Shown here: in pieces, positions 1 through 38,749 of the stretch
Layout of the letters: each line of letters opens with the position of its first letter
How positions within the stretch are numbered: the first letter of the stretch is position 1
From: a virus
IMG/VR virus record: IMGVR_UViG_3300032291_001035
Span: 1 to 38,749 of that record
Direction: 5' to 3' (one strand)
Length of the DNA stretch: 38,749 nucleotides
Program-made: the position numbers and the translations under genes
The notes under the pieces: model-generated
Databases searched by the model: none
Told to the model about the DNA's origin: nothing
Seen by the model: the letters and a program-made list of their open reading frames with translations, nothing else

Positions 1-379
1 GACGGTAGTGGCTAGGGTTAGACAACTGTCCAACTGCACCCATATTGATATTGGAAACAAAAGGAGATGCAACGGCAGCTGCCTGTTGTGCCGTTTGTGG
101 GTTATTTAAAGCAGATGCAAGTTCTGTTAATTCCTTGGGGACTGTATAAACAGCCGTTGGTTTGCCTTTGACAACACTCAAAGAACCAAACTTTTTTATT
201 CCCTGTATTTGGGTATTAACAAAATCGGCAAGCAAGACGGCTCTTTCAGCCAATGCCTTATTTGCTTCCGAACTGAAACCAGGTGCTTCTTCAATTCGCT
301 TATTGACTCGGTTAATGAAAGTAACCAATCGAGACATCTCGGATTGGAATTGTTCTTTAGTTGTAATTTCTTCAGCCAT
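1..379 (-). CDS. Probable internal virion protein, N-terminal part (gene crosses the circular junction)
   Basis: This is the first 126 codons of a 499-residue protein; the rest is at 37609-38749. The ATG at 379-377 overlaps the stop of the upstream 259-residue gene (TGATG), which supports the start. The segment is charged and helical-looking and begins MAEEITTKEQFQSEM. Reading through position 1 into 38729 keeps the frame open, so the two pieces are one gene cut by linearisation. No known domain is recognised. It lies among genes between portal and capsid, where podoviruses keep internal core or ejection proteins, so an internal virion role is inferred. Confidence 0.75.
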   Translation of the reverse strand, partial: MAEEITTKEQFQSEMSRLVTFINRVNKRIEEAPGFSSEANKALAERAVLLADFVNTQIQGIKKFGSLSVVKGKPTAVYTVPKELTELASALNNPQTAQQAAAVASPFVSNINMGAVGQLSNPSHYR

Positions 380-1158
380 CAGCCAAGTTCCTTAATTGCG
401 CTATCAATAACATTGCTCAACTTCAACATCCCCACAGCCCCTGCTTCTTCAGGGACAGCAGACTCGATCTGGGCCATCGCTGCAACATCGGCCTGTGGTG
501 CAGCCTCACCGCCGTAGGCTTCCGAAATCTCTTTTTGGTTGTAAGCCTTCACAAACTTCTCAACCTCAGAGTCGGACAAACGGCGACCAAGAACCTGACC
601 GGACACTTGACGGAACACGGTTTGAAGATCCTGCTTTGCGGTGGTACGGACACGCTGACCACCGCCACCGCCGACACCGCCACCAAGTTCGGTTGCCATC
701 ATCGAACGGGCTACATCAAGAGTTACGCCTTTAGAGTTGGCGTATAACAAAGCCTCACGCACGGCAGAAAAGTCGGCACTATTGAAACCAGATCGTGAAG
801 GCTTGGAACTTCCGTATGCACCAACCGAATACAGAAGGTTCTGAAACTCACGTCGTTGGGCAGGGGCAAGTTTTGCTAACTCCGAATAAGCCTCATCTTC
901 TGAGTATTGACCACGGGCAATGACACCAGATCCGTTAACAAGGTTCTGACCAACATAAACAAAATCTTTGTTTCCTGCTGACGCTGAAATAATGTCTTCA
1001 GCGGGGATTGTCCCGATTGATTTGTCTGCACCTTTGGCGGTTCTTTTAGGCAACTTGACATCAGGAAGAAGCGTGTACCCGCCACCACCAATCTGTCCAA
1101 GTGGAGGAAGGTTTGAAAGATCTACATCAGTGTCTGTGTTTGTGTTGTTATCGCTCAT
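379..1158 (-). CDS. Hypothetical virion-region protein, 259 aa
   Basis: The protein has a Thr/Asn/Asp-rich N-terminus (SDNNTNTDTDVDLSNLPPL), a short Gly run near residue 160 (GGGVGGGGGQRVR) and an Ala-rich, mainly helical C-terminal half. Its ATG overlaps the stop of the 1540-residue gene by four bases (ATGA) and its own stop overlaps the next start, so it is translationally coupled on both sides. No family is recognised. Its place in the block between portal and scaffold suggests a small internal or ejection-complex protein; this is inference from context only. Confidence 0.6.
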   Translation of the reverse strand: MSDNNTNTDTDVDLSNLPPLGQIGGGGYTLLPDVKLPKRTAKGADKSIGTIPAEDIISASAGNKDFVYVGQNLVNGSGVIARGQYSEDEAYSELAKLAPAQRREFQNLLYSVGAYGSSKPSRSGFNSADFSAVREALLYANSKGVTLDVARSMMATELGGGVGGGGGQRVRTTAKQDLQTVFRQVSGQVLGRRLSDSEVEKFVKAYNQKEISEAYGGEAAPQADVAAMAQIESAVPEEAGAVGMLKLSNVIDSAIKELG

Positions 1159-4100
1159 TCTTCAACCTCGTTAGATAATAGTCTTTCATACAGTCGAGCA
1201 AACTCAGGGGTGTCCTGCTTCAACGCCTTGCCAATACCGGCGAGCCAGTCACGCAAAGGTGCCGCAGCAGTAGCAGTCGAGAACCCACCTGCTGCACCAC
1301 CGGCTTGAACATAACGCTCAACGGCTGCATCACGGGCTGTCAAATACTGACGAGTCGCATCAGCCACGTCGTTACCGATCAAACGGTCATCCTTGACAAG
1401 ACGATCCAACTGTTCCAACTTCTTAGGGAACTCACCAGGATTAAACTCGGCAACAACAGGGAAGCCAGGGTATTCCTTGTTTAACTTGACACGCCACTGG
1501 CGAAGCCAACGCTTCTGATCCGCAGTAGGTCGTGGTGGCAACTTGTCACGCAACTCACGATACTGGGCAGAAGCAGCTTTGTACTGAGCCAACTCGACAA
1601 TCTCACGATCTGTCAGACGGCGACGGCGACCCTTTGACAACTGGCGTGACCACACCTCAAACGAGAAGTCGTCACCACCTGGTGCCATGAAACCAGCAAC
1701 ATCAGGGTATTGACTAATCAAACCTTTTCCGTCACCGCGTTCCCAGTCACCGAACTCATCGGTTGCTTCCAAACCACCAGCGACTGATTCTGTCTTGTTT
1801 GAAATGTACAACAAAGCATCGTTGCCGTAGATCTGCAAGAACCGGCTTACCGCTGTGTCGTAGTTCCCTGCTGCACCATCAGCCCCAACCGAGTTGGGAT
1901 CTTGCAGCTTTTGGAACTCTTTCACCAACTGGGTGCCATAGAAGTCACCGCTAATGGTTTCAATTTTGAACTCAGGGGATGGCGACGTTGGACCAAAGAA
2001 CTGCCCCAACGCACGAAGGACTGTCAATGCACGGGCTTTCCCTCTTGCATCAGCATACAGTTTTTCTTGTTCATTCGGATCAGCAAGGTCATACTCGCCT
2101 GAAGCCGACAACGCACGAAGTGTCTCGATATAGGTGTTGCCGTACACCGTTTCAAGTTTCTGCGTGTCGCCTTCCCACGCTTGGTTCAGACGCTGAATCC
2201 ACAATGGGGTAATAGACAGCCCTTCTTTTCTTCCGTAAGGCAAAAGAAGTTTTACAATCGAGTCGGTCGCTGGAGTATCAGGGATGATCTTGGAAGCAGC
2301 GATTTGAGCCATAGGCCCGATAGACGGAACAACTCCAAGACCAATCGAAATGCGTTTTACAGGTGCCTGCATCGGTGCTTCAACGCCTGTCAAAAGTTTT
2401 GATAACTGACCTGACATTGGGAAGTTGAAAGAGTATTCGCCGGTCGTTGCATCTTTGTAGAAGAAACCTTCACCGTTATTGTCGGGATCAAATTTTCTTG
2501 CACCATCAAAAATAACTTGTGCCTTGCGGATGCGGGTCGGATCTTCAACAATGCTTTTTGCGTAAGTTCCGAGAACTTCTTTCCATGCTGAACCGAAAGG
2601 AACAACAATGCGAAGAACATCTTCAAGGTTGGAACGCTCTGTGGCGTTGTACAGAAGTTCTTTTGTGCTGCGTAAAGCAACGGCTTTAGCGTAGTCATCC
2701 AACTGTTCAACAGTGCCAGTGGCTTTAGAGCCTGTCATCGCAGAAACTTCTTCAAGTTTGCTAACAACATCTTTGCCACCCAAGTATCGGCTTAGGCTCA
2801 TATTTGCAGTAGTTGCAGATTGTTTAGCCCGTTGTAACAAAGCAGCTGCCTCGGCAGGATCTAAAAGGTCAGCGTTCTGGAAAACTTCTCGATAGTAATA
2901 CTGGCGGAATACCGGAGACTTCTCAAGTGCTTGGGTTGCCTTGCCGTAAAGGTTCACAAAGAAGAAGTCAACCGCGCTGTCTTTGACTTGCAAAAACTTT
3001 TTACCAAGATCAGATGAATCGCCACGACCACGCTGAGCAATTTTAACTTTAGGAGCAAGTTTCTGATCGCCACCAAGAGTGTCAAGAAGATTGCGAAGGT
3101 TCTGTGTACCTAAACCATCTTTTGTAAATGCAGGACCTGCATAAACAGGCTGAATAACAAATTCATCTACACCAGCCGACGTTGTTACTTGACGGACAAT
3201 AACGCCTTCTTCACCGCTTGCAAGACGAACAACAGATCCGATACCACCGTTACCTGAAAGGATGTCTGCTGGGTCAATATCGTTGATATCAACATTCTCT
3301 GTAGCAACAGCAACAAATTTGCCTGGTGCCGATTCAACAGTTAAAGGGACTTTGTTATAGGCGGCCACAACACGAAGATCCTCGTTGTCTTTAACAACGG
3401 TTCCTACTTTGAACTCTGAAAGTCGATCAACCCAAGTGTTGACTGCATCGTCAAGGTCTGCTGGGTCAATACGGATTCGACCTGCTTGACCGGTTGTCGG
3501 GTCAACATATTTAATTCCTTCAGCAAAGTAGTTACGCAACTGACCAAGAAGTTCTTTGTTCTCAGGCTTGTATAGCCAGTCAACAATTCGCTGTGTGCGT
3601 TGTGGCTGGGTGAGGTTTTCTAAACCTAATTGTGCGATCTGTACCAAAATTGGGTCGGCATGGATCAATGCAAGGTTGTCAACATATCCAGTGACATGAG
3701 CAACTGCGTCGTCGCCTCGATCAACAATAGAGAAGTTGCCGTTACGGAACAATGCTTCTTCTACACCCCAAGGGTTCTCAAGGTTCTTGTGAACATCAAA
3801 GGTGAGTGCTTTCCAAAACTCGTCTTGTTCTTTATTCCAGTTGCCCGCAATACCACCGAAGTCTTCACCGGTGATGTCAAATTTTCCTTTTTTGCGGAGA
3901 ACCCACAGAATGAAATCTTGCGGGTGGCTAAACACACCTGACATCCCTGACATGGCAATACGGGTTTGTGCGTCAATCATGTTACGCATGACATACCCAC
4001 CTGTTGCAAGAGCCAACGGTTTCCAAATCTCTTGCTGTACAAACTCGGCAGCGATTGTTCCTGCTCTTTGCTTGCCTGCTGTGTTTCGGGTAAAGAATGG

Positions 4101-5777
4101 GTTGCCTGCTAATGCTCGTACACGGCGAAAGTCGGGTAGGTATTCCACGTCGTCTGCAAGTTCGGTCAAAGAACCTGCGCCGTTGATAACAACCTTGTCT
4201 TGGATTGGGAGTGGTATGTCGTCAAAGACATTCGCAGGCAAAAGCGTTCTTAGCATTTGCAATGCCCCGCCGTCATCGGCATTTCCGTATTCGTCAATTT
4301 GAAAAGTACGCGCTTTTGCACTACGGGCCGCGCCAATAACTTCTTGAGCGAACTGCGTTGCGCCAGGTGACTTGCCACCAATAGTTGTGAATACGGTTTC
4401 AATAACTAGGTCGTAGGCTTCTTTTGCTGAAGCACGGGCAGTCGATGGGTCAGTGCTTGAATAGGCTTCAATCACCTTTGCCATAACTGTTTTGAACTCT
4501 TGCGAATCGTCACCAAGACCTGCTCCACGAAGATAACGAGCATAAGAAATAACTGCTGCTTTTTTATCTGCGCCAGTGCCGTTGATAATTACAGATCCTT
4601 TGGGCATTGTTTCAAACCAACGGCTGTTTCTCAATGACCGGTACAAAGGGATTCGTTCCTTTGCTTCATCGCCGATCATCGCACCAAATCTGGCAAGACG
4701 AATGTCTCTGATGTCTGTTGGGAGAAGAACGTCGGCAGGGTTTGTTGCTAAACGAGCAGAGGCTGTACCAAGAAGACCAAGAACTTTTGCTTCGTCATCA
4801 GCCTCAGCAAATGCTTTGGCAGTAGCGGTGTCTAAACCGTCAATGTTTTCCAACATGAACAAAGTTTTTTCATCAATAGTTTTTGTGGTATCGCTTGCAA
4901 CCTCGACAACACGGGCAACCAAACGCTTCGCTCGGTTGTCAGACAAAACCCATTGACCAAACTTTGATGCTTCAAAGGCTGCGCTGTCTGCTGATCCTAA
5001 ACCTGCAGCACCTTTAGCCAATTTTGCAGCACTTTCAATTTCATCAACCGCAGATATACCTGGCAATGTTGCCTTAGCAAGCCTTGCTGTTTTAACCGCT
5101 TTACCTGCAACCAAGGTCGGATCTGTACCGATTTGTACGGCAGCGTCAACAAACCCTGAAAGGATTGAATACGGTTTAGAACCAGGTGTAAAAGCAAGTT
5201 CAGCAGATCCACGGCCAATAGTCCAAGCACTGCCATTGATTGTTCCACGAACACGGCGGGCGCGCTCAGCCTGTGTTTCCATTGCCTTTTGGCTAAGGAA
5301 ATATCCTTCACCGGCTTCTTGAGTATTAGACATCAATGTGCCTAACTGGGTTGATTTAAACCAACCATCAAAACCTGCTGGGTCGTTACCAGAAAATGCT
5401 TGAGAAGCGACGTTTTGAACCAGATCAGGGACAAGCGACAAACCAGCAAAACTCCATCGAGAAGCTGCTTTTATATTGTCGTGAATAACTTCTTGGAACC
5501 AGCCTTTTTTCTTTGGCTTGGCTGGGTCTAACTGTCCTGCTGTTTGCTGTGCCGCAGACTTTTTAATTGCAGCCACGGCCTCAGGTGAAGTCCCTGCTTT
5601 AGCCATAGAGATAATGACAGAGGCAGGGATATACGGAGCATCCTTATAGATCTGTGCTGCACGGGTAGCAACGTCGGGGGTTGCTGTTTCCCTTGCTGTT
5701 TTATCTGCTTTTTGTTGGTCGTAATACGCTTTGTATCGTGCGTCTTGTGTGACTGGATCGCCTTCAAAAATCGGCAT
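1155..5777 (-). CDS. Very large virion protein, candidate internal core/ejection protein, 1540 aa
   Basis: This is by far the longest gene, at about 12% of the genome. It starts at an ATG that overlaps the preceding stop (TAATG). The N-terminal region is Ala/Lys/Gln-rich and looks helical. A more globular middle (about residues 560-900) is followed by a long helical C-terminal half ending in a basic stretch (SKGRRRRLTDREIVEL). I see no lysozyme, transglycosylase, protease or polymerase motif. Podoviruses with this gene order (portal, internal proteins, scaffold, capsid) encode very large core proteins that are ejected with the DNA, as T7 gp15/gp16 are. That role is inferred from size and position; a tape measure is unlikely because no long-tail genes are present. 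Confidence 0.6.
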   Translation of the reverse strand: MPIFEGDPVTQDARYKAYYDQQKADKTARETATPDVATRAAQIYKDAPYIPASVIISMAKAGTSPEAVAAIKKSAAQQTAGQLDPAKPKKKGWFQEVIHDNIKAASRWSFAGLSLVPDLVQNVASQAFSGNDPAGFDGWFKSTQLGTLMSNTQEAGEGYFLSQKAMETQAERARRVRGTINGSAWTIGRGSAELAFTPGSKPYSILSGFVDAAVQIGTDPTLVAGKAVKTARLAKATLPGISAVDEIESAAKLAKGAAGLGSADSAAFEASKFGQWVLSDNRAKRLVARVVEVASDTTKTIDEKTLFMLENIDGLDTATAKAFAEADDEAKVLGLLGTASARLATNPADVLLPTDIRDIRLARFGAMIGDEAKERIPLYRSLRNSRWFETMPKGSVIINGTGADKKAAVISYARYLRGAGLGDDSQEFKTVMAKVIEAYSSTDPSTARASAKEAYDLVIETVFTTIGGKSPGATQFAQEVIGAARSAKARTFQIDEYGNADDGGALQMLRTLLPANVFDDIPLPIQDKVVINGAGSLTELADDVEYLPDFRRVRALAGNPFFTRNTAGKQRAGTIAAEFVQQEIWKPLALATGGYVMRNMIDAQTRIAMSGMSGVFSHPQDFILWVLRKKGKFDITGEDFGGIAGNWNKEQDEFWKALTFDVHKNLENPWGVEEALFRNGNFSIVDRGDDAVAHVTGYVDNLALIHADPILVQIAQLGLENLTQPQRTQRIVDWLYKPENKELLGQLRNYFAEGIKYVDPTTGQAGRIRIDPADLDDAVNTWVDRLSEFKVGTVVKDNEDLRVVAAYNKVPLTVESAPGKFVAVATENVDINDIDPADILSGNGGIGSVVRLASGEEGVIVRQVTTSAGVDEFVIQPVYAGPAFTKDGLGTQNLRNLLDTLGGDQKLAPKVKIAQRGRGDSSDLGKKFLQVKDSAVDFFFVNLYGKATQALEKSPVFRQYYYREVFQNADLLDPAEAAALLQRAKQSATTANMSLSRYLGGKDVVSKLEEVSAMTGSKATGTVEQLDDYAKAVALRSTKELLYNATERSNLEDVLRIVVPFGSAWKEVLGTYAKSIVEDPTRIRKAQVIFDGARKFDPDNNGEGFFYKDATTGEYSFNFPMSGQLSKLLTGVEAPMQAPVKRISIGLGVVPSIGPMAQIAASKIIPDTPATDSIVKLLLPYGRKEGLSITPLWIQRLNQAWEGDTQKLETVYGNTYIETLRALSASGEYDLADPNEQEKLYADARGKARALTVLRALGQFFGPTSPSPEFKIETISGDFYGTQLVKEFQKLQDPNSVGADGAAGNYDTAVSRFLQIYGNDALLYISNKTESVAGGLEATDEFGDWERGDGKGLISQYPDVAGFMAPGGDDFSFEVWSRQLSKGRRRRLTDREIVELAQYKAASAQYRELRDKLPPRPTADQKRWLRQWRVKLNKEYPGFPVVAEFNPGEFPKKLEQLDRLVKDDRLIGNDVADATRQYLTARDAAVERYVQAGGAAGGFSTATAAAPLRDWLAGIGKALKQDTPEFARLYERLLSNEVEE

Positions 5778-6154
5778 TAATACCCCTCACGAACATACGA
5801 GTCGAGCATATCCGCAAGTTCTGTAGAAGGATAAGCAGAATACAAAGCGCGTAACTCTGTCAAAACAGGATCGCTTGTGGGAACAGCGAACTGTGTACGG
5901 GGAGTAGGCCCAGCACCGAAAGATGCACCAGCGGTAACAGGTTCATCAGGCCGTTCTGTTGGGCGGTTAAACGCACCTAACTGACCAGGAAGAATTTGTG
6001 GCGGGGCATCGGTAGGAGCTGCAGCCATTGGCACTGCCGACTGTGCATCCATCTGCTTTTTTGCTTCGCCATAGGTTTGACCTGTCGCTGTCTGCTTGGC
6101 TACTTTGCCACCGGCGTTACGAAGATCGGATCGGTTTGGATATTGCTTTGCCAT
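5777..6154 (-). CDS. Small hypothetical protein after portal, 125 aa
   Basis: A short protein with a basic N-terminus (MAKQYPNRSDLRNAGG), a Pro/Ala-rich disordered centre and a helical C-terminus ending ADMLDSYVREGY. Its ATG follows the portal stop with no gap, and its stop overlaps the start of the 1540-residue gene. No domain is recognised. The conserved place directly after portal suggests a virion-assembly or minor structural role, but nothing in the sequence proves it. Confidence 0.6.
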   Translation of the reverse strand: MAKQYPNRSDLRNAGGKVAKQTATGQTYGEAKKQMDAQSAVPMAAAPTDAPPQILPGQLGAFNRPTERPDEPVTAGASFGAGPTPRTQFAVPTSDPVLTELRALYSAYPSTELADMLDSYVREGY

Positions 6155-7987
6155 TTAAGCCCCTGCTCCCATTGGAGGCATTGGAGGTAAAGGTGAACTC
6201 ATCGGTCCAGCAGGTGCTGGTACTCCTCCACCTCCTCCGCCAAGTTGTGCGAGTAATCCTTCAATACCACCAGGTTGCGGAGCAGACGGTGGCTGTTCCA
6301 TACCCATGCCTGGCATTGACAAACCTGGCTGTGCTTCAGGTGCGCCAGTTGGTGCAGGTGTTGCCTGTCGTTCCTGTGCGCGTTTTTGTGCTGCTTGAAT
6401 TGCTTCAGGCAACGACATCTTGTTTTGGATAACACGATCAGCGATGAAAGCAAGGTCGTCAGGCTGGTAAGGGCCGTTCGGATCTGCAGCTTGTGACTGG
6501 ATGGAGGACAGCAATGCCGATTCGATTGCTTCTGCGACGATGCGATCCTTTTCCAACTCAGGATCTGCGACAAGTGGGTCTGCTTCACGGGCTGATTCTT
6601 TAGAAATAAGTCCTGCGCCGAGACGCTGACCCAAGCCGATAACAAGGTTGTTCACATCGGAACCTGCAGCTGAGTATGAGACATAGTGGAAGTCTGTTTC
6701 CCACAGTTTGTTCGGGGTGTAATCCTTCATACCGCCTGAGGTACCTGGCATGAAGAAAGACTTGGCGGTGTTACCCCAATATGCTTTTTCAAGGGCGATA
6801 GCGATTTTGTCTTCTTCAACACGGGCAGCTGCAAATGTGTCTTGTGCTTCTTGGACTCGGAAGTCCACTGTTGCTGAAAGAATGGATTCGCCTCGGCGAC
6901 CGGTACGAATGTTGGTGCCTGATTCTCCACCGAACTCGGCAGGGATAGCACCCTCAAGACGCTCTTGGCGTTCAAGTCGATCCAAGGCTGTGTCTGTTTT
7001 GTAGCCAGGATTTAACTGTTGTACTTGGATGTCGCCACCCTTGACAACACCCAACTGCCCTGTTTTGCCGTCAGCGATTTGGATGATTTCAGCGTTCTCA
7101 CCTGGGCGGGAAACAAGGTATTCATCGGGGAAAATGCCACGCTCAATAGCGATTTCAGTGAGAGCCTGAAGTCGAGCGCGGGTGTAATACATTCCAAGCA
7201 GACCATCGAACTGTCCACGGGGCTTGTCAAGCGTAATACGCTGTGGGATGACAACCAATGGCATACCAGTACGGTTAGAGATACGGGACAGTTCTACCGC
7301 TGCACGACCCATGTAGGCACCGCCGGTGATTGGGTCACGATCTTTTTCTGATCCCAGCACCAACACAACGATTTCGTTTTCACATACATATTCAAGGATG
7401 GTGAACAGATCGTCAGGGTTGGGGTTGCCAACACGAAGAACACCGTTCAACAATGGGCCGTAGTTACGCATAACCCACGCATACGGACGGCTGTAGGAGA
7501 AGATTACATTCTCAGGGACAGGGTTTGATTCGTCCGTGATAGGGGCAGCGAAGGTATCAAGTGGGTTACGAAGATGCCATTCGACAAGACGCTTATCAAG
7601 GTTCGGCTTGAGGAAAACGGGGGCTGAGGCGTAGGCAAAGAAGTTACGCGCACGTCGGCGATCCTTTTGGTTCATACGGTTTTGATCCCACATGGACAAC
7701 ATGGCTCGCTTACGGTCACGGGCAAGTTGCATAGAGCGATCTTGTCCTTCACGCAGGGCAGGGAAATACGGAGAAGGGGATGTCGAGGTGACACGCATAG
7801 CCATTTGGTCAAGACCCTGTACAAACAGGTTCGCTACAGATGAACGAGATGTACGATCCAACTCGGACAGGGGTACAACTACTTCACCGTTAGCGAGTCG
7901 GCGCACCTCACGCATCTGCTGGAGGATCGGCCCAAGGTTTTGATGACGCTCACGATAAAGATCAACAATTTCCTCAACTGATTTCAT
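6155..7987 (-). CDS. Portal protein, 610 aa
   Basis: The length, the position directly after large terminase, and the sequence character fit a podovirus-type portal, the dodecameric ring through which DNA is packaged and ejected. The N-terminus is helical (MKSVEEIVDLYRERHQNLGP). A mixed alpha/beta wing and stem region follows, with the segment LIPAEFGGESGTNIRTGRRGES-like near residues 343-365 (GAIPAEFGGESG). The C-terminus is Pro/Gly/Met-rich and disordered (GIEGLLAQLGGGGGG). An 8-bp inverted repeat encloses the region just before its start and may hide the ribosome-binding site. The assignment rests on context and general family resemblance rather than one diagnostic motif. Confidence 0.8.
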   Translation of the reverse strand: MKSVEEIVDLYRERHQNLGPILQQMREVRRLANGEVVVPLSELDRTSRSSVANLFVQGLDQMAMRVTSTSPSPYFPALREGQDRSMQLARDRKRAMLSMWDQNRMNQKDRRRARNFFAYASAPVFLKPNLDKRLVEWHLRNPLDTFAAPITDESNPVPENVIFSYSRPYAWVMRNYGPLLNGVLRVGNPNPDDLFTILEYVCENEIVVLVLGSEKDRDPITGGAYMGRAAVELSRISNRTGMPLVVIPQRITLDKPRGQFDGLLGMYYTRARLQALTEIAIERGIFPDEYLVSRPGENAEIIQIADGKTGQLGVVKGGDIQVQQLNPGYKTDTALDRLERQERLEGAIPAEFGGESGTNIRTGRRGESILSATVDFRVQEAQDTFAAARVEEDKIAIALEKAYWGNTAKSFFMPGTSGGMKDYTPNKLWETDFHYVSYSAAGSDVNNLVIGLGQRLGAGLISKESAREADPLVADPELEKDRIVAEAIESALLSSIQSQAADPNGPYQPDDLAFIADRVIQNKMSLPEAIQAAQKRAQERQATPAPTGAPEAQPGLSMPGMGMEQPPSAPQPGGIEGLLAQLGGGGGGVPAPAGPMSSPLPPMPPMGAGA

Positions 7988-7992
7988 GCGCG

Positions 7993-8022
7993 ACCTTTAC
8001 TAGATTCAACGGGTGTAAAGGT
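7993..8022 (-). promoter_or_regulatory. Hairpin covering the portal ribosome-binding site
   Basis: On the minus strand the arms ACCTTTAC (8022-8015) and GTAAAGGT (8000-7993) are perfectly complementary over 8 bp with a 14-base loop. The 3' arm contains AAAGG, the likely Shine-Dalgarno sequence, followed by the portal ATG at 7987. Folding would mask it, so portal translation may need melting by ribosomes or a factor. It has no T-tract, so it is not a typical terminator. Confidence 0.45.
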
Positions 8023-8028
8023 ATCACA

Positions 8029-10008
8029 CTAGTCACCTATCATCCATGACGGTCGCCATTGTCGAGGTGGCTTCTTGACTTGGGTCAGGTTCGGCAGGTT
8101 CAAAATTGCCATCCATAACGCCATCACAATGTCGGTTCCGTTCTTTTTATCCCTGCTCCACTTCGTTAACTCGTCAACAGCTGCAAGAGTTTTCCAGTTT
8201 CCACGCATAGTGGGGAACCGAATCGCACCAGATCGGACAACAGGGGGTATTAATGCTTCGACACCGAGGGCTTCGTCCAGTTTGTTACGGGAAGTGGTGT
8301 GCTGAATAATGTTTACCCGCCACATTGACTGCCATTTGCGTACAAAGTCGTGGGCAAGAAGGAATCTTTGCGCTGCGTTGATCTCGACAACCCAGTGTGA
8401 GATGGGATATCCGTATTCAACTGAGCGTTCCTGCCATTCTTCCATCATGCCTGAGTATGTGCCGGTCATTGTGTCGTAGCCAAGCACTTCTTCAGCGGTT
8501 AATTTGATGCGTTCCAAGTCAACGACGTGGTACAGGTTCAGATCAGGCTGGTAGATGATCCAAACAAACGCCCAAAACATTGTGGGGGATGGGTCAACGG
8601 CGACAATAGATACCAGTGGGTGCGATAATCCGTTAGGTATATACCCAGGTAGGCGTTCATTATCAATGCAACCGTTATACATCACCCCGTCGTTACCAAC
8701 ACCACCGGTAAGCCAAGTGCGATCAACAAGTCGAGAGTCAATATCCAAATCTTCCTGCTGATACACAACATTGAAAACATCAGGTTTGTTGTAGCGGATA
8801 AACGAAAGGTCTTTCCACGGCAAACGCTTCGGATCAAGCAACGGCCCATCAGGATACGGCAACGACTTAAACGATCTGGACTCTTTACCCGTGTCTAGTT
8901 CTTCGTAATACGCTTTGTAGATGATATGGCGGTACTTCTTTTGCCTGATTGGTTGACCATTCTCAACATCCTCAGGGGTTTCCACATCCGAACCGTCATA
9001 GTTAATGTCGTCATCAATGTCGTAAGTTTCCTTCGCCAAACAATGCGCGTACAAATCTCCCGATCCGAGACGCTGACCGACAACGGCAAGCAACCCACCT
9101 GGGTCACAACGAGCCTCTGCGACACCATCCCACCGTTCCAGCAACTTATCTCTGGCAACCGACTCACGGGCATTATCTGGGGATGCCACGTCGTCAAAAA
9201 GGCACAAGTCCGCACGGTGACCAATGAACTCTGTTTCAATACCGTAGGCACGAACGGTTGGCTCTTTATTGTCAAGCCCGTTCCCGTCCAGTTGTTCGAC
9301 AACAAATTCTTCTGCTCTCCATAGCGCACCTTTATCAACTGGTTTAAACCTTCCATAGTCAATCGTTAAACACCCGACAGCGTTGACAGCCAACCCCTTC
9401 TCGACCATCATCGGGTCAGGTTCAATAGGCATCACACGCTCAAGCGTTTCACGGATACGGCGAGAATACATCTTCGCCATGTTCTGAGACACCGACCCAA
9501 TCATCACACGGATACGCCGGTTACGAACAATCGCCCACACAGCCACGTCGTGAAACAAAGTGGACTTACCCGCACCAGGGGGAACATTCAAAACAACAAA
9601 TTCTTTTTCTTCAGACTCCAACAACTCCACCAATGTGAGAGCTGCTTCGACCTGCCACGGAGACGGAACACGGCCAAGGTAGTAAGTACGGAAAAAATCA
9701 AAATCTTCAAGCCCCCTTAACGCCTCCTCAGAAAGTTTGTCGTGAGGAATCGCAGATGGCAAGTCAATGGCATCCATGAAGTTATGGTGTGCAACAGATT
9801 GGCGACCACCAGATCCTGCACCTGAAGACACCTTATGGTCGGCTTCTTTACGGGCTGCTTCTAACTGCCTCGCCCGTTTAATCCAGCGCGTACCAGTGTT
9901 GTAATGAACACCTGTCTCTGCACAAGCATCTTTGATATTCCGACCTGCAGCTATGAGTGCAAAAAATTTTGCTTTGTCTGCCGGTGGAACTGCTCTTTTA
10001 GTTCCCAT
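8029..10008 (-). CDS. terL: Terminase large subunit (packaging ATPase/nuclease), 659 aa
   Basis: This is the motor that cuts concatemeric DNA and drives it through the portal. Visible parts in order: an N-terminal helix-turn-helix-like segment (about residues 10-50, DACAETGVHYNTGTRWIKRA), a Walker A at 141-150 (NVPPGAGKST), a Walker B at about 266-273 (ADLCLFDD), and the first RNase H-like nuclease aspartate in VAVDPSP near residue 473. A later acidic site is DKKNGTDIVMALWMA near the C-terminus. The N-terminal HTH may replace a separate small terminase, since none is visible. A short hairpin (10010-10027) sits between the upstream stop and this start. Confidence 0.95.
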   Translation of the reverse strand: MGTKRAVPPADKAKFFALIAAGRNIKDACAETGVHYNTGTRWIKRARQLEAARKEADHKVSSGAGSGGRQSVAHHNFMDAIDLPSAIPHDKLSEEALRGLEDFDFFRTYYLGRVPSPWQVEAALTLVELLESEEKEFVVLNVPPGAGKSTLFHDVAVWAIVRNRRIRVMIGSVSQNMAKMYSRRIRETLERVMPIEPDPMMVEKGLAVNAVGCLTIDYGRFKPVDKGALWRAEEFVVEQLDGNGLDNKEPTVRAYGIETEFIGHRADLCLFDDVASPDNARESVARDKLLERWDGVAEARCDPGGLLAVVGQRLGSGDLYAHCLAKETYDIDDDINYDGSDVETPEDVENGQPIRQKKYRHIIYKAYYEELDTGKESRSFKSLPYPDGPLLDPKRLPWKDLSFIRYNKPDVFNVVYQQEDLDIDSRLVDRTWLTGGVGNDGVMYNGCIDNERLPGYIPNGLSHPLVSIVAVDPSPTMFWAFVWIIYQPDLNLYHVVDLERIKLTAEEVLGYDTMTGTYSGMMEEWQERSVEYGYPISHWVVEINAAQRFLLAHDFVRKWQSMWRVNIIQHTTSRNKLDEALGVEALIPPVVRSGAIRFPTMRGNWKTLAAVDELTKWSRDKKNGTDIVMALWMAILNLPNLTQVKKPPRQWRPSWMIGD

Positions 10009-10020
10009 CGTGGTTAAAGA

Positions 10021-10287
10021 TTACCACTTCACCCTGTTCGCCCAATACGCAGCAGACATCTTGCCCTTAGCGATATTGCTTGCGTGTCTTGCTTTGAACG
10101 CTTTATTCCGTGCTGACCCCTCAGGTGAACCCTTCACACCCTTCTGACCGAAACGGATCGTCTTGATCTTGTCGCCCTCCTTCGCCACAACGACGTGCGA
10201 CTTAGTTGGATGATTCGGTGTTGCTTTTGGTTTATTAAAACCACTCACACCAGCACGGGTAAGTCGAGGATCTTTAGCAGTAGCCAT
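10021..10287 (-). CDS. Small conserved basic phage protein, 88 aa
   Basis: A Lys/Gly-rich protein with HPTKSHVVVAKEGDKIKTIRFGQKG in pieces and a C-terminus of KAFKARHASNIAKGKMSAAYWANRVKW type. I recognise this pattern as recurrent in aquatic podoviruses next to terminase, but I know of no assigned function. The basic charge would suit nucleic-acid contact. It is followed after a few bases by terL. Confidence 0.7.
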   Translation of the reverse strand: MATAKDPRLTRAGVSGFNKPKATPNHPTKSHVVVAKEGDKIKTIRFGQKGVKGSPEGSARNKAFKARHASNIAKGKMSAAYWANRVKW

Positions 10288-10296
10288 ACCGTAACA

Positions 10297-11094
10297 CTAC
10301 ATTCTCTGCTGAGTAGCTGCGACCTCATGACCCCACATCATCGCCCACCGGTGGCAATCCCCACAATGCTTCGCCCGTGGATGATCCCCATCACACAAAT
10401 ACTTAGTTGTCTCCCCAAACTTACGAACCTGCCACAACGCAGCCCTAGCGGTAAAAGACCAAGCCATCGAATCAGACGACACAAGATGATCACGGAACAA
10501 CTTCAAACCATCCTTCTTCAAACCAAACCCGTGCATCTTCAACCCGTAAGCAGACAAATCTTCCACCAACTGTTTAACGCCATGCACATTGGCACGACGA
10601 CAAAACGACCCCATACCAACAGTCGGATAATCCCGAAGATCAACCCCATAAGACAAATACATATCAAGATGCGTCCGGTAATCATCAGGCTCCCACCCCT
10701 GCAACACAGGGATAATAGGAAGATCAGGACCCAACTCCTGAAGCCTCAAAAAGTTTTGGCAAGTTAAATGCTGATGCTCATCAACAGACTTCCCAGTCTT
10801 TACAAGCATATGAGGTTCGCACATCCAGTCCTGAGGGGAAGCCCAATCCATCGTCCCAATCTCATCAGTGATCCGATACAACTCATCGACATACTGATCG
10901 GGGGTAGTTACCCACTTGTCAAACATGGACAACTCCGTAAATCCCCCGCTGTCACAACACCAAGAAATACCAGACCGGCGAAACTTCTTGTAGGCGCGCA
11001 AACGACGTACAGAAACAAACAACGGATTCGTGTTCACCTCGTTCCAAAGCCATGAAGGGTTGTTAGTCCCCACATAAAACTTGAAATTAGGCAC
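10297..11094 (-). CDS. dpdA: DpdA-like DNA 7-deazaguanine transglycosylase, 265 aa
   Basis: It resembles the tRNA-guanine transglycosylase superfamily in its phage DpdA form, which swaps guanine in DNA for a 7-deazaguanine such as preQ0. Visible: CDSGGFTEL with Asp48, ASPQDWMCEP, PVLQGW, VGMGSFCRR, HGFGLKKDG, a second Asp in SSDSMAWS (about 208) matching the nucleophile position, and a late metal-type cluster CDGD...HCGDCHR (Cys234, 244, 247, His248/256). I chose GTG at 11094, not the longer TTG at 11184. The product then begins PNFKFYVGTNNP, and the GTG overlaps the stop of a small upstream ORF with a strong ribosome-binding site. No preQ0 synthesis genes are visible here. The TGT-superfamily assignment is strong; DNA as substrate is inferred. 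Confidence 0.8.
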   Translation of the reverse strand: MPNFKFYVGTNNPSWLWNEVNTNPLFVSVRRLRAYKKFRRSGISWCCDSGGFTELSMFDKWVTTPDQYVDELYRITDEIGTMDWASPQDWMCEPHMLVKTGKSVDEHQHLTCQNFLRLQELGPDLPIIPVLQGWEPDDYRTHLDMYLSYGVDLRDYPTVGMGSFCRRANVHGVKQLVEDLSAYGLKMHGFGLKKDGLKLFRDHLVSSDSMAWSFTARAALWQVRKFGETTKYLCDGDHPRAKHCGDCHRWAMMWGHEVAATQQRM

Positions 11095-11167
11095 GAGCTG
11101 CAACCCAGTAGCAATAAAAGAACGGCCCAACAATCGAACCAATAAAAAAATAATCTTGGAATCCCAT
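11087..11167 (-). CDS. 26-residue membrane peptide / leader ORF upstream of dpdA
   Basis: This ORF has the best start signals at the head of the minus-strand operon: GGAGGGG, then ATG at 11167. It encodes a hydrophobic peptide (MGFQDYFFIGSIVGPFFYCY, then WVAARA) long enough for one membrane span. Its TAA (11089-11087) overlaps the GTG of dpdA within CGTGCCTAA, so dpdA is probably translated by re-initiation. It may be a real small membrane protein, a regulatory leader peptide, or both. Confidence 0.55.
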   Translation of the reverse strand: MGFQDYFFIGSIVGPFFYCYWVAARA

Positions 11168-11177
11168 GATCCCCTCC

Positions 11178-11205
11178 TTCGCAAACAATCATAGTCTGCT
11201 ACACT
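11178..11205 (+). promoter_or_regulatory. Candidate plus-strand promoter for the structured RNA
   Basis: TTCGCA (11178-11183), 16 bases, TACACT (11200-11205). The -10 fits the actinobacterial TAnnnT pattern; the -35 matches TTGACA at four of six positions. Transcription would start near 11212, at the edge of the structured region. It overlaps the divergent minus-strand promoter, so the two may exclude each other. Confidence 0.35.
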
Positions 11206-11216
11206 GACGGACGCAA
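11188..11216 (-). promoter_or_regulatory. Minus-strand promoter for the dpdA-terL-structural operon
   Basis: Reading the minus strand, TTGCGT (11216-11211), 17 bases, then TATGAT (11193-11188). The -10 box is near consensus and the -35 is weak. The predicted start lies about 15 bases before the GGAGGGG of the 26-residue ORF. It is the only clear promoter before the longest run of virion genes and may need an activator for its weak -35. Confidence 0.55.
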
Positions 11217-12008
11217 CAGAGAAAGACTCCCACGCTGGGAAGCGTCAGAGCGAGCAAGGCTGTACACCGGTTGCAAGGTGCGGGGCATTTCACACTAGGA
11301 AACTAGGGTAGATGTTCCCTGCAACCAAGACAGAATGAAGACAGATGGTCTGATCCCCTGTTGCGTAAGAGGAACAAGCAGCGTTGAATGAACGACCAAA
11401 CATTCCAACCTTTACAGGTGTCGGCTAAAAGAACTTGGCTACGGCGACCTTGAACTCTTGTGGTTCTAAACCGTGGGGGAAAGCCATCTACTCTTTGCTT
11501 GTCTTCAACACAGCTAGTTGTGTCTAACGCCCTCGTGCTTCGCACAGCGGTTGTTCGCAGCGAAACACGGATCACGTCGCTGTGAATGTGCAACGCTTCG
11601 GATGGGCCTTCAAAAGCCAACCACTCTCAGTAGTCAATAACCACACCCAGTCACACAGTCGAACACCTAGCCAACCTGGTACAAAAGAGTGACAACATCT
11701 GTGTGCAGTAATACAGTACCCCCCCCACACGCGCCTCGGCACACCCCCAGTTGGAGCTGCAGTCACGGACTGTTCGACCCTCCGACCCCATAAATTACAT
11801 AACTAGCATTATGGGCGGGACATTGGCACCCCCCTCCCCCCTCCCCCTGCCAAATTCCGGCGGGGCAGGTACCTCACTCACCGATTCCGGCACGGTTGCG
11901 GGTGGCGTGGGCGGCGTTCCGCCTTGCAGGGTTGCGGGTGTCTTTCCTGCCGTCTTCGGGGGCGTGGTTGCAGGCAGCTCAACCGCGGGAGATCTTCACC
12001 GAAAGAAA
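11207..12008 (+). ncRNA. Candidate giant structured non-coding RNA, about 800 nt
   Basis: Nothing here reads as a gene on either strand, yet stem-loops follow one another along its length. Examples: GACGC/GCGTC (11210/11242) enclosing TCCCA/TGGGA; GGTTGCA/TGCAACC (11269/11320) enclosing CTAG-GAAA-CTAG (11295-11306, a GNRA tetraloop on this strand); ACACA/TGTGT (11508/11519); CACAGCG/CGCTGTG (11543/11578); TTGGAG/CTCCGA (11751/11780) enclosing CAGTC-ACG-GACTG; CCCATAA/TTATGGG (11787/11809); TTGGCA/TGCCAA (11823/11848); GGCGG/CCGCC (11910); CGTGGTT/AACCGCG (11963/11981). Length, lack of ORFs and phage location match the GOLLD/ROOL class of ornate RNAs. Family membership is not shown; an origin or packaging site within the region is also possible. 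Confidence 0.5.
11823..11853. other. C-rich loop held in a 6-bp stem; G-quadruplex candidate on the minus strand
   Basis: Arms TTGGCA (11823-11828) and TGCCAA (11848-11853) enclose exactly 19 bases made of C runs of 6, 6 and 5 split by single T. The minus strand therefore carries three long G runs, and another C8 run lies at 11719-11726. It could act as a structural loop of the RNA, a protein-binding site, or a replication or packaging signal. Confidence 0.45.
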
Positions 12009-12012
12009 TAGC

Positions 12013-12041
12013 TTGACAAGTGTCGCACGGTTGTGTACTCT
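12013..12041 (+). promoter_or_regulatory. Promoter P1 of the plus-strand small-gene cluster
   Basis: TTGACA (12013-12018), 17 bases, TACTCT (12036-12041): a perfect -35 and a TAnnnT -10. The block 12010-12033 matches 12707-12730 at P2 in 22 of 24 bases, including most of the spacer, so the spacer is probably a shared operator. A TGTCGG/CCGACA hairpin (12047-12064) lies in the leader before the first gene. Confidence 0.75.
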
Positions 12042-12083
12042 CACCTTGTCGGAATAACCCGACAGCTACCGAAGGGGGCAGCA

Positions 12084-12461
12084 ATGCCAGATTATGAAGA
12101 AATAGAACCCGCGTGGGATCCTTGCGTGAAGTGTGGTGAGTGTGCGCCGTTGGATATCCACGGCGTTTGCATAGCTTGCGAACTGCCTGCACAGTTCGGG
12201 CGTACTCATCGGGATATGACCATTGAAGGCGGCAACCTGCCAGATTCGCCCCCGCGCGATTCTGTCCCCTTGTCTGCCGTGCGTGGCGAGATCATCGACA
12301 CGGTGCGAGAGTTGCAAGGGTTCCTCAATGATCTACTTGCAAGCCTTGACGGATCGCCCGCCGCCTTCACGTTGGGAGATTTCGCGGGAGATATCCGCGG
12401 CAACGCCTGCCACTTGTGGAACCTTTTAGTAGCCGTGAACGACAACAAGGGCGGCAACTAA
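12084..12461 (+). CDS. Small zinc-ribbon-like protein, 125 aa (first gene of the P1 unit)
   Basis: The ATG at 12084 follows AAGGGGGC. Near the N-terminus is a paired-cysteine cluster, CVKCGEC, then CIAC about 16 residues later, typical of a zinc ribbon or knuckle. The C-terminal half is helical (VRGEIIDTVRELQGFLNDLL). The stop overlaps the next ATG (TAATG). No family is recognised. A small regulator or host-takeover protein is plausible from context only. Confidence 0.7.
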   Translation: MPDYEEIEPAWDPCVKCGECAPLDIHGVCIACELPAQFGRTHRDMTIEGGNLPDSPPRDSVPLSAVRGEIIDTVRELQGFLNDLLASLDGSPAAFTLGDFAGDIRGNACHLWNLLVAVNDNKGGN

Positions 12462-12706
12462 TGGCAACCATTGGCAACGTACCTTTCCACTCAACCCGCC
12501 CAACTAGCCCCGCGCTAGGTAAGGCGTGGGAGGTTATCGGTAGGACACTTGAAGGGGAAGTCGGGTGTATGCCATGCGTTGAGTATTGGAGCGCGGAAGA
12601 CGTGACTCTATCCCGCCCGATATTTAGCAGCGATGAGACGACAGGCATGACGTGCGATCTGTGCGGCGTGGCGATCTCTCCCGCTGTTAGGGCGGCAGGT
12701 AATTAA
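12461..12706 (+). CDS. Small Cys4 protein, 81 aa
   Basis: Starts at the ATG that overlaps the previous stop. It carries CMPC and, about 28 residues later, CDLC, which could bind one metal ion. The rest has no recognised domain. It is the last gene before promoter P2, so P1 makes a two-gene unit unless transcription reads through. Confidence 0.7.
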   Translation: MATIGNVPFHSTRPTSPALGKAWEVIGRTLEGEVGCMPCVEYWSAEDVTLSRPIFSSDETTGMTCDLCGVAISPAVRAAGN

Positions 12707-12709
12707 AGC

Positions 12710-12739
12710 TTGACAAGTGTCTTACGGTTGCATTACCGT
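12710..12739 (+). promoter_or_regulatory. Promoter P2, near copy of P1
   Basis: TTGACA (12710-12715), 18 bases, TACCGT (12734-12739). It begins directly after the stop of the 81-residue gene. The -35 and most of the spacer copy P1; the -10 regions differ. Shared control of the two units is likely. Confidence 0.7.
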
Positions 12740-12748
12740 GAAGACATC

Positions 12749-12845
12749 GGGCGGGGAAAGTCCCTCGCAAGGTTCGCCACCTTGCCGCCCACTATGCCCA
12801 CAATGGGCAGAACCGCCACGGCGGGAATATGAAAGGGGGCAGACA
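12749..12845 (+). promoter_or_regulatory. Structured 5' leader of the P2 unit
   Basis: Between P2 and the ATG at 12846 lie about 100 bases with several compact helices: GGGCG/CGCCC (12749-12753 with 12786-12790) closing a multiloop that holds GCAAGGT-TCGCC-ACCTTGC (12767-12785); TGCCCA-CAA-TGGGCA (12795-12809); and CCGC-CACG-GCGG (12813-12824). The ribosome-binding site AAAGGGGGC (12832-12840) lies just after the last stem. It could be a riboswitch-like or protein-binding leader; no known class is recognised. Confidence 0.5.
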
Positions 12846-13358
12846 ATGTCTGCATATCAAGTCAATCAGGACACCATAGACCTCATTGTGAGCGTCTTAG
12901 TGTCATGGAACAAGCGCGGAGGTAGTCCCTATGCGTACACTTACGGCGAATCGCCCACAGATGAGCAGCTCATTACTGAGACAGAACTAGGGCGGGGCTA
13001 TATGATGACCCGCGCCGATTACACCACGGCAGACGCGCTAGGGCGTGAGTTAATTGACGCAAACGTGCGGAGCCTGGCTAGCCGTTACAGTGACGGCGTA
13101 GAGCTATGCAGTTACTACTCGGAGAGCTACACCTTCCGCCCCGTCAATGAGGCACAAGTAACCGTGGCGCGCGCGATGGGGGCAGTCAACTGTTACCGCT
13201 ATCAGGCTTGTGAGTTTGACGGGTGGCGCGGATCGTTCGCCGAAGGCTTGACTAATGCGGCCATGGATCGCTTAGTGGATATCGTCTCTACGGGGTGGGA
13301 CTACTCCCGCGAGGAATCGCCGAAGATCGTTAGCATTTTTGACATGGGGGGCAAGTAA
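12846..13358 (+). CDS. Conserved-type phage protein, 170 aa (largest of the plus cluster)
   Basis: Starts MSAYQVNQDTIDLIVSVLVS after a strong AAAGGGGGC. The opening resembles a recurrent family of phage and plasmid proteins of the form MSAY-V...I..I, seen in actinobacteriophages, with no function I know. It is rich in Tyr, Asp and Arg and has no membrane span or metal cluster. It leads the 12-gene P2 unit, suggesting that a main effector sits first. Its stop overlaps the next start. Confidence 0.75.
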   Translation: MSAYQVNQDTIDLIVSVLVSWNKRGGSPYAYTYGESPTDEQLITETELGRGYMMTRADYTTADALGRELIDANVRSLASRYSDGVELCSYYSESYTFRPVNEAQVTVARAMGAVNCYRYQACEFDGWRGSFAEGLTNAAMDRLVDIVSTGWDYSREESPKIVSIFDMGGK

Positions 13359-13561
13359 TGAAGACCCCAAACTGGCACGGCTACCCCTGCCCCTACTGCA
13401 ACGCGGAAAGGGGGCAGGGTTGCACCTCACCTGCCACGGGTAGAGCGTTGACTACGTCTCACCTATCACGGGAGCCACAAGCGCGCCCGCGTAGCACGTC
13501 ACCCGAAGACGCAACCCTTCAAGCCTTGACCAATGCCATCGTGCTAGGAAACGGGTTCTAG
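13358..13561 (+). CDS. Small zinc-binding-type protein, 67 aa
   Basis: Begins at the TAATG overlap. The N-terminus reads PCPYCNAERGQGCTSPATGR, a compact zinc-ribbon pattern (CxxC...C) common in small actinophage proteins, followed by an Arg/Ser/Thr linker and a short helix. Nucleic-acid binding is plausible; no partner is known. Confidence 0.65.
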   Translation: MKTPNWHGYPCPYCNAERGQGCTSPATGRALTTSHLSREPQARPRSTSPEDATLQALTNAIVLGNGF

Positions 13562-13563
13562 CG

Positions 13564-13734
13564 ATGGAACGGTTAGAGATCACCACAGAACGCAACCGCG
13601 AAGGGGCGTGGATCCTTTCCACGATTACCGGCGGCAGCTATTCGGGCTACCGCTTGCAGCGTAGCTATTACGGCTACACCAAACGCGAGGCTATTGCCTT
13701 ATTCCGTCAATTTGTGAAGGAACAGAACCAATGA
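13564..13734 (+). CDS. Small hypothetical protein, 56 aa
   Basis: The ATG at 13564 starts two bases after the previous stop (13559-13561). The product is beta-rich then helical: GGSYSGYRLQRSYYGYTKRE followed by AIALFRQFVKEQ. A YYGYTKREA...LF ending recurs in small actinophage proteins of unknown role. The TGA overlaps the next ATG by four bases. Confidence 0.65.
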   Translation: MERLEITTERNREGAWILSTITGGSYSGYRLQRSYYGYTKREAIALFRQFVKEQNQ

Positions 13735-14021
13735 ACAACACACTGCCCGCCTCCATCGTGGAGCATGAGCCACCCGCAAACAACAACAACAAGCGTTGTT
13801 GGAGTGTCGGACTGTGGGAATTGGAGTGGCAACCTTCGCGCCCTTTCGTAATTTGGGCTATTGCAGAACGGCACAAGTCTTTCGTTAGGGCTAGTGGAGG
13901 GATCTACTACGGCGAGGACAGAACGCAAAAAATGGGGTGGGATCTTCCCGTTCCGCCTGCCTACGTTCGCAATGCTGCATTAGCCGTCATGCGCCAGATA
14001 CACCAGGACGGGGGCAAGTAA
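13731..14021 (+). CDS. Small hypothetical protein, 96 aa
   Basis: Starts at the ATGA overlap with the 56-residue gene. It has an Asn run (ANNNNK), several tryptophans (WSVGLWELEWQ) and a helical C-terminus (AYVRNAALAVMRQIHQD). No domain is recognised. It is coupled to the next gene by TAATG. Confidence 0.6.
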   Translation: MNNTLPASIVEHEPPANNNNKRCWSVGLWELEWQPSRPFVIWAIAERHKSFVRASGGIYYGEDRTQKMGWDLPVPPAYVRNAALAVMRQIHQDGGK

Positions 14022-14275
14022 TGACCGCACCATTACTGCATAAGACATGGCTAGACACCTTCACGGGCTGTCATATGGCTGTCGGCATTTGCGCCGAAGG
14101 CTACCGCTATGAGGCTGTCTTAGATAAGGGGCGGGTGCAAGCTGCCGTGATGACCGCGGCAGGCGAATGGTACACACTTAGCGAACACTGCACAATGGCT
14201 GCCATGATCGCCCGCCTTCACTCAGGTTCATGGCGAGAGATCGCAACAGTACACCCACAGAAGGAAACACACTAA
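14021..14275 (+). CDS. Small hypothetical protein, 84 aa
   Basis: Begins at the TAATG junction. The composition suggests a small alpha/beta fold (GYRYEAVLDKGRVQAAVMTA, then GEWYTLSEH). No metal cluster, membrane span or known family is seen. It is coupled to neighbours on both sides. Confidence 0.6.
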   Translation: MTAPLLHKTWLDTFTGCHMAVGICAEGYRYEAVLDKGRVQAAVMTAAGEWYTLSEHCTMAAMIARLHSGSWREIATVHPQKETH

Positions 14276-14430
14276 TGGAACGCGCGCCGATTCTCAATGA
14301 GTGTCACCTATGCGGGGAGCCTCACACCCTCCCCCGTATGGTGCATAAATGGGACAAGTCCTATTGCTTAACGTGCTACCCCACGGTGGCACACAACTAC
14401 AACACAACAACAGAAGGAACAGAACAATGA
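14275..14430 (+). CDS. Cys4 mini-protein, 51 aa
   Basis: An in-frame ATG exists at 14230, but the TAATG overlap favours 14275. It carries CHLC near residue 10 and CLTC about 20 residues later, a minimal zinc finger, then a Thr/Asn tail. Such tiny fingers in phages often contact host transcription proteins, but this is inference. Confidence 0.65.
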   Translation: MERAPILNECHLCGEPHTLPRMVHKWDKSYCLTCYPTVAHNYNTTTEGTEQ

Positions 14431-14696
14431 CCACACCAACTAACTACACCGCGCCCGCGCGGGTTCACGATCTACTAGGGCAGGCTTACCGCTTACTAGA
14501 AGACGCACAAGCCCACGCTAACCAATGGGATCGGACAGAACTAGGGCGAGGGCTAGACAATATCCGTTGGCAGCTAGGCGACTTCATCGCACAGATCACG
14601 CCACTTACCACCGCCCACACCCTTGACCCCGTGTCGGGCGAATGGGTAGCCGATACCCGTCACGCTTTCAGTCTCGCATTAGAAGGGGGCGAGTGA
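14427..14696 (+). CDS. Small helical protein, 89 aa
   Basis: Starts at the ATGA overlap. The middle is clearly helical (ARVHDLLGQAYRLLEDAQAH), with a likely second helix (LDNIRWQLGDFIAQI). No recognised family. The stop overlaps the next ATG (TGATG). Confidence 0.6.
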   Translation: MTTPTNYTAPARVHDLLGQAYRLLEDAQAHANQWDRTELGRGLDNIRWQLGDFIAQITPLTTAHTLDPVSGEWVADTRHAFSLALEGGE

Positions 14697-14917
14697 TGAG
14701 ATACGAAGATTACCTAGTGCAGTTCAATGATGAACCTGCACCAATGATTAGACGGCTATGTCTCGACACACCAGACAGGTACCTAAACGATCAGCCTGAG
14801 AACGATCACGACACTTTCTATTATCTCAACACCAACGAAACACGAGAGCTACTTGCTACCCCATTAGGCGGGGTGTGGGGCGTTGCCGGTAACGAGTGGA
14901 AAGTGATCGTTAAGTAA
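14696..14917 (+). CDS. Small acidic protein, 73 aa
   Basis: Begins MRYEDYLVQFNDEPAP at the TGATG overlap. It is acidic, with an NDQPENDHDTFYYLNTNETR stretch in the centre and GVWGVAGNEWKVIVK at the end. Acidic small proteins can mimic DNA or bind host nucleic-acid proteins, but no specific fold is recognised. Confidence 0.6.
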   Translation: MRYEDYLVQFNDEPAPMIRRLCLDTPDRYLNDQPENDHDTFYYLNTNETRELLATPLGGVWGVAGNEWKVIVK

Positions 14918-15219
14918 TGTCCCGCAACTATTCCCCGAATCACCCCGCTGTCCGTGCATGGCTTGACATTGACAACGCACCACCGCAAACGGTACGCCAA
15001 CGCCGTGAGGCAATGAACGCCCGTGCAGGTAGATCCAACGCGCTGCCCCGTAGCCGTGCCATCGTAGGGTTCGTGTCGATCCTTGCCACCTTCCCCGCAA
15101 TGGCGTGGGGCGAGGCACAAGGCCAGCTAGTTGTGGCGTTCGTTCCACTTGCGTTCGGGGTGTACTGCCTCGCGCCGTGGATGCGTAAAGACATCGAGGA
15201 GGTACGCCAGTGGCGTTGA
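14917..15219 (+). CDS. Small membrane protein, 100 aa
   Basis: Starts at TAATG. The N-terminal half is soluble and Arg-rich. Two hydrophobic segments follow (about residues 47-63, AIVGFVSILATFPAMAW, and 68-85, GQLVVAFVPLAFGVYCL), with a charged tail. It is the only clear membrane protein of the cluster. A role in superinfection exclusion is a common use of such proteins but is not shown. Confidence 0.65.
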   Translation: MSRNYSPNHPAVRAWLDIDNAPPQTVRQRREAMNARAGRSNALPRSRAIVGFVSILATFPAMAWGEAQGQLVVAFVPLAFGVYCLAPWMRKDIEEVRQWR

Positions 15220-15395
15220 AGATCCGCATCTCATGCGACAAGTGTGGAGGGGAGGCGATCCCCTTCACCATCGGAACGGCAACCGATGCCAGGGTGGAAC
15301 GATTCCCCGAAGGATGGTTCTATGACGGCGAGGTCGATCTCTGCCCCGTGTGTACGGGGCGAGACGGCAGCTATTGGACAGCGGAGCCGTTCTAA
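15210..15395 (+). CDS. Cys4 zinc-ribbon-type protein, 61 aa
   Basis: Uses GTG at 15210 and overlaps the previous gene by ten bases. CDKC near residue 9 and CPVC near residue 45 frame a beta-rich core (RFPEGWFYDGEVDL), a standard zinc-ribbon arrangement. Function unknown. Confidence 0.65.
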   Translation: MALKIRISCDKCGGEAIPFTIGTATDARVERFPEGWFYDGEVDLCPVCTGRDGSYWTAEPF

Positions 15396-15595
15396 TGAGT
15401 ATTTACACCAACGGTTCATATTGCCCCGCCTGCGCGCATATTTATTTAGGGTCTGTACAACCATTAGCCCAATGGGAAAGTACGCAACGTAACCGGCATT
15501 GCCATATTGGTAATTGTCGTGAGGAACTTATGCCGATAGAGATAGACAGCGGTGAAGCGTTAGCAGCCCACGCTATGAACAGCCCGTGGGATTAG
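15395..15595 (+). CDS. Small Cys/His-rich protein, 66 aa
   Basis: Starts at TAATG. CPAC at residue 10 and HCHIGNC around residue 35 could make a zinc site. Base composition becomes more A/T-rich from here to the end of the cluster, unlike the preceding genes, so these last two genes may have a separate history. Confidence 0.6.
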   Translation: MSIYTNGSYCPACAHIYLGSVQPLAQWESTQRNRHCHIGNCREELMPIEIDSGEALAAHAMNSPWD

Positions 15596-15601
15596 ATCGG
15601 T

Positions 15602-15907
15602 ATGAGTTTGTTTATCAACAGTCTCATTGAGATATGGGATGTCATAACGGAACCCCAACGTCGCAAGCGTGAGGATGCCCGCATAGACGCGCTGTGCTTA
15701 GCAATGGAGCGTGAAGGGTACACAATCACGCAGGTGGTTGCGGGTGTGCCGGTCAAGTGGTTTTGCTACTGCCCTCGTGAGGTGTGGCGTTGGTCAAAAT
15801 CGGAGCGCATGGCCCATGTCTTCCATGATTATTCAGCAGCGGAGCGAGCAGTAGAAAATTGTTCTGTCTCTTACAAGTCGAGTTACCAGATCATAAAACG
15901 ACAATAG
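15602..15907 (+). CDS. Small hypothetical protein, 101 aa (last gene of the plus cluster)
   Basis: Starts six bases after the previous stop. The N-terminus is helical (SLIEIWDVITEPQRRKREDA); the centre is Trp/Cys-rich (VKWFCYCPREVWRW), and the C-terminus is basic. No family recognised. It ends just before the terminator at 15931. Confidence 0.6.
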   Translation: MSLFINSLIEIWDVITEPQRRKREDARIDALCLAMEREGYTITQVVAGVPVKWFCYCPREVWRWSKSERMAHVFHDYSAAERAVENCSVSYKSSYQIIKRQ

Positions 15908-15930
15908 TTTTTATCTGATACTCTGTAACT

Positions 15931-15970
15931 GCCCTAGCCGGTGTCCCCCTTCTCATCGGCTAGGGCTTTT
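15931..15970 (+). terminator. Strong Rho-independent terminator of the plus-strand cluster
   Basis: GCCCTAGCCG (15931-15940) and CGGCTAGGGC (15957-15966) form a perfect 10-bp stem with a 16-base loop, followed by TTTT. It separates the plus cluster from the convergent whiB gene, whose stop codon lies in the T-tract. The opposite orientation lacks a T-run. Confidence 0.9.
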
Positions 15971-16238
15971 ACTTGCGCCAAATTAGGGGCGTTGCGACAC
16001 GGACATATTCGTCTCGTTCTTTCGGGGTTAGCCCGCCCCACATCCCGTTGCGCCTACCGCTTAATTCTTCGTGTGGCAGCTCCGACATGAGACACTCGAC
16101 TCTTACGGTGCAGGCATCGCAGAACTTTCGTGCTTTATTCCAGTAGAAACTACGCACGTCGCCCGATGGTATGTCGGGGAAGAAGATCGCAGGGTCACGG
16201 ACATCGCGACACTCGGCGTTGTCTCTCCATTCATGCAC
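15969..16238 (-). CDS. whiB: WhiB-family [4Fe-4S] transcription regulator, 89 aa
   Basis: WhiB proteins bind a 4Fe-4S cluster and the primary sigma factor in actinobacteria. Here the four cysteines are C10, C40, C43 and C49 (Cx29CxxCx5C), with FFP after the first and the GMWGG turn near residue 66. I chose GTG at 16238, not the longer TTG at 16316. It has AAGGGG seven bases upstream, overlaps the previous stop by only eight bases, and gives the usual N-terminus (HEWRDNAEC). Phage WhiB proteins are known to redirect or repress host WhiB regulons. It is the last gene of the minus-strand run. Confidence 0.93.
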   Translation of the reverse strand: MHEWRDNAECRDVRDPAIFFPDIPSGDVRSFYWNKARKFCDACTVRVECLMSELPHEELSGRRNGMWGGLTPKERDEYVRVATPLIWRK

Positions 16239-16395
16239 GGGGCGACCCCTTCTTGTTCGTCGTCTTCTTTGTAACACGGTTGCGTATGTCGTGGCATACA
16301 CATTGACACGCCCCAATTTCTTCCCGTGTCCAAATCCGTAACGCCCTGGCTACTGTCCCGCAATGATCACATTCCCGCTGTTGTTCTTCGGTCAT
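16231..16395 (-). CDS. Small zinc-finger-type protein, 54 aa
   Basis: The ATG at 16395 overlaps the methyltransferase stop (ATGA). The product holds CDHC, then CQCVCHD 20 residues later, a probable metal site, and a Lys-rich tail. The overlap with both neighbours supports expression in the MTase-whiB unit. Function unknown. Confidence 0.6.
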   Translation of the reverse strand: MTEEQQRECDHCGTVARALRIWTREEIGACQCVCHDIRNRVTKKTTNKKGSPRA

Positions 16396-17849
16396 ACGGC
16401 AAGGATATGTCGAGCAATCCATGCAGCTACTGGCGAGGCGACACCGTTACCGCACATTTTGAACCGTTGAGAGTCTGAGATGACCCCGTTGGTTCCTTGT
16501 GCGGTGTGTTGATCAGGCCATCCCATGAGACGCTCACATTCAAGCGGTGTGAGGCGACGTACAACCAGCATCGGGGTGCCATGCCCGATGGCGTGTGGTC
16601 CACGCGCAACAAGTGGTGGCATCGCATCGTCTTCCTTGATGTACGGATCGTAGGCTGCGTTCTCACCTTGGTTGAAATCTGCACGATCTATCACGACTGT
16701 CTCTATTTCTTGAGCAATCATTGGGGTGTTGAGTCCACCGGTTCCCATCTTTGCGGAGAGTGTTTGCGATAGTCCTTGTTTGCCCATGCGTATGCCGTCA
16801 CGGTATGAGTTCTCAAAGATCAGAGGGTCAGCCTCTTGCGTGATGAATGTCTGTGCATGATGTGACTGCACTGATGGTTGTAACGCCTGCAACGCACGGG
16901 CTGTTTCTATTTCGGTGGCAGAGAAGTTGTTTGCTTTGGCATCTTCACGAATGGAGTAAGCCACAGCGGGAATAAACATATGGGTCAGCGTTGGAGATGG
17001 ATCACCATCCTCGCCCACACCTAAACCATTTTGGTTTTTCTCAATCTCTCGACCGTCTTGTATTGGGTATGCAATCGGCTCGACAACAAGGTTGTAATGC
17101 TCCGAACCCGAAGGCCCACCCGTACCCTTATGCCACTTGCTAGTGAAAGAAGTAGTTAGGATCCCGCCAGGTGTTGACCCTGCTGCCCATTGACCACTTG
17201 TTCCAATGCGATCTTGAGTCTCTCGGGTAGCACCTTGCCCCTGTTCTCCGCCCTTCGCAGAATCCCCGCGCAAGCCTTGGCTGACAGGAAGTAACGGCTC
17301 GGGACAGCGGAGGCTGGTATCAGAATTGAAACAAGTCGTGACGAACACGCGCCGTCGTCGCTGGGGGACTCCGAAGTATTGTGCATCCAGCACGGACCAC
17401 TCTGAGAAACACGCCCCTGCTTCATCCATTTCGTGGAGGACTTCCCCGAAGTCGGCACCTCCGTTGGACGATAAGGCCCCGACGACATTTTCCCAAATAG
17501 ACCAGGTTGGTGACTGTCCATTAGATAACTCCCTTAGTTCTTTGATGATACGAATTCCTTGATGGAACAAACCAGATCGTTCACCGGTCAGTCCTGCTCT
17601 TTTACCTGCGAGCGACAGGTCTTGGCATGGTGACCCCCATGCAACGAGATCAACCCCACCGGTCATCTCTAGGATGTGTGCGCCGGTGAGTGTTGATACG
17701 TCGTCCCATTTGGGAACATCAGGCCAGTGATAATCCAATACGGATCGTGCGTGTTTGTCGATTTCGCATTGGAAAACTGTGGTCATACCAGCAGCTTCTA
17801 GCCCCATGTCGAACCCGCCTACCCCTGAAAATAGCGAGAGAACTTTCAT
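16392..17849 (-). CDS. DNA (cytosine-5) methyltransferase, 485 aa
   Basis: The order of m5C motifs is clear: motif I LSLFSGVGGFDMGLE (residues 4-18), catalytic PCQ (74-76), ENV (120-122), QRRRRVF (163-169), and the final motif with CGNGVASPVAAWIARHI at the C-terminus. The long segment between about 185 and 420 is the target-recognition region; its target cannot be read. No cognate restriction enzyme is beside it, so it is probably a solitary enzyme that protects phage DNA. It starts at an ATG overlapping the ssb stop. Confidence 0.95.
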   Translation of the reverse strand: MKVLSLFSGVGGFDMGLEAAGMTTVFQCEIDKHARSVLDYHWPDVPKWDDVSTLTGAHILEMTGGVDLVAWGSPCQDLSLAGKRAGLTGERSGLFHQGIRIIKELRELSNGQSPTWSIWENVVGALSSNGGADFGEVLHEMDEAGACFSEWSVLDAQYFGVPQRRRRVFVTTCFNSDTSLRCPEPLLPVSQGLRGDSAKGGEQGQGATRETQDRIGTSGQWAAGSTPGGILTTSFTSKWHKGTGGPSGSEHYNLVVEPIAYPIQDGREIEKNQNGLGVGEDGDPSPTLTHMFIPAVAYSIREDAKANNFSATEIETARALQALQPSVQSHHAQTFITQEADPLIFENSYRDGIRMGKQGLSQTLSAKMGTGGLNTPMIAQEIETVVIDRADFNQGENAAYDPYIKEDDAMPPLVARGPHAIGHGTPMLVVRRLTPLECERLMGWPDQHTAQGTNGVISDSQRFKMCGNGVASPVAAWIARHILAV

Positions 17850-18256
17850 CAGAATGGTTCTTCGTCAACCAAAACCTGGCGAGAGGATGGGAACACCTGA
17901 CCGATTTGCTGCATGACTGCACCGCTGTTGTCCTGTACCCATGCGTTCCAACGGCATGACGCGCCAACTTCATCAGCGATGATCTTGAAACCTTTGCCTT
18001 TGGTTCCGTCTTTCTTGGTGAATTCTTCTTGTTCGTAACGACCAACGATGATCACGGTTGATCCCTTGCCGATGGTGTTAGCGACGTTCTCTGCCAACTT
18101 GTTGAAGACAGTGATGTTGTGCCATGTGGTTTTCTTCTTCTCATCTTTGCCGTATGTGTCGGCTACTGAGAAGGTAAGGATTGCCATCCCACCTGGTGTG
18201 TATCGCAACTCAGGTTCTTGTCCGACCTTGCCGGTGATTGTGATGTGGTTACTCAT
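17849..18256 (-). CDS. ssb: Single-stranded DNA-binding protein, 135 aa
   Basis: An OB-fold SSB opening (NHITITGKVGQEPELRYTPGG) with WHNITVFNKLAENVA and a core strand TVIIVGRYE, ending in the acidic tip DEEPF used by bacterial-type SSBs to dock partner proteins. It probably serves the exonuclease/annealing system and host replication on phage DNA. The start overlaps the preceding small gene by eight bases. Confidence 0.93.
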   Translation of the reverse strand: MSNHITITGKVGQEPELRYTPGGMAILTFSVADTYGKDEKKKTTWHNITVFNKLAENVANTIGKGSTVIIVGRYEQEEFTKKDGTKGKGFKIIADEVGASCRWNAWVQDNSGAVMQQIGQVFPSSRQVLVDEEPF

Positions 18257-18491
18257 TTGATTCCCCTTCTTTCTTTAAAGGTGTGATTCTGTTTGCTTTT
18301 TTGCTACAGATGTGTGTTGGCGGGTGTATGACCGCCACGAATAATGTTACTGATGTTCCGCAGCTACTGCAAGACCATCTTGTGTTTCCGTTCTTTGCGA
18401 CAGGCCCTACACTCTCGGCTCCCTTTCGGGCGGGTGTAGGTGTTGGCTTCGTTGTATTCATGTCCTTGTGGGCAGTGTGTTTTGTTGGCAT
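18249..18491 (-). CDS. Small zinc-ribbon-like protein, 80 aa
   Basis: The C-terminal half has RWSCSSCGTSVTLFVAVIHP and a later HICSKK, a ribbon pattern common in actinophages. The start is uncertain: ATG at 18491 has GGGAGA upstream but makes a 128-base overlap with the HNH gene; ATG at 18461 has a closer AAGGA. No start exists closer to the cysteine motif, so some overlap is real. Confidence 0.55.
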   Translation of the reverse strand: MPTKHTAHKDMNTTKPTPTPARKGAESVGPVAKNGNTRWSCSSCGTSVTLFVAVIHPPTHICSKKANRITPLKKEGESNE

Positions 18492-18786
18492 AGAAGTGTC
18501 TCCCTCGTTCTACGACATCTCTCATGTTGTCTGTTTGTGTCCCGCCTTCTAGGTGATGGGGGTTCACACATAGTCGATTGTCGCATTTATGTCTTACGAC
18601 CGGTGGATAGTAGTAGTTCGCCATGAAGAAGGAGAAACGGTGTGCTGCACGATGCTTGTATGCGACGTACAACTGTCCGTAACTGTCACCTCTCCGTGAT
18701 CCTTGCCATTCCCAACATTGGTCGGGTGTGCCTACGGATACTTTGCGCCAAAAGCGCAGGCTGTCTTTGTATGTAACTGTTTCCAC
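18364..18786 (-). CDS. HNH endonuclease (free-standing homing type), 140 aa
   Basis: It shows the usual series: FWRKV near the N-terminus, CWEWQG, AHRFSF, then RHKCDNRLCVNPHHLEGGTQ with the HNH/zinc residues, DNMRDVVERGR, and a C-terminal second Cys motif (CPQGHEYN...CRACRKE). Such genes nick DNA and act as selfish elements between phage genes. It lies beside ssb and overlaps the next small gene, a hint of insertion. Confidence 0.9.
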   Translation of the reverse strand: METVTYKDSLRFWRKVSVGTPDQCWEWQGSRRGDSYGQLYVAYKHRAAHRFSFFMANYYYPPVVRHKCDNRLCVNPHHLEGGTQTDNMRDVVERGRHFYANKTHCPQGHEYNEANTYTRPKGSRECRACRKERKHKMVLQ

Positions 18787-18819
18787 AAGTTTCTACCTGT
18801 GGTCACAGTAACAGTTGAA

Positions 18820-19281
18820 CTATTTATGTATCCCCGATGATCCTTTCCAGTGTGCTGACCCGCCGTTGTCATAGAGGTATTTGGCTACCTTTAGATTGCA
18901 TGAGGGGTCTGTCAAGGATTTGATTAGCTGCCGACGTGGACGCTTGCAGATCTGGGCGGTGATGGTTTTGTGGCCTGAGTTCACCTGTAGTAACCCGATG
19001 TCGTAGGAACGGATAGCACGGCAGTTTTTGTAGGTGGCTGCCGGTGTTAGCACACAGTTGTTGTGGTCGGTACCGCTTCGGTAGTTCCAGCCGATTGCTT
19101 TGGGTTCACATTTCGACTCGCGCCACATATAAAAAGAGAATTCTTTAACGGGCAATCCTGCTTTGCGGATCAATGCCTCGTACTGAGGGCAGGACTTGGT
19201 TTCGGTGCTGTCTGCGTGGCTTACAGCGGGGTTTGAGAGGGTTATAAGGACAGTGGTTGAGATGAGGATGCGTTTGAGCAT
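18820..19281 (-). CDS. Secreted lysozyme-like / SLT transglycosylase-type protein, 153 aa
   Basis: The N-terminus is a signal peptide (MLKRILISTTVLITLS...SHA). The mature part has the lysozyme-superfamily pattern: MWRESKCEP with the candidate catalytic Glu, SYDIGLLQVNSGH, and SCNLKVAKYLYDNGG. It would cut or remodel peptidoglycan outside the membrane. It sits in the early/DNA region, far from the lysis genes, so a non-lysis role such as wall remodelling or exclusion is possible. AAAGGA precedes the ATG. Confidence 0.75.
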   Translation of the reverse strand: MLKRILISTTVLITLSNPAVSHADSTETKSCPQYEALIRKAGLPVKEFSFYMWRESKCEPKAIGWNYRSGTDHNNCVLTPAATYKNCRAIRSYDIGLLQVNSGHKTITAQICKRPRRQLIKSLTDPSCNLKVAKYLYDNGGSAHWKGSSGIHK

Positions 19282-19350
19282 GGTTTTCCTTTCGTCATGG
19301 GACAGGTCAAATAAGGGGCATAGTCCTCCTAAGGGGTACTGTTAAACGGA

Positions 19351-19854
19351 TTAGGACAGTCTAGCCCGAACTGTGGCAGACCAAAAGATCGGGTCATCCC
19401 AATCATTGAAAGAATTCAATTGATCTTGTCTAACCCATGCGGTGTCAGGAGATTTCATTTCACCAATTTCTAAACCGGCAGCTAAATCAATCCAGCCTCG
19501 TAACAAAACTTTGTTCTCTTTGACAATGGCAAGGATGTACTTGGCAGGTTTATCTTTCGGATGCAGAAACAAATGACCGTTCATGTGTTCAGTCGAACGG
19601 ATCTGGTATGTACCAACGTCGCCTTCAAGGTCAGAAAGTTTTTGGTTGGTCGCTGGTTGCCAATGCAGGTTGAACGCTTTGGCTACCGCGTACTCAGCGA
19701 TCATGCCGATGATGTCTATCTGCCAAAAGTTTTTGCGTTCTTCTGATCCGTAGAACTGTGGCCGTTGTTTCTGTATTGATGCGATACGTCGCTGGCACCC
19801 AGCCATAGCTGCATGGGCTAGTTCGTATTCATCAAGAACAACTACTACTTTCAC
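19351..19854 (-). CDS. Putative nuclease-fold protein of unknown function, 167 aa
   Basis: Starts with GTG overlapping the 26-residue gene (GTGA). The order IIGMIAEYAVAKAF, then DLEGDVGTYQIRST, then DKPAKYILAIV and GWIDLAA resembles a PD-(D/E)XK layout (Glu, Asp, then Gln/Arg in place of the usual Glu-x-Lys). The missing E-x-K lysine makes activity doubtful. It follows a resolvase-like nuclease gene, which fits a DNA-processing role. This is only a fold guess. Confidence 0.45.
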   Translation of the reverse strand: MKVVVVLDEYELAHAAMAGCQRRIASIQKQRPQFYGSEERKNFWQIDIIGMIAEYAVAKAFNLHWQPATNQKLSDLEGDVGTYQIRSTEHMNGHLFLHPKDKPAKYILAIVKENKVLLRGWIDLAAGLEIGEMKSPDTAWVRQDQLNSFNDWDDPIFWSATVRARLS

Positions 19855-19931
19855 CCGAATTTCTCCCCTATGAATATTCCACAGAAGAACACTGCGAGCA
19901 GTTGGATCATTTGAATAATAATGTCAGCCAT
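19851..19931 (-). CDS. 26-residue membrane peptide
   Basis: ATG at 19931 overlaps the upstream stop (TAATG) and TGA overlaps the next GTG (GTGA). The product, MADIIIQMIQLLAVFFCGIF plus IGEKFG, is one hydrophobic helix with a charged end. Tight coupling on both sides argues for real translation. Function unknown. Confidence 0.6.
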   Translation of the reverse strand: MADIIIQMIQLLAVFFCGIFIGEKFG

Positions 19932-20266
19932 TAGAAACCTGCTTCTTTCATTAACCACACCATCCATTCAAACGGCATGACTGCGTACCAATTACCAGGG
20001 TCTGTGGTGCCACGCTTCTTAGCCACAACACAACCGGTGGTTGCCTGTGCGTTGACAGTTTCGGATTCAAGTTCTTTGATCCAGCCAGCCAAATCTATTT
20101 TGGCGTGGTTCTTTACTTCAAAGACAATCGGCCCACACCCAGTGATGTCACCCTTGTCGAGCGTCCCTGTCAATGCACGTCGTTCCGCATACGGGAATCC
20201 GTTCTCTTTCAGGTATTTAACTACCGCTGTTTCAGCAGCTGTTCCTTTTTGTTTTGATTTACTCAT
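19931..20266 (-). CDS. PD-(D/E)XK nuclease, Holliday-junction resolvase-like, 111 aa
   Basis: I chose ATG at 20266 (ATGA overlap) over 20299. The sequence shows KGTAAETAVVKYLKENGF, RRALTGTLDKGDITG and VFEVKNH: Glu, Asp and the E-x-K triad of PD-(D/E)XK enzymes near residues 10, 40 and 52. The size and layout fit small phage resolvases or structure-specific nucleases acting on recombination intermediates made by the YqaJ/Rad52 pair. Confidence 0.75.
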   Translation of the reverse strand: MSKSKQKGTAAETAVVKYLKENGFPYAERRALTGTLDKGDITGCGPIVFEVKNHAKIDLAGWIKELESETVNAQATTGCVVAKKRGTTDPGNWYAVMPFEWMVWLMKEAGF

Positions 20267-20568
20267 GCTTCGCACCCTTCGTAAAAATCTGATCCCCATA
20301 TTTCAAAGGGGTGGTATCCAAGTTTCACTGCCCAACGGTCAGCGTTGTACACATCCATGCCACTCTTGCGCCACTTAGAAAGAAGACTGTTTGCTACTGC
20401 ACCAGTGCGACCATCTAGTTGTAGTCGGAGAACCAAATAGTTAGCGTCCAACCTGACAACACTCTTGCGGTATGTTGCACGGTACAGTCGTGCGTCTTCA
20501 ACGCAGATCTCGCATCGGCATTTGTGTTTGAGATATGTCGAGCGACCGTGGTTCCACCGGTCAGACAC
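20263..20568 (-). CDS. Small Cys-motif protein, 101 aa
   Basis: Starts with GTG at 20568. N-terminal HGRSTYLKHKCRCEICVEDA is a pattern seen in many actinophage proteins (H-x-T-GY-GC-RC-xxC-xxA). The second half, ADRWAVKLGYHPFEIWGSDF, resembles a small helix-turn-helix. DNA binding is plausible; the role is unknown. Confidence 0.6.
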   Translation of the reverse strand: MSDRWNHGRSTYLKHKCRCEICVEDARLYRATYRKSVVRLDANYLVLRLQLDGRTGAVANSLLSKWRKSGMDVYNADRWAVKLGYHPFEIWGSDFYEGCEA

Positions 20569-20782
20569 CGAACCAATCTTTCTGTTTGGATTCCCACTGC
20601 TTGTAGTAATCCTTCATCCACTGTGGCTGCGGTTTCTTTTCATCCAGCAAAGCAAAGGCATGGGCTAAAGCGTTGGCAATCTTGCGCCAATCTTCAGCCT
20701 CTTGCCGTGCCTGCTTGAGTCGGAACTGAAGAAGTTTTACCTTCTCCTCCATCTCGTCAAGTTGATCTTCGTACTTACCCAC
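20561..20782 (-). CDS. Small coiled-coil protein, 73 aa
   Basis: GTG start at 20782, overlapping the previous gene by eight bases. The first 35 residues form a clear heptad pattern (YEDQLDEMEEKVKLLQFRLK), followed by a Trp/Lys-rich tail. No domain recognised. Confidence 0.6.
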   Translation of the reverse strand: MGKYEDQLDEMEEKVKLLQFRLKQARQEAEDWRKIANALAHAFALLDEKKPQPQWMKDYYKQWESKQKDWFGV

Positions 20783-20948
20783 GGTTAGCCAACTCTCGCT
20801 CTAGCCGTGCAACCTCAGCCTCTAACGCACGGATCTGGGCAAGAGCATCGTCAAGTGCTTTTTGTGTCCGGTCATGGGCTGCATACGCATCAGTCAAACG
20901 GTTTTCTGTGCTGGGCTGGCGGTAACGATTCGGATTGTAGTTCCTCAT
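20775..20948 (-). CDS. Small coiled-coil protein, 57 aa
   Basis: ATG at 20948 overlaps the stop of the RHH gene (TGATG). After a short polar start (MRNYNPNRYRQPS) it is one long helix with heptads (ALAQIRALEAEVARLERELA). It may pair with the adjacent 73-residue coiled-coil protein. Role unknown. Confidence 0.65.
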   Translation of the reverse strand: MRNYNPNRYRQPSTENRLTDAYAAHDRTQKALDDALAQIRALEAEVARLERELANRG

Positions 20949-21130
20949 CACTTAGCCAGTTCTTCTTCGACAGCGGTACGCACCAGGTCACGGAACAACT
21001 GTGATCGTTTGACACCGCGCTGACGGCACAGCAAAGCAATCTGTTCCAACTGTGATGGTGTCACTCTGATACCAATGATGTGTGCTGAAGCCTCTGAAGC
21101 CTCAGGATCGACAGTTCTTTTGTTAGCCAT
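20948..21130 (-). CDS. Ribbon-helix-helix (CopG-like) DNA-binding protein, 60 aa
   Basis: The ATG at 21130 overlaps the annealing-protein stop (TGATG). The C-terminal 40 residues read IIGIRVTPSQLEQIALLCRQ then RGVKRSQLFRDLVRTAVEEE: a strand followed by two helices, as in CopG/Arc repressors. It could regulate the adjacent early promoter or the P1/P2 operators. Confidence 0.75.
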   Translation of the reverse strand: MANKRTVDPEASEASAHIIGIRVTPSQLEQIALLCRQRGVKRSQLFRDLVRTAVEEELAK

Positions 21131-21813
21131 CACTGACCGTCCTTAAATGCTGCAAGTTCTTTGTATGCCTTACGCAATGCAGGGAGGTGTGACTCCATCC
21201 ACTGCTGACCTTCAGGGATTTCAGCGTTAGCAGCTACAACCTTGGGGTCAATGCCCTTGTCAACGCAAGCCTTAGTGAACTGCTCTACCTGTTCGGCAGA
21301 GAGTGGGGTCAATGTGCGTGGTTTCTTAGGTACCGCTGGTTCCTGATGAATTTCAACATTCTTAGGGAACTGCTTTGGGATCTGCTGGGTCTTTGGAGCC
21401 GGTGCTGAGGCAGGGCGATCAACGTCGTCCCATTCCTGCTTAGTCCACAGGCTGAGGCAGATACCGAAACGCATAGCAGCATTGCGAAGGAAGTCAGACG
21501 CAAGTTCTTTCAACAAGTCAGGCTTGTTATGTGCAACCGATCCGATACCGAGGCGACGTACACCGTGGATGGTAAGCCAACCAGCCATGTGTGCCATGCC
21601 GTTCTCGACACGGTATGCGGGCAGGCCGTCAGTGCTGAACGCCACTGGCTCCCATGTCCACATCGGGTCAATCTCGATGATCATCTTGGTGACATCAGCG
21701 TGACCAACGAAGTCAAGCTGCATACCACCTTTCGGCAACTTGCCGATGATCTTCGGATCTGGTACTCCGTATTTGTTAAGGACTTCATCAAGTCCGATTG
21801 TTTTCTTTTCCAT
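21130..21813 (-). CDS. Rad52/22-type single-strand annealing protein, 227 aa
   Basis: The middle carries the pattern of the phage Rad52/22-like annealing family: LDFVGHADVTKMIIEIDP, WTWEP, a strand-rich part, then ELASDFLRNAAMRFGICLSLW (residues 103-123). The C-terminal 100 residues are a Pro/Lys linker and a helical tail. With the exonuclease directly upstream it forms a Red-like recombination pair that anneals complementary single strands. TAATG coupling to the exonuclease supports joint action. Confidence 0.75.
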   Translation of the reverse strand: MEKKTIGLDEVLNKYGVPDPKIIGKLPKGGMQLDFVGHADVTKMIIEIDPMWTWEPVAFSTDGLPAYRVENGMAHMAGWLTIHGVRRLGIGSVAHNKPDLLKELASDFLRNAAMRFGICLSLWTKQEWDDVDRPASAPAPKTQQIPKQFPKNVEIHQEPAVPKKPRTLTPLSAEQVEQFTKACVDKGIDPKVVAANAEIPEGQQWMESHLPALRKAYKELAAFKDGQ

Positions 21814-22769
21814 TATTTATCCCCTTTCAAAAGGAATGTGCGGGTTGATGACTGCTTAGTAAAAGTTGCAGCCAACTCAGGGTGTGCAAGTTTGAACGCT
21901 TTAGAGTCAAACGATTCACGGTTCTGTGTTTTCCATGTGGCAACGGTGGTGCCGTCAATAACAGCAGTGTCGCAGTCGCCGATCATGTCACAGATTTCTG
22001 CTTTCAACTGGTCTTCCATCTCTTTGTACGAAGCAAGTTCGCTACGCACATGACGAAGCCGGTCAAACAGTTCTTTGGATTCAGTGGGCAGTTCTTGCAC
22101 ACGGTTCACTGAACGCTGGTAGCGGGTCTGAATGGTTTCATACGACCACTTGACACCGTTAGGGATCATGCCTAACTCGATAGCGTTAAGCCAGGTTTCG
22201 ACAGCAGAAACATGTTCGGCAAACTCTGCCGGTGTGATGGTCTGCTTATGCAGGTGAAGGATCATGGACGGGTCAAAGATGGCCCACATGACTTCATTGG
22301 TGTCGGCACACAATGCCTGTTGGATTCCTTGGATGCGCCAGTAGTCAGGCAGTTCACCGTTCCAATTACGGGTGGTGGTTTTGATCTCAAGAATCTTGCG
22401 GTCATCGCCGTCTTCCCAGTAGCCGTCAAGGGTGGACACCATACGCGCACCGTTCGGTGAGTCACACGCAAACATTTCTTCGGGTGTGATGTATGGGATA
22501 CCGATCTTGTCCACTGCCCATTCAAGTACGAATGGTTCAAGACGGTTGCCTCGCTCCATCGCTGGGTTGGGTGGGATTGGTGACGGTGCGACATCACCGA
22601 GTAGTTCTGCTGCGTACTGCTCACGTCGCACGAATGGGTGCAACCCGTAGATTGCAGCTACCGCTGATGCAGATACGCGCTTGTTGCCGTATTCATCACG
22701 GAACCGGATGTTTAACCAATCTTGCCCGCCGTGTTCGGGCTTCTCAATACGGTAACGATGTAAAGCCAT
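21813..22769 (-). CDS. YqaJ/lambda-type exonuclease, 318 aa
   Basis: The lambda-exonuclease fold motifs are visible: SASAVAAIYGLHPF (residues 33-46), ERGNRLEPF with Glu78, the catalytic STLDGYWED with Asp115 and ILEIKTT with Glu128 and Lys130, then PDYWRIQGIQQAL with Gln147. The C-terminal 100 residues are a coiled helix plus a beta tail. It would resect double-stranded ends to give substrates for the annealing protein. A good promoter lies just upstream and GGGGAG precedes the ATG. Confidence 0.9.
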   Translation of the reverse strand: MALHRYRIEKPEHGGQDWLNIRFRDEYGNKRVSASAVAAIYGLHPFVRREQYAAELLGDVAPSPIPPNPAMERGNRLEPFVLEWAVDKIGIPYITPEEMFACDSPNGARMVSTLDGYWEDGDDRKILEIKTTTRNWNGELPDYWRIQGIQQALCADTNEVMWAIFDPSMILHLHKQTITPAEFAEHVSAVETWLNAIELGMIPNGVKWSYETIQTRYQRSVNRVQELPTESKELFDRLRHVRSELASYKEMEDQLKAEICDMIGDCDTAVIDGTTVATWKTQNRESFDSKAFKLAHPELAATFTKQSSTRTFLLKGDK

Positions 22770-22802
22770 GTGGCTCCCCTTCTGTTGTAACTGTTAGACA
22801 GA

Positions 22803-22831
22803 AACATACAGGCAGGGTGTATCAAAGTCAA
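22803..22831 (-). promoter_or_regulatory. Promoter of the recombination module
   Basis: On the minus strand TTGACT (22831-22826), 17 bases, TATGTT (22808-22803). Five of six and four of six matches to consensus with ideal spacing. It overlaps the end of the 89-residue gene and starts transcripts about 25 bases before the exonuclease ATG, so the recombination genes can be expressed apart from the lysis genes. Confidence 0.7.
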
Positions 22832-23097
22832 ATAGAAATATCTGAAATTGTTTTTATCGTGCGGATCATGCCGACAGGGATATGAAACGGGTTGATTCCT
22901 TCGCCTCCGTGGTATGACTGCCACACGGTGACATGATCTTTCTTGCCACCTGGTTCGTCAGCCGGTACAAGGAACCCAACTGTTTCGACAATGACTTCTC
23001 CATCGTCTTCGTATGTCTCTAGTGTTTGCCATCCACTTTCACCTGTGTGGGCATCAGCCCAACAGACCAAGACAACGGGGTACTCATTCTTCTCCAT
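22828..23097 (-). CDS. Small hypothetical protein, 89 aa
   Basis: ATG at 23097 has AAGGAG at ideal distance, so it is preferred over 23163. The protein reads NEYPVVLVCWADAHTGESGW and later PVGMIRTIKTI; it resembles a recurrent small phage protein with a conserved CWxDAH motif, with no function known to me. Its last codons overlap the recombination promoter. Confidence 0.65.
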   Translation of the reverse strand: MEKNEYPVVLVCWADAHTGESGWQTLETYEDDGEVIVETVGFLVPADEPGGKKDHVTVWQSYHGGEGINPFHIPVGMIRTIKTISDISI

Positions 23098-23200
23098 CTG
23101 GTTCTCCTTCAACACGGCACGTCGGGCAGTGACGACCTTCATTGATATCCCATCCGTAGTCACAGTTGGGGCAGGTAAGCCAGTTCTTCAGGGAGGTCAT
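23084..23200 (-). CDS. 38-residue zinc-finger mini-protein
   Basis: ATG at 23200; the product has CPNC and, 12 residues later, CPTC, with WDINEGRH between, forming a complete minimal Cys4 finger. It overlaps the start of the 89-residue gene by 14 bases in another frame. Role unknown. Confidence 0.5.
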   Translation of the reverse strand: MTSLKNWLTCPNCDYGWDINEGRHCPTCRVEGEPDGEE

Positions 23201-23221
23201 AGCCTCATAGTAGTAGAGGTT

Positions 23222-23356
23222 TTAGGCGGCCTTCATTGCCTTTATTTGCAAGGCTCGCAACCGTTCAACAGCAAGAAAGAAAGCATCGTGATCCGCTTGG
23301 GGAACAACTGTTTTGGCGAGGTACTTCAGGATGATTTCAAGATCTTGTGGTGTCAT
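23222..23356 (-). CDS. Small helical protein, 44 aa
   Basis: Reads MTPQDLEIILKYLAKTVVPQ followed by a helix rich in Ala/Leu/Arg. It fills the gap between two other genes and has typical phage codon use, but no strong ribosome-binding site. Function unknown. Confidence 0.45.
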   Translation of the reverse strand: MTPQDLEIILKYLAKTVVPQADHDAFFLAVERLRALQIKAMKAA

Positions 23357-23372
23357 AAGACGACCGATGATA

Positions 23373-23606
23373 TCACCGTCGAGGTTTCGTTACATGATCC
23401 TCAAGTGTTGTTAAACGGTTCTCGATACGGTCAATCGCATCACGCATAGATGAACCACTGTTGTTCTTCATGTTCATCTCGACATAAGCAATTGCTTTAT
23501 CTAGCCGAGTTGCCCACCGATAAATGGGAAGAACAAACCCACGATAGATAACACCGCAGGAAGCAACAACAGCTGCCACCATTCCAAGAGATTGTACAAG
23601 TGTCAC
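23373..23606 (-). CDS. Small membrane-anchored coiled-coil protein, holin-type candidate, 77 aa
   Basis: GTG start overlaps the peptidase stop (GTGA). One N-terminal membrane span (LGMVAAVVASCGVIYRGFVL), then a helical tail with heptads (SMRDAIDRIENRLTTLEDHV). The layout, next to an endolysin, fits a holin accessory or antiholin; one-span proteins with a C-terminal coiled coil often occur there. Confidence 0.6.
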   Translation of the reverse strand: MTLVQSLGMVAAVVASCGVIYRGFVLPIYRWATRLDKAIAYVEMNMKNNSGSSMRDAIDRIENRLTTLEDHVTKPRR

Positions 23607-24172
23607 TTCCCGTCACACCACTGCCAGTGCCAGTGTTCAAATTCTGGTGACTTGATGTTGTCCCCTTGGAGGTAGAACCCAAACGTCGGTGCGTTCTCGC
23701 ACATCCACTTGAATCCTTTTTTAGCGGATGCCATGCCGACAATGTTGCCACCCTTGCCTTCAACAGCGAGGTCAATCGCAAGTCCCCAGCCGTGGTTAGA
23801 ACCTGACTTACCTGTCGGATCTGGTGCAGCCGATGGTGCCTTGCCCTTTTTAAGAATCCAAGTCTTACCGTCAAACTTGCGGGTCACTGTGTTCTTCTTG
23901 CCAAGGCGCGGATCATTCGGCTTGGCTACTTCGTAGCGATCCATGAACATTGCGAACTGTCCATCGTAGGAACGGTAGTCACCGATGTTGCGGAGTTGGA
24001 TACCTGCTGCCATCGCTGCGTCATACATTTTGTTGAACGCTTCGGCTGCTTCCTTGTACATCTTGCCACCGGTTTTGACACCAACAAGAAGACTCTTGTC
24101 AAGACGACCGTTGATCTGGCCTTTCAGACCAGCGGGAACTACCAACTTCTTGTACGGCAAAGCCTTTGACAT
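23603..24172 (-). CDS. Endolysin: M15-type peptidase (VanY/D-Ala-D-Ala carboxypeptidase-like), 189 aa
   Basis: The ATG at 24172 is preferred over 24232, since the latter runs inside the preceding gene. Metal-site motifs are visible: GDYRSYDGQFAMF, then GSNHGWGLAIDLAV (His and Asp ligands), and EHWHWQW near the C-terminus (Glu base and His ligand). The enzyme would cut peptide cross-links of the actinobacterial wall. No separate binding domain is seen; the basic N-terminal 40 residues may help targeting. Confidence 0.85.
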   Translation of the reverse strand: MSKALPYKKLVVPAGLKGQINGRLDKSLLVGVKTGGKMYKEAAEAFNKMYDAAMAAGIQLRNIGDYRSYDGQFAMFMDRYEVAKPNDPRLGKKNTVTRKFDGKTWILKKGKAPSAAPDPTGKSGSNHGWGLAIDLAVEGKGGNIVGMASAKKGFKWMCENAPTFGFYLQGDNIKSPEFEHWHWQWCDGK

Positions 24173-24173
24173 T

Positions 24174-24347
24174 TTATTCTTCTTCCATTGCGATCCCTGC
24201 AACGATGGCAAGGATGTTGATAATAAAAGCAATTGCGCTGATGAACAGTGCTTTGCTTAGGGTTTCACCTGAGAGGGTGATGAGCATGAGTGCGGTGCTG
24301 GTTAGCCACAATGACAGGCTAATTATGGAGCCGAGGTGTTTCCGCAT
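24174..24347 (-). CDS. Two-span small membrane protein, holin candidate, 57 aa
   Basis: Begins MRKHLGSIISLSLWLTSTAL and has two hydrophobic helices (about residues 6-24 and 33-53) ending in EEE. It directly precedes the peptidase gene, whose ATG follows its stop by one base. This is the standard holin-endolysin order, so holin is likely, though another holin candidate lies at 25553-25822. Confidence 0.65.
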   Translation of the reverse strand: MRKHLGSIISLSLWLTSTALMLITLSGETLSKALFISAIAFIINILAIVAGIAMEEE

Positions 24348-24360
24348 GGGTTTTACATTA

Positions 24361-25572
24361 TCACTTTCGCTTAATTGGCATGACCATCGCTGAGGTCACC
24401 AAGGTCATAACGACGAGTGTGCGACGTGTGCCAACGGGGACGGTTGATCCGAGTGGGACATAGGAGTCAACTGCTCCGCTGAAGATGTTGACTTCGGATT
24501 CAAATGATTCTCGGACGGCGGTCGGTGCGTCTTGTACTGCAGCTACGAGGGCAATGAGTTCTTCTTCGTTGAGGTCTTCTACTACTAGGGCTTCAAAGAT
24601 TTCGGTGGCTTGTTCGCCGGTGATGGTGGCGAGGACTTCGGGGTTGGTGGCGAGTTCGGTGGCTTGTTCGGGGGTCACAACCTCAGGAACTGTATTACCA
24701 TTCTGTATCGTCGTAGTTGTCACTTGGGTTGTCGATGGGCTTGAAGTAGAACTTGAAGCCTCTGGGACGCTTACAGTCACCTCTGAGACGGTTGTAGAGG
24801 TACTCGTAGGGATCATCGTAGTCGTCGTCTCCACTATCGAACTGGAGGTAGATGATGCCGTACTGGATGACGGACTCACCGTGGTCGTCGTACTCGGCAG
24901 AGTCGTAGTCACCAGGCTCAAAGTCGATGTCGTCGTGGGCGGGTCGGGCAGTGTCGTCGTAGTGCTGGATGATGTTGACGAACTTGATGTAGTCGATGGC
25001 TCGCTCGTTGTAGATGTTGTCGTTGCCATCGTCGTAGTCGTCCATACGGCCATCGTACTAAACGCAGAGTCAGGCACAATTGCCCACTCGTTTTGAACCA
25101 TCCACCACAGTTGCACCCACGCGCCACCACCGTTCTCATAGAACCACAGTGTTATCTCTTTAGATACCCCGTCTTGGAACTGCACCGGTTGCGACACAGA
25201 TCCGCCACCGCCTTTGTCATACCAATCTTCCGTGATCAGTTCGCCATCTAAATAAAGTTTGGTTCCATCATCAGCCTGCGCCATGAACTCGACAGGGCAT
25301 GTACACGGTGCAGTGATAAAGCCTTCGTACTTGACAGCGAAGTCTTCGTACATATTGAATAACGGTTCGCTATCAAAGTTGTTTTCGATGCGTGATCCGA
25401 CCATCGTGCCGACAATGCGATTATCGCCAGGGTAAGGCGGGGCGTTGTTGTACCCGTAGTTGTTGTAAACAGTGATGTTTATTCCCGCTGTGTTCTCAGC
25501 CTTTGCTGAAGAAGAAAGCAGGACGGCGCAAGCCCCTAAAAAAAGTAAGACCCTAAAGAGTCTCGGAGTCAC
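24361..25572 (-). CDS. Surface-anchored PA14-domain protein with Ser/Thr-rich stalk, 403 aa
   Basis: GTG start; signal peptide (RVLLFLGACAVLLSSSAKA). Residues about 30-150 hold a PA14-like carbohydrate-binding beta-barrel (FMAQADDGTKLYLDGELI). A Thr/Ser/Pro stalk runs from about 175 to 285. An acidic helical domain follows (EQATELATNPEVLATITGEQ; NEEELIALVAAVQDA), then a C-terminal hydrophobic segment and KRK tail, typical of membrane anchoring. Host actinobacteria use this layout for cell-surface proteins, so it was probably acquired from a host. It may alter the surface of the infected cell, or help the lysis cassette. It overlaps the holin gene end by 20 bases. Confidence 0.7.
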   Translation of the reverse strand: MTPRLFRVLLFLGACAVLLSSSAKAENTAGINITVYNNYGYNNAPPYPGDNRIVGTMVGSRIENNFDSEPLFNMYEDFAVKYEGFITAPCTCPVEFMAQADDGTKLYLDGELITEDWYDKGGGGSVSQPVQFQDGVSKEITLWFYENGGGAWVQLWWMVQNEWAIVPDSAFSTMAVWTTTTMATTTSTTSEPSTTSSSSTSSSTTTTLPDPPTTTSTLSLVTTTLPSTTTTVSPSSSTASSTSSSIVETTTTMIPTSTSTTVSEVTVSVPEASSSTSSPSTTQVTTTTIQNGNTVPEVVTPEQATELATNPEVLATITGEQATEIFEALVVEDLNEEELIALVAAVQDAPTAVRESFESEVNIFSGAVDSYVPLGSTVPVGTRRTLVVMTLVTSAMVMPIKRK

Positions 25573-25822
25573 GCTTCACGCCGAAAGCAGCATCGACTTC
25601 GTGGGCTTCCAACTTGCCGTCAAGAGAAGCCTTGGCAAGATTGACAAGCACGTCGGCAATGGCGTGGAATCCACCAAGAGCTGCGGAATACCACAGTGGG
25701 ATCGAGACACCGGTACCGACCGAGTTGATGATGCTGGAACCCGTGATGATTGTAAGGCTCGACATGATGAACAAGGCGACTACACGGCTTGCTACATCCT
25801 TGGCAATCTTCAGTGACAGCAT
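25553..25822 (-). CDS. Holin, 89 aa
   Basis: Two membrane spans (about residues 12-32 and 41-58) and a charged C-terminus (LDGKLEAHEVDAAFGVKRDS). The form, a basic N-terminus, two helices and HAIADVLVNLAKASLDGKL, is one I recognise from aquatic podovirus holins. It would form membrane lesions releasing the endolysin. An 8-bp hairpin masks its ribosome-binding site. Confidence 0.75.
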   Translation of the reverse strand: MLSLKIAKDVASRVVALFIMSSLTIITGSSIINSVGTGVSIPLWYSAALGGFHAIADVLVNLAKASLDGKLEAHEVDAAFGVKRDSETL

Positions 25823-25829
25823 TGGGGTT

Positions 25830-25862
25830 CTCCTAGTGGTTAGCCCCTTCAGCGACTAGGAG
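25830..25862 (-). promoter_or_regulatory. Hairpin masking the holin ribosome-binding site
   Basis: On the minus strand CTCCTAGT (25862-25855) pairs perfectly with ACTAGGAG (25837-25830), loop 17 bases. The 3' arm contains AGGAG, the Shine-Dalgarno sequence, 7 bases before the holin ATG (25822). Because CTCCT is itself an anti-Shine-Dalgarno, the fold would block translation. It offers a simple timer on holin synthesis. Confidence 0.6.
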
Positions 25863-25875
25863 GATAGTAGCAGAT

Positions 25876-27030
25876 TTAGTCGTGCTTGATGATGTAGTTA
25901 ACCACCACATGGGGCTGGTAATAAGCCTCGCCACCGCCTGTGTTGGCGTTGGTCATCGTGATGGCTGTGCCGACTGTCGCTGAAATACCAGTAACTGCTG
26001 ACGCTGTTGATTCTGTGTACGCAGAGCCAGGACTGTCGCTGTCAATCATTGCCCCTGTAAAATCCAAACCTGATAACGCTTCTTGACCGTTGATGGTGTG
26101 GACATGACCAGGGTCCGTAATCGTCACCGTTCCTGAAGCCAACACTGCTGTGTTGGCATGGCTGTGGCTCGGCAGGTTGTTAGTGCCGATGGTCGTGGAA
26201 CCACCTGTAGCCAGCAAAGTCAAAGAAGCGTTGTCGCCCAAGGCAAAACGCCCGCGCAAGTCAGGTGTTGTACCACCCACGATTGCAGCCAAAGCGGTAT
26301 AGCCGGTGGTGGCAGTGCCATCGCACAAAAGCCATCCTGTAGGGGCAGACGCGCCACCGTACATAGCAATAGTCCCGACAGGGACAAGAGCATTAGCAAC
26401 AGCCGTAGCCAACTTTGCAAGGGTCACGCTTGTTGATGCCAATTCATCTGATCCGACAGCACCAGTTGCAATTTCACTAGCCCCAACAGCGTTAGCTGCA
26501 ATCTTGGCTGCTGTCACTGCATCGTCAGCGATACCAGCGGTAGAAACTTGACCCCACTCAGGAGCAGTCGCACCGCTGTTCACCTTTAACACCTGACCGG
26601 CAGTACCAATCGCCAACTGGGTTGGATTAGACGCACCTTGATAAACAATGCCACCTTCGTTTGCATAGGTAGAGACAAGAAGGTTCGCTTGGTTCGCTTC
26701 CAACGCTGTGAAGACAGGGTAAATCGTGGCACCACCTGCGTGTACACGATCCGTGGTGTCATCCACCCCTCGACCGTTAGCCGAAGCAGACCAGCCCGAC
26801 GTGACTTCCTCATCAACCACCGTCAAAGTTGTAGTGGTTGCATAGACAACACAAATCTTTTCTTCGTTAGCAGTACCAGGGTTGACCACAACAAAGAACG
26901 GGGCTGAACCTGTCGGCCAACCTGACATGGCAGTAGCAAGGGAGATTGTTGTTGCACCTTGGGCAAGACCACCCGATGCGAGTGTGTTACTGACGGGTGC
27001 GCCCTTATATGACCGACGACTCTTAGCCAT
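25876..27030 (-). CDS. Tail fibre with tail-collar (microcystin-dependent-protein-like) domain, 384 aa
   Basis: After a basic start and an N-terminal beta domain, a helical/bead region (DAVTAAKIAANAVGASEIAT) leads into a tail-collar domain: VPVGTIAMYGGASAPTGWLL, CDG, then PDLRGRFALGD. The C-terminus is a Gly/Thr-rich tip ending VVVNYIIKHD. It is probably a receptor-binding fibre or its tip. GGAG precedes the ATG. Confidence 0.85.
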   Translation of the reverse strand: MAKSRRSYKGAPVSNTLASGGLAQGATTISLATAMSGWPTGSAPFFVVVNPGTANEEKICVVYATTTTLTVVDEEVTSGWSASANGRGVDDTTDRVHAGGATIYPVFTALEANQANLLVSTYANEGGIVYQGASNPTQLAIGTAGQVLKVNSGATAPEWGQVSTAGIADDAVTAAKIAANAVGASEIATGAVGSDELASTSVTLAKLATAVANALVPVGTIAMYGGASAPTGWLLCDGTATTGYTALAAIVGGTTPDLRGRFALGDNASLTLLATGGSTTIGTNNLPSHSHANTAVLASGTVTITDPGHVHTINGQEALSGLDFTGAMIDSDSPGSAYTESTASAVTGISATVGTAITMTNANTGGGEAYYQPHVVVNYIIKHD

Positions 27031-27039
27031 TGTTTTCTC

Positions 27040-28914
27040 CTAGTTTTCTACCGAACGCAAGGTTACAACAAGCGTCCCGTCAAATTGCCATGTGGTTCCG
27101 TAAGCATCTGATGAATCCCAAGCCACATCTTCAACAATCACAGTGTGTGAGAACGATCCAATTTGGAGGGTGATGATACGAGGGGATGAAATCAGGGTGT
27201 CAAAGAACGACTGGTGTTCTTCCACGTCGTAGAAGTATTCCATGTTGCGAGCCTTGACTGACCGATGCAACAGGATGGGAACAACAAAGACTTGTGAACG
27301 GAACGGGGTGACATAGGCTCGCGCCATCCAACGGGTCAAGGTCGGCCCAGTCGAGACAGTGGTTGTGCTACGGGTCAGTGTGAACTTGAAAGCTGCTTCA
27401 ATGGCTTTAGCGTCTGATCCGTCAACAGTGAATTCAGTGTCGTTTTGTTCAAGCCATGTGGCTAACTGCTGGTATTCGCCGTTGTCAATCTTGAGGTACG
27501 GGGTAATGGTACCGACAAGCGGGGTGGCACGGGTGTCAACTTTGGCGATGAACTTGCGATCTGGGATACCCCAACGCCATGTTCCTGTTTCTATTTCGCC
27601 TGATGCGACGAGACTGCTTGAGTCCTCTGCTACCACGCCAACACCAGAGATGGTGAAAAGTCTTTTACCTGAAAGCGTGGCAACCGACTGAACTGTGCCT
27701 GTGCTGTTGTACATCAAATCTGTTGCATGAGCAGGGGTGTTGGCTGAGGTGAAGACTGACAGGTCTAAGCGTCCAAGACCGCCTGATGTCCCGTCATAGT
27801 TGGTGTACCCGAACCATACGAAACGATCCTCTGCCGTGAAGCCATTTACCGTCCCTGTGGTGGGGATGAGCGAACCGGCGATAAGGTTCCCTTGAGAATC
27901 TGTTGAACAGAATCGGACACCTTTATTTGTTCCGATAATAACGAAACCAAGATAACCATGTAACGCTGTTGGGTATTCCCCTGTTGGCAGTTCTAAAGCA
28001 ACGATAGCGACATCTACTGTGCCGTCTGTTTTGATACCTAAACGGTAGACAATGCCTGCATCGTTTGAGTATCCCGCTACATAGATAGCGTTTTGCCCGC
28101 CAACAATCCCTGTGCAAACAAAGTTGGGGTCACGCAAAGTTGCTGTTGCTGTTCCATGAGAAGTGCTGGCAGCATAAGGAATGATATGCACATGAGTATT
28201 GGCAGTGTCGTTGTGGACACCAAGCACGAAGCCTTTAGCGAAGCCTAACTTTATGTAGTTGTATGTACCGCCTGATGTGGCGTAATGATCAGACAGACTT
28301 GCCCCACCAATAGTTGTCATCAACACACCCTCGTTGGCGTATGCAACATAGATTTGTTTTCCGTCAGTAATGATGTCGTTAATGGCTGCGGTGGGCGCAC
28401 CAGTAGTTACTGAAGTCCAAGTAGGAGTAGCGGCGTATGGGTTGGTGCTGTACTTTAATGTTTGACCGTCAGCCACATAAACATAACCATTGACCTCGAT
28501 CATTTTTAGGTTTGTCCCTGTCATGGCAGATGACGACGGGAGTCTGGTTGCGTTAAGCAAAGACAACTGACCTTTGATCCAAGGGTTAATACCTTTGGAT
28601 TTGTAGAACATATAGTCCTTGGATTCGGCTGTGTCGGAATACTGTTGACCCGAACCAAAATGCCAAGAGTCCTGTCCACGTCGCCACAAACCACCAGGGT
28701 TAATAGCTGCCTCACCAGGAGTTGTGGAATCGTCCGTTGAATCACGGACACGCTGTTCATAACCGCGCTGGAACTTTCCTGAGCGTTGATCAATCATGTA
28801 GGGGCGACCGTCAATAGCAACAGGGAAAATGTTCGGGACCAGCGAAGATGTCGAGGTGCCTGAGAAGTACGGCGGTGTCCCTGCATACGGCAAGGTGAAG
28901 GTAGTCACCGACAT
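27040..28914 (-). CDS. Tail nozzle / tail tubular protein B-like, 624 aa
   Basis: Almost all beta-strand with repeated blade-like units (YVYVADGQTLKYSTNPYAAT; NDIITDGKQIYVAYANEGVL), suggesting a beta-propeller. It follows the adaptor gene, matching podovirus gp11-gp12 order, where gp12 forms the nozzle closing the short tail. The call rests on order, length and beta character. It starts three bases after the adaptor stop. Confidence 0.7.
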   Translation of the reverse strand: MSVTTFTLPYAGTPPYFSGTSTSSLVPNIFPVAIDGRPYMIDQRSGKFQRGYEQRVRDSTDDSTTPGEAAINPGGLWRRGQDSWHFGSGQQYSDTAESKDYMFYKSKGINPWIKGQLSLLNATRLPSSSAMTGTNLKMIEVNGYVYVADGQTLKYSTNPYAATPTWTSVTTGAPTAAINDIITDGKQIYVAYANEGVLMTTIGGASLSDHYATSGGTYNYIKLGFAKGFVLGVHNDTANTHVHIIPYAASTSHGTATATLRDPNFVCTGIVGGQNAIYVAGYSNDAGIVYRLGIKTDGTVDVAIVALELPTGEYPTALHGYLGFVIIGTNKGVRFCSTDSQGNLIAGSLIPTTGTVNGFTAEDRFVWFGYTNYDGTSGGLGRLDLSVFTSANTPAHATDLMYNSTGTVQSVATLSGKRLFTISGVGVVAEDSSSLVASGEIETGTWRWGIPDRKFIAKVDTRATPLVGTITPYLKIDNGEYQQLATWLEQNDTEFTVDGSDAKAIEAAFKFTLTRSTTTVSTGPTLTRWMARAYVTPFRSQVFVVPILLHRSVKARNMEYFYDVEEHQSFFDTLISSPRIITLQIGSFSHTVIVEDVAWDSSDAYGTTWQFDGTLVVTLRSVEN

Positions 28915-28917
28915 CGG

Positions 28918-29805
28918 TTAAATCCTTGAAAGGATGGTGGGGTATTGGCGTTGCAGTTTTGCAGCTTCAGAGGTGATGCGGTCACGGCGCATACGGAGAA
29001 GGTTCGTAATAGATCCTGACACTGCACCGGCTGTGACTTCCTCAGCACGACGGGTATCCCCCTGTGATTCGGTGAAGTTCCGTTTCACTTCTCGTGGGTT
29101 AACCAAACGGATCTGTGCGCCAATGATCAGGATATCTTCACAAGAAGATGGCAACCCTGTCATGTTTTGAATGTTGTGCGATTCGGTAGACACATTCGTG
29201 AACGGGGTTTTGTAGACGATATGGATTCGACTGGTTGAAACATCTTCGTCAAACTTAAGGGCATACCCTGAGTTGAAGTCATCGTTTGGCAGGTCACGGA
29301 TGAGGCGTACACGGCGGATCTGTTGGTATTCAGTTGTTAAATACCGGCTAGATACTGAGATCAAGTCAATGATTGTGTCGGTGGTTGGGATGTTGAGCAT
29401 TGTCCACGAACCGTTGTAGTCAATGTCCATAGTTTTGACTTGGAACAAACCGTTCATCGGGGATGAAAGGTCGTCCAATTCGGCATTGATTGCCTCAACG
29501 ATTTGGTTGCGGGGGAACTTCGGATCTACAACCACGATGCTGTTAGTGGCGTGGGCTACCGCTGTGGTTCCGTTCCAGCCACGCTCGACAGTGGCTGATT
29601 TGCTACCGACAGCGATTTCCCATACATACATGAGTTCAGCGTCAACTTGGATGACGACACCTTCTCGGATGCCTTTCATGTCGTATTGGACGCTGACTGT
29701 TGTGGCGGTCGCAGAGACAGACGCAGCTAGTTTGTTGCGTTCCTCTACCGTCCCTGACAACAACTGTCGTACAGTACGGTCAATAACCGTTCCTAGTGTT
29801 GCCAC
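28918..29805 (-). CDS. Head-tail adaptor / tail tubular protein A-like, 295 aa
   Basis: GTG start (TAGTG overlap). The N-terminus starts with helix TVIDRTVRQLLSG, then beta sheets, then a helix (PRNQIVEAINAELDDL) and a C-terminal helix rich in Arg. This is the pattern of adaptor proteins that dock the portal ring to the nozzle in podoviruses. Context with the following nozzle gene supports it. Confidence 0.65.
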   Translation of the reverse strand: MATLGTVIDRTVRQLLSGTVEERNKLAASVSATATTVSVQYDMKGIREGVVIQVDAELMYVWEIAVGSKSATVERGWNGTTAVAHATNSIVVVDPKFPRNQIVEAINAELDDLSSPMNGLFQVKTMDIDYNGSWTMLNIPTTDTIIDLISVSSRYLTTEYQQIRRVRLIRDLPNDDFNSGYALKFDEDVSTSRIHIVYKTPFTNVSTESHNIQNMTGLPSSCEDILIIGAQIRLVNPREVKRNFTESQGDTRRAEEVTAGAVSGSITNLLRMRRDRITSEAAKLQRQYPTILSRI

Positions 29806-29945
29806 TATTTCTTCTTAGCCTTGGCCTTACGCACTGGAGCCTTCTTAGCGTTGCTCATCTTCATGCCTTTTTCTTTGGCTTCAGCCTTCGCCATAGCCAT
29901 TCCCTTAGCGTTGTATGGGAATTCTTTTTTTCCGACCTTTGGCAT
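29805..29945 (-). CDS. Small Lys-rich virion-region protein, 46 aa
   Basis: AAGGAG before ATG at 29945. Reads MPKVGKKEFPYNAKGMAMAK and ends in a Lys/Ala tail. I recognise the MPKVGKK-FPY start as recurrent in marine and freshwater podoviruses next to tail genes. Probably a DNA-contacting minor virion protein; role unproven. Confidence 0.7.
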   Translation of the reverse strand: MPKVGKKEFPYNAKGMAMAKAEAKEKGMKMSNAKKAPVRKAKAKKK

Positions 29946-29974
29946 TGTTGCTCCTTAAATACGGGACAGCCGTA

Positions 29975-31012
29975 TCATAGCCGATACCATTGGAGGTTCG
30001 CCTGAAGCCTTTGATCCTGAGGGTTACGAAACACAGCCTCGACACCGTACTCCCACGCTTTATCCATGTCCCCAAGGTGGTAGTTGGAAATAGCTGCCAG
30101 ATCATACGGGTACCAGTTCCATGCTTCAGCCTCACAGAAATAATCGGTGGGTCTTTCTGTGACTGCTAACGCCATTTCACACGCTGACGCGCAACGAATC
30201 CAATCGGCACGGTCGTAGTACAAGGTGGCTAGTGCCACCCAGTTTTCACGTCGTGTCGGATCTTCAGCGACTGCTTTATACAGGTGATGTTCGGCAGCAT
30301 CGGGTCGCATCTTTGCCATGTACCGGTGTGACGATGCCCGTTCAGGGTTCCACTGGGAGATTGACAGGTGCCGTGCAAAGTGATGCTGTGCTAGGGCGTG
30401 TTGACCGTGGAAGAAGTATTCACGGGCTAGATAAAACTGGTTGCGTTCATCATTCGGGTTGTCCTGAGCTGCTTGTTTCAGCATCTCTAAATACTGGGTG
30501 CGTGGTTTGCTGTTGTCAGGGTGGTGGTGGATGGCGAACCCCCCGCTGTAGATGGAAGCCTCAGCATCCACAGGGGTGAGGACTTCGTGGATGGGGTATT
30601 TCCAAGTGTGGCTATGCCTGCCGTGGACTCGACCAATCGTGAACGACTGTCCTTCTGATCCGTCTTCGTTGAAGGTGGTAACTACTTTGTGGGAGACACG
30701 GTTCGCTCCGACCCCGATGTATTCCAGTTCTTCACGCCAACCTGGTGTCAGTACCTCATCCATGTCTAGGCAGACACACAAATCTATGTCTTTGGGGAGG
30801 CAGGCGAGTGCGAAGTTGCGGGCGTGGTCAAACCGGAACGGGTCAAACTGGCGGGACATGACATCTATGCCGAGGTCAATAGCTGCTTGGCGTGTGCCGT
30901 CTGTTGATCCTGTATCAAGGATGAACCGATGGTCGGCTTCTTTGCAAGATTCAGCCCATCGTTGAACGAATTGTTCTTCGTTTTTAGCGATTGTATATAC
31001 AGCAATTTTCAT
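29975..31012 (-). CDS. Family-2 glycosyltransferase with TPR-like tail, 345 aa
   Basis: The GT-A pattern is clear: KIAVYTIAKNEEQFVQRWAE, DTGSTDGTRQAA, and the metal-binding LDMDEVLTP (DMD near residue 83). Residues 180-340 form helical repeats (NQFYLAREYFFHGQHALAQ; WVALATLYYDRADWI) like TPRs, which may hold the acceptor. It likely adds a sugar to a virion protein such as the adjacent collagen-like fibre. AGGAGG precedes the ATG. Confidence 0.9.
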   Translation of the reverse strand: MKIAVYTIAKNEEQFVQRWAESCKEADHRFILDTGSTDGTRQAAIDLGIDVMSRQFDPFRFDHARNFALACLPKDIDLCVCLDMDEVLTPGWREELEYIGVGANRVSHKVVTTFNEDGSEGQSFTIGRVHGRHSHTWKYPIHEVLTPVDAEASIYSGGFAIHHHPDNSKPRTQYLEMLKQAAQDNPNDERNQFYLAREYFFHGQHALAQHHFARHLSISQWNPERASSHRYMAKMRPDAAEHHLYKAVAEDPTRRENWVALATLYYDRADWIRCASACEMALAVTERPTDYFCEAEAWNWYPYDLAAISNYHLGDMDKAWEYGVEAVFRNPQDQRLQANLQWYRL

Positions 31013-31034
31013 ATAACCCCTCCTGTGTAGGTCA

Positions 31035-31171
31035 TTATTCTACAGCGTCAGTTTTCGGTGGTACTTCTAATGTCCACCCCGAAGCAAGAAGTTCAGCATA
31101 TTCTTCATCCGTCATTTCACGCTGACCATAAGTACCGTCATCAAGGATTGTTGCTATTTGTGGGTTCGTCA

Positions 31172-31172
<1 letters not shown>
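31035..31172 (-). CDS. Small acidic protein after the collagen-like fibre, 45 aa
   Basis: Its ATG overlaps the fibre stop (TAATG). Reads MTNPQIATILDDGTYGQREM and ends acidic. Small genes directly after fibre genes can encode fibre-assembly chaperones, but no family is recognised. Confidence 0.55.
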
Positions 31173-32877
<1,705 letters not shown>

Positions 32878-32894
32878 AACAGGGGTATCTTACA

Positions 32895-33977
32895 CTAAAC
32901 CGCAGCCCCTGATTCGGTAAGGACTCGATGGACATCTTCGGGGACTTCGTAGGTTTCACCTGGTGTCATCAGCCAATGTTTGTTGCCGATGGTGGCGTTG
33001 ACTTTGCGACGTACCTGCATGGGGATTATCACGGTTGCTGGGATGTGGGTCGGGTTGTCTAGTAGTTCACCGGTGGGCAGGGTGGCTATGAGTTTCTTGG
33101 TGGCGTTAGCCCATGAGAATGTTTTGGTTGCCGAGATTTGACTGGCGGCACGGATACGGTTTGCTTCTCGGTTGTTGTACGCCTCGACCATCAGTTCTTC
33201 AAGGACGGCCTGATTTGGTTCATCCCACAGCCCTACAGACTCTGCTTTGGATTTGCCACACGGAACTACCCCAAAGGCTAAATGAGCGAACTGGGACTGT
33301 CCTGTGCTGTCTGAGAGGATTGTAGGAATACCTGACGCTATGGCTTGCAAAGGCATCAGACCGAACCCTTCGCCACGGGACACAGCAATAAAACAATCAG
33401 CCTTGTTAAACCATTCCCGTTGGGTATCCATCGTCATCCAATTACGGTGCATAACCACATTCGGTGGGAACCGGTCAGGCGTATCACGGGCATGAGGAGC
33501 TGCCTTGATATGCAACTCACTGTTAGGCAACCCCAACGCAGTGAACGCTTTGACCACAATGTCTAAACCTTTACGGAACCACAACGATCCGCCAGCATGA
33601 AACCGAAAAGTCTCTGACTGTTCCACCTCTATCGGTCGCCAAAACCGATGGTCAACACCTAACGGGACAACACTCACATTGTCATGGTGGCGTGAAAACA
33701 ATTCACGGTTATGTTCACACGGCACAATGATCTGGTCATACTTCGGCAGCCAACGCAGAAAATACTCAGGCAAAGTATCCGTCTCCCACATTGTGAAACA
33801 CGCACGGTGCTGACCTTCATGCCAGCCCCCCGCCCCATCAGGGGTACCCATATAGACATCAGTCGAAGCCAACGGATCAAGGCTCACCGTCTTAGGAAGC
33901 GACGTGACAAACCCTTCAAGCATTGAACCATAGCCAAACTTCGGGTCTTCACACCCCCGCCAAGACTGGTAGTTCAC
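32895..33977 (-). CDS. Family-4-type glycosyltransferase, 360 aa
   Basis: GTG start overlapping the previous stop (GTGA). GT-B features: VVPLGVDHRFWRP, HAGGSLWFRKGLDIVVKAF, and the donor-site motif SRGEGFGLMPLQAIASGIPT with E-x7-E-like spacing. A C-terminal small domain (KHWLMTPGETYEVPEDVHRV) is extra and phage-like. With the family-2 enzyme it could build a short glycan on the virion. Confidence 0.9.
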   Translation of the reverse strand: MNYQSWRGCEDPKFGYGSMLEGFVTSLPKTVSLDPLASTDVYMGTPDGAGGWHEGQHRACFTMWETDTLPEYFLRWLPKYDQIIVPCEHNRELFSRHHDNVSVVPLGVDHRFWRPIEVEQSETFRFHAGGSLWFRKGLDIVVKAFTALGLPNSELHIKAAPHARDTPDRFPPNVVMHRNWMTMDTQREWFNKADCFIAVSRGEGFGLMPLQAIASGIPTILSDSTGQSQFAHLAFGVVPCGKSKAESVGLWDEPNQAVLEELMVEAYNNREANRIRAASQISATKTFSWANATKKLIATLPTGELLDNPTHIPATVIIPMQVRRKVNATIGNKHWLMTPGETYEVPEDVHRVLTESGAAV

Positions 33978-34270
33978 GACTCTGAACTGACCGGCTTAGC
34001 CTCAGCAACAGTTGTGCCTTCAATCTGCCATTTCTCTGTAGCAGAAGATTCCAACAAGGCAGCTCCATCAATCTGCCGTGGTTGCAAACCCTGATCACGC
34101 AAACGCTTATACGCAGGCATATCACGATTCCAACCTTTCTCCCGCTGGTTAATCGCTTTCACTTGCGCCCCACGGGTCGTTGATTCGTTGGCACCAAAAC
34201 TGACACCTGCAACTCGACATCCAAAGCACCCCTCAACATCCAAGCCTGGATGTGTCTCTCTGTGTTTCAT
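33974..34270 (-). CDS. Small conserved phage protein, 98 aa
   Basis: Begins MKHRETHPGLDVEGCFGCRV with an adjacent CxxC, then RGAQVKAINQREKGWNRDMP and GLQPRQIDGAALL. I recognise this as a recurrent protein of actinophage virion modules, of unknown role. ATGA overlap upstream. Confidence 0.65.
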   Translation of the reverse strand: MKHRETHPGLDVEGCFGCRVAGVSFGANESTTRGAQVKAINQREKGWNRDMPAYKRLRDQGLQPRQIDGAALLESSATEKWQIEGTTVAEAKPVSSES

Positions 34271-34524
34271 GGCGTTATGTAATCTCCATAGCCAGCGTCC
34301 CTAAGGTCTGCTTCTTCCTGTGCCGTCAAAGTATGGACATGACCACCGTGGTAGGTGATAGCAATCTCGGCTGGATCCCACGGTTGGTTCTCAGTGAATG
34401 ATCCGTCTGTCTTTTTGAACACATTGCGTCCACGTCGCCCAGGTCGTAGCGCCGCAAAGATCCCTGTTTCGTACCGGTCGGCCCATGCCACAAGGTTGTC
34501 TGTTGGGGGACTGAATGTTGCCAT
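34267..34524 (-). CDS. Small hypothetical virion-region protein, 85 aa
   Basis: ATG at 34524 is preferred over a GTG at 34551 because the latter lies in the terminator stem. Reads MATFSPPTDNLVAWADRYE and ends LRDAGYGDYITP. No domain recognised; it sits after the capsid unit, where neck or completion proteins are common. Confidence 0.6.
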   Translation of the reverse strand: MATFSPPTDNLVAWADRYETGIFAALRPGRRGRNVFKKTDGSFTENQPWDPAEIAITYHGGHVHTLTAQEEADLRDAGYGDYITP

Positions 34525-34538
34525 GTGTTGAGAATAGC

Positions 34539-34567
34539 AAAAGCCCCCCACCGAAGCGAGGGGCTTT
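34539..34567 (-). terminator. Rho-independent terminator after the Lys-rich gene
   Basis: Minus strand: AAAGCCCC (34567-34560) pairs with GGGGCTTT (34547-34540), with further pairs up to a C-UUCG-G tetraloop and a short TTTT end. It lies between the 140-residue and 85-residue genes and would end the capsid transcript or lower read-through. Confidence 0.8.
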
Positions 34568-34593
34568 GCTTGAAAGGATCAGTTAAAAACTAA

Positions 34594-35016
34594 TTACTTC
34601 TTTTTCTTTTTCTTTGCGGCGGCTTCTGCTTTGGCTCGCTCTGATGCTGCGAAACGCTGTTTAGGAGCAGTGTCAAAAGCATATTTACCTGCTCCAGCCA
34701 TGCTCTTTATGTAAGCAGCCTGATATTCACGGTATGAGTTCTTAGGGTCTTTGGCTGTTTTAGCAGCCTTCATGCCTGCTGCATTGGCAGACAGATTCGC
34801 AGAAGAAACTGGACTGCCTTTCTTAAACCGAACATTGGATGTTGCTGTCTCGCCCATGCCTGAACGACCAGCAGCGTCAGTACGCATCTTTGCGCTTGCT
34901 GCAAGGTTCTTCTTTTGCGATGCAGTCAACTTGCTGGAATCAGCAGTCTTCCCTGTCTTCTTAGGAGCAGCTTTAGGAGCCGCCATCTTCTTTGCGGGAG
35001 CCTTCTTAGCGGCCAT
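34594..35016 (-). CDS. Ala/Lys-rich basic protein, 140 aa
   Basis: GGAGG before ATG. Both ends are Lys-rich (MAAKKAPAKKMAAPKAAPKK; AEAAAKKKKKK) in a histone-tail-like style; the centre is Ser/Ala-rich with a Tyr-containing helix (YREYQAAYIKSMAGAGKYAF). It may condense DNA or bind the capsid inner face. It is bracketed by terminators, so its dose differs from capsid's. Confidence 0.7.
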   Translation of the reverse strand: MAAKKAPAKKMAAPKAAPKKTGKTADSSKLTASQKKNLAASAKMRTDAAGRSGMGETATSNVRFKKGSPVSSANLSANAAGMKAAKTAKDPKNSYREYQAAYIKSMAGAGKYAFDTAPKQRFAASERAKAEAAAKKKKKK

Positions 35017-35061
35017 ATCTTTTCCTCCAAATCGGGTAGGTGTATTTATCGTAACACAAAC

Positions 35062-35091
35062 AAAAACCCCCCGTCCGAAGACGAGGGGTTT
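35062..35091 (-). terminator. Strong Rho-independent terminator after the major capsid gene
   Basis: Minus strand: AAACCCC (35091-35085), then CGTC-TTCG-GACG, then GGGGTTT and a T-rich run (TTTTTGTTTG). The C-UUCG-G loop and T-tract make it a textbook terminator, 24 bases after the capsid stop. Confidence 0.9.
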
Positions 35092-35115
35092 CTGCTAATT
35101 CCTTGTCGGAAATTA

Positions 35116-36096
35116 TTAGGCGTTGGTGCCGATGGACGAAGCCGACTCGATACGACGGAGGGCTTCCTGACGGAACACACCGTAACCCACGAAGTGCTTC
35201 CAACCCACAGGGCGGAAACGCTTGAGGAGGTCGGTCACTGTGCCGTACACGATCGTTGGCTGTGCGCCGTACTCGCCACCAAGGGAAACACCCTTAGCGA
35301 GAGCCTGGCGACCCATGATCAATGTGCCGTACACGTCGATGGTTCCAGCAGAACCGCTGTTGTTGGATGCGTTAGCAAACAATGGAGCGCGTGAGGACTC
35401 CATGAAGCGAACGCCTTCAAACATTCCGATTTCACCGTTGTAAATGCCTTCAGGATTTACATAGTTCGCTGGGGTACGCCATGCTGCTGCATCGGTTGCC
35501 GAACGGAAGTCGTAAGACACGTCGGGGTGGATGAAGCCAACATATGAACCGTTGATGGTTGGCACATTTGCACCACGCAACTGAGCGACGACTCGACGGA
35601 CATCGTTAGCTGCAAGGGTGTCATCTGCGTTAACCGTTGTACGGCTTGACGGAGCGACAGCACCGCCGGTTGCGTAAATCACATTGTCGCCAGCCTGAAC
35701 AACATTACGAGCGATGGTGTCAATTGACAAACCAGCGTTGTAACCAACAGCCTGAGCTGCAACTGGGTCAACAGGCATGAACGAAGATGCGCGCAACTTC
35801 GCTGTGGTGACAGTGGCGTTACCATACTCCTCAAGAGTAACGGTGACCTGGCTGTCAGACATTGAAACAGGAGTTACATCCTCGGCTTCGCCAAGAGGAG
35901 TAGTAGCTGCTGCAAGGTCAGCGAAGACGGTGAACTTGATAGATGAACCAGGGTTCGTTGCATTTGTTGCTTGAACATCTGCGAACTGGTCAAAGTACAT
36001 CTCTGGACGGAGGGCAAAATATGCCATCTTTTCAAAGGCAATCTGATCAACCGAGAGGTTGGCGGTGCCGATTTCTGCTGCGTAATAGTCAGCCAT
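35116..36096 (-). CDS. Major capsid protein, N4-gp56/HK97-fold type, 326 aa
   Basis: The pattern fits the N4-gp56 branch of HK97-fold capsids: PLGEAEDVTPVSMSDSQVTV and LEEYGNATVTTAKLRASSFM in the N-terminal half, then YGTLIMGRQALAKG and VGWKHFVGYGVFRQEALRRI near the C-terminus. It forms the shell. It follows a scaffold-like gene, has AAGGA upstream, and is followed by a strong terminator, as expected for a very abundant product. Confidence 0.9.
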   Translation of the reverse strand: MADYYAAEIGTANLSVDQIAFEKMAYFALRPEMYFDQFADVQATNATNPGSSIKFTVFADLAAATTPLGEAEDVTPVSMSDSQVTVTLEEYGNATVTTAKLRASSFMPVDPVAAQAVGYNAGLSIDTIARNVVQAGDNVIYATGGAVAPSSRTTVNADDTLAANDVRRVVAQLRGANVPTINGSYVGFIHPDVSYDFRSATDAAAWRTPANYVNPEGIYNGEIGMFEGVRFMESSRAPLFANASNNSGSAGTIDVYGTLIMGRQALAKGVSLGGEYGAQPTIVYGTVTDLLKRFRPVGWKHFVGYGVFRQEALRRIESASSIGTNA

Positions 36097-36124
36097 TTGG
36101 TTTTTTCCTTAATAGGTAGAGGGG

Positions 36125-36586
36125 TTAAATTGATCCAAGGTCAATGCCTTGGGCTTGCGCCTCAGCGAAAACCGCCATCAATTCTTCCTCGGAACCAGCG
36201 TCTGCGATTCGCTTCATCCATGAAGGCCCATCTGATCCTGATTCGGCTCCAGCTGCAATCCTGTTGGACTGCTGCCATGCTGCCTTATCCGAGTCATTGA
36301 CTGGGTTCTGGGGTGTAAGCAATTGTGCTTCTTCTGCGGCCTGTCGGATTGCATCCACAGTAAGTTCACCGTCGTAGCCCTTAAGGAAATACTTAAACCT
36401 TGGTTCGTCAGGGTTGATCCCTGCCTTAGTAAAAGTCAGTTCCCGCTGTGCTGAGTTGGCTTGTTCAACCAACCGGCTTAGTTCTGCGTTCTGCTTTTCC
36501 AACTGCTTGAGCCTTGCTCGGACTGGATCCTTGCGTGGTTCTTGCTGGTCGTCGTCCGAGTAATCTTCGTAGTCGATCTCTGACAT
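36125..36586 (-). CDS. Scaffold-like protein, 153 aa
   Basis: ATG at 36586 has AGGAG nine bases upstream and is preferred over 36616. The N-terminus is strongly acidic (MSEIDYEDYSDDDQQEP), followed by a coiled coil (VRARLKQLEKQNAELSRLVE) and a helical C-terminus. An acidic coiled-coil protein directly before the capsid gene is the usual scaffold. Confidence 0.75.
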   Translation of the reverse strand: MSEIDYEDYSDDDQQEPRKDPVRARLKQLEKQNAELSRLVEQANSAQRELTFTKAGINPDEPRFKYFLKGYDGELTVDAIRQAAEEAQLLTPQNPVNDSDKAAWQQSNRIAAGAESGSDGPSWMKRIADAGSEEELMAVFAEAQAQGIDLGSI

Positions 36587-36611
36587 TTGGCACACTCCTG
36601 TTTCTGCCCAC

Positions 36612-36690
36612 ACCACACTGGAGGGTTGTGGTGGCTGCGTTAAATTGTTACACCCCTATTTACGACATAGGCACGGGGGGTTACCTATGT
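36612..36690 (-). promoter_or_regulatory. Two hairpins in the leader of the scaffold-capsid unit
   Basis: Minus strand: ACATAGG/CCTATGT (36690-36684 with 36671-36665, loop 12) and ACCACA/TGTGGT (36632-36627 with 36617-36612). They occupy the 123-base gap 36617-36739 and its edge, the largest gap of the virion region. Neither has a T-tract. They may be processing or stability elements for the capsid message; no convincing promoter is seen nearby. Confidence 0.4.
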
Positions 36691-36739
36691 GTCTTCCCAT
36701 CGGGATCAGACTTACAGTAACACAGGTATTTTCTTTACG

Positions 36740-37609
36740 CTACTGCCCTACTGTAGAAAGACCTGCGACACCTGTTTGACCTGTGGCAAAGCCACCGCCA
36801 GATTCAAACGCTGCTTGTCGTCCACGCCTGCGAGCTGCAATTTTTTGGCGGGCTTCAGCGTTCGTGTTGAAGGTGCCTGCAATTTGTTCTTGCTGTGTGA
36901 TTTGCTGTTCGCCTGCGAGCGACGTTTGGAACAGTTCTTGTGTGTCGCCTAAAGCGGTAAAGCCTGCTTGTGCTTGTTCTTGTGTGACACCGGCACGGGC
37001 TAGTTCTTCAGCCTGTTGCTGACCGAGGGTGAAGCCTGCTTGGGTTGTGGCTTGCGCTGCGATCTGGGCTGAACGGGCTTGACGCTCTGCTTCATAACGA
37101 TCAAAGGTCGGGCGCATACGATCAGGATCAATAAAGTACGCAGCTAGTTCACCTTCGGACACACCGTAGATACGCTTGAACTCTGCGATGACTTGAGGGT
37201 TGGACTGTCGAACAGCCTGATAGCCAAGTTGTGCGCGATCTCTTACTTCGTTGACGGAAGTCCCGCCAGCGATCCATGCTTGGAAGTCTGAAGGGTCATC
37301 ATAAAAACCTGCGGGCAAGCCAGACTCTTGCAATGCTGCTTTGAAATCACCTTCAAGTTGCAGGTACCTGCTCACGGAATACTGTGGTTTGCCTTCGGCT
37401 TTAAGTGTTTGGTTTGCAGGGAAACGAGCCTGAAATGTTGGGTCATCACGAAGTTGGATACCGATGTCATCAACAGTGCTATTAGGCCCAATGACTTTCC
37501 CTGTCCACGCCGTTTTGATTGTGTCAAAAAGTGCGGTGTCGCCGTCCTTAAGTAAACCGTAATACTTTAAGGTGCTAATAATAATGTCAAATGCTGACTG
37601 GTCTTCCAT
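36740..37609 (-). CDS. Probable internal virion protein, 289 aa
   Basis: Helical N-terminal half (DIIISTLKYYGLLKDGDTAL; FKAALQESGLPAGFYDDP) and a very Gln/Ala-rich C-terminal half with repeats (TTQAGFTLGQQQAEELARAG). Its ATG overlaps or adjoins the stop of the 499-residue gene. It is the last of the internal-protein group before scaffold. No domain recognised; role inferred from position. Confidence 0.6.
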   Translation of the reverse strand: MEDQSAFDIIISTLKYYGLLKDGDTALFDTIKTAWTGKVIGPNSTVDDIGIQLRDDPTFQARFPANQTLKAEGKPQYSVSRYLQLEGDFKAALQESGLPAGFYDDPSDFQAWIAGGTSVNEVRDRAQLGYQAVRQSNPQVIAEFKRIYGVSEGELAAYFIDPDRMRPTFDRYEAERQARSAQIAAQATTQAGFTLGQQQAEELARAGVTQEQAQAGFTALGDTQELFQTSLAGEQQITQQEQIAGTFNTNAEARQKIAARRRGRQAAFESGGGFATGQTGVAGLSTVGQ

Positions 37610-38749
37610 TAGATAACTCTCCCGAAGGCTTGGCTGATAGTGGTGGCAAGTTGTCGAGCCTCAGCCTTAGCGTTGTTGGTTTTGTCCCAACCAAACTTGG
37701 CGTTGCTACGAAGCATGATTTCCCACTCACCGTTGGTCATCATTCGTTTCTGACCTGGTTCGCCGTAGTTGTAGGCGGCTTCAAAATCTGCTTGGCTCAT
37801 GTCGATAGCGTTCTCGTCTTTTTCAAGAAGTTGGGCAGCTTGTTGTTTGAACCCTGATGAAAGATCAGCGAGGGTAAAGCCTTGGTCAATCAGATTCCCC
37901 AAATGGGCGTACTTGCTTTTTGCCAGTTCACGCTGTTGACGCTGGATATCATCGTCGTTCAATGCACCGGTCAGACGACTTTCAATGGTGGAATCCGAAA
38001 TGGTATTGAAGAAAGCCTTGCCGACGTTGGCAACCTTCAGGTAATCGTTTGACTTCTTGGCGCGTTGTACCGCTGTCGTGTTGATATAGTTACCTTGGTC
38101 GTCCTTGCGGAAAACTTCCTTGTAGGTTTCAGCCTTGAGAGTGTCGCCTTCCCAGCCCATGTTCATCGAGGTGGTGAGGAACTTGTTGAAGTTTGACCCT
38201 TCAAACCCAAGGTCACCGGTGACAGCCTTGATTTGGCGTACCTTGTCGGTGGTAGAAAGTTCTGTGTAAAAGTCAGTGTTCTTTAGTTCAGCAGCAAAAC
38301 GCTCAAGTCCTTGTGATGTTTCATACATCCGACCATCAACAGCACGGCGAATAAGTTCAAACAGTTTCGGGTATTTGCCACGATCCAAATCAAGCAACCA
38401 TGCTTGTGATGGGAACATCCTGCGGAACGTCGCTTCAGTCTTTTCAAACGAACCCTTGCCTGAAGAAACCCATTTGGTTCCGTCCCATGTGTAGTTGACA
38501 CCGCCCTTAGCGGTGGTGTCTCCTGGTGCCATGCCTGGCTTTCTAGGTGGCCCGCCACCAGTGGAAACCCGTGGGGCAGTTGGGCCTGTAGTGCCAGTAG
38601 CACCAGTTGCTCCAGTAGCACCAGTAGCACCAGTTGCCCCTAAGTTCCCAGACATCTGCCCACTTGGACCCTGAGGCCCACGGTTCCCAATTCTTACTGC
38701 TTCAGCAACAGCCTTAGAGGTAACAGGAAGACGGTAGTGGCTAGGGTTA
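37609..38749 (-). CDS. Probable internal virion protein, C-terminal part, with a short collagen-like segment
   Basis: This is the continuation of the gene that starts at 379. A collagen-like run ([19 protein letters not shown], about residues 153-173 of 499) links the helical N-terminal part to a longer C-terminal part. That part has GGVNYTWDGTKWVSSG, a small glycine-rich motif, then helices (DKVRQIKAVTGDLGF; QQREL...). The collagen insert inside an otherwise internal-type protein is unusual. Frame continuity across the junction is exact. Confidence 0.7.
   Translation of the reverse strand, partial: NPSHYRLPVTSKAVAEAVRIGNRGPQGPSGQMSGNLGATGATGATGATGATGTTGPTAPRVSTGGGPPRKPGMAPGDTTAKGGVNYTWDGTKWVSSGKGSFEKTEATFRRMFPSQAWLLDLDRGKYPKLFELIRRAVDGRMYETSQGLERFAAELKNTDFYTELSTTDKVRQIKAVTGDLGFEGSNFNKFLTTSMNMGWEGDTLKAETYKEVFRKDDQGNYINTTAVQRAKKSNDYLKVANVGKAFFNTISDSTIESRLTGALNDDDIQRQQRELAKSKYAHLGNLIDQGFTLADLSSGFKQQAAQLLEKDENAIDMSQADFEAAYNYGEPGQKRMMTNGEWEIMLRSNAKFGWDKTNNAKAEARQLATTISQAFGRVI
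38730..38749. repeat. Terminal 20-bp direct repeat of the window start
   Basis: The last 20 bases equal bases 1-20. Together with the open frame across the joint this marks assembly overlap of a circular or circularly permuted molecule, not a biological terminal repeat. Confidence 0.9.

Follow-up and report, generated by a model that had tools for sequence, protein, structure and literature searches.

The interval from position 11211 to about 11753 of the window (plus strand) is, with a probability of roughly 80%, a self-contained gene encoding a large, structured noncoding RNA that acts in trans, belongs to a class not in Rfam and is carried by uncultured, probably actinobacterial phages. 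The window is the whole virus record of 38,749 bases, classed as linear. Comparative analysis shows the region to be conserved and noncoding, with at least eight predicted helices, one covarying pseudoknot pair and its own conserved, predicted extended -10 promoter. The extent 11211-11753 is a best estimate, and the assignment draws on conservation in at least 116 contigs, covariation and G-U pairs. A large structured RNA had been proposed here by a sequence-only reading, and that proposal is upheld by covariation in 89 aligned relatives, the conserved upstream promoter and the absence of coding. No description of this RNA was found in the literature searched, the coverage of which was partial.

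Genome setting and absence of coding

The virus is a tailed phage. An exact 20-bp direct repeat, GACGGTAGTGGCTAGGGTTA, is present at both ends of the window, from which the genome is probably complete, and the window may be circularly permuted. Genes run leftward nearly throughout, with a single rightward block from 12084 to ~15.9 kb. The gap at 11185-12083 lies between this block and a leftward DpdA/TerL/portal block, the last gene of which encodes DpdA, a phage 7-deazaguanine DNA-modification enzyme (Pfam PF23859; 10297-11184, minus strand). TerL (8029-10008, minus strand) carries an N-terminal helix-turn-helix (HTH_23), which suggests a fused small-subunit function, and is accompanied by a portal-like protein (6155-7987). 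The major head protein is encoded at 35116-36096, and the window also encodes a C5 methyltransferase and tail fibres, among them a repetitive, collagen-like protein (31172-32536, minus strand). An SSB, an annealing protein and a RecE-like exonuclease are all encoded within 16392-38655, and window ORFs of 200 aa or more include none recognised as a polymerase, helicase or primase. The rightward block is served by a near-identical promoter pair, TTGACAAGTGTCNNACGGTTG, at 12014-12043 and 12715-12744 (plus strand).

Open reading frames within the gap are mechanical only, and the claim that it is gene-free was borne out across 11185-12083. The longest of them, on the minus strand at 11303-11620, has 105 aa and is broken by internal stops in 15 of 31 relatives, and no conserved reading frame occurs in the RNA region of the relatives compared; a protein-coding explanation was rejected on these grounds.

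The gene neighbourhood varies among relatives. DpdA adjoins the RNA in only 7 of 141 loci and a functional tie to it was rejected. In a distant sister group (L098, L102, L106 and L108) the RNA lies directly after DpdA in the same direction, and most carriers of the RNA have no DpdA. At least three terminase types occur with the RNA, so association with a single packaging motor is not strict: L129 and L124 have an unrelated terminase, and the L200 genome has yet another, its TerL lying ~6.5 kb from the RNA on the same strand and not adjacent. ARAGORN called no tRNA genes in the window, and none in 28 loci or the 141 oriented loci. Four loci (L149, L194, L201 and L051), in which ARAGORN likewise calls none, contain sequences resembling tRNA 3' halves (T arm and acceptor) directly before the RNA promoter; these fragments recall the tRNA-rich surroundings of GOLLD and ROOL, or else an attachment site.

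Homologues and covariation

Relatives were first gathered through the neighbouring TerL and DpdA proteins, the RNA region not being a selection criterion, and positions 11100-12100 were used as a blastn query against these loci. Segments 11195-11487 (73-95% identity) and 11683-11857 were matched in most loci long enough to reach them. An IMG/VR pattern scan with the signature hairpin (helix 6, below) yielded at least 120 stretches and, after removal of near-duplicates, RNA homologues (11195-11753) stood in at least 116 representative, diverse uncultured phage contigs. Conservation extends over ~11197-11753 and a short motif at 11792-11817, and none was seen among relatives at 11860-12008. The boundaries proposed from the single sequence, 11207-12008, thus hold for the first part and fail for the last ~150 nt. 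Among TerL-bearing loci, 13 were found without the RNA, and all but two of them carry fewer than 800 bases upstream. The remaining two, L060 and L107, have ~1.8 kb available; because the distance between TerL and the RNA reaches 1.7 kb elsewhere (2.6 kb in the related L108), neither is a clear counter-example.

The exact signature pattern was absent from 84,980 bacterial and archaeal genomes, no prophage or host carriers were found through the pattern or by TerL alignment, and five divergent DNA queries returned no relatives among cultured phages. Compared as protein, TerL matched cultured phages, those of Streptomyces among others, at no more than 25-33%. A WhiB gene is present in two relatives (L129 and L124), alongside the unrelated terminase. 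Since regulators of the WhiB type are a known feature of Actinobacteria and of actinophages, the hosts of the RNA carriers are probably Actinobacteria, judging solely by these two relatives. In the distant sister group (L102, L106 and L108) the promoter, the G-run and helices 2-4 are kept, and helix 6 is missing.

The abundance of stems that had drawn attention to the region was no greater than chance in the single sequence. The minimum free energy of 11207-11740 was -155.6, against -159.6 +/- 6.9 for shuffles (z +0.58; 72 of 100 shuffles equalled or exceeded its stability), and the minus strand gave a z of +0.44. Since stability did not exceed that of shuffles, a count of stems is by itself no evidence, and the folding energy of one sequence was rejected as uninformative.

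The evidence for structure comes from aligned homologues, as the earlier reading had advised. RNAalifold on a first alignment of 40 sequences returned helices with many double changes. A second alignment, made independently with E-INS-i from 116 sequences, placed nearly all of its strongest covarying column pairs (z above 20) in contiguous antiparallel helices. With a third alignment (A2, 89 sequences) as input, RNAalifold returned 29 pairs, and double changes were present in 19 of these. A plus-strand structure of 63 pairs was then scored on A2 against 500 column shuffles and against a control in which partners were slid by 1-3 columns. Paired cells made up 89.5% (71.0% shuffled, 30-43% slid), double-change cells numbered 928 (306 shuffled, 145-229 slid) and the covariation score was 0.397 (0.143 shuffled, 0.060-0.084 slid), the slid comparison being inflated by the structure having been drawn partly from subsets of the same sequences. 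None of the 500 shuffles matched any of these values, and the size of the gap, together with the double changes, exceeds what such inflation gives. Compensatory double changes occurred in 46 of the 63 pairs and indels were restricted to loops. Among 13 listed helix pairs, 9 show UG or GU types, which would be mismatches on the minus strand, so the RNA strand is plus. Part of the set was found by a pattern covering helix 6 and GUGGGGG, and the invariance of these two elements is therefore partly selection; helices 1-5, 7 and 8 are unaffected.

These observations also bear on the weakest alternative, a very improbable one, in which conservation acts on the DNA itself (as operators, cos or promoters) and the stems are a by-product: the promoter-like 3' block (11683-11753) and the near-palindrome at 11792-11817 would fit it, but for 11225-11555 it is contradicted by the compensatory changes, the strand-specific G-U pairs and the loop-confined indels of the aligned sequences, and, were the transcript to stop short of 11683, it could apply to the 3' block.

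Anatomy of the RNA and its flanks

The predicted promoter (11178-11205, plus strand) consists of a weak -35-like TTCGCA (11178-11183) and an extended -10, TGCTACACT (11197-11205), which would place the transcription start at ~11211. The motif TGnTAnnnT occurs 5' of the RNA in 88 of the 116 representatives listed, against 11.2 expected from shuffles, and is absent from an equal-length downstream control.

The structured core spans 11225-11484 (all helices are on the plus strand). Helix 1 (11225-11251) is a hairpin with a UGGGAA loop, 69-88% paired, in which seven of eight pairs are changed on both sides. Helix 2 (11259-11286) is a hairpin with a conserved UUGCA in its loop, 88% paired and with all eight pairs changed on both sides; self-kissing of this loop was considered and rejected, as its self-complementarity is not kept in all lineages. 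Helix 3 (11292-11309; pairs with z>30) bears the GNRA tetraloop that had been noticed on the plus strand, and the loop is real: the hairpin at 11293-11308 has GAAA here and GAAA, GGAA or GUAA among relatives. Helix 4 (11313-11376) has a basal stem (11313-11318/11371-11376) with all six pairs changed on both sides and a distal arm (11321-11325/11360-11364) that is lacking in some lineages and 99% paired where present. Helix 5 (11386-11405) is a variable stem with a conserved AACG loop, 87% paired, and its five pairs are all changed on both sides.

Helix 6 (11416-11450), the family signature, is a near-invariant hairpin, GGUGUCGGCUAA..UUGGCUACGGCGACC, with seven of 11 basal pairs invariant and four main pair types at its closing pair; it is also intact in the 40 loci of the first alignment, which were found through TerL, DpdA and blastn. 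Helix 7 (11452-11466) is a hypervariable stem with the most double changes, all five pairs being changed on both sides. The lone covarying pair G11446-C11471 joins a bulge of helix 6 to the strand past helix 7 and is a pseudoknot pair because it crosses helix 6. It is GC in 52, CG in 25, UA in 8, UG in 1 and other in 3 of 89 sequences, and has a z of 27 in the 116-sequence alignment. After helix 7 comes AAACCGUGGGGG, with the invariant GUGGGGG (11473-11484 including the next bases). The bases that follow the G-run (11481-11484) are a possible pseudoknot partner of 11438-11440, and their variants (GGCU/AGC, GGUC/GAC and AGUC/GACU) stand weakly above shuffles, so that this second pseudoknot is suggestive only. 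Helix 8 (11526-11555), a conserved stem AACGCCC../..GGUUGUU with a variable apical hairpin, is found in most lineages and missing in some; it is 81% paired, with five of six pairs changed on both sides.

Past 11570 a variable C/A-rich stretch is followed by an ordered 3' block (11683-11753, plus strand), and the 3' end of the RNA could lie anywhere from ~11570 to 11815. The block consists of AAAAGAGTGA, ~16 nt, a TAATAC-like box, a C or G run and GCCTCGGCAnACCCCCAGTTG, in an order that is fixed in relatives, with GCCTCGGCAnACCCCC as the closing motif, and it recurs in the same order in the distant group L102, L106 and L108. In 1.1 Mb of relatives its motifs occur almost exclusively at the RNA locus and on the plus strand, usually as a single copy, and therefore look like RNA; iteron-like repeats were rejected on the same observations. 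The block may belong to the RNA, as its 3' end or 3' domain, or may instead be a second promoter followed by a leader. A conserved near-palindrome, TTACATAAC..CATTATGGGC (11792-11817, plus strand), lies just past the RNA and is possibly a terminator or a binding site. In the 3' ends of L121, L128, L150 and L223 the 3' motif lies in the loop of a covarying stem, variants of which in this lineage are GGCUCGG/CCGAGCC, GGCUAGG/CCUAGCC and GGGCAGG/CCUGCCC.

Possible roles and comparison with known RNAs

A trans-acting structural RNA is the most economical reading that we infer. The folded RNA itself would be the product and, from context alone, would act in trans in the infected cell, probably serving as a scaffold that is held by tertiary contacts of the GNRA loop and the pseudoknotted helix 6/7 core and that would bind a host or phage factor. 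That it is so widely distributed among phages whose terminases are unrelated speaks for some general advantage in infection. More tentatively, it can be pictured as a pseudoknotted RNA machine of actinobacterial phages with otherwise unrelated packaging genes, forming an RNA-only or RNA-protein assembly needed in infection, its fold bearing no relation to those of GOLLD, ROOL, OLE or other known large RNAs.

Less probable is a homo-oligomeric RNA assembly, an RNA-only cage or ring, that would act like GOLLD or ROOL from outside both families. The size class and the phage setting are those of GOLLD and ROOL, the loop of helix 2, UUGCA(A), is partly self-complementary, and a GNRA loop and a pseudoknotted core are present, elements that serve A-minor and loop contacts in the GOLLD and ROOL structures (PMC12286853). 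Against a cage or ring, there is no homology to either RNA, the conserved core of ~260 nt is smaller than GOLLD or ROOL, neighbouring tRNAs were not detected, and the self-complementarity of the helix 2 loop is missing in some lineages.

It is improbable that the transcript is a replication-origin primer or regulatory RNA in the manner of ColE1 RNA II, which it may resemble: its length is ~545 nt, and its invariant G-run precedes a C-run and an AT-rich block by ~270 nt. The phage probably relies on host replication, since none of the large ORFs was recognised as a polymerase, helicase or primase, and this would suit an origin RNA. However, with the C-run lying on the plus strand, the G-run of the RNA cannot pair with the template as in RNA II, and seven contigs gave no consistent GC-skew switch at the RNA.

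Slimmer still is the chance that the RNA serves the rightward operon as a cis-acting leader (a riboswitch, an attenuator or a put-like antiterminator). Among the structured RNAs of phages and bacteria, leaders are the most frequent type, and the next genes are co-directional in the window and in 42 of 69 relatives, where a cis role may exist in some lineages. The downstream genes are, however, convergent in 23 of the 69, so the RNA is not an obligate leader; the position ahead of the only plus-strand operon, which had been taken as a mark of the locus, is true of the window and fails as a constant feature in the third of relatives with convergent genes. Moreover, the operon of the window has its own promoter (TTGACA-17-TACTCT at 12014), the gap of more than 500 nt from the core to the first gene is poorly conserved, and there is no constant downstream gene (R1 in 3 and R2 in 13 of 141 loci). 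A packaging RNA, analogous to phi29 pRNA and working with the adjacent terminase, is given a similarly small chance. In 125 of 141 copies the RNA lies a short distance upstream of TerL and divergent from it, a count biased by the many loci that were collected through TerL, and against this role the terminases of L129 and L124 are unrelated and the RNA of L200 does not lie beside TerL.

As for known families, the Rfam search that the sequence-only reading had proposed returned nothing for GOLLD, ROOL or any other model: covariance models of Rfam 15, at the gathering threshold and under permissive settings, gave no family match in the window or in 13 relatives, the permissive search returning a few weak, unrelated hits (E 1.4 in the window, and outside the RNA in L129 and L156). 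The GOLLD model (RF02032) matched none of nine RNA-carrying phage records at E<=10 and the ROOL model (RF03087) likewise none of nine. In the ROOL run the control genomes were silent as well, which makes that result weak taken singly, and the ROOL negative draws also on the cmscan against all of Rfam. Membership in either family was rejected, and of the suggested likeness to GOLLD and ROOL the size class and phage setting stand.

To our knowledge, large elaborate RNAs of bacteria and phages are few, and two of them, GOLLD and ROOL, have proved to form RNA cages. The new RNA adds a separate class, with an alignment (A2) deep enough to fix the secondary structure and a core defined for cryo-EM, and it makes directly testable whether phages commonly use large RNA machines. 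Like phi29 pRNA it is phage-encoded and structured and usually lies near the terminase, but it is longer, occurs with unrelated terminases, is not always adjacent to them and has no Rfam match. It resembles the HK022 put RNA and riboswitch-type leaders in being structured and, in the window, in heading a gene block, whereas it is far larger, pseudoknotted, often located before convergent genes and provided with its own predicted promoter. With ROOL it shares the character of a large, structured, stand-alone phage RNA; ROOL is found in prophages too, where it is common, whereas the new RNA was absent from GTDB genomes by exact pattern. With GOLLD it shares a large, ornate form, a phage origin and freshwater or metagenomic associations, and its length is about half to two thirds that of GOLLD. 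GOLLD and ROOL often lie near tRNA islands (PMC12286853), whereas no tRNAs were detected beside the new RNA, a criterion that is not strict. In GOLLD the 3' half is conserved and the 5' half is variable (PMC12286853), whereas in the new RNA the conserved part is 5' (11225-11484). Large structured phage RNAs are thus already known as a kind, and this family, itself without a known relative, is a new class of them, like GOLLD and ROOL in kind and a member of neither.
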